Assembly: GCA_945872065.1 (NCBI GenBank)
Contig: CAMBYH010000002.1
Span: 1-64,000 of the forward strand
Source of the DNA: Arsukibacterium tuosuense
GTDB lineage: Bacteria > Pseudomonadota > Gammaproteobacteria > Steroidobacterales > GCA-2729495
Length of the DNA stretch: 64,000 nt
Direction: 5' to 3'
Part shown: piece by piece, positions 1 through 64,000 of the stretch
How the letters are laid out: the number at the start of each line of letters is the position of its first letter
Position numbering within the stretch: position 1 is the first letter of the stretch
Translations under genes and position numbers: made by a program
Notes under the pieces: generated by a model
Seen by the model: only the letters and a program-made list of their open reading frames with translations
Databases searched by the model: none
What the model was told of the DNA's origin: nothing

Positions 1-10
1 CTACGGGCGC

Positions 11-685
11 TCAGCCCGTGCCTTCGACCAAGGGGACGAAGGACACCTGGGATAACTGCTCCCGAACCAGGCCGCCTGGGGTTCGGGTGATGCGTACCAG
101 GTCCTGCTCCCCCGCCGGACCCACCGGGATAATCAGTCTGCCGCCGTCACTCAATTGCTCCAGCAGCGCTGGCGGCACTTCACCCGGTGCCGCCGCCACG
201 ATGATGCCGTCAAAAGGCGCCTGCCCGGGCCACCCATTGAAACCATCCCCATGGCGGTAGCGGATATTGTCGAAGCCGAGTTGATTGAGGCGGGTCCGGG
301 CTGCCTGCTGCAGGCTGCCGATCCGGTCGATCGTGAATATCTGCCGCACAAAAGGCGACAGCACCGCAGTCTGGTAGCCGCAGCCGGTGCCCACTTCCAG
401 GACCTTTTTCAGTGGGATGTCCAGACCGGTCACCAGAGCCTGCGTCATCAGCGCAACCACCCAGGGCTGGGAGATGGTCTGACCCAGCCCGATCGGCAGG
501 GCGCTGTCCTCATAGGCACGGCTGGCGAGCGCTTCATCCACAAACAGGTGCCTGGGCACACTCCGGATGCGCTCCAGGACGGCCGGATTGGTGATGCCTG
601 TCTCACCAAGCCGTTGCACGAGGCGCTCGCGAGTCCGGGCGGACGTCATGCCTATGCCGCGAATCGCCCGCTTTTCACCACTCAC
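11..685 (-). CDS. pcm: Protein-L-isoaspartate O-methyltransferase
   Basis: Repairs damaged proteins by S-adenosylmethionine-dependent methylation of L-isoaspartyl residues. The 224-residue product carries the family's substrate-site signature GQTISQP (about residues 68-74) and the SAM-binding motif I VLEVGTGCGYQTA (95-107). The GTG start overlaps the surE stop codon by 4 nt (GTGA), so the two are translationally coupled; an internal ATG at residue 13 is an alternative start close to the usual family N-terminus. The surE-pcm order is the classic gammaproteobacterial pair, normally followed by nlpD-rpoS, which would lie outside the window. Identity is secure; only the start is open. Confidence 0.96.
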   Translation of the reverse strand: MSGEKRAIRGIGMTSARTRERLVQRLGETGITNPAVLERIRSVPRHLFVDEALASRAYEDSALPIGLGQTISQPWVVALMTQALVTGLDIPLKKVLEVGTGCGYQTAVLSPFVRQIFTIDRIGSLQQAARTRLNQLGFDNIRYRHGDGFNGWPGQAPFDGIIVAAAPGEVPPALLEQLSDGGRLIIPVGPAGEQDLVRITRTPGGLVREQLSQVSFVPLVEGTG

Positions 686-1422
686 TTCGGCAACCAGCCC
701 GCGATCAGGTCCAGGCGGGCCCGATCGGTCAAGTCCAGCTTGAGGGGCGTCACGGAGACAAAACCGTGCTCGATGGCGTGGAAGTCCGTTCCCGGACCCG
801 CATCCTGCCCCTTGCCGGCGGCACCGACCCAGTAGATGCGGCGACCCTTCGGATCGCGGGCCTCGACCACGGGTTCCGAGCGATGGCGATAGCCAAGACG
901 GGTGGCCTGGAAGCCGCGAATCTCCCCAAAGGGGACATCAGGGACGTTCACGTTCAGGATTGTATCGGGCGGCAGTGCAGTCTCCAGCAGTCGCTGAAAC
1001 AGGGTGCGGATGGCCTGCCCCGCCGTATCGAAATGCCGATGCTCGCCGGTAAGCGAAACCGCGATGGCCGGCAGGCCCAGAAAACGGCCTTCAACGGCTG
1101 CCGCCACGGTGCCGGAATAGAGCACGTCATCACCCAGGTTGGCGCCGTGATTGATGCCCGCAATCACCATGTCTGGCTCGTGCTCCAGTAGTCCGGTGAT
1201 GGCCAGGTGGACGCAGTCCGTGGGCGTCCCGTTGACGTAGTGGATGCCCTCCCGCGACTTGCCCACCCGCAGGGGCGCATCGAGGGTCAGGGAGTGACTG
1301 GCCCCGCTCTGATTCCTGTCTGGCGCGACCACGGTAATGTCGGCCAGATCGGCAAGGCACAGGGCAAGTGTCGCAAGGCCATCAGCCTGATAGCCATCGT
1401 CATTGGAGAGGAGGAGACGCAT
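682..1422 (-). CDS. surE: 5'/3'-nucleotidase SurE
   Basis: Metal-dependent nucleoside monophosphate phosphatase, a stationary-phase survival protein. The ATG at 1422 is chosen because the protein then begins MRLLLSNDDGY, the family's N-terminal metal-binding DD motif; the open frame further upstream (to 1590) has no homologous look and would run into the smr gene. Other family blocks are GINHGANLGDDVLYSGTV and GTPTDCVHLA. The 246 residues are normal length. It overlaps pcm by 4 nt downstream and is divergent from the Smr gene across a 79 bp gap. Confidence 0.96.
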   Translation of the reverse strand: MRLLLSNDDGYQADGLATLALCLADLADITVVAPDRNQSGASHSLTLDAPLRVGKSREGIHYVNGTPTDCVHLAITGLLEHEPDMVIAGINHGANLGDDVLYSGTVAAAVEGRFLGLPAIAVSLTGEHRHFDTAGQAIRTLFQRLLETALPPDTILNVNVPDVPFGEIRGFQATRLGYRHRSEPVVEARDPKGRRIYWVGAAGKGQDAGPGTDFHAIEHGFVSVTPLKLDLTDRARLDLIAGWLPK

Positions 1423-1501
1423 TCTTGAGCAGCCGGGATGGTGAAGCCCTAGAATCCTAAAGCATAGCGACCAGACGCGCGAGCAAACCTGAGGAGCGCC
1501 G

Positions 1502-2050
1502 GTGACACGCAAGGGTGGAAAGACTCCGGGAACGGATGACACCACTGATTTCGGGTCCCTTGTCGGTCCGGTCAAGCCGGTGAGGGTCAAAAGCCGTGTT
1601 CCCCTGCGGAAGGCCCCGCCCCCGCCCAGGGCCCGCTTTGCCCGCGCGGACGATCAGGCTGTACTCGAAGAATCCCTGAGTATCGGGCCCAGCGAGGTGG
1701 GCCTGGAAAACGGTGACGAGCTGAACTTTCGGCGGCCCCATGTGCCCCTGAGGGTGCTCAAGGACCTGCGGGGGGGCAAGTACTCGATCCAGAACGAACT
1801 CGACCTCCATGGGCTGACGGCCAACGAGGCCCGGGTAATGCTCCGGAAGTTTATGGCTGACGTTCTCCTCGACGGGCACCGCTGCGTTCGCATCGTGCAC
1901 GGCAAGGGACTGCGCTCAGGACCGGGTGGTCCTGTACTCAAGGTAAAACTGAACAAATGGCTACCCCAATGGGAGCAGGTCCTTGCCTTTACCTCGGCGC
2001 CGGCGCGGGATGGCGGCACCGGCGCACTCTACGTTCTGCTGGCCCGGTAA
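1502..2050 (+). CDS. Smr domain protein (SmrA/YdaL-like)
   Basis: Small MutS-related (Smr) domain protein of 182 residues. The first 95 residues are basic, proline-rich and probably disordered. The Smr domain follows, with its two hallmark motifs LDLHGLT (residues 100-106) and HGKG (133-136). Stand-alone Smr proteins of this size are described as nicking endonucleases or RNA-associated nucleases; the substrate cannot be told from sequence. The GTG start at 1502 is supported by GAGGAG at 1491-1496, 5 nt upstream. It is the only plus-strand gene among the minus-strand run here and is convergent with the MipA-family gene. Confidence 0.88.
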   Translation: MTRKGGKTPGTDDTTDFGSLVGPVKPVRVKSRVPLRKAPPPPRARFARADDQAVLEESLSIGPSEVGLENGDELNFRRPHVPLRVLKDLRGGKYSIQNELDLHGLTANEARVMLRKFMADVLLDGHRCVRIVHGKGLRSGPGGPVLKVKLNKWLPQWEQVLAFTSAPARDGGTGALYVLLAR

Positions 2051-2076
2051 GCCGTCATTACCTGCAGCCCGCCGGG

Positions 2077-3024
2077 TTAATCCTCCCGCGCGGCCTCTGC
2101 CCGCCGCTCACTCTCCCAGAACCGGTACATGAATGCGCCGAAGAAGGTGGTTGCGGCGCGGTCGGTAAAGAGCGGGCTGTCCTCGTTTTTTGCGCCACTG
2201 TAAAAGCCCTGCCGGATCCCACCCCAGAGCTCGAGGCGCCGGGCGACCGGAATGCGCAGCGACAGTGCAATTTCGGTCCCGAGGTAGCCGCCGTCCGCGG
2301 CAAACTCCGGGCGTTCCGCAGTGGCGAAGGCTGGCGCCACCCCGTAGTAGTAATCCATGTAGCCACCGGTCGCAAAGGTTGGCGTGATCCGCAGCTTGGC
2401 TTCCCTGCCTGAGTCGCCGAACTCTCGCGCAAACTTGAGTTCTGGTGAGTAGACCAGGCCCTCATAGGCAGGATCAAGGCCGTCCCAGGAGAACGCGCCA
2501 CGCACCTGAAAAGCAAGGAATGCGTCGGCTGCAAGCCAGCCGCGGTCGACAAACTGAAGTTCCAGCTCCGGACCCAGTTCCAGCAGCAGGTCAAGATCAG
2601 GCATGCCGGTGCGCGCCGCGATATCGTCACTCTCGGACCCAAAAACCAGATCGAAGTCGATGTCCAGCTTGATCCTGTCAGTGCGAAAGACCCGGCCCCG
2701 GATCGGCGAATCCGTGTCATCTCCAATGCGGAGGAACGTGCCGCGATACACGGGGAACGGCAGCGGAACAAAGTTTCCCTGGGATTCTTCGGAGGCCGGG
2801 TAGGACGGCCCGTAACGACCAAACGCTGCGATATTCAGCTCCCAGAGGGCCTCCGACGCGGGATCCTCGCTGGCTGCAGCGGGGATCATGAGAGCCTGAC
2901 TCAGCAGTGCGCCCAGGACAGCGCGGGCTAGCACCCCAGGGTGCCAAGCGCCGGGACACACCAGGCCGCCCCCGTTAGCACGGGACTTTGCTGGCGATAA
3001 AGGTTCTGCCTCAGGTTCAGTCAC
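2077..3024 (-). CDS. MipA/OmpV family outer-membrane protein
   Basis: Predicted outer-membrane beta-barrel of the MipA/OmpV family (scaffolding or antigenic porin-like proteins). The 315-residue product has a basic N-terminus and a hydrophobic stretch ending in an AAAS-like signal cleavage region near residue 50. Alternating-residue strands follow, with family-like text such as RFRTDRIKLDIDFD-type strands, YMDYYYGV and a C-terminal TTFFGAFMYRFWESE. The GTG start at 3024 lies inside the last codons of the upstream TPR gene (8 nt overlap), so the two are coupled. The long open frame above this start is a shadow of the TPR gene. The function in this organism is unknown. Confidence 0.78.
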   Translation of the reverse strand: MTEPEAEPLSPAKSRANGGGLVCPGAWHPGVLARAVLGALLSQALMIPAAASEDPASEALWELNIAAFGRYGPSYPASEESQGNFVPLPFPVYRGTFLRIGDDTDSPIRGRVFRTDRIKLDIDFDLVFGSESDDIAARTGMPDLDLLLELGPELELQFVDRGWLAADAFLAFQVRGAFSWDGLDPAYEGLVYSPELKFAREFGDSGREAKLRITPTFATGGYMDYYYGVAPAFATAERPEFAADGGYLGTEIALSLRIPVARRLELWGGIRQGFYSGAKNEDSPLFTDRAATTFFGAFMYRFWESERRAEAARED

Positions 3025-4849
3025 CAACAAACTCCCACTCGGCCAGTCCCCTCTGCAGCGCGGCGCACTCCTCGCCGGAGCCGAGATCGTGACACAGGAT
3101 GCGGATGAGCCCCGCCACTTCGGGTCGGGCCAGAATTGCCGGCTCCCCAGCCGCTCCGCGGACGAGGGCAGCGAGCGCTCCGGGTGCGTCGCCAAGGGTA
3201 CCCCGGAGCTGTGCCAGCTGGACCCACGCATCCCCGAATCCCGGACTGATCCGGGTGGCCTGCCGGAGATTCTCCTCGGCCCGGCGGAGACCAGCCTGCC
3301 GCTCCTCCGGCGGGGCCGAGCCCGGTGCCAGCGCCAGATCCAGGGTAACGCGACCGAGCCCATAGTAGGCCTGGCTGTACGACGGGTTGACCTCCACCGC
3401 CGCCTGAAAAGACTGCTCCGCCAGCGGCAGCTGCCCCCGCTGGGCGTAGATCAGACCCTCGTTGTAGTAAGCAACGGCGCGGAGCGCGAAACTGCCGGCC
3501 AGGGCGCGCGCCCGCTGAAACGAGTCCAGCGCGGCGGACTCTTCGCCGGCAATCAACTGGGCCCGGCCCCACTCGATCAGGGGCAAGGCATGACCGGGGG
3601 CTTTCCGGGAGGCATCAGCCCAGAGCCTGGCGTTGTCCTGCCACACGAGTCCCCGGTTGATGCACAAGGCCAGCCAGGTGACGCTCAGGAGAGCAGTGAC
3701 ACCGAGCAGCGCGGGGCGCGCCCGGGGGCTACGGTTGCCCATCGCCGTCAGGAGCCAGGCCAACATGGCCCCAAGGGCCAAAGCGAAACCCACAGAGGGC
3801 AGATAGAGGTACCGCTCTGCTACAGGGGTCTCGGCGATCCCGCTTTGGGTTGCCAGCAGGGACGGGACCAGCGTCAGGCCTGTCCAGGCAATGCCCAGTA
3901 GCGGCACCCGAGTGGCGCCTTGCCGCCAGAGACGGGCACTCCAGAGCAGCGCGAGGCCAGCGACCGCTATAACAGCCAGACTTGAACCCAGGGTGGGCAG
4001 GAGCTCCCAGACCACGAAATTGGATTGTCCCAGGGGCCAGAGGAGCTTCTGGAGATACCAGGCGACGGCCCGCAGCGGGTTCAGGACGAGGGCATCGAGT
4101 CCGCCCGGCGCAAAGGGCACGGCGGCAGTCCCAGACAGACGGAGGGACCACCAGACCCCGGCCGCGCCCAGCCAGCTGCCGGCGGTGGCCAAACGGGCGA
4201 AGCTTCGATCAGAGCGACGGGCTGGCGGGTCCGCCGGCGTCGCTAACCAAACAAGGGGCAGCAGCGCCAGTCCGGCGATGGCAACTTCCTTCGCCAGCAG
4301 AGCCAGCAGAAACAGCACCGGGCTTAGCAGCATCTGCCAGAGCGCGCCTTCGTCCCGGAAGCGCAGCGATAAATGCAGCGCAGGAACCAAAAACAGCGTG
4401 GCGAGCAGGTCGCTCCGCCCGGTGATCCAGCTCACCGACTCCGTGTGCAGCGGGTGAACGGCAAACAGGGTGGCGGCAGCGAGGGCCCCCAGCCTGCAGT
4501 CAGCTGTGCTGCCGGGGTCTCCACACCCAAGCACGCGTCGGGCCAGCCACCAGACGCTGAGCGTAGTGAGCAGGTGATAGATCACGTTCATGGCATGGGG
4601 CCCGATGGCGGAGCCCGGACCAAACAACTGGACGTCCAGCAGGTAGGTCAGGACGACCGCCGGTCGGTAATAGGCGTAGGACCACTGGGGGATGTCTGGG
4701 GGCGGTTGCAGGATGTCTGCGAGGGACTTGAAGGCCTGAATCTGCTGGGTAGCCACCACCTGGTCGTCCCACACCAGCCCGCCCAGCGGAGCCAGGAGGA
4801 AGGCCAGAGCACCAGCCAGAAGCGGCAACCAGGCGTGATTGCGGAGCAC
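3017..4849 (-). CDS. Multispanning membrane TPR protein, TMTC/PMT-like GT-C fold
   Basis: The 610-residue protein has about ten transmembrane segments in residues 1-400, then about 180 residues of tetratricopeptide-like repeats (for example YYNEGLIYAQRGQLPLAEQ). The membrane part shows marks of GT-C glycosyltransferases of the TMTC/dolichyl-mannosyltransferase type: an early acidic loop motif WDD (27-29), YYRP (60-63) and HTESVSWITGRSDLL (135-149). It may transfer sugars from a lipid carrier to proteins or envelope polymers, but no substrate can be assigned. It overlaps the downstream MipA-family gene by 8 nt, suggesting a joint envelope role. Related bacterial genes are usually annotated only as TPR proteins. 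Confidence 0.72.
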   Translation of the reverse strand: MLRNHAWLPLLAGALAFLLAPLGGLVWDDQVVATQQIQAFKSLADILQPPPDIPQWSYAYYRPAVVLTYLLDVQLFGPGSAIGPHAMNVIYHLLTTLSVWWLARRVLGCGDPGSTADCRLGALAAATLFAVHPLHTESVSWITGRSDLLATLFLVPALHLSLRFRDEGALWQMLLSPVLFLLALLAKEVAIAGLALLPLVWLATPADPPARRSDRSFARLATAGSWLGAAGVWWSLRLSGTAAVPFAPGGLDALVLNPLRAVAWYLQKLLWPLGQSNFVVWELLPTLGSSLAVIAVAGLALLWSARLWRQGATRVPLLGIAWTGLTLVPSLLATQSGIAETPVAERYLYLPSVGFALALGAMLAWLLTAMGNRSPRARPALLGVTALLSVTWLALCINRGLVWQDNARLWADASRKAPGHALPLIEWGRAQLIAGEESAALDSFQRARALAGSFALRAVAYYNEGLIYAQRGQLPLAEQSFQAAVEVNPSYSQAYYGLGRVTLDLALAPGSAPPEERQAGLRRAEENLRQATRISPGFGDAWVQLAQLRGTLGDAPGALAALVRGAAGEPAILARPEVAGLIRILCHDLGSGEECAALQRGLAEWEFVGD

Positions 4850-4923
4850 TCAGTGCACCGCTGTGTCGGGGGCCGTTCCGGGGATATCCACCATGCACGC
4901 AGATGATAGCGTGCTGCCCCGCC

Positions 4924-5670
4924 TCAGTGCTTTGTCAGCCGGGCCACCAGTTTGCGCATTTCGGTCTGGGTTTCGGCGCTGAACCACCAACCCGTGGCTA
5001 CCGCGGTGTCCCCGGAACTGTTCAGCGCCTCGATCAGGCGCGCCTTGCCGGCAAGCCGGGTGGTGTTCATGGCCACCGGCGGGAGGGCCAGGAGTTCATT
5101 GGCTCGGTCCAGTGCAGCGGATAGCAACTGTTCAGGCTCGACCAGTTCGTCCAGCAACCCGACGCCGAGTGCTTCGTCCATCGACAGCATCTGGCCGCGA
5201 GTCGCCATGCGCCGCGCCACGCGCGGACCAACGACCTCCTCGAGCGCCAGCAGGATCGTGCCCGGCACGGGTAATCCTACCTGCACCTCGTTGAGGCCGA
5301 TCCTGAACTTGCCCGTTACCCCGATGCGGTAGTCACACTGCAGGGCCAGTACTGCCCCACCGGCCGGCGCGTGGCCCGAGATGGCAGCGATCACGGGTAC
5401 GGGGCTGGCAGCCAGCTGGCGGGTCAGGGCAAAGAACAGGCCCCAGAAGGCCTCCACCTGCCGCCGGTCCAGGCTCAGGAGATCGGGTACGTCAAGTCCG
5501 CCACTGAACATTCCCGGTCGCCCGGTGAGGATGATGGCCCGGGCACCATCCATCCGCACCGTCTCCAGTGCCGCCAGAAGCTTCTCGACTAGCTCCCGAT
5601 TCAGGGCGTTCGCCGGCGGACGATCCATGCGGATCTCCGCCACGGCGTCGTGGAACTGGATGTGGAGCAC
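4924..5670 (-). CDS. Enoyl-CoA hydratase/isomerase family protein, ECI1-like
   Basis: Crotonase-fold enzyme of 248 residues. The oxyanion-hole segments FSGGLD (about 55-60) and GHAPAGGA (99-106) are present. The only catalytic acid in the usual position is Glu128 in IGLNEVQVGLPVP; this matches the single-glutamate arrangement of mitochondrial-type delta3,delta2-enoyl-CoA isomerase and lacks the first glutamate of true hydratases. Isomerase activity in unsaturated fatty-acid oxidation is therefore more likely than hydration (inference). It sits 18 bp after ftsB, where ispD would be expected. Confidence 0.8.
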   Translation of the reverse strand: MLHIQFHDAVAEIRMDRPPANALNRELVEKLLAALETVRMDGARAIILTGRPGMFSGGLDVPDLLSLDRRQVEAFWGLFFALTRQLAASPVPVIAAISGHAPAGGAVLALQCDYRIGVTGKFRIGLNEVQVGLPVPGTILLALEEVVGPRVARRMATRGQMLSMDEALGVGLLDELVEPEQLLSAALDRANELLALPPVAMNTTRLAGKARLIEALNSSGDTAVATGWWFSAETQTEMRKLVARLTKH

Positions 5671-5688
5671 GGCCTGGTTACTTGGGAC

Positions 5689-5976
5689 TCAGCCCGTGGG
5701 CCGGGCTGCACCGAACAGGTAGAAGGTCTCGTCCGGGCCGATCAGGCCAAGGTCAGCACGGGCTCGCTCCTCGACGGCGCTGTCGCCCTTGCGGAGTTCG
5801 ATGACCTCGGCCTCCAGGCGCTGATTGCGCTGATTGAGCCGGGCATTCTCAGCGGTCTGCCCCGCGATCAGGCCGGCAAGACGGGCAACCTCTCCATAGC
5901 CGTCGTCCGAGACCCATAACCGGACCTGGAGCAACAGTAACAGGACCGACAACAGACCAATTCCGGCCCGCATCAT
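5689..5976 (-). CDS. ftsB: Cell division protein FtsB
   Basis: Bitopic divisome protein that pairs with FtsL and FtsQ. The 95-residue product has a short cytoplasmic N-terminus, one transmembrane helix (about residues 4-20, GIGLLSVLLLLLQVRLW), a leucine/asparagine-rich coiled coil (about 28-65) and the conserved C-terminal block ERARADLGLIGPDETFY. The ATG at 5976 is chosen because GGTGAG lies 6 nt upstream; an in-frame GTG at 5994 would add six residues. It follows eno by 48 bp, as in other gammaproteobacteria, but ispD does not follow it. Confidence 0.93.
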   Translation of the reverse strand: MMRAGIGLLSVLLLLLQVRLWVSDDGYGEVARLAGLIAGQTAENARLNQRNQRLEAEVIELRKGDSAVEERARADLGLIGPDETFYLFGAARPTG

Positions 5977-6024
5977 GAGAATCTCACCCCGCACGTCGCC
6001 CCTCCCCCCGGGTGCCCTGCACCG

Positions 6025-9817
<3,793 letters not shown>

Positions 9818-9840
9818 TCAGGTCGGCCGTTAATCAGGTC

Positions 9841-9898
9841 CAAAACAGCGGCTCACCTTACCGGCTGGCAGGCGCGGGTAAGGGGGGTCGCTGTTTGG
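9841..9898 (-). promoter_or_regulatory. Two-tier hairpin in the pyrG leader
   Basis: A near-perfect imperfect-stem structure lies about 45 nt before the pyrG start. Outer arms AAACAGCG (9843-9850) and CGCTGTTT (9889-9896) enclose inner arms CCTTACC (9856-9862) and GGTAAGG (9877-9883), separated by symmetrical 5 nt internal loops and closed by a 14 nt apical loop. It lies between the promoter-like site and the gene, so it could be a leader RNA element, an attenuator or the terminator of tilS. No long U tract is present. A smaller hairpin (GCCGAC/GTCGGC) sits between it and the start codon. Confidence 0.5.
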
Positions 9899-9934
9899 GC
9901 TGGACTCTCCATCAAGGAGGCAGATGGGGAGTAA

Positions 9935-9963
9935 AAGTTACCAGATAGCCACGTTCGGGACAA
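9935..9963 (-). promoter_or_regulatory. Candidate sigma-70 promoter for pyrG
   Basis: Reading the minus strand, TTGTCC (9958-9963) and TAACTT (9935-9940) are separated by 17 bp, with a TGG extended -10 just before the latter. The -10 match is modest. It is the best promoter-like pair in the 214 bp tilS-pyrG gap and would give an RNA that begins with the two-tier hairpin. Confidence 0.35.
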
Positions 9964-10013
9964 TGCGTTCGACGACGTCACTGACCTTCCGCAGCGGACC
10001 CGCCGCACCGGAC

Positions 10014-11384
10014 TCACCGGATAGGGGCGTGACCTGTCCACACAATCTGCAGGCCCGCTTCCTCAGCCCGGGCCGCGGCCCAGTCAGCCGTCCACAGATT
10101 GCCTACGGCAGCAAGCTCCCGGCCGGCAAACACCAGGGGCAGGTGGCCGCGCATCCAGGGGACGATGCCCCGGGTCTGGAACAGGTACTTCAGCGTTCGA
10201 TGGTGCCGGTCTGCCGCGGTTCGCAGGCGCTCGCCACCGCTGCGAAAGGCGACCTGTAGTCCGTCCGCAACGACTGCGGTCGACAGGGGCGGAGCGCCGT
10301 GCCGGGGTGCGGGAAACAGAGCCGCAGGGCTCAGGCTCAGTTGGCCGCGGACGCCACCCAGGACCAGAGGACTTCCAGCACTCCATTCCAGCGGCGTCGC
10401 GTCGGGAAAATCGGTTGATGAAGCCACGTCGATGAGGTGGAGGTACTGGCGAAACCGGCGAATCTCATGCCCGGACCAGCCGAGGACCGGCTGTCGGCCA
10501 GGACCCGCAGCCCAGAGTTGCGCCAGCCCCTCCCGGAGACGGCGCTCCGGCGGCACGGCCCAGCCCCGTTCCCGGGCCTGGAAGCGAATCAGATTTCGTT
10601 GCCGCGCCGGACTGAGCTTGCCGAGCGCTTCCAGTGACAGGCGGTGCTCGTCAGCAACCGAATGGGCGTCAGCCCGAGCCAGTTCCTCCAGAAGTCCGGC
10701 CGCCTCCGCCGCCAGGGTTGCGCTCCGGCAGGCGCCCCCTGCGGCCGCTGGAAACCGCCTCCGGAGGATCGGTGTTACCAAGTGGCGGAGGTACCCCCTG
10801 TCGAATGCGGGATCCCCGTTCATGGGATCGGTAAGCCAGCCAAGGCCCTGAGGAATCAGCACATTGGCACCATAGTCAACGAGTGCTTCGGCGGGGACGT
10901 CAAGGAGTGGCCGGCAAAGACGGCCTGGTCCGAAAACGGTGGTGCGCGGAATGCCCGCGAGCCCCTCAACCCCTGAGCCGCGGAACAGGTGGAGCAGCAC
11001 GGTTTCCAGCTGGTCGTCGGCGTGGTGTGCGGTCAGGAGCCATTCGGCCGGTTGCAAACTGGCGCGCAGTGCGCAGTAACGCGCCTCCCGCGCGGCAGCC
11101 TCGAGCCCCTGACCGGCATCATTCCTGACGACGATACGGGCTGCGGAACAGGGTACCTGGAGGCTGCTGGCAAGCGCTGTGCAGTGCGCCTCCCAGGCTC
11201 CGGCAGCTGCCTGCAGACCGTGGTTTACGTGCAGGGCGCGCAAGGAGAAACGGTGCTCCCGGCGCAGACCGGCAAGGGCATGCAGCAGCACTGTGGAGTC
11301 CAGACCGCCGCTGAAGGCTACACAGAGGGCCGCGTCTTCCGGAAGGCTCTGAAGCAGCGCCTGCTGAATCCCCTGGCGACGCAT
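10014..11384 (-). CDS. tilS: tRNA(Ile)-lysidine synthetase
   Basis: Modifies C34 of tRNA-Ile(CAU) to lysidine so that it reads AUA codons. The 456-residue product has the N-type ATP pyrophosphatase PP-loop FSGGLDSTVLLH (about 24-35), the HHADDQLETVLLHLFRGSG block and the basic C-terminal TilS domain (HRTLKYLFQTRGIVPWMR). Length and domain order are as in E. coli TilS. It follows accA by 18 bp, the standard gammaproteobacterial order, and is separated from pyrG by the leader region. Confidence 0.95.
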   Translation of the reverse strand: MRRQGIQQALLQSLPEDAALCVAFSGGLDSTVLLHALAGLRREHRFSLRALHVNHGLQAAAGAWEAHCTALASSLQVPCSAARIVVRNDAGQGLEAAAREARYCALRASLQPAEWLLTAHHADDQLETVLLHLFRGSGVEGLAGIPRTTVFGPGRLCRPLLDVPAEALVDYGANVLIPQGLGWLTDPMNGDPAFDRGYLRHLVTPILRRRFPAAAGGACRSATLAAEAAGLLEELARADAHSVADEHRLSLEALGKLSPARQRNLIRFQARERGWAVPPERRLREGLAQLWAAGPGRQPVLGWSGHEIRRFRQYLHLIDVASSTDFPDATPLEWSAGSPLVLGGVRGQLSLSPAALFPAPRHGAPPLSTAVVADGLQVAFRSGGERLRTAADRHHRTLKYLFQTRGIVPWMRGHLPLVFAGRELAAVGNLWTADWAAARAEEAGLQIVWTGHAPIR

Positions 11385-11402
11385 AGCCCTGCGCCGGTGC
11401 GC

Positions 11403-12362
11403 TCAGCTTTCCCTGAAACTGCCGAAGGATCTCAGGCGGACGGCCCGCCGGCGCACGAGTTCATTCACGTCGAGGGACTCCAGGTCCCGCAGATGACTGA
11501 CGAGCGCTGCGCGCACGGACTCGGCGGTGCGAGCGGGATCCCGGTGAGCACCTCCGAGGGGCTCGCGAATCACTTCATCAATCAGGCCCAGTTCGCGCAG
11601 GCGGGGTGCTGTGATACCCATGGCCTCCGCCGCCGTCTCAGCCTTGTCGGCACTCTTCCACAGAATACTGGCACAGCCTTCGGGGGAGATAACGCTGTAC
11701 ACGCTGTACTCAAGCATGATCACGCGGTCACCGACGCCGATGGCAAGCGCACCGCCGGACCCGCCCTCTCCGATCACGATGCTGATAATGGGAGTCTTGA
11801 GACGCGCCATCTCAAAGAGATTCCGGGCAATGGCTTCACTCTGACCCCGCTCTTCCGCACCGATGCCCGGATAGGCGCCGGGGGTGTCGATCAAGGTCAG
11901 AACCGGCAGCCGGAACTTTTCGGCCAGCTTCAGCAAGCGGAGCGCCTTCCGGTAGCCCTCGGGCTTCGGCATGCCGTAGTTGCGACGAACCCGCTCTTTG
12001 GTGTCCCGGCCCTTCTGCTGGCCGAGGAAGACGACCGGCTTGCCATCGAGTCGCCCCAGACCGCCCACCATGGCCGGATCATCAGCAAACATGCGGTCGC
12101 CGTGCAACTCCTGGAAGTCTGGACTGATGACGGCGAGGTAGTCCAGTGTGTAGGGACGGAGCGGGTGCCTCGCCAGCTGGGCGATCTGCCATGCAGTCAG
12201 GCTTGAGAAGATGCTCCGGGTGAGAGACTCGCTCTTCGACTTAAGGCGCGCGATCTCATCGCTGATGTTGATCTCCGAATCATCACCGACGTAGCGGAGT
12301 TCGTCGATTTTCGCCTCGAGCTCTGCGATGGGTTGTTCGAAGTCGAGAAATTTCAGATCCAT
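11403..12362 (-). CDS. accA: Acetyl-CoA carboxylase carboxyltransferase subunit alpha
   Basis: Alpha subunit of the carboxyltransferase that, with AccD, makes malonyl-CoA for fatty-acid synthesis. The 319-residue product starts [19 protein letters not shown] and contains family blocks [33 protein letters not shown] and [16 protein letters not shown]. Length equals that of E. coli AccA. It begins 12 nt after the dnaE stop codon, with AAGG just upstream of ATG, continuing the operon. Confidence 0.98.
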
Positions 12363-12374
12363 AAGGGAACCTTA

Positions 12375-15300
12375 CTACTGGCGGGGACCTTCGTAAACAA
12401 AGCGGAATCCGTCGAGACCGACCAGCTCAGACAATCGTTCGCGGAGCTCCCTTGTCGGGCGCACGCACCAGTCGCTGCCGAGCGCGACCCGGGCCTGGGT
12501 GCCATCGGTGCTGTAGTAGAGCGAGACGCTGCACTTGCCGGGCCGGTGGCGCTCCATGACGGACTTCAGCAGCTGCGGACTGAGTGACCGGTCGACTTCT
12601 GCCCGCCAGCGGAGCAGAAGGCCTGTGGCGCGGGACTCAACGATACGATCCAGATCCAGCACCTCTTTGGCATTGAGACGCCAGCCATCCAGATACTCCT
12701 CGAACCGGAGTGTGCCGCTGATGGCAACAATCGAGTGCTGGGCCAGCAGGTGACGAAAGCGGTCGTAACCCTCCTGAAAGAACCCGACCTCAAGAGTTCC
12801 CGTGCCGTCGTCCAGCTCAATCGATGTTCTGGCCCCCCGCTTCCGGATCGAAGCAACCAGACCCGCGATTACCACCTCGCGTCCCGGGCCGCGGAATTCT
12901 CCCGGAACCGGAGGCCGCTCAGCAATCAGTGCTTCTATGCTGGAGGTACTGATGAATGGCTGATCCGAACGGTACTGGTCGAAGGGATGGCCACTCAGGT
13001 AGAGGCCGAGACTCTCACGCTCGGCTTCCAGCCGGCGGCCCCAGCCCCAATCAGGCAGCACGGGCACCGGGTCTTCCCCGGCTGGGCGGTTTGTCGCAGC
13101 CCCAAACATATCTTCCTGGCCAACGCTGGCGGCCGCTGCTGCCTGCTGCGCCCCCACCAGGGCCGCAGGCAAAGCCGCGAGAAGACTTGGCCGGTTTGAG
13201 CCGAAGCCATCCAGAGCACCCGCCTTGATCAGAGCCTCGGCCGGCCGGCGCCCCAGGGTCTGTCCGCCAGCACGAAGGCAGAACTCCTTCAGGCTCCGGT
13301 ACGCACCGCCCTCCTCCCGGCTCGCAACAATGTGCTCGGCAGCGCCGCGCCCAACCCCCTTGATCGCACCGAGACCGTAGCGAATGCCCCGCTCTCCCTC
13401 CACCTTGAAGATGCAGACCGAGGTGTTTACGTCGGGCGGCAGGACAGTCAGATCCAGCGCAATACATTCGCGCCGCTGCACGACCAGCGCATCTGTATCG
13501 CCCATCTCCGTAGTCATGACGGCAGCCATGAACGCCGCAGGATAGTTCGCCTTGAGCCATGCGGTCTGGTAAGTCAGCACGGCGTAGGCCGCCGAATGGG
13601 ACTTGTTGAAACCGTAACCGGCAAACTTCTCCATCAGATCGAATATGTAGGTCGCCTTGGCCCGTTCGGTGCCTCGGGCCGCAGCCCGATCAGTGAAGAT
13701 CGAACGCTGGCTGGCCATCTCCTCGGCCTTTTTCTTGCCCATCGCACGGCGCAGGATGTCAGCCTCACCCAGCGAATAGCCGGCTAGGCGCTGGGCGATC
13801 TGCATGACCTGCTCCTGATAAAGGATCACCCCGTAGGTGGCGCGCAGGACCGGCTCGAGGTCCGGGTGCAGGTAATCGACCGGCTGGTCACGCCCGCCAT
13901 GCTTGCGATTGATGAAATCGTCGACCATCCCCGACTGCAGTGGCCCTGGACGGTAGAGCGCGACGAGGGCAACCAGATCATCGAAAGTATCGGGCTGGAG
14001 ACGCCGAACCAGATCCCGCATGCCGCGGGATTCCAGCTGAAAGACTGCAGTGGTCTTGCAGGCCCGCAGCAGGCGAAACGTAACCTGGTCATCCATCGCC
14101 AGTGACGGCACCTGGATCGGCGGGTCACCGGTGGCCTCACGGGCGGCGTTGATGGCTCGCGTGGCCCTGTCGATGATCGTGAGCGTCCGCAGACCCAGAA
14201 AGTCGAACTTCACGAGCCCGGCAGCCTCGACGTCATCCTTGTCGAACTGGGTGACTGTGAACTTCTCACCTTCCACCTGGTAAAGCGGTGTGAACTCGGT
14301 GATATCCCGGGGTGCAATGACAATGCCGCCGGCATGCCGGCCAGCATTGCGGACGAGACCTTCCAGCCGCCGGCCGAGATCGATGATGCTGCGGACATCT
14401 TCGTCCTGGTTGTAAAGCTCCCGCAGCTCGGCTTCCTGCGACAGGGCAATATCCAGGGTTATCTCGGCGCCGGGCTCGTTAGGCACGAGCTTCGCAATCC
14501 GATCCACGAGACCGTAAGGCTGGCCGAGCACCCGCCCGACGTCGCGAACGACCGCCCGTGCCGCCATGGTGCCGTAGGTAATGATCTGCGAGACCCGGTC
14601 GCGGCCATAGCGCTCGCTCACATAGTCGATTACGCGATCACGACCATCCATACAGAAATCGATGTCGAAGTCCGGCATGGATACGCGCTCGGGATTCAGA
14701 AAGCGCTCGAACAGCAGATCATGATGGATAGGGTCAAGGTCAGTAATGCCAAGGGCCCAGGCCGCCAGCGAACCTGCCCCGGAGCCACGGCCGGGCCCCA
14801 CGGGAATCTCGTGCTCTCTCGCCCAGCGGATAAAGTCCGCGACGATCAGGAAGTAGCCGGCGAAGCCCATGCGGCAGATCACGTCGAGCTCGGTTGTCAG
14901 CCGCTCCGCATACTCGGGTCCGGCTGGTGCGGCACGAAACCGCGCTGCAAGGCCCTCTTCCGCCTGTCGTCGGAGGTAGTCATCGGGACTGGTCCCATCG
15001 GGGACCCCAAAGTCCGGTAGATGGGTATCGCCCAGGCTGAGGGACAGGTGGCAGCGCCGGGCAATCTCGACAGAGTTCTCCAGGGCTTCGGGCAGGTCGG
15101 CAAACAGCAGCGCCATTTCTGCGGGTGATCGCAGGTACTGCTGCTCGCTGTAGAGCTTCGGTCGCGCCGGGTCGGCCAGTACATAGCCCGTCTGGATGCA
15201 GACCCGCGCTTCGTGTGCTTCAAACTCATCGGCAGTGAGGAAGCGGACGTCGTTGGTAGCCACCACGGGCAAGCCGTTGGCTGCTGCGAAGCGGACAGCC

Positions 15301-15869
15301 GCATGGAGATAGTCCTCGTCCTGGGGGCGGCCCGTGCGCTGCAGCTCGACAAAAAAGTCGCCGCGAAACCAGGCCCTGAATTCGGCAGCTGTCTGCTCGG
15401 CCTGGGAGCCAGCGCCGGTGAGCAGGGTCCGACCAAGAACTCCATCGCGGCCGCCGGACAGGGCAATGAGGCCCTCAGCAGTACCCTCATGGAGCCACCC
15501 GGGCCGCAGCAGCGGTAAGCCACCCTGCTGGCCCTCCAGCCAGGCGCGGGTCAGGAGGCGGCACAGGTTGCGGTAACCAGCCAGATTGCGGCACAGGAGC
15601 ACCAGGCGGCCGGGCTCCTGGCGATCCGCCTGGGGGCCTTTCTCGGTGCCACCAGCTATCCAGACCTCGGCGCCGACGATCGGCTGCACGCCCGCAGCCA
15701 GGGCGGCGCGATAGAACTTCACCAGGCCAAAGAGATTACCCTGATCTGTGATGGCGACGGCGGGCATTCCCGCTGCTGCCACTGCGGCTACCAGTTCCGG
15801 GACACGGACCACGCTATCGACGAGGGAGTACTCGGTATGGACATGCAAGTGCACGAAGCCCGGAGTCAT
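12375..15869 (-). CDS. dnaE: DNA polymerase III subunit alpha
   Basis: Replicative polymerase catalytic subunit, 1164 residues from the ATG at 15869 (E. coli 1160). The N-terminal PHP domain begins [15 protein letters not shown]. The palm has the catalytic [13 protein letters not shown] motif and a [13 protein letters not shown] context typical of DnaE1, followed by the helix-hairpin-helix and OB-fold regions ([11 protein letters not shown]). The start is chosen because it places the PHP motif at the N-terminus and overlaps the rnhB stop by 4 nt; the upstream 32 codons are a shadow. No frameshift is seen. Confidence 0.98.
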
Positions 15870-16498
15870 GCGGGGTACTTCCCGCCGGGCAGGGGCCCGG
15901 CACTCATCGCCGCCACGCGCAGGCTGGCGCGCACAGGGGCGAAACTGCGCCGGTGGGCCGGGCATGGTCCAAGCGCGGCCAGCGCGGCACGGTGCTCGAC
16001 GGTGGGATAGCCCTTGTGGCGGTCGAAGCCATAGCCGGGGTAGGCAACGTGGAGGCGACTCATCTCGGCATCCCGGTGGACCTTAGCGAGAATCGACGCG
16101 GCTGCGATTGCTGGCCGCAGACGATCGCCACCCACAACCGTCTCGATGACTCCCCGGAACCCCGGGAGGCCAGGCGACTGGTTGCCGTCGATTTCAACAC
16201 GCCCCGGAGCCCGCGAGAGCCCGGCGAAGGCCCGACGCATGGCAAGCAAAGTAGCCTGGAGGATGTTCAGCTCGTCGATCTCCTCCCGGGAAGCCTCCCC
16301 AAGAGCCCACGCAAGGGCCTCGGCACGGATGCGGCCGGCAGCCAGTGCGCGCTGCGCAGCGCTGAGCTCCTTGGAGTCCCGGACACCCTCAATGCACTGG
16401 CCGGGGCCCAGAAGCACAGCAGCCGCAACCACAGGCCCCGCCAGAGGACCACGACCCGCCTCGTCGATGCCAGCCACGGTTTCCAGGGCAACGTTCAC
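15866..16498 (-). CDS. rnhB: Ribonuclease HII
   Basis: Removes ribonucleotides misincorporated in DNA. The 210-residue product has the catalytic motif [19 protein letters not shown] near the N-terminus, the second acid in [10 protein letters not shown], and the C-terminal [26 protein letters not shown] block. It begins with GTG, 35 bp after lpxB, and is coupled to dnaE through a 4 nt overlap. Order lpxB-rnhB-dnaE is conserved in gammaproteobacteria. Confidence 0.97.
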
Positions 16499-16532
16499 AG
16501 CGGGATCAGGGCCAGTACTTCGGGTTGCGGGG

Positions 16533-17690
16533 TCAGGGATTATACGAAGCCGGAAGCAGACTCAGCACAACTTCCGCCGCACGCTCGCTCGCCTGACGCC
16601 GCAAAGCGGTTCCCAGGCCGGCAAACCGTTGCTGCAGGCGGGCCCGGTCGTCCGGCGCTCCCAGCCAGCGCTGGACTTCACCCCCGAGAGCAGCGGGCGT
16701 GACGGCGGACTGGATGAACTCCGGGACTAGGCGCTCACCGGCAAGCAGGTTGGGCAGCGCGAAATGGTCCACGCGAATCAGGCGCAAGGCCTTGAGCAGT
16801 ACATACGTGAATGGTGACAGACGATAGGCCACAACCATCGGCCGGTTGATGAGCATTCCTTCGAGGGTTGCGGTACCGGACGCCAGCAACACCACATCCG
16901 CTGCCGCCATGGCAGCGTGCGCCTGTCCATCCAGAATCCGCAGCCGTACGCCGCCCGTCGCTGCCGGGCTCCAGAGTGCAGAGAAGCGGGCCTTAAGTGC
17001 CGGCGTGGCCATGGGCACGATCACGGTGAGGTCCGGAATACGCGCGTGGAGCCACGCTGCCGTTGCCGCGAATACCGGGGACAGCCGCTCCAGCTCGCCC
17101 GCACGACTGCCCGGCAGCATGGCCACGACCGGCCCGGTGGCCGGCAGGCCCAGGGCCTTGCGGGCCAGGGCCGGGTCGGGCTCTGGCCGGATCTCGTCAG
17201 CCAGTGGATGCCCAACGAAGGTCGCGGGAACGTCGTGCTGATGTAAAAAGTCGGCTTCAAAGGGCAGCAGACACAGAACGTGGTTACAGGCTTCCCGCAG
17301 CACCCGTACGCGACCAGGACGCCAGGCCCATACGGAGGGCGAGACATAGTGCAGGGTACGCAGGCCTGTCGGCCGCAGCCGGCGCTCAACCCGCAGATTG
17401 AAGTCCGGCGCGTCGATGCCGATGTAGAGGTCCGGCAGATCGGCTCTGAGACGCCGCTCCAGGTCCCGGAGGATGCGCCGCAGCCGGGGCAGGTGGCGAA
17501 AGACCTCCGCGATGCCCATGACGGACAGTTCCTCGCTGGGCACCCACACCTTGCAGCCAGCCTCCCGCATGGCAGGCCCCGCAATGCCAAAAAACTCCAC
17601 ATCTGGACGGCGGGCATGGACCGCCCGGATGAGTCCCGCGCCGAGCCGGTCCCCCGAAATCTCGCCGGCCACGATGGCGATCCTCGGCAT
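16533..17690 (-). CDS. lpxB: Lipid-A-disaccharide synthase
   Basis: Joins UDP-2,3-diacylglucosamine and lipid X into the lipid A disaccharide at the inner membrane (GT19). The 385-residue product shows IAVIAGE-type N-terminus ([18 protein letters not shown]), [36 protein letters not shown] and [11 protein letters not shown]. Length matches the family. It is 8 bp downstream of lpxA. Confidence 0.98.
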
Positions 17691-17698
17691 TCGTTCAG

Positions 17699-18475
17699 TC
17701 AGCGAATCAGGCTGCGTTCTGACTTGTCGATAAAGTCGACGAGTATGCGGAGTTCGGGCTGCGTCTCCGCGAGCACCGCAAGCCGCTCCCGGGCCTCGGC
17801 AAGCTGCAACTGTTCGCGATAGAGGATTCGATAGGCCTCTTTGAGGTTGCGCAACTGCTCTGCAGTAAAGCCGCGACGCTTGAGGCCTTCACTATTGATA
17901 CCGTGCGGGGCCGTGGGCTGGCCGCCCACTATCACGTAGGGCGGCACATCGCGCGTCACGGCAGCAAAGCCGCCCAGAAAGCTGTGTGCCCCCAGACGGC
18001 AAAACTGATGGATGGCCGAAAAGCCGCTACAGATCACGTGATCGTCTACCCGCACGTGGCCTGCAAGGGTGGCATTGTTCGAGAAAATGACGTCATTTCC
18101 CACCACACAGTCATGCGCGATGTGGACGTAGGACATGATCCAATTATCGTTGCCAATGCGGGTGACGCCCTCGTCCTGGGCGGTACCACGATTGATCGTG
18201 CAGAACTCCCGAAAGGTATTTCGGTCGCCTATGGCCAGCTGGGTAGGCTCGCCCCGGTACTTCTTGTCCTGCGGATCCTCGCCTATGGAGGCAAACTGAA
18301 AGATCCGGTTATCCCGCCCAATAGTCGCAGGACCTTTGAGCACGGCGTGAGCACCCACTGTGCTCCCGGACCCGACGCGGACGCCGGCGCCGATCACCGC
18401 GTAAGGCCCAACAGTGACGCCAGCATCGAGCTCTGCCCCAGGGGCCACGATCGCTGTCGGGTGGATGTCACTCAC
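17699..18475 (-). CDS. lpxA: Acyl-ACP--UDP-N-acetylglucosamine O-acyltransferase
   Basis: First acyltransfer of lipid A synthesis. The 258-residue product is a left-handed beta-helix made of hexapeptide repeats (for example [18 protein letters not shown]) with the catalytic His in [14 protein letters not shown] and a C-terminal helical domain. Its ATG overlaps the stop of lpxD by 4 nt, leaving no room for fabZ, which lies between these genes in E. coli and Pseudomonas. Confidence 0.98.
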
Positions 18476-19521
18476 TGCCTGTTCGATCCCGACTTGATTG
18501 CTTCAGCAAGGCTCTTCTCCAGGGACCGCAAGCGCCGGGCCAGGTCGTCCAGTTGGCCAAAGCGTGCCATGTTGCGACGCCAGCGCTGAATATGGTCGGC
18601 CGGAGTACCACCACCGCCGTAGATACCTGCCTCACGGATTGAGCCCAGCACGCTCGTCCCGCCTCCAATGATCACGTCGTCCGCTACCGTAATGTGGCCA
18701 GCGAATCCGGCCTGACCGCCAATGGTGCACCGGGCGCCGATCGTCGTACTGCCTGAAATGCCAACCTGGGCGGCAATCACCGTGTGCTCGCCGATGCGAA
18801 CATTGTGCCCCACCTGGATCTGGTTATCGAGCTTCACGCCATCGCCGATCACGGTGTTTTCGATCGCACCGCGATCAACGGTCGTGTTGGCGCCGATCTC
18901 CACGTCGTCACCCACTTCAACGCTGCCAAGCTGCGGAACTTTGACATAGCTGCCCTCGCGTTCCCGGGCGAAACCAAAACCGTCGGACCCCAGCACCACA
19001 CCGGTATGCAGCACACACCGCAGTCCGATCCGGACATCGGGGTACACGGTGACTCCGGCCATGAGGTGCGTATCTGCCCCAACAGCCACGCGAGCCCCGA
19101 GCACGGTGCGCGGACCCAGTACGACGCGCTCGCCAAGAACGACGCCCGCACCCACCACGACGCCGGGGCCGACTTCGCAGGAGGGGGGCACAGTTGCCCC
19201 CGGACCAATGACCGCGGAAGCATGGATACCCGATAAGACGGGTGCAGCGGGGTGTAGCTCTGCGGCAATACGGGCGTAAACCACGTAGGGATCCCGGGTC
19301 ACGAGCGCCGCGACACCACAGCCGTCCGCATCGGCGGGCGCCAGAATTACGGCAGCAGCCCGGGTTGCTGCGAGCTGGCTCCGATAGCTGGAATTGGCCA
19401 GAAACGTCACGCAGCGATCATCGGCGCTGGCGAGCGTTCCAACCCGCTCGACGACGTGGCCCGGATCGCCCCGCAGCTCGCAGCCGTAGCGCACTGCCAG
19501 CAGACCCAGACTCACGCCCAT
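18472..19521 (-). CDS. lpxD: UDP-3-O-(3-hydroxyacyl)glucosamine N-acyltransferase
   Basis: Third step of lipid A synthesis. The 349-residue product has an N-terminal uridine-binding domain (to about residue 100, [11 protein letters not shown]) and a long left-handed beta-helix, with the catalytic His region [22 protein letters not shown]-like and a C-terminal helix ([14 protein letters not shown]). Length and domain order are typical of LpxD. It lies downstream of skp and directly upstream of lpxA with a 4 nt overlap. Confidence 0.98.
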
Positions 19522-19626
19522 CGCACTACCTTCCCCGGCTTCGTGGCTGACCGACCCGCTACGACGTGCTGTCCCCTACCACACAAGCCGGCACGACCAG
19601 ACTCCGCGGCCATGACTACCGGATGA

Positions 19627-20181
19627 TCAGGGCTTCGCGGGGGCCTTCGGCGCGCCGTTCCGGCTCTGCAAACCCTGCAGCACCTGCGCGGTGACATCCA
19701 GCGACGGCGCAACATAGAGAGCATCCGTGAGAATGAGGTCAAAGCCGCCTTGCTTCGAAAAGCCCTCGATCTCTCGGAGCACATCGATCCGCAGCTTGCC
19801 GAGTTCCTCGTTTTTCCGGTTATTGAGGTCCTCCCTCAACTCTTCCACCTGCCGAGCCAACTCCCGCTCGTCTCTGCGGAGGTCATTCTCGGCATTGCGG
19901 CGCTCGTCCGCTCCCATGACCGCACCGTCCTTCTGGAACTTGTCCGCCCGGTCCTTGAATGACTTCTGTTTGGCGAGGAGGTCTCTCTGGCGGGGTGCGA
20001 ACTCGTTCTCAAGGGCCCGGTTGGCCGCGTTCGCCTGGGGTGACTCAATGAGCAGTCGCTGCACGTTAACGTAACCAATCTTCAGTGCCTTGGCTGTCTG
20101 GGCCTGCGCGATCGACGGCAGGACCAGCATCACCGATGCCAGGATGACAACCAACTGACCAAGTCTCTTTACGTGCAACAT
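19627..20181 (-). CDS. skp: OmpH/Skp family periplasmic chaperone
   Basis: Periplasmic chaperone that holds unfolded outer-membrane proteins. The 184-residue product has a signal peptide (MLHVKRLGQLVVILASVML..., cleavage after AQA near residue 28), a short beta strand KIGYVNVQRLL, long charged coiled-coil arms rich in K, R, E and D (about 50-140) and a return strand FDLILTDALYV. It sits between bamA and lpxD as in the conserved order. Confidence 0.95.
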   Translation of the reverse strand: MLHVKRLGQLVVILASVMLVLPSIAQAQTAKALKIGYVNVQRLLIESPQANAANRALENEFAPRQRDLLAKQKSFKDRADKFQKDGAVMGADERRNAENDLRRDERELARQVEELREDLNNRKNEELGKLRIDVLREIEGFSKQGGFDLILTDALYVAPSLDVTAQVLQGLQSRNGAPKAPAKP

Positions 20182-20250
20182 CTCTTTCCCTTGCTTTAAA
20201 AGTGGCCCAAGCCCGAAGGCCGGCCGTTGACTAAACCGTGGCGGCCACCA

Positions 20251-22719
20251 TTAGAAGGCACCGCCGATTGAAAACTGGAACCGCGCCGTGTCGTCCCCGT
20301 AGGTCCCGTCTGTAGGCACACACCCCTGGGGTACAGGTTCCGGACAAAACACACTATTGGTACCGCCCTCGGAGTTGACGGGAAAGGCATAACTGAAGCG
20401 GAACAGACCCAGAGGTGCCAGCCACTGGGCAGCAATACCGTAGGACTGTTTCAGCTGTCCGGGGCTGAAATCATAGTTGATCGGCGTAAATCCTGGTGGC
20501 TTGTCAAAAAACTCCACATCGCCGAGGGAGAATACGTTACCAATATCGTAAAAGAGGGAGAATCGGGCCTTGAACTGCCACTTCTCCGGGATGGGCAGCA
20601 GGAACTCGGTCTGGGCCGCGACCAGCGTATCCCCGCCGTAGGGGTTGCCCAGAGTATCAATCGGCCCCAGAGAATTCTCCTCGAAGCCCCGGATGGTGTC
20701 CGGACCACCCGCGAAGTAGTTCTTATAGGGCGGAAGGGAGGTGGTATCACCCAAAGCAGTACCGTAGCCGAGATCGACATTAAAAAGCATCGTGGCCCAG
20801 CGGTTTATGGGCCAGTACTGCTGATAGTTGTAGTTGATGGTGAGGTACTCAACGTCGCTGCCGGGGACAGTGACATTTGCCACCAGCCTGTGGCGGGCGC
20901 CGCGATCCGCAAAGAGCCCGCGATTCCGACTGTCGTAGACCCAGCCGCCCAGCAATTCAAAGGTGTCAAAGTCCGTCGTATAGATGGCGCCGCCATTGAA
21001 AATGCTGGTATCGCTGTTGCCGTTGCTCTTTACCCAGTCCTGCGCCTGAAGACTGCTACTGCTGTTCGACAGCAGCTCCGCGCTTTGCCAGGTTCCACCA
21101 AAAATAATCCGCTGCAACTCGGTGATCGGATAGCTGTACTCGACGGACGCAGAAATTGTCTTGGTAGAGAAATCGGAGGCCTCGGAAGTGAACGCAGTGA
21201 TGTCCCGATAGGCCAGGCTGATCGTTCGACTGACCTCATTGATCGTGGTGTAGGGATCGGTATAGGACACCCCGTAGACTGTCCGGAACTCACCAGTGTT
21301 GACATCAGCCTGAATACGATTGCCGGTACCCAGGAAGTTGGTATGGACGAAGTTGGCGTTCAGTATCAGGTTCTGAGCGGCGGAGTAGCCCACGCCGCCA
21401 CCAAACTGGCCGGGGAGGCCCTCGGTGATATCGAAATCCAGATCGACAAGATCTGGTGTTCCCGCAACCGGATTGGTGGTGGCCTCAACCTTCTCGATGT
21501 ACGGCAGGCGCTGCAGACGGATCTTGGACCGCTCCAGCCGGCTGTTGGACAGATAGCCATCCTCAAGCTGGCGCATTTCGCGGCGGAAAACCTCGTCGTT
21601 GACGGCTGCCGTACCGTTGAAGTTGATCCGGCGAACATAAACCCGGTTCTTGGGCTCCACGTAGAGCGTTATGGCGACGGTCTTTGCGTCGCGGTCCAGG
21701 TCAGAAACCGGCTCAACGGTGGCAAAAGCATAACCCTCCTCCGAGAGACGCAGGCGAATCAGATCAGCGCTCTGGGTCACGAGTTGCTGGGAGTAGGTCT
21801 GCCCGGGCTTGACCTGCACATAGGGATTCAGCTGCGCTTCCTGCAGCACCAGATCGCCACCAAGACGTACATCGCTGACCTTGTAACGCTCGCCCTCCAG
21901 CAGATTGATCGTGATGAAGATATCCCGCTTATCGGGCGAAATTGCGACCTGGGTTGACTCAACGCCAAAGTCCGCGAAACCCCGGTCCATGTAAAAGGAC
22001 CGCAGCTTCTCCAGATCGCCGGACAGGGCTTCTCGGGAATACCGGTCATCCTGACGGAGCCAAGACAGCCAGGTTGGAGTCTTGAGCTCAAAGCGCTCAA
22101 GAAGATCCTCGTCCGAAAAGCTGCGGTTGCCGACGAGATTGATCTGCCTGATACGAGCCCGGTCACCTTCCTTGATGGTAATCACCACATCGACCTTGTT
22201 GTCGGGCAAGTCTTTGACCTCAGCCTTGACAGACGCAGCGTACTTTCCGCGACTGAAGTACTGGTCGGTCAGTGACTGCTCTACCTCATCCAGGACCGAC
22301 TGACTGAAAGTCTTCCCCCTCTTCAGGCCTATACGCGAGAGCGGCTCCTGAAGGTCCTCCGTCTTGATGTCCTTGTTGCCGGTAATGGTGAAGTCCGCAA
22401 TTGACGGGCGCTCGGCGACGACCACGACGAGAGCGCTATCGTCCCGGCGAATCTCGACGTCCCGGAAGAAGCCGGTCCCATAGACGGCCCGGATAGCCTC
22501 GCGGATTCGGTTGGCGTCGACCCGATCACCAATGTTCACCGGGAGATAGTTAAAGACAGTGCCCTCGGCAATGCGCTGCAGGCCTTCCACACGAATGCTC
22601 CTGACGACAAAAGCATCCTCCTGGGCAAACGCTCCGCTGGTGGCCAGTGAGCAGACAGCCAGGAGAAAGCCAGCCACAAGACTACGGACGGGACCCCTCA
22701 GCGCCGCTAGGATATTCAT
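20251..22719 (-). CDS. bamA: Outer membrane protein assembly factor BamA
   Basis: Central Omp85 subunit of the BAM machine. The 822-residue protein starts at the ATG at 22719, which gives a good signal peptide ending in SGAFAQ; the alternative start at 22764 would overlap rseP. Five POTRA domains span roughly residues 33-430, followed by the 16-stranded barrel, including the GGPDTIRGFEENSLGP loop motif that matches the conserved (V/I)RGF lock. It ends in phenylalanine (FQFSIGGAF), as expected for an outer-membrane protein. Neighbours rseP and skp are canonical. Confidence 0.98.
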   Translation of the reverse strand: MNILAALRGPVRSLVAGFLLAVCSLATSGAFAQEDAFVVRSIRVEGLQRIAEGTVFNYLPVNIGDRVDANRIREAIRAVYGTGFFRDVEIRRDDSALVVVVAERPSIADFTITGNKDIKTEDLQEPLSRIGLKRGKTFSQSVLDEVEQSLTDQYFSRGKYAASVKAEVKDLPDNKVDVVITIKEGDRARIRQINLVGNRSFSDEDLLERFELKTPTWLSWLRQDDRYSREALSGDLEKLRSFYMDRGFADFGVESTQVAISPDKRDIFITINLLEGERYKVSDVRLGGDLVLQEAQLNPYVQVKPGQTYSQQLVTQSADLIRLRLSEEGYAFATVEPVSDLDRDAKTVAITLYVEPKNRVYVRRINFNGTAAVNDEVFRREMRQLEDGYLSNSRLERSKIRLQRLPYIEKVEATTNPVAGTPDLVDLDFDITEGLPGQFGGGVGYSAAQNLILNANFVHTNFLGTGNRIQADVNTGEFRTVYGVSYTDPYTTINEVSRTISLAYRDITAFTSEASDFSTKTISASVEYSYPITELQRIIFGGTWQSAELLSNSSSSLQAQDWVKSNGNSDTSIFNGGAIYTTDFDTFELLGGWVYDSRNRGLFADRGARHRLVANVTVPGSDVEYLTINYNYQQYWPINRWATMLFNVDLGYGTALGDTTSLPPYKNYFAGGPDTIRGFEENSLGPIDTLGNPYGGDTLVAAQTEFLLPIPEKWQFKARFSLFYDIGNVFSLGDVEFFDKPPGFTPINYDFSPGQLKQSYGIAAQWLAPLGLFRFSYAFPVNSEGGTNSVFCPEPVPQGCVPTDGTYGDDTARFQFSIGGAF

Positions 22720-22726
22720 GGGACGG

Positions 22727-24094
22727 TCAGCCAATGAGTCGCGAAATGTCGTTGTAGAAGGCAAAGCTCATCAGCACCAGAAGGAATCCAATGCCGATCT
22801 GCTGGCCGATCATCTGCGCTCGCTCCGACAAGGGGCCGCCCTTCACGGTCTCAGCCAGCGTGTAGACAATCTGGCCTCCATCCAGCATGGGTATGGGCAG
22901 CAGGTTGAGCACTCCCAGGCTGATGCTCACGATAGCCAGGAAACTGAGAAAGGCGGCTGCACCGATAGTGGCGCTGAGGCCCGCGTACTGGGCGATATTT
23001 ATGGGGCCACTGATGTTCTTCGGCGAAACGTCGCCAACGATCATTCGCCAGATCATATGCAGAGTCAGAGCGCTCATTTCCCAGGTCTTCGCTGTGGCAC
23101 GTGCCAACGCCTCAACAGGCCCATAGCGCTCCTCGGCGCGCATACCGGCCAGCAGGTCTGGCGGCAGGCTGACGGCCGCCCCGATACGCCCGATCTGACC
23201 CGCTGCGGTATCTTCGGCTGCAACCTCGAGGGACAGACGCAGCTCGCTTTCGCCCCGACGGACAGTGACCTTCAGCTGCTGGCCTGGCATACCCCGCACA
23301 ATCCGGACCCACTCCGACCAGGTGGAGACAGACTGACTACCGGCGAGCAGGATCCGGTCCCCGGGCAGCATGCCGCCCGTTTCCGCCGGTCCGCCCGGCG
23401 TCAGTTCGCCAATGACGGGTTCCGGCTCCGGGGCCCAGGGCCGCAATCCCAGCTTCGGGAAGAGCTGGCCAGGCTCCGTGAGCTCGGATTCCCGCCCAGC
23501 CGTGCGCAGAACCAGCGCGCGCTCATCGCCAGAACCATCCGCAACCGCAAGGCGGATGGAACCATCGGCGAGCATACCGTCGAGCATTGCTAACGTGGCC
23601 GCCTCCCAGGTCAACACAGGACGCTCACCGACGGCGACGATCGTGTCGCCTTCCCGCAGGCCGGCTGCCGCGGCGAGGGACAAAGGCTCCACAGGACCGA
23701 CGACGGGCTTCATGCCCGGGACGCCGCTCATGAACATCACGGTGTAAGCGAGGATGGCGAACAGTAGATTGAAGGCGGGCCCGGCCACGAGGATCGCGAT
23801 ACGCGCGGCCGCAGACTGACGGTTGAACGCGCGGCCACGCTCGGCAAAAGTCACCGCACAGTCGCGCTCGTCAAGCAGTTTTACGTAGCCACCCAGGGGA
23901 ATAGCCGACAGGCAGTACTCCGTCTGATCAGGACCGGACCGCCGCGACCAGAGCACGTTACCGAAACCAATCGAGTAGCGCAGGACCTTCACGCCCAGCA
24001 ACCGGGCCACAATGTAGTGACCGTACTCGTGGATAGCGACGAGCAGGCCTATGGCGATGACGAACGCCAGGAGGGAGGTGAGGACCTGTGACAT
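22727..24094 (-). CDS. rseP: RIP metalloprotease RseP
   Basis: Site-2 intramembrane protease that cleaves RseA and remnant signal peptides. The 455-residue protein has the zinc motif HEYGH at residues 22-26 in the first transmembrane helix, a tandem PDZ region (about 115-320; for example GLREGDTIVAVGERPV and GGMLPGDRILLAG) and the second active-site motif LLPIPMLDGGQ in the C-terminal membrane part. Length matches E. coli RseP (450). It lies only 66 bp from cdsA, so the dxr gene often found next to it is absent. Confidence 0.97.
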   Translation of the reverse strand: MSQVLTSLLAFVIAIGLLVAIHEYGHYIVARLLGVKVLRYSIGFGNVLWSRRSGPDQTEYCLSAIPLGGYVKLLDERDCAVTFAERGRAFNRQSAAARIAILVAGPAFNLLFAILAYTVMFMSGVPGMKPVVGPVEPLSLAAAAGLREGDTIVAVGERPVLTWEAATLAMLDGMLADGSIRLAVADGSGDERALVLRTAGRESELTEPGQLFPKLGLRPWAPEPEPVIGELTPGGPAETGGMLPGDRILLAGSQSVSTWSEWVRIVRGMPGQQLKVTVRRGESELRLSLEVAAEDTAAGQIGRIGAAVSLPPDLLAGMRAEERYGPVEALARATAKTWEMSALTLHMIWRMIVGDVSPKNISGPINIAQYAGLSATIGAAAFLSFLAIVSISLGVLNLLPIPMLDGGQIVYTLAETVKGGPLSERAQMIGQQIGIGFLLVLMSFAFYNDISRLIG

Positions 24095-24160
24095 GCGGCG
24101 AATCTTAAGGCATTACGCAAGACCTTGCCTTGCAGAGCTTTGGCAGCGGTGCCGCATCGA

Positions 24161-24973
24161 CTACCCGGTTGACAAACCCAGCCACGACAAGGCCAGCGCA
24201 AAGAATGGCATGGCTGCCGTGATGCTATCGATCCGGTCCAGGACCCCTCCATGACCCGGGATCAGCTGGCCACTGTCCTTGGCGCCCACGCTGCGCTTGA
24301 ACATGCTTTCCGTGAGGTCCCCCACTACGGACAAAGCGGCGACTCCAAGCCCAACCGGGACCATGACGCCGGGCGACAGACCGAGCAGCAAGCCACCTGC
24401 CCCGGCAACGACTGCGGCCAGAAGGACCCCACCAATGAGACCCTCCCAGGTCTTTCCAGGGCTTACCTGAGGAGCAAGCTGGACCCGCCCAAAGCGACGG
24501 CCTGCGAAGTAGGCCCCGATATCTGCGGCGAAGATGATGCTCAGGGCCAGTAATGCCAGGGCGGGTCCCTGGGACGGGACACGCAGGATGGCAACCATGG
24601 CCAGCCAGGACGGGACCAGCACCAGCACCCCGGAGACGGCGGCCGCGACCGGCGGTATGGCTGTTGGGTAGCGAAGAATCCAGAGGAGGGCTATGGCCCA
24701 CCACACCAGCGCCGCCCAGAGGAGCAGGGGCAAGCTCACGACTTCAGGAACCAGCCAGCCGGCACCGGCCAGCAGCAGGGCCATGCCGGCGCCACAGGCA
24801 GCTCGGGCGGGGAAGGCGCGCAGCCCGATAAATGCTGCCCATTCGAAAGCGCCCAAGACCATCACCGCCGCAGTAACCCAGACGGCCACCCGGAGGGGCG
24901 CTACGAACAACAGCAGGAGGAGACCTATCAGCAAGGGAATCGCCGTCAATACGCGCTGCGCCAACTGGCTCAT
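24161..24973 (-). CDS. cdsA: Phosphatidate cytidylyltransferase
   Basis: Makes CDP-diacylglycerol from phosphatidate and CTP at the inner membrane. The 270-residue protein is mostly hydrophobic (about eight transmembrane segments) and ends with the CDP-diglyceride synthetase signature: FKRSVGAKDSGQLIPGHGG followed by LDRIDS (about residues 225-250). It is 34 bp downstream of uppS. Confidence 0.97.
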   Translation of the reverse strand: MSQLAQRVLTAIPLLIGLLLLLFVAPLRVAVWVTAAVMVLGAFEWAAFIGLRAFPARAACGAGMALLLAGAGWLVPEVVSLPLLLWAALVWWAIALLWILRYPTAIPPVAAAVSGVLVLVPSWLAMVAILRVPSQGPALALLALSIIFAADIGAYFAGRRFGRVQLAPQVSPGKTWEGLIGGVLLAAVVAGAGGLLLGLSPGVMVPVGLGVAALSVVGDLTESMFKRSVGAKDSGQLIPGHGGVLDRIDSITAAMPFFALALSWLGLSTG

Positions 24974-25007
24974 GGCCTACTGCGACCCCGCTGAAATGGG
25001 AAGACCC

Positions 25008-25757
25008 TCAGTCGGCAACAGCCTCAAGCTGATCACCAGTTCGTCCGAAACGGCGTTGTCGCTGACTGAAAAACTCAAGGGCATCGGCAATCTGGTCCCG
25101 ACCGAAGTCCGGCCACAAGGTATCCGTAAAACAGAGTTCCGTATAGGCAAGATCCCAGAGCAGGAAGTTGCTGACCCGCTGCTCCCCACCCGTCCGGATG
25201 AGCAGATCAGGGGATGGCAGCCCAGCCAAGGCGCGATGGCGGGCAATCAGAGCTTCGTCGATGTCCGCAGGGTCCAGATCCCCGGAACGGACCTTCTGGC
25301 TGATCCGTCGCATGGCCTGAACAATGTCCCACTGGCCGCCGTAGGCCACGGCCAGCACCAGCGTCATGCGGGAATTTCCTGCAGTACGCGCCTCGGCGTC
25401 GGCCATGCGCTTGCGCAGGATAGTCGGGAGACTATCGCGGTTGCCAATAAAGCGCAGCTGTATGCCGTTATCGTGGAGGGTGTCCACTTCGCGCTGGAGC
25501 ACCTCGACAAACAAGCGCATCAGGGCATCCACCTCACTGGGCGGGCGTTTCCAGTTCTCACTGCTGAAAGCAAACAGAGTCAGAACCTTGACGTCGGACT
25601 CCGCGCAGGCCTCAACCACCTGGCGAGCTGATTTAACCCCAGCCCGGTGTCCAGCATGACGGGGCTTACCGTTCGCGGTCGCCCACCGGCCGTTTCCATC
25701 CATGATGATCGCAACGTGGGTAGGCCTGACTGGCCGAACGCTTCCACCGCTGTTCAT
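25008..25757 (-). CDS. uppS: Undecaprenyl diphosphate synthase (cis-prenyltransferase)
   Basis: Extends farnesyl diphosphate with IPP into the undecaprenyl carrier needed for peptidoglycan and exopolysaccharide. The 249-residue product has the pyrophosphate-binding IIMDGNGRWA motif (about 18-27), FAFSSENWKRP, and the C-terminal DLLIRTGGEQRVSNFLLWDLAYTEL signature split across about residues 195-220. It needs IPP, yet no MEP-pathway gene is present around it. Located between frr and cdsA as usual. Confidence 0.97.
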   Translation of the reverse strand: MNSGGSVRPVRPTHVAIIMDGNGRWATANGKPRHAGHRAGVKSARQVVEACAESDVKVLTLFAFSSENWKRPPSEVDALMRLFVEVLQREVDTLHDNGIQLRFIGNRDSLPTILRKRMADAEARTAGNSRMTLVLAVAYGGQWDIVQAMRRISQKVRSGDLDPADIDEALIARHRALAGLPSPDLLIRTGGEQRVSNFLLWDLAYTELCFTDTLWPDFGRDQIADALEFFSQRQRRFGRTGDQLEAVAD

Positions 25758-25792
25758 GAAGCCTCCATCCTTGGTGCTGCGCCAGATAACAA

Positions 25793-26350
25793 CTAGAACT
25801 CCATGACTTCTTTTTGTTTTTCCTCAGAGATTCTGTCGACTTCTGCCACGTACTTGTCGGTGACATCCTGAATCTGCTGAGCACCCTGCCGCTCGAGATC
25901 TTCGTTAATCAACTTTTCTTTCAGCGCTTCCTTCAGGTCAGTCATGGCGTCCCGCCTCACATTACGGATAGCCACACGACCCAATTCGGCCTCCTGCTTG
26001 ACGAGCTTGGCCAGGTCGCGGCGCCGCTCCTCAGTGAGCACGGGCAGGGGCACCCGAATCACGGTACCGGCAGTCACTGGAGTAAACCCGAGATTGGCGC
26101 CCATGATGGCCTTCTCGATGACACCGACCATACCCTTCTCCCAAGGCGTAACCGTAAGGGTCCGGGCATCCTCCACAGAGATATTGGCGGTTTGGGACAG
26201 GGGCACGGTGCTCCCGTAATACTCAACCATCAGATGCTCCAACAGGCTGGGGCTTGCCCTGCCCGTACGGAGTTTACGTAACGCCTGGCCCATTGCTGTG
26301 ACGCATTTGGCCATCCGCTGTTCTGCGTCCTGACGAATTTCGTTGATCAC
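25793..26350 (-). CDS. frr: Ribosome recycling factor
   Basis: Splits post-termination ribosomes together with EF-G. The 185-residue length equals E. coli RRF. Typical blocks are LRTGRASPSLLEHLMVEYYG, NISVEDARTLTVTPWEK and KLVKQEAELGRVAIRNVRRDA. A GTG start (complement of 26348-26350) is used. It lies 17 bp after pyrH, as in the standard rpsB-tsf-pyrH-frr operon. Confidence 0.98.
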   Translation of the reverse strand: MINEIRQDAEQRMAKCVTAMGQALRKLRTGRASPSLLEHLMVEYYGSTVPLSQTANISVEDARTLTVTPWEKGMVGVIEKAIMGANLGFTPVTAGTVIRVPLPVLTEERRRDLAKLVKQEAELGRVAIRNVRRDAMTDLKEALKEKLINEDLERQGAQQIQDVTDKYVAEVDRISEEKQKEVMEF

Positions 26351-26367
26351 AGCCCCTCCGCTCCAGC

Positions 26368-27090
26368 CTAGCCCGTTACCAGCGTGCCGACGTCCTCGCC
26401 CTGGGCGAGCCGGACCAGTTCACCAGCCACCTGCAGGTTGAACACCCGGATGGGCACGCTGTTCTCGCGGCACATCACTACGGCCGTGGTATCCATGACG
26501 TTCAGTTTGTCGTTTATGACGCGATCAAAGGTGAGACGGTCATAGCGCCTGGCCTGGGGATCTTTGTGGGGATCGGCCGTGTAGACACCGTCGACCTTGG
26601 TGCCCTTGGCAAGAATGTCTGCGCCGACTTCGATGGCCCGGAGTGCGGCTGCTGTGTCAGTGGTAAAGAATGGATTACCAGTTCCGGCTGCAAAGATCGT
26701 GACTCTGCCCTTCTCCAGGTGCCGTATGGCCCGCCGGCGGATGTAGTCCTCGCTGACTTCATGAATCTGCAGGGCTGACATCACGCGGGCAAAGGTACCC
26801 ACACGCTCGAGGGCATCCTGCAGGGCAAGCGCGTTGATCACGGTCGCCAGCATACCCATGTGGTCGCCCGTGACGCGGTCCATTCCTGCCCTGGCGAGTC
26901 CCGCGCCACGAAAGATGTTGCCGCCGCCGATGACAATGCCGACCTGGACGCCGAGGGCCCGGACTTCTTTCAACTCTCCGGCGATCCGGGTCAGAACGTC
27001 CGGATCAATACCATAGTCACCTTTGCCCATAAGCGCTTCGCCGCTAAGTTTCAGCAGGATGCGCCGGTAGGTCAGACGTGCATCTTTCAT
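26368..27090 (-). CDS. pyrH: UMP kinase
   Basis: Phosphorylates UMP to UDP; bacterial hexameric amino-acid-kinase fold. From the ATG at 27090 the product is 240 residues (E. coli 241) and begins [22 protein letters not shown]. Further blocks are [35 protein letters not shown]-like and [16 protein letters not shown]-type. The open frame upstream to 27312 crosses the tsf-pyrH hairpins and is not coding. Confidence 0.98.
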
Positions 27091-27168
27091 ACAAGAAACC
27101 ACGGGTGACTGGGTTGGTGCCAGCCTTTCAGGTGGGCGAATACTACCGGATTTGCCCGCCACCGCATC

Positions 27169-27223
27169 GTCTCCCTTGGGGAGACCCGGACCTGGTGATC
27201 GGGGTCCGGGAACACCCCGGACC
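27169..27223 (-). terminator. Tandem hairpins between tsf and pyrH
   Basis: Two perfect inverted repeats follow the tsf stop codon. The first is GGTCCGGG (27203-27210) with CCCGGACC (27216-27223), loop 5 nt, starting 4 nt past the stop. The second is GTCTCCC (27169-27175) with GGGAGAC (27179-27185), loop 3 nt. Neither is followed by a U tract, so they may be partial attenuators or 3'-end stabilisers rather than full terminators, separating rpsB-tsf from pyrH-frr expression. Confidence 0.45.
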
Positions 27224-27226
27224 GAC

Positions 27227-28105
27227 TCACCCCTGAGAATGCATCGCTGCGACAGCCTCGGCGATGTTCTCGGTCTTCTTCTCGATACCTTCGCCGACCT
27301 CAAGCCGCACAAACCGGTGGACGCGGGCGCCCCGGTCCTTCAGCAGCTTGCCTATGGACATGTCCGGGTCCTTAACGAACGGCTGACCAACCAGCGCAAC
27401 TTCATTCAGGTACTTGCGCAAGCGGCCCTCCACCATCTTTGCGACGATCTCTGGTGGCTTACCTTCCCCGGCGGCCTGCTCAGTGAGAATACGACGCTCA
27501 CTCGCTCGCAGAGACTCCGGCACTTCATCCGGAGACAGGTAGCGGGGATTGCTGGCCGCAATATGCATTGCAAGGTCCTTGCCCAGATCTCCATCGGCGC
27601 CCTCTACGTCCACCAGGACCCCGATCCGGGTGCCATGGAAGTAGCCACTCAGCTTGCCGACCGGACGAACGTATTCAAACCTGCGCACACTGATGTTTTC
27701 GCCAACCTTGGCCACGAGATCGAGCCTGGCATTCTCCAGGGTCTGGCCGTCGGGAAGCTGCAGGCCCATAAGGGCGGCCACGCTGTCGGGTTGCCGGGCA
27801 GCAGCAAGCTGCGTGGCGGCCTGGGCGAAGCGCTGGAAGTTCTCATCCTTGGCCACAAAGTCAGTTTCGCAATTGACTTCGAGGATGACCGTAACGTCCT
27901 TGCCGGGGCTCGCAGCCATGAGAATCTGACCCTCAGCGGCGATACGACCAGCCTTCTTCTCGGCCTTGGCCTGGCCGCGAGTCCGCAACAGTTCCAGAGC
28001 GGCTTCGATGTCACCGCCCGAATCCACCAGGGCCTTCTTGCACTCCATCATGCCGGCACCGGTCCGGTCACGGAGGTCCTTGACGAGGTTTGCTGCTATC
28101 GCCAT
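27227..28105 (-). CDS. tsf: Elongation factor Ts
   Basis: Guanine nucleotide exchange factor for EF-Tu. From the ATG at 28105 the product is 292 residues and begins [20 protein letters not shown] with the N-terminal UBA-like domain, followed by the core with [10 protein letters not shown]. Length is slightly above E. coli (283). It lies 13 bp after rpsB. The frame extending upstream to 28333 is a shadow of the rpsB 3' end. Confidence 0.98.
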
Positions 28106-28118
28106 GTGCGTCTCCCGT

Positions 28119-29039
28119 TCAGGCGCCAGAGGTGCCGGCGGGGTCAGCCACGTCGGCATCGCCAGCAGGCGCCTCAGTGTCGGACCCGGCACCAGCTGCG
28201 CCCTTGGCAGCACGTGCTCGGGCGGGAACAGCAGCAGCCGCCGGCTTACGCGGGGGACGCTTGGCCGCTGCGGGCCGCCGGCCCTCCGGGGAGGACTTCG
28301 GCCGGCCTTCAGCATCCAGCTCGACGAAGTCATCTTCGCCCATGGGGATCGCCGGAATGGATGCCTGACCCTCGATTACGGCATCGGCGACGGCCATTGC
28401 GTAGAGCTCAGCCGCCCGCATCGCGTCATCATTGCCGGGCACCATGTACTGCACGCCGTCGGGCGACGAGTTGGTATCCACGATACCGATAACAGGAATA
28501 CCCAGCTTGTTGGCCTCATGCACGGCAATCTTTTCGTGGCCAACATCAATCACGAAGATAGCGTCAGGCAAAGCAGCCATGGACTTAACTCCACCAAGGC
28601 TGCGCTCCAGCTTCTCGCGCTCCCGGCGTCGGTCCAGAACTTCCTTCTTGGTCAGTTTGCCGAAGCGGCCGTCCTGCTCCATCGCGTCGAGGTCTTCAAG
28701 CCGCTTGATGGACTGCTTGACTGTCTTGAAGTTGGTCAGCGTGCCGCCGAGCCAGCGGTGGGTAACATGGGGCATGCCGCAGCGCGCGGCCTGGGCCTTC
28801 ACGGAGTCCTGGGCGGACCGCTTAGTCCCCACGAACAGGATACGGCCACCATCCGCCGCGAGTGACCGGATAAAGGCGGTCGCCTTGCGGAACAGCGGAA
28901 CCGTGTGCTCCAGGTTGATGATGTGGATGTTATTCCGGGCACCAAAGATGTAGGGACTCATCTTGGGGTTCCAGTACCGGGTCTGGTGGCCAAAATGCAC
29001 ACCGGCCTCCAGCATCTGGCGCATGCTTACGTCAGTCAT
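28119..29039 (-). CDS. rpsB: 30S ribosomal protein S2 with long C-terminal tail
   Basis: Small-subunit ribosomal protein. The ATG at 29039 is preceded by a strong AAAGGAG. Residues 1-240 are standard S2 ([40 protein letters not shown]). The protein continues to residue 306 with an unusual low-complexity tail: a basic Ala/Pro/Arg/Lys stretch (about 246-280) then an acidic Ala/Gly/Asp stretch (281-306). E. coli S2 is 241 residues. The tail is in frame and ends 13 bp before tsf, so it is real coding sequence rather than a readthrough of a missing stop, though I cannot test its function. Confidence 0.97.
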
Positions 29040-29092
29040 GGGATCTCCTTTGAGGATCGAGCCTCGTATCGGGTTAGGGCCGCCGCGGTCCC

Positions 29093-29139
29093 CATCTGGC
29101 AACCGACCCCCGAAACGGAAGAAGGCACCCAGCCAGATG
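29093..29139 (-). promoter_or_regulatory. Inverted repeat in the rpsB 5' leader (candidate S2 autoregulatory element)
   Basis: The presumed rpsB leader (about 135 nt) contains CATCTGGC and GCCAGATG 8-base arms (29132-29139 and 29093-29100) around a 31 nt loop. S2 is known to repress its own operon through the leader in gammaproteobacteria; that this stem is the target is inference from position only. Confidence 0.4.
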
Positions 29140-29181
29140 TGACGGAACGCGTGTGGATTTCGTTGCCTCTAGGGCGCGCGC

Positions 29182-29210
29182 TTTATACCATACGGGGTTG
29201 AGGGTCACAA
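29182..29210 (-). promoter_or_regulatory. Sigma-70 promoter for the rpsB operon
   Basis: On the minus strand TTGTGA (29205-29210) and TATAAA (29182-29187) are separated by exactly 17 bp and followed by a GCGCGCG discriminator. A G+C-rich discriminator is typical of stringently controlled ribosomal promoters. Transcription would start near 29175, giving a leader of about 135 nt. Confidence 0.7.
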
Positions 29211-29270
29211 CGGAGACCCGTCCCCCCGGGGCCCGCTGGAAACAGCCCGCGGGCCGGCATCAGGTTACGG

Positions 29271-30038
29271 ATGAGCATAACGATCAAGAGCCCGGCCGAG
29301 CAGGACGCGATGCGGGAAGCCGGGCGCCTGACCGCCGCCGTGCTGGACATGATAGGCCCTTACATCCAGCCGGGGGTGACCACCGACGAACTGAACCAGA
29401 TCTGCCACGACTACATCGTGGACGTCCAGCAGGCCATCCCCGCCCCCCTGAACTACCGGGGATTCCCGAAGTCCATCTGCACGTCGGTGAATCACGTTGT
29501 CTGCCATGGCATTCCCAGCGCCAAGACACTCCGGCTGGGAGACCTGATCAACGTGGACATCACCGTGATCAAGGACGGCTTCCATGGGGATAGCAGCCGA
29601 ATGTTCTCAGTGGGCAAGGCCACGATTCAGGGCGAGCGCGTGGTGCGCGTGAGCCGTGAGGCGCTCTGGCTGGGTATCGCCCAGGCACGCCCTGGAAATC
29701 GCCTCGGTGACATCGGCCACGCAATCCAGCAGTACGTGGAGGCTCAGGGCTTCAGCGTCGTCCGGGAGTACTGCGGTCACGGCATCGGCAGAATCTTTCA
29801 CGAGGATCCCCAGGTACTGCACTACGGGGAACCCGGGACGGGGTTGGAGTTACGGGAAGGACTCACCTTCACCATCGAACCAATGGTGAATGTAGGCAAG
29901 CGTCACGTTCGCCTGCTACCCGATGGCTGGACGGTGGTGACCCGCGATCACTCGCTGTCAGCCCAGTGGGAACACACCATCCTGATCACCAGGGACGGCT
30001 GCGAGGTACTGACCCTGGGCGCTGACGAACGAACATGA
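29271..30038 (+). CDS. map: Type I methionine aminopeptidase
   Basis: Removes the initiator methionine from new proteins. The 255-residue product has the five metal ligands in the expected blocks: INVDITVIKDGFHGDSSRMF, then GHGIGRIFHEDP, then FTIEPMVNVG and a final Glu in SAQWEHTILIT. Length matches bacterial type Ia enzymes. It is divergent from rpsB, as in E. coli, and overlaps glnD by 4 nt. Confidence 0.98.
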   Translation: MSITIKSPAEQDAMREAGRLTAAVLDMIGPYIQPGVTTDELNQICHDYIVDVQQAIPAPLNYRGFPKSICTSVNHVVCHGIPSAKTLRLGDLINVDITVIKDGFHGDSSRMFSVGKATIQGERVVRVSREALWLGIAQARPGNRLGDIGHAIQQYVEAQGFSVVREYCGHGIGRIFHEDPQVLHYGEPGTGLELREGLTFTIEPMVNVGKRHVRLLPDGWTVVTRDHSLSAQWEHTILITRDGCEVLTLGADERT

Positions 30039-32752
30039 ATGCGGTAATCAGTCCGGCACTCACCCTTTCGGATGAGGCCAGAGAACTCGCCGCGAGCGTG
30101 CTCCAGCAGGACGGCACCACCTTTGATTGGGCAGCAGTGCGCCGCCTGCTGCAGACAGCCGGTGACGCAGTGCCGGCCATGAAGTCCGGACTGAGCGCCG
30201 GTAACGCGGCCCTCAAGCAACGCTTTCTGGCTGGCGAGTCTGCCGGACGACTGGTCGCCGACCGGGCGGCGCTGATGGACCTTGTGGTGTGTGAGGCCTG
30301 GAGGCGCGCGGCAGGTACCGAACATGCCGAATGCTCTCTAGTGGCGGTGGGCGGCTATGGCCGTGGTGAACTGCACCCCTACTCTGACGTGGATCTGCTG
30401 GTCCTTACACCAAGCCGACCGGTCCCGCTGTCCCCCGACAGCCTCTCGGCTTTCCTGACGCTGCTCTGGGACGCCGGAATCGAGATCCGCCACAGTGTCC
30501 GGAGCGCTGTCGAGTGCGGCCAGGATGCGGGCGAAGATCTGACCGTCGTTACTACCCTCATGGAAGCCCGACTGCTGCTGGGTCCGGAGGAACTCCTGTG
30601 GGAGATGCAGGCTGCGATCGCCCCCGGAAAGATCTGGCCATCGCGGCCCTTCTTTGAAGGGAAGATCCGCGAGCAGCAAGGCCGCCACCACCGCTACGAC
30701 GACTCCGCCTACAACCTGGAACCTGATGTGAAAGGCAGTCCGGGCGGCCTGAGGGACATTCAGACCATCAGCTGGGTCGCGCTTCGGGAGTACGGCCGGG
30801 GCGACCTGGAGTACCTGGTCAGCCGCGGCTTCCTGAGCCCTCCCGAACTACGACTCCTCCTCCAGGGCCGCGAATTCCTGTGGCGGATTCGTTTTGCCCT
30901 GCACCTCCTCACCGGACGCCATGAGGATCGGCTGCTCTTCGACCACCAGAGCCGGATTGCCCAGCTATTCGGCTACCAGGACGCTTCCTACATGCTCGCG
31001 GTCGAGCAGTTCATGCAGCGCTACTACCGCACCGTCATGGACCTTAGTCGCCTGAACGAGATGCTGCTGCAGCAGTTCCAGGAGGCAATCCTCAACGACC
31101 CCAATGCAGAAGTGGAGCCGCTGAACGAACACTTCAGCGTGCATAACGGCTTCCTGCAGGTGGCTGACGATGGCGCCTTCGACCGTGCGCCCTCCGCGCT
31201 CCTTGAGTTGTTCCTCCTGCTGCAACAGCGACCGGAACTCAAAGGCGTCAGTGCAGCCACGATCTCCCTGATTCGTCGCAGCCTCAACCTTATCGACGAC
31301 GAATTTCGCCAGGACCCGAGAAACCATCGCCTGTTTCTGCAAATCCTCCGGGCCAAGGAAGGCGTTACCCACGAACTCCGGCGGATGAATCGCTACGGGG
31401 TTCTTGGCTGCTACGTGCCAGCCTTTGGCCGCATTGTCGGCCGCATGCAGTACGACCTCTTCCACGCCTACACCGTGGACGAACACACTCTTTTTGTGGT
31501 CAGCAATCTCCGGCGCTTTGCGCTGGACCGGTACAACCACGAGTTTCCCCGCTGCTCGGAAATCATGCAGGGCCTGCCGACGCCGGAACTGGCCTATCTC
31601 GCCGGGCTTTTCCACGACATTGCCAAGGGTCGCGGGGGCGACCACTCCGAACTCGGCGCCCTGGATGCCGAATCATTCGTCCTTGAACATGGGATGAGCC
31701 GCTACGACGCGCGCCTGGTGGCATGGCTGGTGCGCAAGCACCTGCTGCTTTCCCTGACCGCCCAGAAGCGTGACATCAGTGACCCTGCCGTCATCCGCGA
31801 GTTTGCCAGCCAGATTGGCGACGAAGTCCATCTGGACTACCTCTACCTCCTCACTGTGGCGGACGTGCGGGGCACTAACCCGAAGCTCTGGAATTCCTGG
31901 AAGGCCCAGCTCTTCGCCGAACTCTACAATCAGGCCAAGCGGGCCCTCCGGCGGGGCCTTGAGAAGCCAATAGACAGAGACGAACTCATCAGCGAGCGCA
32001 AGATAGCGGCCCGCACCCTGCCGGACCTGGCTGGCGTCCCGGAATTCCGGATCGACGCACTGTGGTCTGAACTGGGTGACGACTACTTTCTCCGCTGCCG
32101 GCCAGAGGAGATTGCCTGGCACACCCGACTGCTGGCAGCGCGGGAAGATGAGGGACGACGGGTACTTGTCGGGGTACAGGACGATGAGTCCGGTGCTGGA
32201 ACCTCGGTTGTTGTGTACGCCCCGCAGGACAGATCGACCTTTGCGACGGCCACAGCCGTGCTCGACGAACTCGGCCTGAACATCGCTGATGCCCGCATTA
32301 TTCGGCTTGGCAATGGCTTCAGCCTTTCCACCTATGTAGTGCTGGAGAGTGGGGGCGAGCAGGCGCGGGACGAAGACCGCCGCGAGCAGATACTGCGTCG
32401 CCTGGAGCAGGCCGTCACCGCTGGCGAGGACAAGGCACTGCGGGTCACCCGTCGCCCTCCGCGCCAGGTCCGGATGTTTTCCACACCGACGCACGTGGGC
32501 TTCGCGACGGATGAAACCAACGATCGGACAGTGATGGAGATCGTTGCGGGCGATCGTCCCGGACTGCTCTGTCAGGTCGGACAGGTCTTGCGTAGTCACC
32601 GCGTCGGAATTCAGGCAGCGAAGATCCTGACTGTCGGGGAACGCGCCGAGGATGTCTTCTATGTGACCGATACCGCCGGCGCACCGCTAACGCCGGAAGC
32701 CTGCGAGGTTCTGAAGCAGGCCGTTACTCAGGCGCTGGACAGCGCTGCCTGA
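30035..32752 (+). CDS. glnD: [Protein-PII] uridylyltransferase / uridylyl-removing enzyme
   Basis: Nitrogen sensor that modifies PII. The 905-residue protein has the nucleotidyltransferase motif [17 protein letters not shown] with metal ligands at about Asp118 and Asp120, a central HD hydrolase domain ([17 protein letters not shown]), and two C-terminal ACT domains (about 720-800 and 835-905) for glutamine sensing. Full-length domain order is intact. The start overlaps the map stop by 4 nt. Confidence 0.97.
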
Positions 32753-32793
32753 GTGCAGGGGCCATTTGCACCGACTTACACCGGACATCATCT

Positions 32794-33621
32794 GTGAACC
32801 AATCCGCCAGCCAGACCATTATCGAAGCAGCATTTGAACAGCGATCCTCGCTGGATCTCCCGTCGGCCAGCCCCGAACTGCGGGCAGCAGTCTCGATGGC
32901 CATCGGGTTGCTGGACACGGGCAAGGCGCGTGTCGCCGAGAAGACCCACGAGGGATGGGTGGTCAATCAGTGGCTGAAGAAAGCAGTGCTTCTGCATTTC
33001 GGCATCGAGCGAAGCATGCGGATGCCCGCCGGGCTCACTGACTACTACGACAAGCTTCCCCTGAAGTACCAGGACTGGACTGCGGAAAAATTCGCGAGCG
33101 CCGGCACGCGGGTCGTACCGGGCGCTATCGTCCGGCATGGCGCTTACGTCGCCAGCAGCGTAGTACTGATGCCCTCCTTCGTGAACATCGGTGCCTACGT
33201 GGACAGCGGCACGATGGTGGACACCTGGGCTACGGTTGGCAGCTGCGCCCAGATCGGGCGGAACGTTCATCTTTCCGGCGGTGTCGGCATAGGCGGCGTC
33301 CTTGAGCCAGTCCAGGCCGGACCCACCATCATTGAGGACAACTGCTTCATCGGCGCACGCTCGGAGATCGTCGAAGGCGTGGTCGTCGAGGAAGGCGCCG
33401 TGATCTCCATGGGCGTGTTCATTGGCCAGAGCACGCGCATTTATGATCGCGCCAGGGACGAGGTGCTCTATGGGCGGGTACCCGCTGGTGCTGTAGTCGT
33501 TTCAGGCACCCTCCCCTCTGACAGCGGCCGTTGCCAGCTCTACTGTGCTGTCATCGTCAAACGGGTGGATGCAAAGACCCGGGCCAAGGTGTCCCTGAAC
33601 GAACTTCTGCGTAGCGACTGA
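32794..33621 (+). CDS. dapD: 2,3,4,5-tetrahydropyridine-2,6-dicarboxylate N-succinyltransferase
   Basis: Succinylase-branch step of diaminopimelate/lysine synthesis. The 275-residue product (E. coli 274) has an N-terminal helical domain and a left-handed beta-helix ([29 protein letters not shown]). GTG is the start. It is followed 16 bp later by dapE, so two steps of one pathway are adjacent, as in Pseudomonas and relatives. Confidence 0.98.
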
Positions 33622-33637
33622 GGCCAGCGGACTAGTT

Positions 33638-34765
33638 ATGGAAGAAACTCTTGCCTTTACCTGTGATCTGATTCAACGGCCATCGGTCACCCCCGATGAC
33701 GCCGGGTGCCAGGAACTGCTCGCCGTCCGCCTCCGTGCGGCCGGGTTTACCGTGGAAGTACACCAGTTCGGAGAGGTGACAAATCTCTGGGCCCGGCGCG
33801 GCACCTCGGCCCCAGTCCTCTGTTTCGCCGGTCATACCGATGTCGTCCCCGAGGGATCCCGGGAGGAGTGGCAGTCAGATCCCTTCGTGCCGGAAGTACG
33901 GAATGGCAAGCTCTACGGTCGCGGAGCGGCCGACATGAAAGCCGGCCTCGCAGCGATGGTGGATGCCGCAACCGGCTTTGTGGCAGCCCGTCCTGATCAC
34001 CGAGGCTCCATTGCCTTCCTGATCACCAGTGACGAAGAAGGGAAAGCCCAGGACGGCACCAAACGGATGATGCAGGTCCTCGAGGAGCGGGGGGAGCGAC
34101 TGGACTGGTGCGTCATTGGCGAACCCTCATCGGAGAAGAGACTGGGCGACACCATACGAATCGGACGTCGGGGATCGCTCAGCGGCACCCTGACAGTTCA
34201 CGGCCTCGCCGGCCATGTGGCCTATCCCCAGCTGGCACGCAATCCTATCCGGGCCTTTGCGCCAGTGCTGACCGCGCTCTATAGCCAGCCTTTGGACGAC
34301 GGCAACGAATCCTTTCCGCCCTCAAGCTTCCAGATGGTCAGACTCGAAAGCAACGGCGACGCCGTCAACGTAACTCCGGGATCTCTATCCGCACGTTTCA
34401 ATATTCGCTACTCAACTGTCTGGACTCACCTCCAGCTCCGCAGTCATGTTGAGTCGGTATTGCAGGACCACAAGCTCGACTACACGCTGGTGTGGCACCT
34501 CTCCGGCGAACCCTTCCTCACCCCTCCAGGGAAATTGATCGACACCGTGGCTGCCGCGGTCACGAAGTTGACCGGTGTCGTGCCCGTGCTCTCTACCGGC
34601 GGGGGGACATCGGACGGGCGTTTCATCGCCCCGAGCGGTACCCACGTTGTGGAGTTTGGGGCGGTGAACGCCACCATTCACAAACCCAACGAAGAGATCA
34701 CGGTCACGGATATCGTGGTCATGCGGGACATCTACCGGGACATACTCGACCGGCTGCTAGGCTGA
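33638..34765 (+). CDS. dapE: Succinyl-diaminopimelate desuccinylase
   Basis: Zinc hydrolase of the same pathway as DapD. The 375-residue M20-family protein has the metal and catalytic motifs CFAGHTDVVPEG, GRGAADMKAGLAAMV and ITSDEEGKAQDGT, the dimerisation domain with GLAGHVAYPQLARNPI, and the final metal His region FGAVNATIHKPNE. It overlaps the convergent dsbB by 9 bp at the 3' end. Confidence 0.98.
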   Translation: MEETLAFTCDLIQRPSVTPDDAGCQELLAVRLRAAGFTVEVHQFGEVTNLWARRGTSAPVLCFAGHTDVVPEGSREEWQSDPFVPEVRNGKLYGRGAADMKAGLAAMVDAATGFVAARPDHRGSIAFLITSDEEGKAQDGTKRMMQVLEERGERLDWCVIGEPSSEKRLGDTIRIGRRGSLSGTLTVHGLAGHVAYPQLARNPIRAFAPVLTALYSQPLDDGNESFPPSSFQMVRLESNGDAVNVTPGSLSARFNIRYSTVWTHLQLRSHVESVLQDHKLDYTLVWHLSGEPFLTPPGKLIDTVAAAVTKLTGVVPVLSTGGGTSDGRFIAPSGTHVVEFGAVNATIHKPNEEITVTDIVVMRDIYRDILDRLLG

Positions 34766-35278
34766 TTCTCGCGAATCCCGGGATACGGGGTGGCTCGTCG
34801 GGCGGGCCCAGTTCCAGACAACCCCGAAGGTCCCCAGACTGACCAGGGCAATGAGGACCCAGGCAGGCATGCCGAGTCCCAGCAGCCGCCAGGTGACCTT
34901 GGCGCATTCCCCTGAGCCGGACAGCACCATACCCAGTGCCTCACTCAGGGGAAACGATTCGAGCATAAAGTCGAGGCCCGGACCGCACGCTGGAACGCGC
35001 TCCGGCGGCAGCGTGGTGAGCCACACATGACGGCCAGCCACCCCACTGCCAAGCAGGGCCACCAGCCCCAGCAGGACCGCATAGGCGCGTCGGCCCAGCA
35101 TGCCGGCCGGGTGAAGTGCAGCCACCAGAAAGATGCAGCCGAGTGCAATCACGGCCAGGCGCTGCAGGATGCACAGCGGACAGGGCTCCAGGCCAAGCCC
35201 GTGCTGCGCGTAAAGCGCGTAAGCCATCAGGCCAGCACAGGCCAGGACTCCCAGGGCGTTGGCAATGCGCACGTTCAA
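34757..35278 (-). CDS. dsbB: Disulfide bond formation protein B
   Basis: Inner-membrane quinone-linked oxidase of DsbA. The 173-residue protein has four transmembrane helices, the first periplasmic redox motif CPLC (in LEPCPLCILQRLA) and a second cysteine pair in the second loop (VPACGPGLDFML and GSGECAKVTW). Length matches E. coli DsbB. Its last 9 bp overlap dapE tail to tail. Confidence 0.95.
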   Translation of the reverse strand: MNVRIANALGVLACAGLMAYALYAQHGLGLEPCPLCILQRLAVIALGCIFLVAALHPAGMLGRRAYAVLLGLVALLGSGVAGRHVWLTTLPPERVPACGPGLDFMLESFPLSEALGMVLSGSGECAKVTWRLLGLGMPAWVLIALVSLGTFGVVWNWARPTSHPVSRDSRESA

Positions 35279-35294
35279 GGCTTGATCCTTTCAG

Positions 35295-35993
35295 TCAGTC
35301 AGCTTCACGGGGCGAGGCAACCCGCTCACGCAGGTAATTGGGCTGTGCGGCCGCAGACGTGACCAGATTACCGCGAAAAAAGCGGGGCCTGGCGAGTCGG
35401 GCAATGTCGGCGGCCGATGGTAGACAGTCAGCAGCGCACCCAATAATGAGAGACTGAAAACGCGCAGTTATCTGCGGATAGGTAGCCCAGCCCGCGCCGA
35501 CCGCAAGAAAGGAACCCGCATCCGGCAGGACCACGTCTTCAGGCTTCAGCAAGACATCATCGGTAATGGCCACCACCACCTCCTCCGGATCACGTCGATA
35601 GGCACCAAAGTAGACCTCGCCGAGCCGGGCATCAAGACAGCAGACTGCGGCATCTGCGACCGAGTTTCGCAGTGCGCCTGCAGCGAGCGCTGCAAGTGTT
35701 GAAACCGGACACAAGGGTAGTCCCGTGGAATAACCAAGGCCCTGGGCGAGTGCCACTGCCACACGGACGCCGGTGAAACTGCCCGGGCCCGCGCCAAACG
35801 CAATGCAGTCGAGTTCGCTGAGCGATGTCCCGGTCTCAGCAAGCAACTCCTGGACCCACTGGTACACGGTCCGGGACGGCGCCTGCATACCGTGGGCCTC
35901 GCGAATCGCCAGCACATCACCCCGCAGCAGGGCAATACTCGGCAGGTCCGTCGCGGTTTCGATGGCGAGACAAGTAAAGTGCGGGGGATGGAT
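35295..35993 (-). CDS. tsaB: tRNA threonylcarbamoyladenosine biosynthesis protein TsaB, apparent ATC start
   Basis: Partner of TsaD and TsaE in t6A tRNA modification. Family blocks are GAGPGSFTGVRVAVALAQGL and an N-terminal LAIETATDLPSIAL. That N-terminal motif is encoded in frame above 35915, the first canonical start (GTG), and no ATG, GTG or TTG occurs in frame before the upstream TAG at 35999-35997. An ATC codon at 35993-35991 has GAGGA exactly 7 nt upstream and would give 232 residues, matching E. coli TsaB (231). I extend the gene to it. Alternatives are a sequencing error, a frameshift, or a GTG-started protein lacking its first strand and the conserved motif. Confidence 0.85.
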   Translation of the reverse strand: MHPPHFTCLAIETATDLPSIALLRGDVLAIREAHGMQAPSRTVYQWVQELLAETGTSLSELDCIAFGAGPGSFTGVRVAVALAQGLGYSTGLPLCPVSTLAALAAGALRNSVADAAVCCLDARLGEVYFGAYRRDPEEVVVAITDDVLLKPEDVVLPDAGSFLAVGAGWATYPQITARFQSLIIGCAADCLPSAADIARLARPRFFRGNLVTSAAAQPNYLRERVASPREAD

Positions 35994-36098
35994 TGTCTAA
36001 TCCTCAGTTCCGGAGCCGGCGCCAGCCCCATTGGCCCGCCGGTTGCCAGCATATGTTGACAGAGGTCAGCAATCCCTGTGCCCGATTCATCATGCCCT

Positions 36099-36126
36099 CT
36101 GACCGACGCAGACCTATCTGTATAAT
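36099..36126 (+). promoter_or_regulatory. Sigma-70 promoter for pckG
   Basis: A perfect TATAAT (36121-36126) is preceded by CTGACC (36099-36104, 4 of 6 match) with 16 bp spacing. The RNA would start near 36133, about 48 nt before the pckG ATG, which has an AAGGA ribosome-binding site. Confidence 0.6.
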
Positions 36127-36180
36127 GAGGCCCCTTCGCCGGACGGACACCTGGCGACGGTCATCTTACAAGGACATCCA

Positions 36181-37923
36181 ATGACGACGAGTAACGCAGC
36201 GCTTCAGGGCTGGGTGCGGGACGTAGAAGCCCTCACGAAACCCGCCTCCATCCACTGGTGTGACGGGTCGGATGCCGAGTACCGGATGCTTCTTGACCAG
36301 ATGGTCGTCTCAGGGGACCTCCTGCCGCTGAACCCGAAGACTTATCCCAACTGCTACCTGCACCGCTCCAACCCGTCCGACGTGGCACGCGTTGAGCACC
36401 TGACCTTCGTCTGCACACCCACCCGGGATGCGGCAGGCCCGAACAACAACTGGATGACTCCGGCAGAAGCCCACGAGAAGATGGACCGTCTTTTTGCAGG
36501 TGCGATGCAGGGGCGGACCCTCTACGTGGTGCCGTACTGCATGGGCCCTATCGAGTCACCCTACGCCCGCTGCGGTGTCGAGATTACCGACAGCGCCTAC
36601 GTCGCAGCCAACATGCGGCTGATGACCCGCATGGGCAGTGCAGCCCTCCAGCGCATAGAACGGGACAACAAGTTCGTCCGTGGCCTGCATTCCACTGGCA
36701 CTCTTGATCCCAACAGTCGATTCATCATGCACTTTCCTGACGAACTGCTGATCCAGAGCTTCGGCTCGGGCTACGGCGGCAATGCCCTGCTCGGCAAGAA
36801 GTGTCACGCTCTGCGTATTGCCAGCTGGCAAGCCCAGAAGGAAGGCTGGCTGGCGGAGCACATGCTGCTCGTGGAGATCGAGAGCCCAACCGGCGAGAAG
36901 CACAACCTGGCCGCGGCCTTCCCGTCGGCCTGCGGCAAGACCAATCTGGCGATGCTGATTCCTCCCGCTTCACTATCGGGTTGGAAGGTTCGGACACTGG
37001 GCGACGACATCGCCTGGCTCCATCTGGATGAGACAGGCCAGATGCGGGCCATCAATCCGGAATCCGGGTATTTCGGCGTGGTTCCTGGCACGGGACCCAA
37101 GACCAATCAGAACGCCTTCGAGATGATCCAGAGCGATACGATCTTCACGAATGTCGCGCTGACGGCCAATAACGAGCCCTGGTGGGAGGGCAAGGGCAGC
37201 GGCAGCCCCGCCATCGACTGGCAGGGCCGTCCCTACGACCCGAAGAACGGACCGGCTGCCCACCCGAATGCCCGGTTCACGGTCTCGGCGCCCCGGAACC
37301 CCAGCTACTCCCCGCTTGCGGACGACCCGAAAGGTGTGCCTATCAGCGCCATCATATTCGGCGGCCGGCGGCGCGGACTGGCCCCGCTGGTTTACCAGGC
37401 CAAGAGCTGGCAACACGGCGTCCTCGTTGGTGCCGGCGTCGCCTCGGAAACCACAGCAGCAGCCACGGGGACCGTTGGCGTTACGCGTCGGGATCCCATG
37501 GCCATGAAGCCCTTCTGTGGCTATAACTTTGGTGACTACTGGCAGCACTGGCTGAGCTTTGCGCAACGCTCAAGCAAGTTGCCGGCGATCTTCCACGTCA
37601 ACTGGTTTCGGCAGGACGACCAGGGCCGCTTTCTGTGGCCGGGCTTCGGCGACAACCTGCGCGTACTCCAGTGGATCATCGACCGCTGCGAGGCCAGAGT
37701 GGGCGCCCTGGAAACGCCCATTGGCTTTCTCCCCAAGGCTGGCGACATCGATATGGAGGGTGTCGAGCTGCTACCCGGCGCAATGCATGCGTTGCTGGCC
37801 GTCGAGGCCCAGGCCTGGCGGGAGGAAATGGCCTCAGTGGAGACCTACCTGCTGGAGTTCGGGACGCACCTGCCCGGCGAACTCCTGGCGGAGCATCGGC
37901 GAGTGGTCAGTAGCCTGAACTGA
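36181..37923 (+). CDS. pckG: Phosphoenolpyruvate carboxykinase (GTP)
   Basis: Converts oxaloacetate to PEP for gluconeogenesis with GTP. The 580-residue protein has the GTP-type P-loop FPSACGKTN with its mobile cysteine (about residues 245-253), the metal-site segment GDDIAWLHLD, YGGNALLGKKCHALRI and FRQDDQGRFLWPGFGDN. This is not the ATP-type PckA usual in enterics. It is monocistronic with its own promoter. Confidence 0.96.
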   Translation: MTTSNAALQGWVRDVEALTKPASIHWCDGSDAEYRMLLDQMVVSGDLLPLNPKTYPNCYLHRSNPSDVARVEHLTFVCTPTRDAAGPNNNWMTPAEAHEKMDRLFAGAMQGRTLYVVPYCMGPIESPYARCGVEITDSAYVAANMRLMTRMGSAALQRIERDNKFVRGLHSTGTLDPNSRFIMHFPDELLIQSFGSGYGGNALLGKKCHALRIASWQAQKEGWLAEHMLLVEIESPTGEKHNLAAAFPSACGKTNLAMLIPPASLSGWKVRTLGDDIAWLHLDETGQMRAINPESGYFGVVPGTGPKTNQNAFEMIQSDTIFTNVALTANNEPWWEGKGSGSPAIDWQGRPYDPKNGPAAHPNARFTVSAPRNPSYSPLADDPKGVPISAIIFGGRRRGLAPLVYQAKSWQHGVLVGAGVASETTAAATGTVGVTRRDPMAMKPFCGYNFGDYWQHWLSFAQRSSKLPAIFHVNWFRQDDQGRFLWPGFGDNLRVLQWIIDRCEARVGALETPIGFLPKAGDIDMEGVELLPGAMHALLAVEAQAWREEMASVETYLLEFGTHLPGELLAEHRRVVSSLN

Positions 37924-37939
37924 CCCGCAGCGACCCGGG

Positions 37940-38851
37940 CTATTCCTCGACCAGATACTCGATGGCGAGGGGTGTGCCGCGCGCAGCGACTCTTCCCATG
38001 CTGATCACGCCACTGCCCGTCAGGGCCATACTGTCGCGACGCACGTAGAGTTCTTCGCCGGCATCCTGCTGGACAAACGTCCCGTTGGTACTCTCATCGA
38101 CAAGCACGAAGCGATTTCGTGCGGCGTCAATCCGCGCATGGACGCGGGAAATCAGGTTGCCCTTGATGACCACGTCATTCTCATCGGCCCGCCCCATCGT
38201 AATCAGCACCTTGCCGTTCTGACCCACTACCAGCTCCTCGCCGCGAAACCTCAGGCGGAGCCTGGTAGCCGGTGTCGGTGGGCGGGCAGAAGGATCAATT
38301 GAAGGCAACATGTTCGTCGCCTCTTCGGGCTGCCAGAGCACCTCAAAGACCGCCACTTCGTCGGACTGACCCTTGGGCGTGGCCACGTCGATCTGGCGAA
38401 CCAAGGCCTTCCACTGGGGAGTCAGCTGCTCAACCAGCGTACTGGTCGTCAGGATCTGGCCTGCCTTGGCCTGGGAGGTCATGCGGTTGGCCGTATGCAC
38501 CGCAGCGCCGAAGATGTCGCGATCCTCGGTCACGACGGGGCCGAAATGGCAACCGATCCGAATGGACACCTGAGAGTCGTCAGTCTCTATACGGATCGTA
38601 TTGGTGATCCGCTGCTGCATCTGATTGGCCGCATTCAGCGCATCATCGGCCGACGGGAAGGTAGACATTACTTCGTCCCCCATCGTCTTGATCACCGTGC
38701 CGCCGTAGTGCTCGGTCGCCTGCTTCATCACAGCCAGGCACTGCTGCACGGTCGCCCGGGCCCGGTCATCCCCCAATACCTCATAGAGGTGGGTACTTGC
38801 GACTACATCGGCAAACAGAATGGCGAGGGTTTTTTCAGAGCCCGCAGTCAC
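37940..38851 (-). CDS. Class III adenylate/guanylate cyclase with C-terminal FHA domain
   Basis: The 303-residue cytosolic protein has a class III cyclase homology domain (about 7-175) and a forkhead-associated domain (about 198-300; TMGRADENDVVI, ISRVHARI, STNGTFV). Metal aspartates are Asp15 (LFADVVAST) and Asp59 (KTMGDE); Lys55 fits adenine specificity. In the stretch AVHTANRMTS the transition-state asparagine of typical cyclases appears to be His119, while the following Arg123 is kept. It may therefore be slow or of altered specificity. Its genomic neighbours do not reveal a pathway. FHA implies response to a phosphothreonine partner. Confidence 0.85.
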   Translation of the reverse strand: MTAGSEKTLAILFADVVASTHLYEVLGDDRARATVQQCLAVMKQATEHYGGTVIKTMGDEVMSTFPSADDALNAANQMQQRITNTIRIETDDSQVSIRIGCHFGPVVTEDRDIFGAAVHTANRMTSQAKAGQILTTSTLVEQLTPQWKALVRQIDVATPKGQSDEVAVFEVLWQPEEATNMLPSIDPSARPPTPATRLRLRFRGEELVVGQNGKVLITMGRADENDVVIKGNLISRVHARIDAARNRFVLVDESTNGTFVQQDAGEELYVRRDSMALTGSGVISMGRVAARGTPLAIEYLVEE

Positions 38852-38924
38852 ACGTCACCGGTTCGCAATATGTTAAACAGGGACTTAGTATGCCACGGCC
38901 AGCCGCAGCAATCCCCGGGTATCG

Positions 38925-39743
38925 TCAGCGCTCTGCGATCAGGTAGGCCACCCAGCCCGCGTCCGCCTCACCGCGGGTTTCCGGCGTAAACACGCCATTC
39001 CCGCGCCCGTCCTTGCCAGTACCTTCCCACCATACCGTCACGCGACTAAAGCCCGCCTCGGTCAGGAGCTCCTGAAGCTCAGGAAGCGTCCACAGCCGCC
39101 AGTCGTAGGTAAAGGCCTTCTCGATCTTTGATCCGTCGGGAAACCTGAAGTCGATATGGCAGAGGATGTCACTGGTCACCGGGTAATACTTCTCCTGGTG
39201 CCATACGTAGGTAAAGCCCTTGCACTTCGTGGTCTCGCGCAGCTCCTTGTAGGCCTCGTAACCACCATAGGCATCCAGAAAGAATATGCCGTCGGCTTCC
39301 AGCGCTTCCCGCACCCGCCGGAAGTAGCGGAGCATGGCTGGCCGGGTCTTGAACACCCAGTAGCTGAAGTTAAACGCCCCAACGACATCCACGGGATCCG
39401 TCTTCACTCGGGCCACGTCACCGCGCACGAACTGAACGCGCTCCTGCTGGGACTCCTTGAGGCGGGAGAAATGCCGCTCGTGCCCCCAGGCCAGCACCTC
39501 AGGATCCAAATCAACGCCAATGGCGCGTCTCCTCGGTCCGCCACGGACCCACTCGCAGGCGATGGCGCCGGTCCCGCAGAAGTCTTCCCGCAGACTCTGG
39601 GGCGCCCTGCCCCGGATCTTGCGAAAGGTATCCACGATGTACTCACACTCCGCGTCGGGAGTCTGCACCGCCGCCTCGTAGGTCTCGTGTAGATCCGCCA
39701 GTTGCGCCATCGTCGGTTTGCGTGGCGTGCCGCCATCAGCCAT
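38925..39743 (-). CDS. Class I SAM-dependent methyltransferase
   Basis: The 272-residue protein has a Rossmann methyltransferase fold: motif I LREDFCGTGAIACEWVRGG, the acidic end of strand 2 in AIGVDLDPEVLAWG, and DVVGAFNFSYWVFKTR as motif IV. The N-terminal stretch ADLHETYEAAVQ and an insert KCKGFTYVWHQEKYYP are typical of bacterial methyltransferases of unknown substrate. Its start overlaps the dusA stop by 8 nt, so it is probably coexpressed with dusA and the amidohydrolase. Confidence 0.8.
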   Translation of the reverse strand: MADGGTPRKPTMAQLADLHETYEAAVQTPDAECEYIVDTFRKIRGRAPQSLREDFCGTGAIACEWVRGGPRRRAIGVDLDPEVLAWGHERHFSRLKESQQERVQFVRGDVARVKTDPVDVVGAFNFSYWVFKTRPAMLRYFRRVREALEADGIFFLDAYGGYEAYKELRETTKCKGFTYVWHQEKYYPVTSDILCHIDFRFPDGSKIEKAFTYDWRLWTLPELQELLTEAGFSRVTVWWEGTGKDGRGNGVFTPETRGEADAGWVAYLIAER

Positions 39744-40779
39744 TGCTCAAGACTCCCTTTGAAACAGAATTTTCGCCAACCTCATCCAGCGCGGACAGCA
39801 AGACGTCCGGACTCGCATCCGGCCGGGCTGCGCCGAGCGTAATGGCCCGCCGCCAGCTCCTGGCGCCAGGCTGGCCATGATACAGGCCCAGAAGGTGTCG
39901 GCTGATGTGGTGCAAGCGGGTCCCCGACTGACACTCGCGCCGGGCGTAATCCACCATCCCCGCTACGACAGCAGCCCGACTCTGGGGCCCCCCTCGTCCA
40001 TCAGCCACCAGAAAGGCGGCGTCCAGTTCGGTAAGCCACCAGGGATCAGCATAGGCCTTGCGCCCGATCATCACCCCATCGAGTCCAGCCGCAAGATGCT
40101 GACGGACACCGTCCGCGGAATCGATTCCACCGTTGATGATGAGCCGCAGATCGGGAAAATCCCGGCGTAGCTGGTAGACAACGTCATAGCGCAGAGGCGG
40201 TACCGTGCGGTTCTCCTTTGGTGAGAGCCCGGAGAGGTAGGCTTTTCTGGCGTGGAGAATGAAGGTCTTGCAGCCGGCAGCAGCAACAACGCCAACGAAG
40301 TCGCGGACAAAGCCGTAGTCGTCCCGGTCATCCAGGCCTATCCTGGTCTTGACCGTCACCGGAACAGGGGTTACTCCCTGCATCGCCACGACACACTGGC
40401 CAACCAGGTCAGGTGACTTCATGAGACAGGCTCCGAACGCCCCGTCTGACACACGCTCGCTGGGGCACCCGGCGTTCAGGTTGATCTCGTCATAGCCATA
40501 GTCGGAAGCACGCTTAGCAGCTGCGGCAAGCAACGCCGGATCACTGCCCCCCAACTGGACTGCGACCGGTTCCTCGGAAGGATCGAAGCGCAGCAGCCGG
40601 TCCGCTGACCCGCGAACGATCGCCGCGGCAGTCAGCATCTCGGTGTAGAGACGCACTCGCGGCGAGAGCAGCCGCAGGAAGTAGCGGCAGTGCCGGTCGG
40701 TGCAGTCCATCATGGGAGCCACGGACACGCGCCACTCGCCCGCCGGCATGGCTCCGGCCTGCGAATCGATGGAGTTCAT
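39736..40779 (-). CDS. dusA: tRNA-dihydrouridine(20/20a) synthase
   Basis: FMN enzyme that reduces uridines in the tRNA D-loop. The 347-residue product has SVAPMMDCTDRHCRYFLRLL at the N-terminus, the catalytic Cys in NLNAGCPSERVSDGAFGACLM, the DusA-type segment HARKAYLSGLSPKENR and NGGIDSADGVRQHL. ATG overlaps the stop of the upstream amidohydrolase gene by 4 nt. Subfamily DusA is favoured over DusB/C by these segments. Confidence 0.95.
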   Translation of the reverse strand: MNSIDSQAGAMPAGEWRVSVAPMMDCTDRHCRYFLRLLSPRVRLYTEMLTAAAIVRGSADRLLRFDPSEEPVAVQLGGSDPALLAAAAKRASDYGYDEINLNAGCPSERVSDGAFGACLMKSPDLVGQCVVAMQGVTPVPVTVKTRIGLDDRDDYGFVRDFVGVVAAAGCKTFILHARKAYLSGLSPKENRTVPPLRYDVVYQLRRDFPDLRLIINGGIDSADGVRQHLAAGLDGVMIGRKAYADPWWLTELDAAFLVADGRGGPQSRAAVVAGMVDYARRECQSGTRLHHISRHLLGLYHGQPGARSWRRAITLGAARPDASPDVLLSALDEVGENSVSKGVLSNG

Positions 40780-41594
40780 GACATGCCGTCGCGGGAAGTT
40801 GACTTTGGCGGGCTCGATGCAGGGAGCACGGCATTGAGTATGGGGCGCAGGGCCTTACTGAGCAACGTCGCCCAATGGGTAACTCCCTGCAGCGTCAGCA
40901 AGAGATCCTGCCGTACCTCTATCGAGACGTGAGGCAAGCCCCGGCTCTCTGCATGGGCATCGATGGTGTATCCCGCAGGATGACGCCCGGAATAGGGCTC
41001 GTTGTCGCCTACCTTGATCGCTGCGTCCGACCGGAGGGCCTCAAGCAACGGGGCAGCTATACGCGCATCCGTATCCCACAGGACACCAACATGCCAGGGA
41101 CGGGCAGCGCCGCTCAGGGCAGGGGTAAAGCTGTGAATGGCCACCAGGGCGGGCAATGCCGCCAGCCTGGCGAGGCCGCCCGCTACAGCAGCATGATAGG
41201 GCTGGTACAGCGCAGTAGTCCGGGTGTCTCGTTGTTCGCCGGTGAGGCGGCGATTGCCGGGTACGACCACCCCGTCGCTGATTTCGGGAAATGCTGACGG
41301 ATCGTGGAGATGGCGGTTGCAGTCCACGACAAGCCGGGAGTAACCCGACAGGACGGCGGGCACCTGCATTAGCGCAGCCAGCTTCCGGGTCAGTGCAGCG
41401 GCGCCAATATCGACGGCGATATGTCCGTCCAGATCCGCCAGAGACAGGCCAAGGTTTCCCAGCAGCATTGGCACCCGGGAACTGGCATGGTCACAGGTCA
41501 GCAGGGCCGGATGCGCGATGCTTTCGGGCCACCACTCCTCGAATGCCGGCGGCTCCAGGGGACTGAGCAGTGGACTGGGCGTGGACATGGTCAC
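40776..41594 (-). CDS. N-formylglutamate amidohydrolase family protein
   Basis: The 272-residue protein belongs to the HutG2/N-formylglutamate amidohydrolase family: LLTCDHASSRVP, HIAVDIGAAALTRKLAA, SRLVVDCNRHLHDPSA, AIHSFTP and a C-terminal VSIEVRQDLL. His and Asp/Glu residues in these blocks are the likely metal ligands. No histidine-utilisation genes surround it, so a role other than histidine breakdown is possible. First gene of the amidohydrolase-dusA-methyltransferase group. Confidence 0.85.
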   Translation of the reverse strand: MTMSTPSPLLSPLEPPAFEEWWPESIAHPALLTCDHASSRVPMLLGNLGLSLADLDGHIAVDIGAAALTRKLAALMQVPAVLSGYSRLVVDCNRHLHDPSAFPEISDGVVVPGNRRLTGEQRDTRTTALYQPYHAAVAGGLARLAALPALVAIHSFTPALSGAARPWHVGVLWDTDARIAAPLLEALRSDAAIKVGDNEPYSGRHPAGYTIDAHAESRGLPHVSIEVRQDLLLTLQGVTHWATLLSKALRPILNAVLPASSPPKSTSRDGMS

Positions 41595-41674
41595 AGTAAC
41601 GACAGCTTCTGAGGCGCAGAGGTGGTGTTGTACCCTAGACTTAAGCCCTGAACAACGGACAGGAAACAGACCCC

Positions 41675-42697
41675 ATGACGGAAGGCGGCTCTAACAAGGG
41701 CACGGGCAAGGGCAAGGTACTGGTCACTGGTGGTGCGGGGTACATTGGCAGTCACGTGGTGCGTCAACTCGCTGAAGCCGGCGAAGACATCGTGGTACTG
41801 GACAATCTCAGCACAGGCTTCCGGTCGGCCGTTACCCGGGGCACTCTGGTCGTGGGGGATACCGGGAACCGCAGCATCGTCCGTCAGCTTCTTGCGGAAC
41901 ACAAAGTCAGCGCCATACTCCATTTCGCCGCCCACACCATTGTTCCGGAGTCGGTGAGCAACCCGCTGAAGTACTACGGCAACAACACCTGCGCGACCCG
42001 CAACCTTATCGAGTGTGCAGTAGAGGCCGGCACAAAGCAGTTCATCTTCTCCTCGACTGCTGCTGTCTACGGCATGCCCCCGGGCGGGGTCGCGGCCGAA
42101 GACAGTCCGACGGTACCGATCAATCCCTACGGGACCTCGAAACTCATGAGCGAGTGGATGCTGCGGGACGCCAGCCACGCCTACGGACTGGACCATGTGG
42201 CCCTGCGGTACTTCAACGTTGCCGGCGCTGATCCGGGTGGAAGGATTGGTCAGTCGACACGGCACGCGACGCTGCTGACCAAGGTGGCCTGCGAAGCCGC
42301 AGTGGGCAAGCGCCCCCACGTCTCCATATTCGGCACGGACTATGCGACTCCCGACGGCACCGGGGTCCGCGATTACATTCACGTGGAAGACCTGGCCAGC
42401 GCACATCTGAACGCGCTTACGTACCTGCGCCAGGGCGGCACATCGACCACGCTTAACTGCGGGTATGGTCACGGCTACAGCGTCCGTGAGGTACTTGCAG
42501 CCGTTGACCGCGCCAACGGCAATCCGGTGGTGCGGCGGGAGGAGCCCAGACGGGCCGGCGATCCGCCCATACTGATCGCGACAGCGGACAAGATTCGGCG
42601 GGTACTCGGGTGGCAGCCGCGGCATGACGACCTCGACTTTATCGTCCAGACCGCACTGCGCTGGGAACGCAAGCTGCAACAGCAGCCGGCCGTCTAG
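41675..42697 (+). CDS. galE: UDP-glucose 4-epimerase
   Basis: Interconverts UDP-glucose and UDP-galactose (and possibly the N-acetyl forms), supplying sugars for the polymer locus that begins here. The 340-residue SDR protein has VTGGAGYIGSHVVRQL, FSSTAAVYG with the catalytic Ser/Thr, YGTSKLMSEWML with the catalytic Tyr-Lys, and ALRYFNVAGADP. AGGAAACAG precedes the ATG. The last 4 bp overlap convergent prsR. Confidence 0.92.
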   Translation: MTEGGSNKGTGKGKVLVTGGAGYIGSHVVRQLAEAGEDIVVLDNLSTGFRSAVTRGTLVVGDTGNRSIVRQLLAEHKVSAILHFAAHTIVPESVSNPLKYYGNNTCATRNLIECAVEAGTKQFIFSSTAAVYGMPPGGVAAEDSPTVPINPYGTSKLMSEWMLRDASHAYGLDHVALRYFNVAGADPGGRIGQSTRHATLLTKVACEAAVGKRPHVSIFGTDYATPDGTGVRDYIHVEDLASAHLNALTYLRQGGTSTTLNCGYGHGYSVREVLAAVDRANGNPVVRREEPRRAGDPPILIATADKIRRVLGWQPRHDDLDFIVQTALRWERKLQQQPAV

Positions 42698-44070
42698 GCG
42701 CCTCGCTCCTTGTCGTACTGGATGGCGTACTTCTCCAGAAGGTCGTAGAGCGTGGGACGAGTTACCCCGAGCAGCTGCGCCGTCTTGGAGATATTGCCAT
42801 CCGCATAGGCCAGCGCATTCCGGATGGCCCGGGTCTCGGCGTCCTTGCGTACCTCCCTCAGGTTAACGTTGGGCTGCTGCTCGCCGGCCGCCGCCAGGCC
42901 CAGGTCAGCGGCCGTAACGTAGCGGCCCTCCGCCATGATGACGGCGCCCTTCAGCTTGTTCTCCATTTCCCGGACGTTGCCGGGCCAGTTGTAGTGCTCG
43001 ATCGCGTTCTGTGCATCCGGACTGAACCCGCGGAACTGCCGCCGGTGCTGGGCTGCGTAACGCTCCAGCAGCGTTCGGGCCAGAAGGATGCGGCACCCTC
43101 CCTCCCGTTCGCGTAACGGCGGGATGCGAATGGTGATTTCACTGATCCGGTAGTAGAGATCCTCCCGGAAACGCCCTTCCTTGATCGCAGTGTCCAGATT
43201 CTGATTGGTGGCACACACCACCCGCACATCCACGGGAATCTCTTCACGACCACCGACCCGCTCCACGACCCGCTCCTGCAGGAAGCGCAGCAGCTTGGCC
43301 TGAAGGGACAAGGGCATATCGCCTATCTCGTCAAGAAACAGCGTGCCGCCGTCGGCATGCTCGATCTTTCCGGGCGTCTGCTTCACAGCGCCGGTGTAGG
43401 CTCCCCGCTCGTAGCCAAAAAGCTCGCTCTCGAGGAGGTTCTCGGGAATGGCAGCGCAGTTGATGGCCACAAAGCCCTTGCTGATCCGGGGACTGAGGGA
43501 ATGCAGGGCCCGGGCGAGGACTTCCTTGCCGGTACCGCTCTCACCCAGTAACAGTGTCGTTGCAGTGGTCGGTGCCACCTTCTCGATCATCCGGCAGACC
43601 TGCAGCATCTGCTCGCTGGCAGCCACCACGCCGTCCAGGGGTGAGGTGCTCTGCTCCTGCAACAGGCGCTGGTTCTGCCGCTCCAGGTCGTAGATGTGAT
43701 AAGCGCGATCAACCAGGAGGTGCAACGTGCCGGTATCTACGGGCTTCTGATAGAAGTCGTAGGCACCGAGCCCCACGGCGCGCACAGCATTTTCCTGGTC
43801 GCCATGGCCGGTGACAACGATGACCTTGGTGTCCGGCAGCAAAGCCAGGGTCTGCTCCAGGGCCAGGAAGCCTTCGTTGACACCCTCAGCATCGGGCGGG
43901 AGCCCAAGATCCTGGAGGACAACGGGCGGCTCGTGCCGACGCACTTGTGTCAGGGCACTCTCCCGATCCTCGGCAACGAGCACTTCGTAATCATTGAAAC
44001 ACCATCGCAACTGGCTTTGCAGCCCCGGATCGTCCTCAACGATGAGCAGCTTTCTGCGTTGATCAGTCAA
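42694..44070 (-). CDS. prsR: PrsR-type sigma-54-dependent response regulator (PEP-CTERM/EPS system)
   Basis: The 458-residue regulator has a receiver domain with acidic pocket EDD (12-14) and phosphoacceptor Asp54 (QDLGLPPD), a sigma-54 AAA+ domain with Walker A GESGTGKE (176-183), the sigma-54 contact loop as GAYTGA (223-228, Tyr in place of Phe), and a Fis-type helix-turn-helix (SKTAQLLGVTRPTLYDLLEK). Text matches the PEP-CTERM-box response regulator family. It is 51 bp downstream of prsK. It probably activates the sigma-54 promoters of the exopolysaccharide genes here. Confidence 0.92.
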   Translation of the reverse strand: MTDQRRKLLIVEDDPGLQSQLRWCFNDYEVLVAEDRESALTQVRRHEPPVVLQDLGLPPDAEGVNEGFLALEQTLALLPDTKVIVVTGHGDQENAVRAVGLGAYDFYQKPVDTGTLHLLVDRAYHIYDLERQNQRLLQEQSTSPLDGVVAASEQMLQVCRMIEKVAPTTATTLLLGESGTGKEVLARALHSLSPRISKGFVAINCAAIPENLLESELFGYERGAYTGAVKQTPGKIEHADGGTLFLDEIGDMPLSLQAKLLRFLQERVVERVGGREEIPVDVRVVCATNQNLDTAIKEGRFREDLYYRISEITIRIPPLREREGGCRILLARTLLERYAAQHRRQFRGFSPDAQNAIEHYNWPGNVREMENKLKGAVIMAEGRYVTAADLGLAAAGEQQPNVNLREVRKDAETRAIRNALAYADGNISKTAQLLGVTRPTLYDLLEKYAIQYDKERGA

Positions 44071-44121
44071 CAGCCTGTCCCCTCCTTAGGAGGCCGCATG
44101 ATAGCTCACGAAGAACCGGCC

Positions 44122-46209
44122 TCACGGCACGGGGACCGCATTTGCGGCGTCGTAAACCGGTAGCCGAAGCGCGAATCGGCTGCCTTTCCCGGGCTCGGAC
44201 TCCACCCGGAGCGAACCGCCCGCCTCAACGACAAAGGTGCGCGCCTGGTAGGCCCCGATGCCCATACCCTTGCTGCCCTTGGTGGTATCGAAGGGACGAA
44301 ACAGCCTCTCTCGTACAAAGTCGGGCTCCATACCGGCTCCGTCATCCTCAACCTCAATGAGCGCCGCCCCATCAGCCAGTGCGACTCGCACGGTCACCTG
44401 ACCATCACGCTGGGTCGCTTCCTGAGCGTTGCGAATCAGGTGGGCCAGAACTGCCGTAAGGCGCTCACGGTCGATCCAGACGTGGAGGTCGCCCGAGTCA
44501 TCCACGAGTTGCGGAACGGGCTCCCGGGACTTGCACCGTTCGATCGCGTCGGCCACGACTGCTGCAACCCTGACCTTCTGCCGGGGGCCACCCGCTTCTC
44601 CGCTCTGCAGTTGCTGCAGGAGCTTGTTCATGCGTGCGACGGAGTTGTTGATCGTCGCCATGGCATCCTCGAAGAAGGCCGGGTTGCCCTTGTGCCTGGC
44701 GGCGTTTTCCACCATCAGTGACTGCTGGGCAATGAGGTTCTTGAGGTCATGCATGACGAAGGCGGTCAGCCGGTTAAAGGCTTCAAACTGCCGACCCTCA
44801 GCGAGCTTCTGATCCGACTCATACTGGGCCAGGAACGCTGCAACCTGCCGGCCGGACGTCCGCAGGAGATCGATTTCCTCAAACGTCAGGCGAAACGCCG
44901 AACTTGACTGGAACAGCACGATCAGCCCGATCAGCGTCTCATTGCTGATCAGTGGCACGATCAGCAGCGCCTCCGGAAATGACTCGAGCCACTCAGGACG
45001 GCGCAGCCCCCCGTATAGTTCGGGCCGCCGGGCCAGTTCTGCGGTATCAATCGTCCACTGGCGCTCGAGCATGAAAGCAACAGCGGGGTCGTCGGGCAGG
45101 ATCTGGACGTCAGGCAGCGCCCGGGCGTTCCAGCCGGCCGTCGCCGTAAAGGGTCCGCCCTGACTGGCCCGCATCCAGAGCACGCCAGCAGGACTACTGA
45201 CAATCTGCGCCACACCGCGAATCACCCGCTCAGGCAGCGGTGACTGGGCATCCGGGGCCACGAGCGTGTCGATAAGTCGCAACCACTCCTCCCGGTAGTC
45301 GTAGCGGAAAGGCAGAAAGTGCTTGCTGACATAGACCCGCAGGCGGGCATTCAGCCGCTCGGAAAACAGCAGCAGGCAGACCGGTACGCCGGTCGCGAGG
45401 ACCAGCAGAAGGGCAGACTGCCGGGCCAGCTCCGGCGCCATGGACCGGAACACCGGGAGCAACAACAGGGCCAGCAGCAGAATCGACAGGCTTGCGAGAA
45501 AGCGCGGTGCATAGCTGCGCGCCTCTGGCGAGACGAAGATCGCAAGGGACCACTGGGGACGCAGCCGCAGACCAAAGAGCAGCAGCAGCCCGGAAGCCGC
45601 CAGCACGGCGCTGGTAGCACCAAGCAGTGCACGGGGTATGCCCGCCCCCGCTGCTGCCACTATGGCCAGTACCGCCTGCGCGCCGGCCGCGAGGCCGGCC
45701 GCTGCCACCAGCGAACGGAGTGCCGTCCTGCTTTCAACGGGCGCGTCACGACCCAGCTGCGCCGCCAGGGCCAGGCACACCAGGGCGATGCTCGCCGCCG
45801 CCACGCTGAACAGGGTGCCCTGCCAGGGCGTGCCGTCCTGCCACGCAAGCCAGGCGACCAGACCGGAGGCACCGACGACAACCGCCCAGAACAGGCGCAA
45901 GAGGCGCTTGACCACCTCCGGCATGGATTGCTCGTAGGGACCGCGCAAAAGGCGGTGCAGGAGTGCGTACCAGCTGAACAGCAGGATGACCTGCAGTCCA
46001 TAGAAGGCGACGGGGTAGCCGTCCGCCAAGCTGAAGAGCCCGGGCTGCACCACCAGGATGGCCCAGGCGACGGACGCGAGGAGGACACCCAGCAGCTGCC
46101 GACGCACCAGCACGCCGCCGGGGGCCAGCAGGACGTAGGTCCCGGCCACTGAGTACACCAGAGCCATGACCGCGGCCCAGAGCGTGAGATTGAAGAATGC
46201 GGCCGTCAT
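44122..46209 (-). CDS. prsK: PrsK-type sensor histidine kinase (PEP-CTERM/EPS system)
   Basis: The 695-residue inner-membrane kinase has about eight or nine transmembrane segments (1-285), a GAF-like domain (about 310-465), the phosphoacceptor H-box with His487 in FVMHDLKNLIAQQ, and an HATPase domain (about 585-690) with LIRNAQEATQRDG, EVEDDGAGMEP and GMGIGAYQARTFV. This architecture is that of the PEP-CTERM-associated kinase. It is cotranscribed with prsR and divergent from the fucosyltransferase-like gene. Confidence 0.92.
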   Translation of the reverse strand: MTAAFFNLTLWAAVMALVYSVAGTYVLLAPGGVLVRRQLLGVLLASVAWAILVVQPGLFSLADGYPVAFYGLQVILLFSWYALLHRLLRGPYEQSMPEVVKRLLRLFWAVVVGASGLVAWLAWQDGTPWQGTLFSVAAASIALVCLALAAQLGRDAPVESRTALRSLVAAAGLAAGAQAVLAIVAAAGAGIPRALLGATSAVLAASGLLLLFGLRLRPQWSLAIFVSPEARSYAPRFLASLSILLLALLLLPVFRSMAPELARQSALLLVLATGVPVCLLLFSERLNARLRVYVSKHFLPFRYDYREEWLRLIDTLVAPDAQSPLPERVIRGVAQIVSSPAGVLWMRASQGGPFTATAGWNARALPDVQILPDDPAVAFMLERQWTIDTAELARRPELYGGLRRPEWLESFPEALLIVPLISNETLIGLIVLFQSSSAFRLTFEEIDLLRTSGRQVAAFLAQYESDQKLAEGRQFEAFNRLTAFVMHDLKNLIAQQSLMVENAARHKGNPAFFEDAMATINNSVARMNKLLQQLQSGEAGGPRQKVRVAAVVADAIERCKSREPVPQLVDDSGDLHVWIDRERLTAVLAHLIRNAQEATQRDGQVTVRVALADGAALIEVEDDGAGMEPDFVRERLFRPFDTTKGSKGMGIGAYQARTFVVEAGGSLRVESEPGKGSRFALRLPVYDAANAVPVP

Positions 46210-46252
46210 CTTCTAATCATAATCCCAATCCAGTCAGATGTTTAGCGTGGAT

Positions 46253-46282
46253 TTCACGAATCTAATCGAGGACATCTATACT
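46253..46282 (+). promoter_or_regulatory. Candidate sigma-70 promoter for the fucosyltransferase-like gene
   Basis: TTCACG (46253-46258) and TATACT (46277-46282) are spaced 18 bp. Transcription would begin near 46289, downstream of the first in-frame ATG at 46238 and upstream of that at 46313, so it supports the later start. Confidence 0.45.
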
Positions 46283-46312
46283 GCGCGGCCAGAACCCGCC
46301 ACCGCCACCACC

Positions 46313-47212
46313 ATGAGCCGCTACCTGATCATCACGAAGAGAACCGGGCGCCTGGGCAACCGGTTAACCCTGGCGGCCCACTGCCTGGCCGCAGCCCAGG
46401 AGCGGGGCTGGATCCTGATGAACGCGACGCTCGAAGAGTATGCCCAGCATTTTGTCGGGCCCAGCGTCGATGCCATCGTCTGCGCAATGCCGCGGCCCAC
46501 TGATCGCAAGCGGGTTCCAGAGTTCACCCGCCCGCTGGCCTACGGCGTTGGGCGGGTCGCGTGGCAGCTGAGCAAGGGGCTGAAACGAATACCCGGCATA
46601 CCGGTCGCCGCCGAGAAGGCACTGCGCCGCGACCACCGGGACCTCGGGCCGATCGTCATTTCAGCCGAGGAGCGCGGTGCGCGCCTGCTGGCCCTGCAGG
46701 GCTACCATTTCCGTCACCACCCCTGGGCGCAGAACCAGGCTGACGCCATCCGGACCTACTTCGCGCCGCTGCCGGAGATTCGCGCCGAGGCTGAACGTGT
46801 CGTTGCCGCTGCCCGCGCCGACGCCGATGCCGTGATTGGTGTGCACATTCGCCACGGGGACTACGCCAGCCATCTGGACGGTCGCTTTTTCTATCCTGTG
46901 CAGACCTACCTGCGGCTGATGCGCGACGCCCGGGCACTGCTCGCCCCACGGCGAGTTGCCTTTCTGATCTTCTCCAACGCTGAGCACGCGGCCAATGAAT
47001 TTGCAGAGTTCGACGCCACACCCGGACCGGGTGGCCTGGTCAGTGACCTGCACGCACTATCGCTGTGCGATCGGATCATCGGCCCACCCAGCTCCTATTC
47101 GAGCTGGTCTGCGTTCTATGGCCGGGTGCCGATTGCTCGGGTGCAGGAGCCTGACCGGAGGCTGACGCCGGCCGACTTTGAGGTGCTGGAGAGTCCGCAT
47201 CCGCTGTACTAG
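46313..47212 (+). CDS. Fucosyltransferase-like glycosyltransferase
   Basis: The 299-residue product begins MSRYLIITKRTGRLGNRL, a nucleotide-sugar loop like that of alpha-fucosyltransferases. It has the GDP-fucose-binding motif IGVHIRHGDY (HxRxGDY type) and a C-terminal segment IIGPPSSYSSWSAFYG resembling the SxxSWW region of GT11 enzymes. It probably adds fucose, or another sugar from a GDP donor, to the exopolysaccharide or lipopolysaccharide; donor and linkage are not certain. The start at 46313 is preferred over 46238 because of the promoter-like site between them. Confidence 0.72.
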   Translation: MSRYLIITKRTGRLGNRLTLAAHCLAAAQERGWILMNATLEEYAQHFVGPSVDAIVCAMPRPTDRKRVPEFTRPLAYGVGRVAWQLSKGLKRIPGIPVAAEKALRRDHRDLGPIVISAEERGARLLALQGYHFRHHPWAQNQADAIRTYFAPLPEIRAEAERVVAAARADADAVIGVHIRHGDYASHLDGRFFYPVQTYLRLMRDARALLAPRRVAFLIFSNAEHAANEFAEFDATPGPGGLVSDLHALSLCDRIIGPPSSYSSWSAFYGRVPIARVQEPDRRLTPADFEVLESPHPLY

Positions 47213-47268
47213 ACCCGCACAGCAGTTCGAAGTGGCGCCACCAATAAGGCCTAAGCCCTTGAAATAAA

Positions 47269-47344
47269 TGGCGTCCCCACGGGGATTCGAACCCCGGTTA
47301 CCGCCGTGAAAGGGCGATGTCCTAGGCCTCTAGACGATGGGGAC
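47269..47344 (-). tRNA. tRNA-Glu (anticodon TTC)
   Basis: 76 nt gene reading on the minus strand from GTCCCCATCGTCTAG to an encoded CCA. The anticodon arm CGCCC-TTTCACG-type loop shows UUC, and the T-arm has GGTTCGAATCC. Very close to E. coli tRNA-Glu. It follows tRNA-Ala and gltX on the same strand. Confidence 0.97.
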
Positions 47345-47379
47345 CCGGAGCTTGTGCGTGGCACGGTGAGCAGAAAATC

Positions 47380-47455
<76 letters not shown>

Positions 47456-47474
47456 ACATGACAGGGCGCGAAAT

Positions 47475-48884
47475 CTACGCGACAGCGCCGGAACCTGTCA
47501 AGGAAACCGCCCGACTCAGACGCTCCAGAACCTTGTCCCGGCCCAGCAACTCAAGGGTTACGTCAATCGGCGGTGACACCGTCCCCCCCGTCACCGCAAC
47601 GCGCACCGGCTGGCCGAGCTTGCCAAAACCAATGCCGCATTCAGCCGCCACCGCCTCCAGGGCACCATGAAGGTCGCCACGAGTCCAGGTCTTCAGTTCG
47701 CCCAGGCGCGCAAACAGACGGGCCAGCGGCGCGTTAATGGCGGGTGTCAGGTGCTTGCGCACCGCCGCCTCATCAATGGTGGGCGGCTCTGCGTAGAGAT
47801 AAGCGGCGCTCTTTGCCAGGTCGCGCAACGTCGTGGCCCGCTCCCGGTAGGCCTCGATGACGGCAACGGGCGCCGGCCCGCTGGCGGGCTCCAGACCCGC
47901 GCGCTGCAATTGCTCGACAAATCCGGCAGTCAGGCTCTCGGCCGGACTGCTCTTCAGGTACTGCTGGTTCAGCCATTTGAGCTTCTCGCCATCGAAGCGC
48001 GAGGCCGAGGCGTTGACAGCGCTGATATCGAACAGCGCGATCATCTCCTCCCGGGAGAACAACTCCTGGTCCCCGTGGGACCAGCCGAGTCGCACGAGAT
48101 AGTTCAGCACGGCATCGGGCAGAAACCCCTCATCCCGGTACTCGAGGACATTCACGGCACCGTGACGCTTGGACAGCTTGGCACCATCGCTGCCGAGAAT
48201 CATCGGCAAATGCCCATAGGCAGGTACCGGGTAACCGAGGGCCTGGATCATGTGCATCTGTCGGGGGGTGTTGTTCAGGTGGTCATCGCCCCGGATCACA
48301 TGAGTGATGCCCATGTCGCCATCGTCCACCACCACACCGAAGTGAAACGTGGGCGTACCGTCGGAGCGGACCATAATCAGATCGTCGAGTTCCGCGTTCT
48401 GGAACTCCACGGACCCCCGCACGAGATCAGGAACCACGGTGATGCCTTGATCCGGCGTACGAAAGCGCACCACGGAAGGGACACCTGCTGGGACATCGGT
48501 TCGGTCCCGGCAACGGCCGTCGTAGCGGGGATTCTCGCCGCGCGCGATCTGGGCGGCCCGCCGGACCTCCAGCTCCTCCCGGGTGCAGTAGCACCGATAG
48601 GCCTTGCCCTCACGCAGCAGCCGGTCAGCCAGTTCGGCATAACGGTCGAACCGCTGAGTCTGGTAGTAAGGCCCCTCGTCGTGTTCCAGCCGGAGCCAGG
48701 CAAGGCCCTCGAGAATGACATCTACCGCCGCCTGGGTGGACCGCTCCCGGTCGGTATCCTCAATGCGCAACACGAACTGCCCCCCATGATGGCGGGCGTA
48801 GAGCCACGAGAACAGCGCGGTACGGACGCCCCCGATATGCAGAAAGCCCGTCGGGCTGGGGGCAAAGCGTGTCTTGACCGTCAT
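47475..48884 (-). CDS. gltX: Glutamyl-tRNA synthetase
   Basis: Charges tRNA-Glu. From the ATG at 48884 the product is 469 residues (E. coli 471) and begins MTVKTRFAPSPTGFLHIGG with the class I HIGH-type motif; the KMSKS-type motif is KLSKRHG. The zinc-binding segment YRCYCTREELE is present. The frame continuing upstream to 48962 overlaps the divergent gene's start and is discarded. Followed by tRNA-Ala and tRNA-Glu. Confidence 0.97.
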   Translation of the reverse strand: MTVKTRFAPSPTGFLHIGGVRTALFSWLYARHHGGQFVLRIEDTDRERSTQAAVDVILEGLAWLRLEHDEGPYYQTQRFDRYAELADRLLREGKAYRCYCTREELEVRRAAQIARGENPRYDGRCRDRTDVPAGVPSVVRFRTPDQGITVVPDLVRGSVEFQNAELDDLIMVRSDGTPTFHFGVVVDDGDMGITHVIRGDDHLNNTPRQMHMIQALGYPVPAYGHLPMILGSDGAKLSKRHGAVNVLEYRDEGFLPDAVLNYLVRLGWSHGDQELFSREEMIALFDISAVNASASRFDGEKLKWLNQQYLKSSPAESLTAGFVEQLQRAGLEPASGPAPVAVIEAYRERATTLRDLAKSAAYLYAEPPTIDEAAVRKHLTPAINAPLARLFARLGELKTWTRGDLHGALEAVAAECGIGFGKLGQPVRVAVTGGTVSPPIDVTLELLGRDKVLERLSRAVSLTGSGAVA

Positions 48885-48946
48885 CCGCAACCTGCTTGTC
48901 TCGATCTGATGCAGGATTTTATCCTCATTGTTGGCAGACTGTGGCC

Positions 48947-49669
48947 ATGCCTTTGAACGCACTCATTGAGGTCCGCGCGGCCCTGCACCGCCTGCTGCCG
49001 CCGGTAGTGACCAGTAGCGCCGGGCTGATTGCAGACCACTACCCGCCCCTGCACCCTGAAGAACTCGCCGCAACGGGACGGATGACGGCAGGGCGCCGGC
49101 AGGAGTTCGCTGCGGGTCGCGCTCAGGCGAGGAGAGTCCTGCAGGGGCTGGGACTGGCCTCTCCCGTCCTCCCGGTGGGCGACGACCGGGCCCCGCGCTG
49201 GCCCGATGGGTTCGTGGGCAGTATCTCCCATGCCGGAGAACTGGTGGTCGCGGTTGCCGCACCCTGCACGCTACTGGGTGCGCTGGGCGTGGATCTGGAA
49301 CCGGGCCTGCCCCTGGAAACGGACCTGCTGAAGCGCATCTGCCGGCCTGAGAAACTATCACGCCTGGCAGCGTCGACTGAACCCCTGCGCCAGGCCAAGC
49401 TGATCTTCAGTGCCAAGGAAAGTGTCTACAAGTGTGTTGCCCCGCAGTTGGGCATTTTCCTGGATTTTCCCGACCTGGAGATTTTCTTCGACCAGAAAGA
49501 GGAGCGATTCCACGCCCAGGGGCACGGGAAAGCAGCGGCACTGATTGGACCACACACGGTCACAGGAAGGTTCGCCGCTGCCGGTGGCTACTGGCTCACC
49601 ACCGCGTGGGCGAGTCAGGGCTTCCTGGCGCGACGGTCTATCCCGAAACGGCGCTCAACCCCCGAGTAG
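48947..49669 (+). CDS. 4'-phosphopantetheinyl transferase (EntD-like)
   Basis: Transfers the phosphopantetheine arm of CoA to carrier proteins. From the ATG at 48947 the product is 240 residues with the Sfp/EntD motifs ISHAGELVVAVAA, ALGVDLEPG with the metal acids, and FSAKESVYKCVAPQLG. The EntD class usually serves siderophore or specialised synthases; no carrier protein is in the window, so its target is unknown. Its last 55 bp overlap the convergent WecA-family gene. An ATG at 48896 is possible but lies close to gltX. Confidence 0.88.
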   Translation: MPLNALIEVRAALHRLLPPVVTSSAGLIADHYPPLHPEELAATGRMTAGRRQEFAAGRAQARRVLQGLGLASPVLPVGDDRAPRWPDGFVGSISHAGELVVAVAAPCTLLGALGVDLEPGLPLETDLLKRICRPEKLSRLAASTEPLRQAKLIFSAKESVYKCVAPQLGIFLDFPDLEIFFDQKEERFHAQGHGKAAALIGPHTVTGRFAAAGGYWLTTAWASQGFLARRSIPKRRSTPE

Positions 49670-50793
49670 CCGGTGGCCACGCCAGTTCTGCGGTCTATGC
49701 CGGCCTGTCGCCGAGAAATCGATGTGCGCAGGAAGCGCATGACTTTCCAGGAGTGGCTGATCATCCAGAAGTAGCCAATGCCCGTGAGCAGAAAACCCAG
49801 GGCCACGAAGAGTTCCGGGATCTCAAAGTAAATGCTGGCAAGACCTACAAACACGCCAAAACTGGCGAAGCCCGTCATGACGGCAACGGTGTCGTTGACA
49901 GAGAATCCCGCGAGGAGAAAGACGTGGTGCAGGTGCTCCCGGTCAGCGGCAAACGGCGAGCGACCCTTGAGAATCCGGCGGAGCATCATGGCGACCGCAT
50001 CAAAGATGGGGACCATCAGAAACCACAGGGCCGCCGATGGCCGCAGCGCCCGGGCTTCACCCTGGGACAGCGAGATCGCGTACCAGGTGAGGGCCAGACC
50101 CAGGAACATGCTGCCCGCATCGCCCATGAACACCGAGGCGCGCTCACGGCCAAAGATCCGCAGATTAAACAGCAGGAACCCGAGAATGGCCGCCCCCAGA
50201 ATCGGCAGCAATTCCATGTCGGCCGGGCTGCCCCAGATGGACGCGACCATGATCAGGCCAGAAAGCGAGGTCAGGGTGAGGCTGCCACTCAGGCCATCCA
50301 GTCCGTCACACATGTTGAGGGCATTGATGATGCCGAGCGTGGCGAAGACCGTGAAGGGCACTGCAACAACGCCCAGCTGAAGCAGATCCCCGGACGGTGT
50401 CATTGACCCGAGATCGGCGAGGACGATGCCGGCGCCAAAAATCATGAGCAGGGCGGCCAGGATCTGGGCAACGAAGCGGATGGCTGGCGACAATTCGAGG
50501 AAGTCATCGGTCACGCCTACGGCAACCAGCAGCAGGCCAGCCCCGAAGAAACTGTAGACCTCGCGACTACTCAGCCCATCGGGCCCGTTGTTGCTCAGAA
50601 AGAAGCCAAGGAGAAGTCCACCAAACATGGCCAGCCCCCCGACCAGCGGGGTCGGTACCTGATGGCTTTTGCGCTGGCTCGGGACATCGACCAGCCCCGA
50701 GTAAACCGCCAACGGGCGCAGGACGACGATCAGGAGAATCGTCGCAGCCAGGGCGACCAGTGGTGCCAGTTCGGGGGCCATAAGTGAAGTCAT
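49615..50793 (-). CDS. WecA/MraY-family undecaprenyl-phosphate sugar-1-phosphate transferase
   Basis: Polytopic enzyme that starts a lipid-linked glycan by moving a HexNAc-1-phosphate from a UDP-sugar to undecaprenyl phosphate. The 392-residue protein has about ten to eleven membrane helices, TPLVGGLAMF, the acidic GVTDDFLEL, NALNMCDGLDGLSG, FMGDAGSMFLGL and DREHLHHVFLLAGF. A basic tail ends ERRFGIDRRARKP. ATG at 50793 is chosen because earlier codons are outside the homologous part. The 3' end overlaps the transferase gene by 55 bp. Confidence 0.88.
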   Translation of the reverse strand: MTSLMAPELAPLVALAATILLIVVLRPLAVYSGLVDVPSQRKSHQVPTPLVGGLAMFGGLLLGFFLSNNGPDGLSSREVYSFFGAGLLLVAVGVTDDFLELSPAIRFVAQILAALLMIFGAGIVLADLGSMTPSGDLLQLGVVAVPFTVFATLGIINALNMCDGLDGLSGSLTLTSLSGLIMVASIWGSPADMELLPILGAAILGFLLFNLRIFGRERASVFMGDAGSMFLGLALTWYAISLSQGEARALRPSAALWFLMVPIFDAVAMMLRRILKGRSPFAADREHLHHVFLLAGFSVNDTVAVMTGFASFGVFVGLASIYFEIPELFVALGFLLTGIGYFWMISHSWKVMRFLRTSISRRQAGIDRRTGVATGYSGVERRFGIDRRARKP

Positions 50794-50919
50794 AACTACC
50801 GCAGTTTGCACACTAGGCTGGGGGTAAAGAGGCTGTCTGTGACTCGCCTCACACACAGAGGCGGGGAAGCAGTTCTGATCCGGCAAACTGCGACGGCCAG
50901 GCATCGCCGGAAGGGAAAA

Positions 50920-50935
50920 AGGCCAGTACAATGCC
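50920..50935 (+). promoter_or_regulatory. Candidate sigma-54 (-24/-12) site upstream of the export gene
   Basis: AGGCCAGTACAATGCC has GG at 50921-50922 and GC at 50933-50934 with the required 10 bp between them. It resembles TGGCACG-N4-TTGC in part. It is about 107 bp before the export-protein start and PrsR is encoded nearby, which raises interest, but the match is imperfect. Confidence 0.3.
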
Positions 50936-51041
50936 GTCCAAAGTCTATACCTTGGCCGTGACGTAGATAATCAATCTGTCTATTCAGTAATGTCCGGGCC
51001 AGCGCATGGCCTCAATCAGGGCCCTTGTCGGGAGTGACGAA

Positions 51042-51659
51042 ATGAGTAAAGGACTACGTGCTGCCGCCTGGCCCCTGCTGGTTGGGCTTCTGGGGCTTGC
51101 AGCGGCGGTTGAAGCCGCCAGTGATGCGCCGGTAACTGCTGCCGCGCCAGCCGCTGCCCCGGCAGCACTGGAGGCAGGTGGATACACCGTGAACCCAGGC
51201 GACATCCTGGAGATCAGCATATGGAATGAAAAGGACCTGCAGAAGCAGGCCATGGTCCGGCCGGATGGCTACTTCTCGTTTCCGCTCACCGGAGATATCC
51301 GGGCCGAAGGACGGAGCATCGAGGAGATCCGCCGTGAAGTGGGCAACCGGGTGGCTCGTTTCGTGCCTGAGCCCGTGGTCAGCGTGGCCGTAGTGGACCC
51401 GAAGGGCAGCAAGGTCTACGTGCTAGGCCAGGTCAACCGGCCTGGGGAATTCCCCATCAATCGTTTTGTGGACGTTGTTCAGGCGCTCAGCATGGCCGGT
51501 GGGACCACGCCGTTCGCGCAGCTCGATAGCATCAAGATTCTGCGCCGCGAGGGGACCACCCAGCAGGCGATCTCCTTTTCCTACAGCGACGTGGCGGCAG
51601 GCAGGCGCCTGCAGCAGAACATCGTGCTGAAGCCTGGCGATACTGTACTGGTGCCGTGA
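51042..51659 (+). CDS. Polysaccharide export protein, PEP-CTERM/EPS type
   Basis: Outer-membrane polysaccharide export protein of the Wza superfamily. The 205-residue product has a signal peptide (about 1-24), an Ala/Pro linker, the poly_export domain starting YTVNPGDILEISIWNEKDL and an SLBB region VYVLGQVNRPGEFPI. No lipobox cysteine is visible, unlike Wza, and it is shorter, as in the PEP-CTERM-associated family. ATG at 51042 has GGAG 7 nt upstream; the start at 51006 is less good. It overlaps the barrel gene by 4 nt. Confidence 0.88.
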   Translation: MSKGLRAAAWPLLVGLLGLAAAVEAASDAPVTAAAPAAAPAALEAGGYTVNPGDILEISIWNEKDLQKQAMVRPDGYFSFPLTGDIRAEGRSIEEIRREVGNRVARFVPEPVVSVAVVDPKGSKVYVLGQVNRPGEFPINRFVDVVQALSMAGGTTPFAQLDSIKILRREGTTQQAISFSYSDVAAGRRLQQNIVLKPGDTVLVP

Positions 51660-53026
51660 GCCGCACCGGGGTTGTATCGCGGCCCGGTCCGTCGGCTCTT
51701 ATGCCCCGGGCGGCCATTTCTTGCGCATTCCTGCTGGTCCTCCTGCCGGATTCTCGGGCCTTGGCCTACTGGCAGATCACCCCTCAGGCTGATGCGGGGA
51801 TCACCTATCAGACGAACCCACGGTACCTAACCGATGCGGAGGAAGCGGTAAATCCGGATGGCGGGGAAGACACGCTGGGCACCTTTGTGGATGTGCGCAC
51901 CGAGGGCGTCTGGAAAACCCCCAGCACCACGGTGTCTCTGGTACCGCGGCTCCGACGAACGGACTACCTGAAGGCCAACGATGACCTCAACAACGACGAC
52001 AGCTACCTCACTTTCCTGGCAACGTACACGGGGAGCCGCGGCAGTGTCGGCATGAACGTGCTTTACGCGGATACTTCGATTGTTACCAGCGATTTCCAGA
52101 CGGCGACGACGGACGATCCCGGCGCTCCACCACCAGTCAATGGCACCACCGGCAGGTACAGCAATGCCATGCAGAAAACCTGGACTTACCAGCCGTCCGT
52201 GACCTTTCAGCTTGCGACCCGCAACTCTTTTAGCATTACAGGGGACCTGGCAGACGTCACCTACAACGAGGATGGACTGCAGTTTGACGAAGCGGTGCGC
52301 TACGTTGATTACAGCAATTCCTCGGTCGAACTCGCGCTCCGCCACTACCTGAATCCAAAAAGTTTCTTCGTCATCGCCCTGAACGGCGGCAATTTTGTAA
52401 CTGAAAATCCAGACACCAGCATCCAGAACTCCACGGATTCCTTCAGTATCACGGCGGCCTACGATTACACCTTCTCCCAGACTCTGACCGGCAGCGTGAC
52501 TGCGGGCATAAGCAGAAGTGCCATTGATGTTTCAGGAATAGGGTTTGGTCTGGATCCCCTCACCGGCTCGCCCTGTACTGCCGACCGCACCTGCTCCATC
52601 AGCAACGAGGCACGGAACTTCGTTGGCTATGCCCAGTTGCGGAAACGGTCAGAAGACACAACTTTTGACGTCTCGCTCAGCCGGGCCATTGCCCCGGGCT
52701 CGAATGGCACTCAATCAGTCCAGGACTCTCTTCGGCTCGATATCAATCAGACGCTGACCCGCAAGCTGAGTGTCGGAATAGGAGGCGTCTATAGCAAGGA
52801 CTCAGCGCTGAGCAAGAATGCCACGCAGTTCGGAGACTTACGCCAGGACTCTGATTACTTGACCATCGACTCCCGCATCTCGTGGACCCTGACTGACACA
52901 CTGCAGTTCTACGGCAGCTACTCGTACATTTCCAGCACGACGGACGCGATCAACGGGAACGTTGACCAAAACAACAATCGCCTGAACTTTGGTGTCCTGT
53001 ACCGGGGTGTGGGCTTCCGGAGATAG
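51656..53026 (+). CDS. Outer-membrane beta-barrel protein of the EPS (PEP-CTERM-associated) system
   Basis: The 456-residue protein has a signal-like N-terminus (hydrophobic stretch about residues 18-40) and then continuous amphipathic strands with aromatic girdles (YWQITPQADAGITYQTNPRY, QFYGSYSYISSTT, LNFGVLYRGVGF). This resembles the outer-membrane proteins that accompany PEP-CTERM export genes and probably forms the polymer channel or a surface barrel. GTG start overlaps the export gene (GTGA). It ends 13 bp before algD, so the three form an operon. Confidence 0.75.
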   Translation: MSRTGVVSRPGPSALMPRAAISCAFLLVLLPDSRALAYWQITPQADAGITYQTNPRYLTDAEEAVNPDGGEDTLGTFVDVRTEGVWKTPSTTVSLVPRLRRTDYLKANDDLNNDDSYLTFLATYTGSRGSVGMNVLYADTSIVTSDFQTATTDDPGAPPPVNGTTGRYSNAMQKTWTYQPSVTFQLATRNSFSITGDLADVTYNEDGLQFDEAVRYVDYSNSSVELALRHYLNPKSFFVIALNGGNFVTENPDTSIQNSTDSFSITAAYDYTFSQTLTGSVTAGISRSAIDVSGIGFGLDPLTGSPCTADRTCSISNEARNFVGYAQLRKRSEDTTFDVSLSRAIAPGSNGTQSVQDSLRLDINQTLTRKLSVGIGGVYSKDSALSKNATQFGDLRQDSDYLTIDSRISWTLTDTLQFYGSYSYISSTTDAINGNVDQNNNRLNFGVLYRGVGFRR

Positions 53027-53039
53027 CAGAAGAGAATCA

Positions 53040-54359
53040 ATGACACCTACCCGTATAAGTATCTTTGGCCTCGGCTACGTGGGAGCCGTTTCGGCTGCCT
53101 GTCTGGTTAGGGAGGGCCATACGGTCATCGGCGTCGATCCCAATCAGGCCAAAGTCGACCTGATCAACAGCGGCCAGTCCCCCATCGTTGAGGATGGACT
53201 CGACGTACTGATCCGAGAAGGCGTCTCGGCAGGTCGCCTGTCGGCTGTCAGCGATGCGGCGGCAGCGGTAGCGGGTTCCGAGATCTCCTTTGTCTGTGTC
53301 GGGACACCCTCTGCCGCCAACGGGAGTCTCGACCTGCGCTATGTGCAGGCCGTATGCAGCGAGATCGGTACAGTGCTGAAGGGACTGAAACGCCCTCACA
53401 CCGTCGTTATTCGCAGCACGATCCTGCCAGGGACCATGCAGACCATCGTCCTGCCTGCTCTCCGTCAGGCGTCTGGCCTGGAGCCCGGCAAGGATTTCGC
53501 CGTTCTGAATAATCCGGAATTTCTCAGGGAAGGGACGGCCGTCAACGACTACTTCAACCCCCCGAAGACCGTTATCGGGGCCCTGCTTCCGGCGAATGCA
53601 CTGCCGCTGGAAAGGATCTATGCCGACTTGCCTGGCCCCAAGATCACCACCAGCCTGGAGACGGCTGAACTCGTGAAGTACGTGGATAACGTCTGGCACG
53701 CCCTAAAAGTAGGCTTCGCGAATGAAATCGGGGCCATCTGCAAGCAGCTAGAGATCGACAGCCACCCGGTCATGGACATTTTCTGCCAGGACCGGAAGCT
53801 GAACATCTCCCCTACCTACCTGAAACCGGGATTTGCGTTCGGCGGCTCCTGCCTGCCGAAGGACGTCCGGGCACTGACCTACAAGTCGCGGCAGCTCGAC
53901 CTGAAGCTCCCCATCATTGGCTCGATCCTGGAGAGCAATGAACTGCACCTCCAGCGAGCCATGGATATGGTGACGCGGCATGGCAGACGCCCGCTGGGTG
54001 TTCTCGGACTGAGCTTCAAGCCCGGCACCGACGACCTGCGGGAAAGTCCCATGGTGGAACTGGTCGAGCGACTGCTCGGCAAAGGCTATGACCTGCGCAT
54101 TTACGACCGTAACGTCAGCCTGGCAAGCCTGATGGGGGCCAACCGGGAGTTCATCTTCCGGCATATCCCCCATATTGCAAAGCTGCTGGTCCCAACCCTG
54201 GACGAGGTAACCCAGCACGCCGACGTCCTTGTCGTCAGCCACAACTCGCCCGAGTTTGAGGGCGCGATCCGGCAGATTCGCCCCGGACAGATTGTGGTGG
54301 ACTACGCCCGGGTATCCGGTGGCCGGTCAACTGCCGAATACGACGGCATTGCCTGGTAA
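53040..54359 (+). CDS. algD: GDP-mannose 6-dehydrogenase (AlgD-like)
   Basis: Four-electron oxidation of GDP-mannose to GDP-mannuronate. The 439-residue product begins with the NAD-binding ISIFGLGYVGAVSAACL and has NNPEFLREGTA, ANEIGAICK, the catalytic-Cys block FAFGGSCLPKDVRALTYKS and LGLSFKPGTDDLRESPMVEL. These segments and the overall length agree better with AlgD than with UDP-glucose dehydrogenase. It implies mannuronic acid in the polymer. The nucleotide-sugar preference should be confirmed by phylogeny. It ends 1 nt from the convergent tRNA-Val. Confidence 0.88.
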   Translation: MTPTRISIFGLGYVGAVSAACLVREGHTVIGVDPNQAKVDLINSGQSPIVEDGLDVLIREGVSAGRLSAVSDAAAAVAGSEISFVCVGTPSAANGSLDLRYVQAVCSEIGTVLKGLKRPHTVVIRSTILPGTMQTIVLPALRQASGLEPGKDFAVLNNPEFLREGTAVNDYFNPPKTVIGALLPANALPLERIYADLPGPKITTSLETAELVKYVDNVWHALKVGFANEIGAICKQLEIDSHPVMDIFCQDRKLNISPTYLKPGFAFGGSCLPKDVRALTYKSRQLDLKLPIIGSILESNELHLQRAMDMVTRHGRRPLGVLGLSFKPGTDDLRESPMVELVERLLGKGYDLRIYDRNVSLASLMGANREFIFRHIPHIAKLLVPTLDEVTQHADVLVVSHNSPEFEGAIRQIRPGQIVVDYARVSGGRSTAEYDGIAW

Positions 54360-54360
54360 A

Positions 54361-54435
54361 TGGTGGGCGATGAGTGGATTGAACACTCGACCTCTGCTGT
54401 GTGAAAGCAGCGCTCTACCACTGAGCTAATCGCCC
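54361..54435 (-). tRNA. tRNA-Val (anticodon CAC)
   Basis: 75 nt gene on the minus strand from GGGCGATTAGCTCAGTGG to an encoded CCA, with anticodon loop TTCACAC (CAC at 34-36) and a T-arm ending GTTCAATCC. It is tail to tail with algD, one base from its stop codon. TTGCCA (54469-54474) and TATATC (54447-54452), 16 bp apart, form a promoter just upstream. Confidence 0.95.
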
Positions 54436-54446
54436 GAGGGCGGAAT

Positions 54447-54474
54447 GATATACAGAGTCTGGCAGGTCTGGCAA
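54447..54474 (-). promoter_or_regulatory. Sigma-70 promoter for tRNA-Val
   Basis: On the minus strand TTGCCA and TATATC are separated by 16 bp; transcription would start a few bases before the tRNA 5' end at 54435. A plus-strand TATACT at 54496-54501 may serve the divergent ATPase gene, but no matching -35 was found. Confidence 0.5.
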
Positions 54475-54545
54475 AACTCATCCCTGCGGTGGGGATATAC
54501 TCGGGCCCGGAATACGGTGCTTTCAGAAGACAGTAACAAGTAACG

Positions 54546-55850
54546 ATGTACGAGGAATTCTTCAAGCTAAGCTGCCGCCCGTTCGACCTGGCGCCGGACC
54601 CGAAATTCATCTACATGACAGACCAGCACGCCCGTGCGGTCGCGAACGTGCGGTTCGCCCTGATGAATCACGATAGTTTTGTGATCATCTCTGGCGAGAT
54701 CGGGATCGGCAAAACCACCATCCTCAACACCGTCATGGAGGAGCTGGGTCCTGGCTACGTCACAGCCAAACTCGTCCACACTACGCTTACCCACATCGAG
54801 CTCCTGCAAGCCCTGATGTCCGAGTTTGGCATGCCAAACTACACGAAAAAGAAGGTCTTGCTGCTCGACTCCTTGCGCAACTTTTTCCTTGAACAAAACA
54901 AGAAGGGCAATCACGTCGTCATCATCGTCGACGAGGCCCAGAACCTCAGCTCCTCGGCACTGGAGGAGCTACGACTGCTCTCTTGCATCGATACGAGTGA
55001 CCGCCGGATCGTCTCAATCATCCTGACGGGTCAGCCATCACTCGATGATCTTCTTGACGCGCCAGGCCTTACCCAACTCCGACAGCGGGCCCGGTTGCGA
55101 CAGCGGCTTGATGCCATGGTGGAGTCAGAGACCCACGAGTACATCAGGCATCGACTCGCGATCGCCGGCGGCGACGCGAACGACATATTCGAGACAGAGA
55201 CTCTCAGCGAGATTCACCGGCTGACTTCCGGAATTCCACGGTTGATCAATACTCTGTGCGATACCGCCCTGACTGCCTGCATGGTCGAGAACCGGCCGCG
55301 AGTGACCCTCGAAGTCATCGACAATGTGGTTCACGAATTGCGCTGGCAGTGGTTCGAGGAACAGGCACCCCGTGCCCAGTCAGCCCGCTCAGCCACGGAA
55401 CCCTCGGCAGACGGGACCGTTAGTGTGATGGCCTACCGCTCCGGCCAACTCGTCGACCAGGTCGAAGCACACGGATTTCCCTTTGTCATCGGACGCGGCA
55501 ACGCCAACGACCTCGTGATCATCGACAAAGAGGTTAGCAGGCGCCATGCACTGATCGACTGCATAGGCGGCATCTATGTCGTAGAGGACCTGAACAGCAA
55601 GAATGGGATACTCGTCAACCAGAAGCGACGAGCCCGGGCACTACTGCGCTCCGGCGACATCATCTCCCTGGGCGAGGTAGATGTAGTGTTCTATGTGGAG
55701 CACAGGCGTTCGGGCAAGCCCCTCACTCGCGCCGCGGTGGAAGACAAGGTGCATGGGGAATTGGTTGACGATACCAGCAAACAGGTCGTGCAGACTATCG
55801 AAAGCGACACTGCCGACAGGGACACACAGCAGCTCTCTCGCCTGCCCTGA
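54546..55850 (+). CDS. GspA/ExeA-like AAA ATPase with C-terminal FHA domain (EPS-associated)
   Basis: The 434-residue protein has an AAA ATPase domain with Walker A GEIGIGKTT (50-58), Walker B VVIIVDEAQNLS (124-135) and sensor-type TGQPSL, like the ATPase found in PEP-CTERM exopolysaccharide loci. After a linker it adds an FHA domain (about 293-386: VIGRGNANDLVI, VSRRHALI, LNSKNGILVN). The canonical locus ATPase lacks this, so the tail should bind phosphothreonine peptides. It may drive or regulate secretion in response to a kinase. No Ser/Thr kinase is in the window. Confidence 0.85.
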   Translation: MYEEFFKLSCRPFDLAPDPKFIYMTDQHARAVANVRFALMNHDSFVIISGEIGIGKTTILNTVMEELGPGYVTAKLVHTTLTHIELLQALMSEFGMPNYTKKKVLLLDSLRNFFLEQNKKGNHVVIIVDEAQNLSSSALEELRLLSCIDTSDRRIVSIILTGQPSLDDLLDAPGLTQLRQRARLRQRLDAMVESETHEYIRHRLAIAGGDANDIFETETLSEIHRLTSGIPRLINTLCDTALTACMVENRPRVTLEVIDNVVHELRWQWFEEQAPRAQSARSATEPSADGTVSVMAYRSGQLVDQVEAHGFPFVIGRGNANDLVIIDKEVSRRHALIDCIGGIYVVEDLNSKNGILVNQKRRARALLRSGDIISLGEVDVVFYVEHRRSGKPLTRAAVEDKVHGELVDDTSKQVVQTIESDTADRDTQQLSRLP

Positions 55851-55912
55851 CCTGCAGCCAATGGCATCAGGGCTCAGACGCTAGGAGCAGTTCTGATTGC
55901 CCGGCCTGCCCG

Positions 55913-55943
55913 CGACAAGCCCTGGCTTGTCGGCGGCGCCGCC
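55913..55943. terminator. Hairpins between convergent ATPase and glycosylphosphotransferase genes
   Basis: CGACAAGCC (55913-55921) and GGCTTGTCG (55924-55932) are perfect 9-base arms; the palindrome GGCGGCGCCGCC follows at 55932-55943. The location between convergent stop codons (55850 and 55968) suits a bidirectional terminator, although no U tract follows. Confidence 0.4.
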
Positions 55944-55967
55944 GGGGTCTGCTGCAGCCGGGGGCCA

Positions 55968-57389
55968 CTAGCGCGGCGACCCGGACATGCTGGTTCCCCT
56001 CCCCCACACCACAACTTCAAGTGTCTGGAGCAGGATCAGGAGATCAGTGATGATGTTCGTGTTCTTGATGTAGTACAGATCGTAAGTCAGCTTCTCACGC
56101 GCATCATCCATCGACGCACCGTAGGGAAAGTTAAGCTGGGCCCAGCCAGTCAGCCCTGGCCGGACCCCATGCCTGTAGAGGTACAGCGACTCCTGCCGCG
56201 CCAGTACCTCGACAAATTCTGGCCTCTCCGGTCGCGGGCCCACCACACTCATATCTCCCCGGATTACGTTGAACAACTGGGGCAACTCATCGACACGAAA
56301 GCGCCTGATCAGGCGCCCGATCCGCGTGATCCGGTCGTCGCCCGCTGAAGAGAAACGCGGCCCCGTACCGACTTCGGCATCGACCCGCATGCTCCTGAAC
56401 TTCAGGAGGTTGAACACCCTGCCATGGAGCCCAACACGACGCTGGCGGTAGAGGACTGGCGCCGAAGGGCCGTCGCCGATTCGGATAGCGATCAGCGTCA
56501 CCACCAGAATCGGCGACATCAGGAGCAGCAAGACCGTGCTGAAAACCAGGTCGAAAAGACGCTTCATCCAGCGGTAGAGGATGTCTGTCTGACTGCTCTT
56601 CTCGTACAACAGCCAGCTCGGCTTCAGGATATCGAGATCCAGGCGTTCGGTTTCCCTCTCGAGGAAGTCTATAACGTCGGTGACAGACACGCCCCGCTGC
56701 TTCTGATTAAGGAGAAAATCCAGGGGCAGCATGCCCCGGCGGTCATCGAGCGCCACCACGATCTCGTCCAGTCTCCGGATTGCCCGCGCTTCTTCGGGCG
56801 TCAGCAGTGGCTCGATATCCAGCTTGTTGGCCACTTGCCGTTCTTCAGCGGATGCCACGATAAAGCCCACGACGTCGAAACTGCGCCGGTCCGCTCGCCG
56901 CCGCAGCCTGTAGATCCTGGAAGCTGCCTCTCCACCTCCCACCACCAGTACCCGCCGCTTGATGGGATTGAAGTCGAGAATGCGCAGCATGCCCAGCCGC
57001 ACACCGAAGACCAGAGTGGCCGCGATAAACAGGGCCAGCGCAAGCGCGCCGCGGCCAAAGCTGACGTCGGGCACGAGATAAAACAGGATAATGCTGATCC
57101 CGCCACCGACAACTACACCCAGAATGGCGCGGACTGCCGCTTCAGAGGGCGTGGGCCGTTGGCGTGGCCGGTACAGTCCCATGCTCAGCAGTCCCACCAC
57201 GAGACTGCCGGTGAACACCACGGCTCGCAGGGGCAGGGCGCCGACCGACTCAGCCACAAGGGACCAGTCGAAGGAAAAGCGCAGGCCGACCGCCAGAACA
57301 AAGGCGACTATTCCGACGCCGAGATCCACGAGCAACAGTGCGAGGACCGTCGTGGGCAGGCGACGCAGGGCTGCACTACCCCATTTCAT
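55968..57389 (-). CDS. Exopolysaccharide polyprenyl glycosylphosphotransferase (PEP-CTERM EpsB-like)
   Basis: Transfers a sugar-1-phosphate to undecaprenyl phosphate to start repeat-unit assembly. The 473-residue product has four or five membrane helices, a nucleotide-binding-like CoA_binding domain (about 135-215), a further helix (about 275-300) and the bacterial sugar transferase domain: KRLFDLVFSTVLLLLMSPIL, YRQRRVGLHG, KFRSMR and VDELPQLFNVIRGDMSVVGPRPERPEF. The ATG at 57389 precedes the first helix; the earlier start at 57410 adds seven residues. Confidence 0.9.
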   Translation of the reverse strand: MKWGSAALRRLPTTVLALLLVDLGVGIVAFVLAVGLRFSFDWSLVAESVGALPLRAVVFTGSLVVGLLSMGLYRPRQRPTPSEAAVRAILGVVVGGGISIILFYLVPDVSFGRGALALALFIAATLVFGVRLGMLRILDFNPIKRRVLVVGGGEAASRIYRLRRRADRRSFDVVGFIVASAEERQVANKLDIEPLLTPEEARAIRRLDEIVVALDDRRGMLPLDFLLNQKQRGVSVTDVIDFLERETERLDLDILKPSWLLYEKSSQTDILYRWMKRLFDLVFSTVLLLLMSPILVVTLIAIRIGDGPSAPVLYRQRRVGLHGRVFNLLKFRSMRVDAEVGTGPRFSSAGDDRITRIGRLIRRFRVDELPQLFNVIRGDMSVVGPRPERPEFVEVLARQESLYLYRHGVRPGLTGWAQLNFPYGASMDDAREKLTYDLYYIKNTNIITDLLILLQTLEVVVWGRGTSMSGSPR

Positions 57390-57839
57390 GGCAAAACGTC
57401 CTCGTCGCACGGTAACTCCCCTGCACGGTGCCGCAATGGCCAGGGAGGTGGTTAATGTGCATCATTTGCGGGTCATCTTAGTGATCTGAGCACGCCCATA
57501 CCAGTAGCGTTTCCCGGATTACGTCACCCGCGGGGCCAAGGTTGCTCATTGCCACCAGAGGCATGATTGGCTGAGGTGGAACTGTCCGCCGGTTTGGCTG
57601 ATACCGTGAACGGGTCGGTAGCGGCCTGCAGGGCCGGAGACAGAGTGGTACCGGGTACCTTTCCAACGCCGCAGGATGTGGCTATGTTGAAGGGGTGAAA
57701 GTTGTCCTCTTGTCCGGTGGGCTGGGTCCAGGTGAGGCCAGGCTGGCCTCAGACCGGCAGCCAGGCTTCTGGTGCTCGCCGCCAGCACCAGCCCGACGCG
57801 CGCTGATCTCGTTCTTGCCTCTTACCTGACTCCCTGATC
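57390..57839. other. Divergent intergenic region between EPS genes
   Basis: No gene is convincing in this 450 bp gap between divergent genes. It holds an 8-base inverted repeat TGAGGCCA / TGGCCTCA (57733-57740, 57744-57751) with a 3 nt spacer, a small palindrome GGTACCGGGTACC (57647-57659) and a weak sigma-54-like pair, GG 57745-57746 and GC 57757-57758, at spacing 10. Small minus-strand frames here lack coding features. Confidence 0.5.
57733..57758 (+). promoter_or_regulatory. Inverted repeat and candidate sigma-54 site upstream of the flippase gene
   Basis: TGGCCTCAGACCGGCA has GG and GC 10 bp apart about 82 bp before the flippase start, and its first half is one arm of an 8-base inverted repeat. 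Both could be chance or an operator; the consensus match is low. Confidence 0.25.
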
Positions 57840-59342
57840 ATGGCCAGCCCCGCGGATTCCCCGCCACGGGACAACCAGTCCCTGGACCAGTCGGCCCTCT
57901 CGGGGGTCGCCTGGGCGAGTGCCGCCAAGTTATCCACTCAGGTCCTCGCCTGGGCCAGCACAATCATCGTGGCGCGCATTCTGAATCCTTCAGACTTCGG
58001 GCTGATGACCATGGCGACGGTGTTTCTGGGCGTGGTCATGATGCTGAGCGAATTCGGGGTGGGCAGCGCCGTGGTAACGCTGCGGGAGCTGGCGCCCGAG
58101 AAGCTCTATCAGCTCAACTCCATCAGCCTGCTGCTTGGCCTTGGCGGCACACTGGTAACGGTCCTCATGGCCTACCCCCTGGGACTCTTCTTTCGGGCCC
58201 CTGAACTGCCGCCAGTCCTGATGGTTGTGGGCCTCACCTTTCTCATTTCCTCATTCCAGATCGTCCCTGCGGCAATGCTGCGGCGCGAACTCCGGTTTCG
58301 CACCCTCGCCCTGATCGACATCGGCCGGGGGCTGCTTATGCCCACAGTGACTCTCATTGGCGCCCTGCTGGGCCTTCGCTACTGGGCACTGGCACTTGGC
58401 ACCGTAGCTGGCGCTGTGGCCACGATGGTCTTCACGCTGTACTGCCGCCGGATCGCGTTTGCCCGGCCTCGCCTCACGGGCCTCCGGGAGGTGCTGCACT
58501 TCAGCCGGGATGTCCTGGTTAGCCGCCTGGCGTACATCATCTACCAGGACGGTGATTTTGCCGTGGCAGGCCGCAGGCTCGGCCAGGCCGCCGTGGGCGA
58601 TTACTCCCTGGCCTGGACGCTCGCCACCAGCCCAATCGAGAAACTCACGTTGGTGCTGTCGGACGTCACGCCAGGACTGTTCAGCGCGGTACAGAACGAT
58701 CGGCCCGCTCTCAGACGCTATTTTCTGAATCTCTCGGAGATTCTCTGCATCGCGACCTTTCCAGCGGCGGTCGGGCTGGCGCTGGTGAGCATTGACCTGG
58801 TGGCTGTGGTTCTGGGCCCGAAGTGGGTCGGCGCCGGGCCTCCGCTGGCACTTCTGGCCCTTTACGCCGGTGCCCGCTCCGTCACTGGCCTGTTCGGCCA
58901 CCTGTTCATTGCGACCCGTGAAACGCGCTTCATGATGTGGATATCCATCACTGGTGCGGTTTGTCTGCTCACGGGATTTATCGTGGGCAGCAACTGGGGA
59001 ACAGCAGGCATCGCGGCTGCATGGCTGTTGATTCACCCATCGATTTCAGTGTGTGCGTTTACGCGCGTCCGACGGGTCCTGGATCTGTCTGGGATTCAGT
59101 ACCTGAAGGCACTGCGCCTGGGCCTCGATGGGTCCGCGGCCATGGCTCTCGCGGTCCTGGCTTTCCAGACTTTTCTGGCTTCAACCTGGTCGCCTGGCCT
59201 GCGCCTGATCGCCTCCATGCTGGTGGGTGCCGCGGTCTTCGGCCTCACCAGCTGGTTGTTGCATCGGGCGCGGCTGCGGGAGATTCTCGACTGGCTTACG
59301 CGGGTGCGACGCGGTGGTACCCCGGCAGCTGAGCCGGCCTGA
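57840..59342 (+). CDS. Wzx-like lipopolysaccharide/exopolysaccharide flippase
   Basis: The 500-residue MOP-superfamily transporter has about 13-14 transmembrane helices, starting GVAWASAAKLSTQVLAWASTIIVARILNPSDFG, the characteristic N-terminal block of polysaccharide flippases. It should move undecaprenyl-linked repeat units to the periplasm for this locus. It is divergent from the glycosylphosphotransferase and convergent with the amidotransferase gene. Confidence 0.9.
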   Translation: MASPADSPPRDNQSLDQSALSGVAWASAAKLSTQVLAWASTIIVARILNPSDFGLMTMATVFLGVVMMLSEFGVGSAVVTLRELAPEKLYQLNSISLLLGLGGTLVTVLMAYPLGLFFRAPELPPVLMVVGLTFLISSFQIVPAAMLRRELRFRTLALIDIGRGLLMPTVTLIGALLGLRYWALALGTVAGAVATMVFTLYCRRIAFARPRLTGLREVLHFSRDVLVSRLAYIIYQDGDFAVAGRRLGQAAVGDYSLAWTLATSPIEKLTLVLSDVTPGLFSAVQNDRPALRRYFLNLSEILCIATFPAAVGLALVSIDLVAVVLGPKWVGAGPPLALLALYAGARSVTGLFGHLFIATRETRFMMWISITGAVCLLTGFIVGSNWGTAGIAAAWLLIHPSISVCAFTRVRRVLDLSGIQYLKALRLGLDGSAAMALAVLAFQTFLASTWSPGLRLIASMLVGAAVFGLTSWLLHRARLREILDWLTRVRRGGTPAAEPA

Positions 59343-59375
59343 AGAGCACTCAACACGGCCATGGACGTCTGCCAG

Positions 59376-61310
59376 TCAGCGGGCAGCGATGGTCTGCAGA
59401 TTCTCTGCGAGCGCTTCGGGCGATTCACGGTCGAGATGGATGCGACACCAGATCTCCAGGGTTGTCAGCGCGACGAGATGGTCGGTGTGATCGGCGCGGT
59501 GAGCCCTGTGGTCTGCCACCAGTCGCTGAACGACCGCCGGATCCATCAGTCCCCGACGCCGAAGGGTTTCCGGCCCCAGAAGGTCGGTCATGACCCCGGA
59601 CAATTCGTTGTTGAACCAGGCCCCAAAAGGCGCGCCAAAGCCGCGCTTCGGACGATGCAGTGTCTCCTCGGGAAGGATACCCGTCAGCGCCTTCTTCAGA
59701 ATGTAACGGGTCTCCCGGCCGCGAACCCGCAGTTCTGAGGGCAGCCGGGCAGCGAGGTCCACGAGTCGCTCGTCGAGCAGGGGCACCCTGCACTCCAGTG
59801 ACTGCCCCATGCTGACCTTGTCGGTCAAAAGCAGAAGATCGTCCGGCAACTGGGTAGCCAGATCCGCGGCCATCATCTGGTCAAGGTCGCTGTGGCCCAG
59901 ATAACGGCCAAGTACCTCTGTAAGCGCCGAGGGGCCAGGTCCGCGACTACCCGGGAGCAGCGCAGAAAGGTCTGTTGCGCTGAAGACCTCCATCACCTCG
60001 TGATAACGGGACGCACTGTCCTTGTCGGCCACCAGCGCCACCTTGCGGGCCGCCCTGAGGAGGTTAAGCAACCGGGTGTGCCGGGCTACGGGAAGCATAC
60101 CGAGTAGCGGGTTGAGCAACCCGCGCCGCAGCGGGCCGGGGATCTTGCGAAACGTGGCAGCCAGATGGGGCAACTGATAGCGGTCATAGCCCCCGAATAA
60201 CTCGTCGCCACCAACACCTGACAGAATCACCTTTACGTCCCGGCGGGCGAACTCGGATACCAGGCTGCTGGTAATCAGCGCCGAGTCTGCGGTGGGCTCA
60301 TCCATGTGCCAGACGAGTCCCGGCAGGAGCTCTATGACCTGCGGTTTGACGTCAATTTCGTGATGTTCGGTGCCGAAACGCGCGGCAATCCGCCGTGCGT
60401 AGTCCAGTTCGTTGTAGATGGCAGCGCCCGTCGAGCCAGAATAGCCAATCGCGTAGGTCTTGACGGGACTGGAACTCAGCCGACTCATTGCAGCGACGAT
60501 GGTGCTGGAATCGATACCTCCACTGAGAAACGCGCCAATCGGCACATCACTGACCATCTGGGCCTCGATGCTGTCGTTCAGGGCCGTTCGGATCTCATCA
60601 ATCCAGTCACTCTCGCTGGGCCCATGATCCGGTCGGATCGCGAACTGCCAATAGGTGCGCTCCTCAGTACGGCCACCCTCAATCACGAGCATGCTGCCCG
60701 GCATCAGCTTGCGGATTCCGGCAAACATGCTGAAGGGAGCCGGGACATAGCCCAGAGTCAGATACTGACGAAGGGCGTTCTCATCAAGCCGGGTCGCATA
60801 GTCTGGCCTGCCCACAATGGCCTTGCTTTCCGAAGCGAAGGCGATGCTGCGGCCAACTCGGGCGTAGTAGACAGGCTTGATGCCCAGGCGGTCGCGACCG
60901 ATCAGCAAGCGCTGGCGCCGCCGGTCCCAGAGGGCAAAACCGAACATTCCGCGCAGGTGGGTCACGAAATCGTCACCGTGCTCCTCGTAGAGGTGCACCA
61001 GCACCTCAACATCGCTTCCCGTGCTGAAGCGGTGCCCGGCTGACAGAAGCTTCTGCCGCAGCTCCCGGAAGTTGTAAATCTCCCCGTTACAGACCACGAC
61101 GACGGAGCCATCTTCGTTGGCGATAGGCTGGTGCCCCGTCGCGACGTCGATGATCGAGAGGCGCCGGAGCCCAAGGGCGGCTCGCTCATCCATAAAAAGG
61201 CCATCATCATCGGGGCCACGGTGAATAATCGCCGCCCCCATGGCCCTGATGACAGACTCCTGCGGGCGGCCATCGCCCTCCAGAATCAGTTCGCCGTAGA
61301 TGCCGCACAT
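59376..61310 (-). CDS. Asparagine synthase-type glutamine amidotransferase (EPS-associated)
   Basis: The 644-residue protein has the class II glutaminase domain with nucleophile Cys2 (MCGIYGEL) and RRLSIIDVATGHQPI, NEDGSVVVVCNGEIYN, then the synthetase domain with the PP-loop LSGGIDSSTIVAAM. Its overall size and place fit the exosortase-A-type amidotransferase 1 found in EPS loci rather than housekeeping AsnB. It may amidate a uronic acid of the polymer, consistent with the adjacent AlgD-type enzyme (inference). It is 22 bp after the GT4 gene. Confidence 0.88.
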   Translation of the reverse strand: MCGIYGELILEGDGRPQESVIRAMGAAIIHRGPDDDGLFMDERAALGLRRLSIIDVATGHQPIANEDGSVVVVCNGEIYNFRELRQKLLSAGHRFSTGSDVEVLVHLYEEHGDDFVTHLRGMFGFALWDRRRQRLLIGRDRLGIKPVYYARVGRSIAFASESKAIVGRPDYATRLDENALRQYLTLGYVPAPFSMFAGIRKLMPGSMLVIEGGRTEERTYWQFAIRPDHGPSESDWIDEIRTALNDSIEAQMVSDVPIGAFLSGGIDSSTIVAAMSRLSSSPVKTYAIGYSGSTGAAIYNELDYARRIAARFGTEHHEIDVKPQVIELLPGLVWHMDEPTADSALITSSLVSEFARRDVKVILSGVGGDELFGGYDRYQLPHLAATFRKIPGPLRRGLLNPLLGMLPVARHTRLLNLLRAARKVALVADKDSASRYHEVMEVFSATDLSALLPGSRGPGPSALTEVLGRYLGHSDLDQMMAADLATQLPDDLLLLTDKVSMGQSLECRVPLLDERLVDLAARLPSELRVRGRETRYILKKALTGILPEETLHRPKRGFGAPFGAWFNNELSGVMTDLLGPETLRRRGLMDPAVVQRLVADHRAHRADHTDHLVALTTLEIWCRIHLDRESPEALAENLQTIAAR

Positions 61311-61332
61311 ACAGGATTACTCGCGAGTGGCT

Positions 61333-62667
61333 TCAATTGGATGCGGGATGATCACTGGCCAGTCCGTGATCGGGGCTCATGGCATCGAGACAGATATCCT
61401 CGAAGACTGCTGCGGCACGCTGATAGGAAAAGTTTCGCTCGACGTGATCCCGGGCCGCGCGTGACAATGAACTGCGCAATGGAGCTTCCCGCAGGACACG
61501 GATCAGAGCCCCGGCCAGGGCTTCGGGTTCATCGGCAAGCAGGCAGTGCTTGCCGTCCTCCACCGGCAGGCCTTCAACACCAATGCGGGTCGACACGACC
61601 ACGCCACCCATCGCCATCGCCTCCCAGACCTTCAGGCGAGTTCCTCCGCCGACGCGCAGGGGAATGACAAAGGCCGCTGAACCCCAAACCCAGGGCCGGG
61701 TTTCCGGAACCCACCCGGTAAAGGTCCACGCATAGCCCCGCCGTCGGGCCTCTTCAACCAGGCCAGCTGGCGGGTTTCGTCCGACGACGACCATGGATGC
61801 TGACGGTTCCGCGCTCTGGACCTTCGGCCAGACCTCACGCAGCAGGAACTCGATGCCATCGATATTGGCCATCCAGTCCATTGACCCGGTAAAAACAATC
61901 TGGGCGTGGTCGGATGGTGGCCGGTATTCGAAGAAATCGAGATCTACTCCCGTTGGAATCACCCGGACCTTTCTTGCCTGGTACTCAGCAGAAAACGCTG
62001 CGGCGTCCCGCTCGGAAACGGCCACAACAGTGTCGGCCCGGCTCATGACCGACCGCTCGTAGCGCACCATTTTGGCACGCTGATTTTCCCACACTGCCCG
62101 CCGGAACGGATCCCGGCTGACATCCCGGTGGCGCGCGAAGATTTCCGCTTCCACATTGTGGGTAAACAGGACTATCGGAACCGGCGCAGAGTCCGCCGGC
62201 ATCAACACCATCGCGTGGGGAAAGTCGACGACCACAACATCAGGGCTCTGCACCAGAAGTTCACGAATGACTGCCGTGCCGGACCTGGAGCGATCCGTGA
62301 CCACGGGAACAGGCAGGCTGGAAATCAGATGCCGGAGTCGGGCCAGAGAGAACATCCGGCCGCGCTCGGCAACGGGCCAATGCACGTAGGTGTCAGCTAG
62401 TTCCTGAATCTCGGCACCCCAGGTGGCAATTTCCCGGCGAGTTGCCGGTGAAGCAAGCACTGTTTCGAAGCGGCCCCCACGGAGGCCTCTGAGAATCTGC
62501 GTTGTGCGAATCCTGGCCCCGGTGTCTACCGGGTGCAAAAACATGGTGGAAATAAACAGGAGTCTCGGCCTCGACTTCGGTACCTTCGAACCCGCCAGTC
62601 CAATCGGAACGACTGTTTGCCCCACAGCCCCCGGTTGTAGCGCGTCTGCGTGCTCGTCCTGTGACAT
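61333..62667 (-). CDS. GT4 glycosyltransferase (PEP-CTERM/EpsH-associated type)
   Basis: The 444-residue GT-B enzyme has TMFLHPVDTGARIRTTQILR at the N-terminus, FTHNVEAEIFARH, the core FTGSMDWMANIDGIEFLLR and the donor-site block VIPLRVGGGTRLKVWEAMAMG. These match the sugar transferase that accompanies exosortase-type EPS loci. ATG at 62667 is chosen: it lies 10 nt after the upstream stop and has GAGGGCGGGG before it; an earlier TTG at 62697 is inside the previous gene. Confidence 0.85.
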   Translation of the reverse strand: MSQDEHADALQPGAVGQTVVPIGLAGSKVPKSRPRLLFISTMFLHPVDTGARIRTTQILRGLRGGRFETVLASPATRREIATWGAEIQELADTYVHWPVAERGRMFSLARLRHLISSLPVPVVTDRSRSGTAVIRELLVQSPDVVVVDFPHAMVLMPADSAPVPIVLFTHNVEAEIFARHRDVSRDPFRRAVWENQRAKMVRYERSVMSRADTVVAVSERDAAAFSAEYQARKVRVIPTGVDLDFFEYRPPSDHAQIVFTGSMDWMANIDGIEFLLREVWPKVQSAEPSASMVVVGRNPPAGLVEEARRRGYAWTFTGWVPETRPWVWGSAAFVIPLRVGGGTRLKVWEAMAMGGVVVSTRIGVEGLPVEDGKHCLLADEPEALAGALIRVLREAPLRSSLSRAARDHVERNFSYQRAAAVFEDICLDAMSPDHGLASDHPASN

Positions 62668-62677
62668 GCCCCCGCCC

Positions 62678-63787
62678 TCAGCCTGCATATGCGTCAAGAT
62701 CCGAATCGCCCATGGTCAGGTACCACGCACCCGGGTCCAGGATGAGCTGGCTGTCGGGCTCATCCAGCCCGCCAGTGGCAACAAGGAACTGATGCTGGGC
62801 CTGCCGGCTCCGGAAGCCGAACTGCTGAAAGCAGCGCTCCAGACGCAAATGAGCAAGAAAGCACACGACGCTTACGGCACCCATTCGGCGCAATTCCATA
62901 ACTGACTCAACGAGCAACCGACGACTGGCTGACTCATCAGATGGCCGGACCACGAGATCCACAATGAGTCCGCGGCGATAGCGGTAAACAGCGTCGGGCT
63001 CCCTGATCATTAGTACTGCGATGCCTGCAACTTCGCCCTCCCGTCGCAGTTCCAGACAGGTAAAGGCTGCCGTTGGCCGCTGCTGGTACTTCCACGTCAG
63101 GTAGGCCGCATCCCGCACCACTCCACAGGTAACCTCCTCCGCCATCTGCTGCCAGAGCACATCGTGTTCGTGGCCAAACCGCTCTACCCGGGCGATGGAC
63201 CAGGACCCCCGGCTGCGCCAGCGCTGCCACTCGAAGGCGCAGCGGTCTGCCAGCGCCAGAAAGCCGGCAGCAGCCTCTGCGACCAGTGGTGGTAGTTTGT
63301 TGCGCAGGTCGAAACCATGCTTCACCACGAGCATAAAAACCGGCAGTGTCCGCACCAGATGCCAGCCCAGCGCGAACTGCAGCTCCCGCATCTGCTCGGT
63401 CTGGCCAAGTGACAGGTTACAGGGCAGTTCCTCCAGGGACTTCCGGACCAGCATGGGACCGATGGCTGAGCCCCGCACTTCATTGGCCGCCATTGTTTCA
63501 ACAAACCAGCCCGTGACCAGACTGCGGGTGCCGAACTTCAGGCGGACAGGAATGGCACCTTGGTGAGCAACCACCCTGCTGTTCCGCCGGTACATCCAGA
63601 CCAGCGGCGCAACTCCAAGGCGCACTGCGGACTCAACAAACATCCAGCGCCAGTTCGGGAGAATGGTTTCAGGTGGCCGGGCAGGATAGGCCTCCCGCTG
63701 AAAGGCATAGACCTCAGACTCGAGATCTGCGGAATAGCCAACGAAGCCCTTCGCAGGCCGGGTGGATTCGTGCGTGGATTCGGTCAC
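62678..63787 (-). CDS. GNAT-like acyltransferase domain protein
   Basis: The 369-residue protein has a GNAT-like N-terminal half (AYPARPPETILPNWRW, GMF-type strand GWFVETMAANEVRGSAIGPMLVR) and a second GNAT-like half (WKYQQRPTAAFTCLELRREGEVAGIAVLMI, YRYRRGLIVDLVV). It may acylate the polymer or a precursor, but I do not recognise a characterised relative. It is 38 bp downstream of the SDR gene and upstream of the GT4 gene. GTG start at 63787. Confidence 0.55.
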   Translation of the reverse strand: MTESTHESTRPAKGFVGYSADLESEVYAFQREAYPARPPETILPNWRWMFVESAVRLGVAPLVWMYRRNSRVVAHQGAIPVRLKFGTRSLVTGWFVETMAANEVRGSAIGPMLVRKSLEELPCNLSLGQTEQMRELQFALGWHLVRTLPVFMLVVKHGFDLRNKLPPLVAEAAAGFLALADRCAFEWQRWRSRGSWSIARVERFGHEHDVLWQQMAEEVTCGVVRDAAYLTWKYQQRPTAAFTCLELRREGEVAGIAVLMIREPDAVYRYRRGLIVDLVVRPSDESASRRLLVESVMELRRMGAVSVVCFLAHLRLERCFQQFGFRSRQAQHQFLVATGGLDEPDSQLILDPGAWYLTMGDSDLDAYAG

Positions 63788-63825
63788 TGGATCTGGTTCT
63801 GCAGGGGCGGAGACAGGGAGGCGGA

Positions 63826-64000
63826 TTAAAAGCGCAGTCCGCCGTCCAGATCGAGGACGCGGCCAGCAAAATAGTCATTTTCCATGATGAACTGTATCGC
63901 GTGGGCGAACTCATCCAGCGTCCCGAAGCGACCCACCGGCGACTCGCTCCTGATGCGCTCCAGGAACATGGCGGGCACATTCCTGGTCATTCCCGTCTCG
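63826..64000 (-). CDS. Short-chain dehydrogenase/reductase family protein (C-terminal part)
   Basis: The last 57 codons of a minus-strand gene are inside the window; the rest lies beyond 64000. Translated, it reads TGMTRNVPAMF, SPVGRFGTLDEFAH and ends GRVLDLDGGLRF, which is the typical C-terminus of an SDR oxidoreductase related to 3-oxoacyl-ACP reductases. The stop is TAA at 63826-63828. It is too short and off-frame for the long minus-strand frame overlapping it, which is a shadow. Likely first gene of the SDR-GNAT-GT4-amidotransferase operon. Confidence 0.8.
   Translation of the reverse strand, partial: ETGMTRNVPAMFLERIRSESPVGRFGTLDEFAHAIQFIMENDYFAGRVLDLDGGLRF

Follow-up and report, generated by a model that had tools for sequence, protein, structure and literature searches.

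Loss of FabZ across a family of uncultured Gammaproteobacteria, and a candidate MaoC-type dehydratase that may have taken its place

Introduction

What becomes of fatty acid synthesis in a gammaproteobacterium whose lpxD and lpxA genes overlap, with no fabZ between them? The question matters for lipid A as well, because LpxD and LpxA both use 3-hydroxyacyl-ACP as substrate. According to one study of Pseudomonas aeruginosa (PMC12152623), fabZ and lpxA lie in one operon, the two enzymes compete for 3-hydroxyacyl-ACP, and fabA cannot replace fabZ; the same study reports that disruption of fabZ suppresses lpxA or lpxC mutant defects in E. coli and Klebsiella, and that the converse suppression failed in P. 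aeruginosa.

Materials and methods

The window, the whole stretch of 64,000 nucleotides that was analyzed, lies on contig C2 of genome G000 (2.71 Mb in 130 contigs, rated 100% complete). The order-level survey covered 79 genomes including G000, 40 of them in its own family (f1) and the rest in 15 further families; three f1 genomes (G010, G012, G017) are single contigs. The class sample comprised 370 evenly drawn Gammaproteobacteria, each at least 90% complete. Dehydratases were sought with PF07977 and TIGR01750 (FabA/FabZ) and with PF01575 (MaoC). Calls of FabZ or FabA by family rest on NCBIfam checks of the five FabA proteins of f7 and f14 and of three FabZ proteins elsewhere, and on the PF07977 score for the remainder. 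Junctions were compared among 80 LpxA relatives from named genomes, and an LpxA+LpxD tree of 77 tips was built.

Results

The lpxD-lpxA junction

The features of the window on which the argument draws are as follows:

11403..12362, minus strand: accA, acetyl-CoA carboxylase carboxyltransferase alpha (TIGR00513, 508.8 bits, cut-off 319.3)
16533..17690, minus strand: lpxB, lipid-A-disaccharide synthase (TIGR00215, 351.3 bits, cut-off 190.25)
17699..18475, minus strand: lpxA, acyl-ACP--UDP-GlcNAc O-acyltransferase, GTG start (NF003657, 375.7 bits, cut-off 226)
18472..18475, minus strand: GTGA overlap of lpxD stop and lpxA start, the position of fabZ in 64 of 80 related loci
18472..19521, minus strand: lpxD, UDP-3-O-(3-hydroxyacyl)glucosamine N-acyltransferase (TIGR01853, 346.8 bits, cut-off 242.5)
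19627..20181, minus strand: Skp/OmpH-like periplasmic chaperone, upstream of lpxD (NF008047, E 3.9e-18, 66 bits, under the cut-off of 237)

The order of the lpx genes is that of the familiar lpxD-fabZ-lpxA-lpxB cluster, but this genome is without fabZ both here and elsewhere. The four shared nucleotides (18472-18475) read tcac on the plus strand and GTGA on the coding strand, so that the TGA stop of lpxD and the GTG start of lpxA have bases in common and leave no space for fabZ. The overlap, and the lack of fabZ within it, had been pointed out in a preliminary description of this DNA and are borne out here, with both flanking proteins over their equivalog cut-offs.

A fabZ-like frame was present upstream of lpxA in 64 of the 80 relatives (LpxD was not detected in four of these loci) and missing in 16. 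The closest LpxA record, from a Lake Baikal metagenome bin, is 97% identical. The window and 15 of the 16 fabZ-less loci formed one clade of 16 tips (support 0.998), adjoined by six loci, of which four bear the label Woeseiaceae and five carry fabZ. The sixth, L071 (the named MAG 21_Jan_SF_Bin68), has a fabZ-less junction with a 4-nt overlap among these mostly Woeseiaceae, fabZ-bearing loci, and is probably a separate, independent loss. Counting the window, 12 of 17 fabZ-less junctions share the 4-nt overlap (the window, ten found by script and L043 by eye); the other five have 0 nt (two loci), +5, +14 and, in L046, no start found by script. An assembly error, which the preliminary description would have inferred had fabZ stood between lpxD and lpxA in every related lineage, is ruled out by the fabZ-less junctions of these 16 relatives together with the same absence across the f1 genomes.

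Extent of the absence of FabZ

Neither PF07977 nor TIGR01750 matched anything in G000, while each found a match in 9 of the 14 genomes used as controls, among them E. coli. The genome-wide search for fabZ and fabA that had been recommended thus extends the absence past the junction. A relocated fabZ is rejected on this ground. FabA, also a 3-hydroxyacyl-ACP dehydratase, was not found in G000 either, PF07977 being a profile that finds both proteins, and the idea that it covers for FabZ there is rejected on this result.

The same holds for the family. No PF07977 match was found in 37 of the 40 f1 genomes, the matches in the remaining three (G007, G012, G013) were weak or orphan, and none of the 40 had a match at the level of FabZ. 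The best, at 67 bits, is an orphan FabZ-like protein in G012 (L219:2725-3195), which adjoins a ketosynthase-like ORF and reaches 103 bits on TIGR01750 against a cut-off of 155. The match in G013 and one of two in G007 are ApeP-like; the other in G007 is L220. Gaps are not the cause of the absence in G010, G012 and G017, each of which is a single contig.

Among the 15 sister families, 11 (f2-f6, f9-f12, f15, f16) have FabZ, in 28 of their 29 genomes, G057 (f5) being without a match. FabA without FabZ occurs in f7 (3/3 genomes) and f14 (2/3), all five FabA proteins being confirmed by NCBIfam. By PF07977, neither protein was found in f13 (0/3), in one f14 genome or in the single f8 genome, which is 82% complete. 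Across the class, TIGR01750 matched 362 of 370 genomes, 352 over its cut-off; the eight that it did not match comprise two genomes of f1 (G000, G015), three of f31 (0.3-0.4 Mb in size), G095, G245 and G386. In G045 (f7) and G247 the matches score no higher than FabA does. Genome G386 is rated 100% complete. FabZ has been lost across f1, a family of uncultured environmental bacteria, and the finding is larger than was first stated.

Remaining genes of fatty acid synthesis

FabF, FabG, FabH and AccA of G000 pass their models, and an acpP gene flanked by fabG and fabF was recognized by eye. A FabI-like reductase (L145) is fitted best by the FabI models, at 394 bits, yet falls under all of their strict cut-offs. 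With all of these present, a dehydratase is still needed. To judge from its accA, G000 supplies its fatty acid synthesis with malonyl-CoA.

This genome does not keep the usual fab cluster in one piece, as loci L121 (G000:C1:12000-31999) and L215 (G000:C4) show: fabG, acpP and fabF lie together, no fabD was recognized by eye upstream of fabG, and fabH is on another contig by a transporter-like gene. Elsewhere, L119 and L124 (G000:C17) hold very long frames that resemble a polyketide/peptide synthesis cluster, and several of these frames match ketosynthases.

A candidate dehydratase and its distribution

G000 has three MaoC proteins by PF01575, two of them short and single-domain, here called group-1 and group-2. 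The second is the candidate:

L032:1164-1631 (G000 contig C61, outside the window), minus strand: group-2, single-domain MaoC-type hot-dog protein, 155 aa (PF01575, 68.4 bits, cut-off 27)

The third (L033), of 277 aa and encoded next to a ferredoxin-like gene, was rejected as a candidate: in G014, G015, G022 and G027 the PF01575 matches number just two per genome, one being group-1 and the other group-2.

Orthologues of group-2 (E <= 8.6e-48) were found in 40/40 f1 genomes and in 9/9 genomes of f7, f13 and f14, that is, in all 49 genomes of the FabZ-less families; outside these families no match is better than E 7.5e-39. Genome G011, which is 92% complete, yields group-2 as the sole protein found by either PF01575 or PF07977. 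Counted by family, group-2 is present in 4/4 FabZ-less and 0/11 FabZ-bearing families (Fisher p 0.0007, a test that ignores kinship and is weak evidence alone); f8 was excluded because it has neither FabZ nor group-2. A group-2 profile was run across the class sample, scoring the best 10 or fewer candidates per genome. G000, G015 and G045, all of which contributed orthologues to its training alignment, score at least 253 bits, followed by two genomes of FabZ-bearing f136 at 216 and 206 bits. No match at this level was found in the other FabZ-lacking genomes of that sample, namely the three of f31, G095, G245, G386 and G247, so loss of FabZ is not always paired with group-2. Within the order survey, FabZ and group-2 are both missing from G046 and G057.

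The 20 group-2 sequences are monophyletic (20/20, support 0.954). In G000 the neighbors, identified by eye, are folE, mobA and moaC, with no fatty acid synthesis genes adjoining; elsewhere in f1, and in f14, tesB lies close by as well (again by eye; MoaC, FolE and TesB are Pfam-confirmed in L142 only), and f7 and f13 keep parts of the neighborhood, among the genes listed. This synteny favors one origin for group-2, so its gain and the loss of FabZ may have been a single event.

Sequence of the candidate

The D-x4-H motif is the catalytic pair of MaoC dehydratases, and in group-2 it appears as D42 and H47, invariant in all 20 sequences and aligned with the DHQWIH of Rv0130. That Mycobacterium tuberculosis protein, presumably HtdZ, is the nearest solved relative (PDB 2c2i; E 4.7e-51, profile positions 3-151 of 154). 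It shares with group-2 full-length homology and the aligned motif, but is placed outside the group-2 clade, and its segment 108-126 has a net charge of 0 as against +5 to +7 in group-2 (n=20). The same segment carries -1 to +2 in group-1 (n=9) and 0 to +5 in 24 other sequences, among which L206 repeats the gene already counted in group-1 as L188; 3 of 34 non-group-2 sequences reach the group-2 minimum. The region was picked after inspection, and among all 19-residue windows 105-123 shows the largest difference and 108-126 the second largest. Acidic ACP often binds basic patches. Taken together with the charge of this segment, that preference leads us to infer ACP binding by group-2, and the segment is a suggestive pointer, no firmer than that, to 3-hydroxyacyl-ACP activity.

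As a precedent, a title cited in PMC2765072 gives HtdX, HtdY, HadABC and HtdZ as 3-hydroxyacyl-thioester dehydratases that work in yeast. The HadA model NF040624 matches group-2 weakly (E 1e-4; 22.6 bits, under the cut-off of 180).

Discussion

The preliminary description had offered relocation or replacement by another dehydratase as explanations of the missing fabZ. Relocation falls with the lack of any PF07977 or TIGR01750 match in G000 and of any FabZ-level match in f1; replacement is the best supported explanation, and a candidate can now be named. We judge it rather probable, on the sequence comparisons above, that fabZ was lost and its job displaced to the unlinked group-2 MaoC-type dehydratase. 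The steps would be as follows: fabZ dropped out of lpxD-fabZ-lpxA, leaving lpxD and lpxA overlapping; dehydration of (3R)-hydroxyacyl-ACP in each round of elongation was taken over by group-2, a protein of the Rv0130/NodN kind that would act as a hot-dog dimer using Asp42 and His47; the enoyl product would be reduced by the FabI-like enzyme; and LpxA and LpxD would draw on the same 3-hydroxyacyl-ACP pool. We infer in this way the ACP substrate, the dimer and its mechanism, the essentiality of group-2 and any effect on lipid A balance.

The strongest competing account is that another hot-dog protein or an unrelated dehydratase does the work of FabZ, group-2 being a clade-specific (R)-enoyl-CoA hydratase or nodN-like enzyme. 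The hot-dog profiles searched were PF07977, TIGR01750 and PF01575 only; the MaoC proteins closest by profile, in FabZ-bearing f136 and f174, lie by eye near acyl-CoA dehydrogenase-like genes, i.e. in a setting of CoA metabolism; and the tesB near group-2 in other f1 genomes fits this account too. We nevertheless find it doubtful, since no PF01575 protein but group-2 is retained by every genome of the FabZ-less families, and in G011 it has no PF01575 companion.

Group-1 (L031:822-1289), by a crotonase-like gene, could be proposed as the replacement instead, for it is present in 35 of 40 f1 genomes and retains the D-x4-H motif; it is, however, missing in the f1 genomes G001, G011 (92% complete), G018, G025 and G026 and in f7 and f13, and it occurs in FabZ-bearing f2, f3 and G049 (one of three f11 genomes), which makes the proposal highly improbable. 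The gene that follows group-1 is enoyl-CoA hydratase/isomerase-like (L031:55-1394; L130:2971-4236, Pfam-checked in L130). With this neighbor, group-1 might provide genomes without FabA with a way to make unsaturated fatty acids.

Least credible of all is that FabZ is present after all, either too diverged for the profiles, whose search applied a first-look filter ahead of scoring, or hidden by a gap in the 130-contig assembly, given that the absence recurs over 40 f1 genomes, three of them single-contig, that TIGR01750 is sensitive enough to match nearly all of the class sample (362/370), and that the lpxD-lpxA junction itself is contiguous.

We return to replacement by group-2. In mycobacterial FAS-II, the heteromers HadAB and HadBC are MaoC-like dehydratases that stand where other bacteria have FabZ. 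They serve mycolic acid elongation beside FAS-I (PMC3245277 and PMC7005898), whereas in the present case a single protein would cover general synthesis, and would do so in a bacterium that makes lipid A. No report of a MaoC protein taking the place of FabZ in a Gram-negative bacterium was found in searches of the open-licence literature, where a missing fabZ, searched for as a phrase, led to papers on Nocardia and on mycolic acids only. If FabA of P. aeruginosa is no substitute for FabZ, as PMC12152623 has it, then FabA is unlikely to stand in for FabZ in f7 and f14, and these FabA-only families also need another dehydratase.

A wider reading, to which we give an even chance, is that a clade of Gram-negative, lipid A-making Gammaproteobacteria runs general FAS II on an Rv0130-like MaoC protein with an evolved, ACP-binding basic patch. 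In four families this protein would have supplanted FabZ, so taking the enzyme at the lipid A/phospholipid branch point out of the lpx cluster; unsaturated fatty acids in f1 and f13, which are also without FabA, would then be made by a further route, e.g. a desaturase or group-1 MaoC with its neighboring crotonase. That the change in fabZ alters the balance between lipid A and fatty acids, as the preliminary description suggested, is plausible.

By implication, FabZ inhibitors would not act on such bacteria, and their fatty acid synthesis will be annotated as incomplete. A clade with a swapped dehydratase is also a natural experiment, in which it can be asked whether linkage of fabZ to the lpx genes is needed and whether control of LpxC is different.

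Follow-up and report, generated by a model that had tools for sequence, protein, structure and literature searches.

Does the ATPase gene that lies among exopolysaccharide (EPS) genes in the window (the whole stretch of DNA analyzed, 64 000 nucleotides) encode a reader of phosphothreonine, and which EPS machinery would such a protein serve? The regulation of XrtA/PEP-CTERM EPS and the role of its ATPase are poorly known, and a bacterial family with a phosphothreonine-reader ATPase would provide a direct handle on them: the FHA domain could serve as bait to identify the kinase together with the target, and the control of export could be probed with point mutations.

An intact FHA domain follows the ATPase module

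The reading frame at 54546–55850 (+) codes for an ATPase-FHA fusion of 434 amino acids with the following parts.

54546..55850 (+): ATPase-FHA fusion gene, 434 aa, stop codon included (Pfam, NCBIfam)
54546..55343 (+): ExeA/GspA-type AAA ATPase module, residues 1–266 (Pfam; Walker A/B)
55344..55436 (+): variable linker, residues 267–297 (conservation 0.49, 20 family members)
55437..55697 (+): FHA domain, residues 298–384, Pfam core 314–376 (Pfam, signature residues, conservation 0.82)
55698..55847 (+): unconserved tail, residues 385–434, with acidic-Thr motifs (conservation 0.26)

Our Pfam search places AAA_22 at residues 42–170 (E = 9e-24), with Walker A (GEIGIGKT) at 50–57 and Walker B (VIIVDEAQ) at 125–132. 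It also returns FHA at residues 314–376 (E = 6.2e-18; 65.4 bits, above the gathering cut-off of 20.7), a complete match covering model positions 2–67 of 67, and no peptidoglycan-binding C-terminus of the ExeA/GspA type at an E-value of 0.01 or better. The FHA signature is complete (IGRG at 315–318, VSRRH at 330–334, NSKNG at 350–354), and in an alignment of 42 homologous fusions G316, R317, S331, H334, S351, N353 and G354 are invariant while R332 is retained in 40. The initial annotation had proposed an intact FHA domain behind the ATPase, and the full-length match together with the invariant phosphate-binding residues confirms it; domain searches of the protein and its homologues find FHA present, with no loss of these residues in the 42 fusions. 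Among NCBIfam models the best match is TIGR03015, the XrtA/PEP-CTERM ATPase (E = 1.6e-77), but the score of 260.6 bits lies below the cut-off of 324.5; the OdhI score, 34.7 of 200 bits, is also below its cut-off.

As judged from sequence, the FHA region has the pattern expected of a working domain, because its mean column conservation across 20 members of the family (here and below, that of the window's genome) equals that of the ATPase module (0.82 for both) while the linker (0.49) and the tail (0.26) drift. An AlphaFold model of the fusion, computed from a three-sequence alignment, is poor (mean pLDDT 55.6, pTM 0.34). In sequence alignments the window's FHA matches domains of solved structure from Rv1747 (the best match), FhaA, EmbR, GarA and OdhI, and the Arg/Ser/Arg/Asn positions are preserved in those to Rv1747, EmbR and FhaA. 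The Yop-YscD_cpl model is matched as well (E = 2.3e-12), as would suit a structural or phospho-independent docking module, comparable to the FHA-like domains of YscD type and with no phosphothreonine switch. We consider such a module very unlikely, as the FHA model scores higher (65.4 versus 47.5 bits) and none of the 42 members departs from the Arg/Ser/Asn phosphate contacts.

The fusion gene lies in a conserved EPS neighborhood

The genes surrounding the fusion in the window include the following.

49615..50931 (−): WecA-type glycosyl-1-phosphate transferase, conserved neighbor (Pfam, NCBIfam)
51006..51659 (+): Wza-type polysaccharide export protein, TIGR03027-like, below cut-off (Pfam, NCBIfam)
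51656..53026 (+): protein predicted by eye to resemble an outer-membrane barrel (matches no family; encoded in 14 of the 15 family loci)
52989..54359 (+): UDP-glucose/GDP-mannose dehydrogenase (Pfam, NCBIfam)
54361..54435 (−): tRNA-Val(CAC), antisense, lying between the dehydrogenase gene and ATPase-FHA (seen in 14 of the 15 family loci)
55968..57410 (−): XrtA/PEP-CTERM initiating glycosyltransferase, TIGR03013, above cut-off (NCBIfam)
57840..59342 (+): Wzx-type (MOP) flippase (Pfam, NCBIfam)
59376..61310 (−): XrtA-type amidotransferase/asparagine synthase, TIGR03108-like, below cut-off (Pfam, NCBIfam)

We inspected 15 family loci at length, one of them from the near-identical G007. The barrel gene is found in 14 of them and EpsB2 in 12, with the export protein and wecA usually present and the sugar dehydrogenase sometimes. 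Because the antisense tRNA-Val(CAC) directly precedes the ATPase-FHA gene in all but one of these loci, the gene is probably transcribed alone, as a unit of its own. Among the scanned homologues that sit in other contexts, none has a tRNA-Val nearby. Some members of genera g2 and g4 have a second tRNA-Val, with anticodon AAC, directly after the ATPase-FHA gene. Another fusion in the window (37940–38851, −), 16 kb from the ATPase-FHA gene, joins an FHA domain to a cyclase domain of the class III adenylate/guanylate type, and in a locus of family f77 (L093) the ATPase-FHA gene is immediately followed by a reading frame for a cyclase-FHA protein.

The fusion belongs to a separate ATPase lineage

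Searching 60 genomes of the order, we found fusions at 63–100% identity in 22 genomes of the family, which argues that the joining of the two domains is not due to chance. The fusion is thus no peculiarity of the window but is conserved through much of the family. More distant fusions, at about 28–45% identity, were seen in genus g9 of the same family, and many further families of the order have them as well. Among 299 genomes drawn from the phylum, no other listed match reaches the FHA region, so the fusion is concentrated in the order and in some other families of the class. A plasmid search returned no record that covers 80% of the query.

In a tree of 61 ATPase-module sequences, the fusion lineage (38 rows) is separated with support of 100/99 from the TIGR03015 proteins, from the long ExeA-like proteins and from shorter ATPases of the type found on contig C78. 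The TIGR03015 proteins form one clade (100/99), the window protein falls on the opposite side of the tree, and the long ExeA-like proteins (about 560–600 aa) make up another branch. This tree, along with the TIGR03015 score of 260.6 against 324.5, leads us to reject the view that the window protein is the usual PEP-CTERM ATPase with an extra FHA domain, as had been claimed; its lineage is also usually found outside EPS loci. The accompanying claim, that the usual PEP-CTERM EPS ATPase has no phosphopeptide module, held up: of 274 genomes of the class, 54 encode TIGR03015 proteins above cut-off, and FHA is present in none of the 30 above-cut-off members inspected, whose C-termini are mostly coiled-coil-like as judged by eye. 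The C78-type ATPases were considered as canonical XrtA ATPases and rejected once true TIGR03015 members had entered the tree.

Elsewhere in the order, the fusion lineage is usually represented by a solitary gene near purK, purE or tldD, without EPS genes. Four XrtA-operon ATPases of other families (L100, L101, L103 and L104) fall inside the lineage and are without FHA, having lost it or never had it. FHA is the rule in the lineage that holds the window protein. Most simply, the FHA would have arrived with the lineage, and the family would have recruited ATPase-FHA into its EPS loci and kept the FHA, although the tree is compatible with either direction of change within the lineage. Among the variants, a 1069-aa version (L062, 5307–8516) has about 700 residues between ATPase and FHA, with a second ATPase-FHA gene near it on the same contig. 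In family f16 (L063, 352–11046), an EPS-type set of genes for export, Wzz, BY-kinase and a non-FHA ATPase precedes the gene of a divergent ATPase-FHA that is greatly extended at its C-terminus, and this locus therefore holds ATPases of both kinds.

The fusion accompanies an XrtA core without an adjacent ATPase

The XrtA core lies beyond the window on the same contig, at about 82–91 kb and 28 kb from the ATPase-FHA gene, and includes TIGR03006, TIGR03016, TIGR03018-like, TIGR03007, TIGR03027 and TIGR03108 genes. Its barrel gene adjoins the deacetylase, with no ATPase in between, and the TIGR03016 barrel has no detectable relation to the barrel-like protein at 51656–53026. A family-wide search detected the XrtA deacetylase in 18 genomes. 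The fusion is present in all 18, in comparison with 5 of the 19 genomes without the deacetylase (Fisher 2.4e-6, uncorrected for ancestry), and where both genes are on one contig they lie 6–33 kb apart in 12 of 13 genomes, the exception being G017 with about 1.2 Mb between them. None of the 18 genomes has an ATPase gene beside the XrtA deacetylase, a position that is occupied by an ATPase in families f5, f9 and f16 of the same order. In the window's family, ATPase-FHA appears to replace the ordinary XrtA-EPS ATPase.

Two other assignments of the protein bear on this replacement. It may be a general effector of kinase pathways that has a separate function in the envelope and whose gene occupies a conserved tRNA-Val site to which EPS genes came as well. 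The gene is solitary and outside EPS contexts in no fewer than 11 loci, from families f2, f3, f4, f7, f10, f11 and f12, which is consistent with such a role, as are its probable separate transcription next to the antisense tRNA-Val and the presence of the fusion in five family genomes that lack the XrtA deacetylase, three of them less than 80% complete. We regard a general effector as unlikely, given how closely the fusion tracks the deacetylase within the family (18/18 versus 5/19) and the XrtA core that has no ATPase beside its deacetylase.

The other assignment is that ATPase-FHA serves the local second export set (51006–53026) only, with the XrtA core using a C78-type ATPase in trans. The main rival supplier is indeed encoded on contig C78, where a shorter ATPase without FHA, which could serve the XrtA core, lies next to a BY-kinase and a Wzz gene; in addition, the export protein and the outer-membrane barrel are the closest conserved partners of ATPase-FHA. 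However, the C78 ATPase is itself under the TIGR03015 cut-off (278.9 of 324.5 bits), and in genomes G005 and G032, which possess the XrtA deacetylase, the search of the order returned no ATPases beyond the fusion and one long ExeA-like protein, so that the C78 type is apparently missing. A purely local function is, in our assessment, decidedly unlikely.

Hanks kinases and a candidate phosphosite in the tail

A Ser/Thr kinase had been expected to co-occur with the fusion. Every one of the 47 fusion-bearing genomes checked has at least three Hanks kinases, so this expectation holds at the level of the genome; it fails at the level of the locus, as none of the kinases lies in the window's EPS locus. 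The window's genome has five clear Hanks kinases, none of them on the 99.6-kb contig that carries the EPS genes. Fewer than three were counted in 16 of 33 fusion-less genomes (Fisher 4e-8, uncorrected for ancestry). These counts fit kinase control of ATPase-FHA. On another contig, C5 (G000; L072, 5077–9179), a CHASE2-Hanks kinase, a PP2C phosphatase and an FHA protein are encoded side by side; in the last of these, the acidic-Thr motif FASTMVIER lies C-terminal to the FHA domain. In family f90 (L094, 2558–4183; L096, 36–1595), a VWA-FHA gene comes after the ATPase-FHA gene, and the VWA-FHA tail repeats acidic-Thr motifs (LLEDATIIN, EEDAPTVFM and DNDQTIFLK).

The tail of ATPase-FHA, which is fast-evolving across the family, holds DDTS around Thr410 and QTIESD around Thr417, and related motifs recur in the tails of family members. 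The pattern [DE][DEPS]TG is found in 10 of 20 family tails, where shuffled sequences would give 0.45, and in tails of other lineages it does not exceed chance; we take these shuffle values as a lead only, the patterns having been selected after the tails were viewed. In GarA and OdhI, an FHA domain with a nearby Thr motif is able to act as an internal switch, and the acidic-Thr motif of the tail is a candidate phosphosite for a switch of this kind.

A proposed phosphothreonine-switched assembly ATPase

Established work on ExeA/GspA ATPases points to a part in building or docking the export machinery of the envelope. Our tentative preference, which we hold to be quite possible while still short of probable, is that ATPase-FHA is the phosphothreonine-switched assembly ATPase of the XrtA-linked EPS pathway in the window's family. 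The ExeA-type module would have this assembly function, and the FHA domain linked to it would act in the cytoplasm. A Hanks kinase of the cell would phosphorylate a Thr of a partner, which may be an EPS component, a kinase or the acidic-Thr tail of ATPase-FHA itself; once bound by the FHA, this partner would switch the ATPase on or off, or position it. Phosphopeptide binding, the kinase and ligand involved, the direction of control and the part of the ATPase in EPS assembly are putative elements of this scheme, from which we infer that the FHA gates export.

The evidence for the EPS-assembly reading includes the complete FHA with its invariant residues, the linkage to XrtA/EPS genes, the missing ATPase by the deacetylase and the presence of Hanks kinases. 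It further includes the conserved block with export protein, outer-membrane barrel, EpsB2 and wecA in family loci, and the adjacency of the CHASE2-kinase, PP2C phosphatase and FHA protein genes in the genome. On the opposite side are an EPS contig with no kinase, a lineage that is elsewhere solitary and without EPS genes, and the non-FHA ATPase of C78 as a possible supplier to the XrtA core. Direct gating of export-machine assembly by a Hanks kinase, with a phosphothreonine-reading ATPase having replaced the standard coiled-coil XrtA/PEP-CTERM ATPase and possibly with the phosphorylated acidic-Thr tail occupying the FHA, seems to us somewhat unlikely. Since the ATPase and FHA pairing is conserved and appears to stand in for the ordinary enzyme, protein kinases may control slime export in this family.

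Comparison with known systems

ATPase-FHA resembles the TIGR03015 ATPase of XrtA/PEP-CTERM loci in an ATPase module that is homologous over its whole length and, in the window's family, in the kind of locus it occupies; occurrence with an XrtA EPS core, as expected of TIGR03015 members, is also seen for the fusion. It differs in its score below cut-off, its separate lineage and its FHA domain, which the inspected TIGR03015 members lack, most of them ending in coiled-coil-like tails. With ExeA/GspA of type II secretion it has the ATPase superfamily in common, but it carries no Pfam peptidoglycan-binding C-terminus, and the long ExeA-like proteins are on another branch. GarA and OdhI, unlike the fusion, have no ATPase, and the corresponding tail switch in the window protein is hypothetical.

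FhaA has an FHA related in sequence to that of the window protein but is not known to be an ExeA-type ATPase. In the mycobacterial FhaA-MviN(MurJ)/PknB system, this FHA protein acts on a peptidoglycan export step under a Hanks kinase, and the flippase itself is phosphorylated (PMC6180346). Rv1747 similarly places FHA domains on an ATP-driven exporter, an ABC transporter rather than an ExeA-type AAA ATPase, and is phosphorylated through PknF according to a passage in PMC6213207 that cites Molle 2004. The pairing had been put forward as undescribed, and in the literature searched, with partial coverage, no account came up of an EPS-locus ATPase of the ExeA/GspA type that bears an FHA domain. Mycobacteria already provide examples of Hanks kinases that control the export of envelope polymers through FHA domains, whereas an FHA domain on the ExeA-type ATPase of an EPS locus is apparently new.
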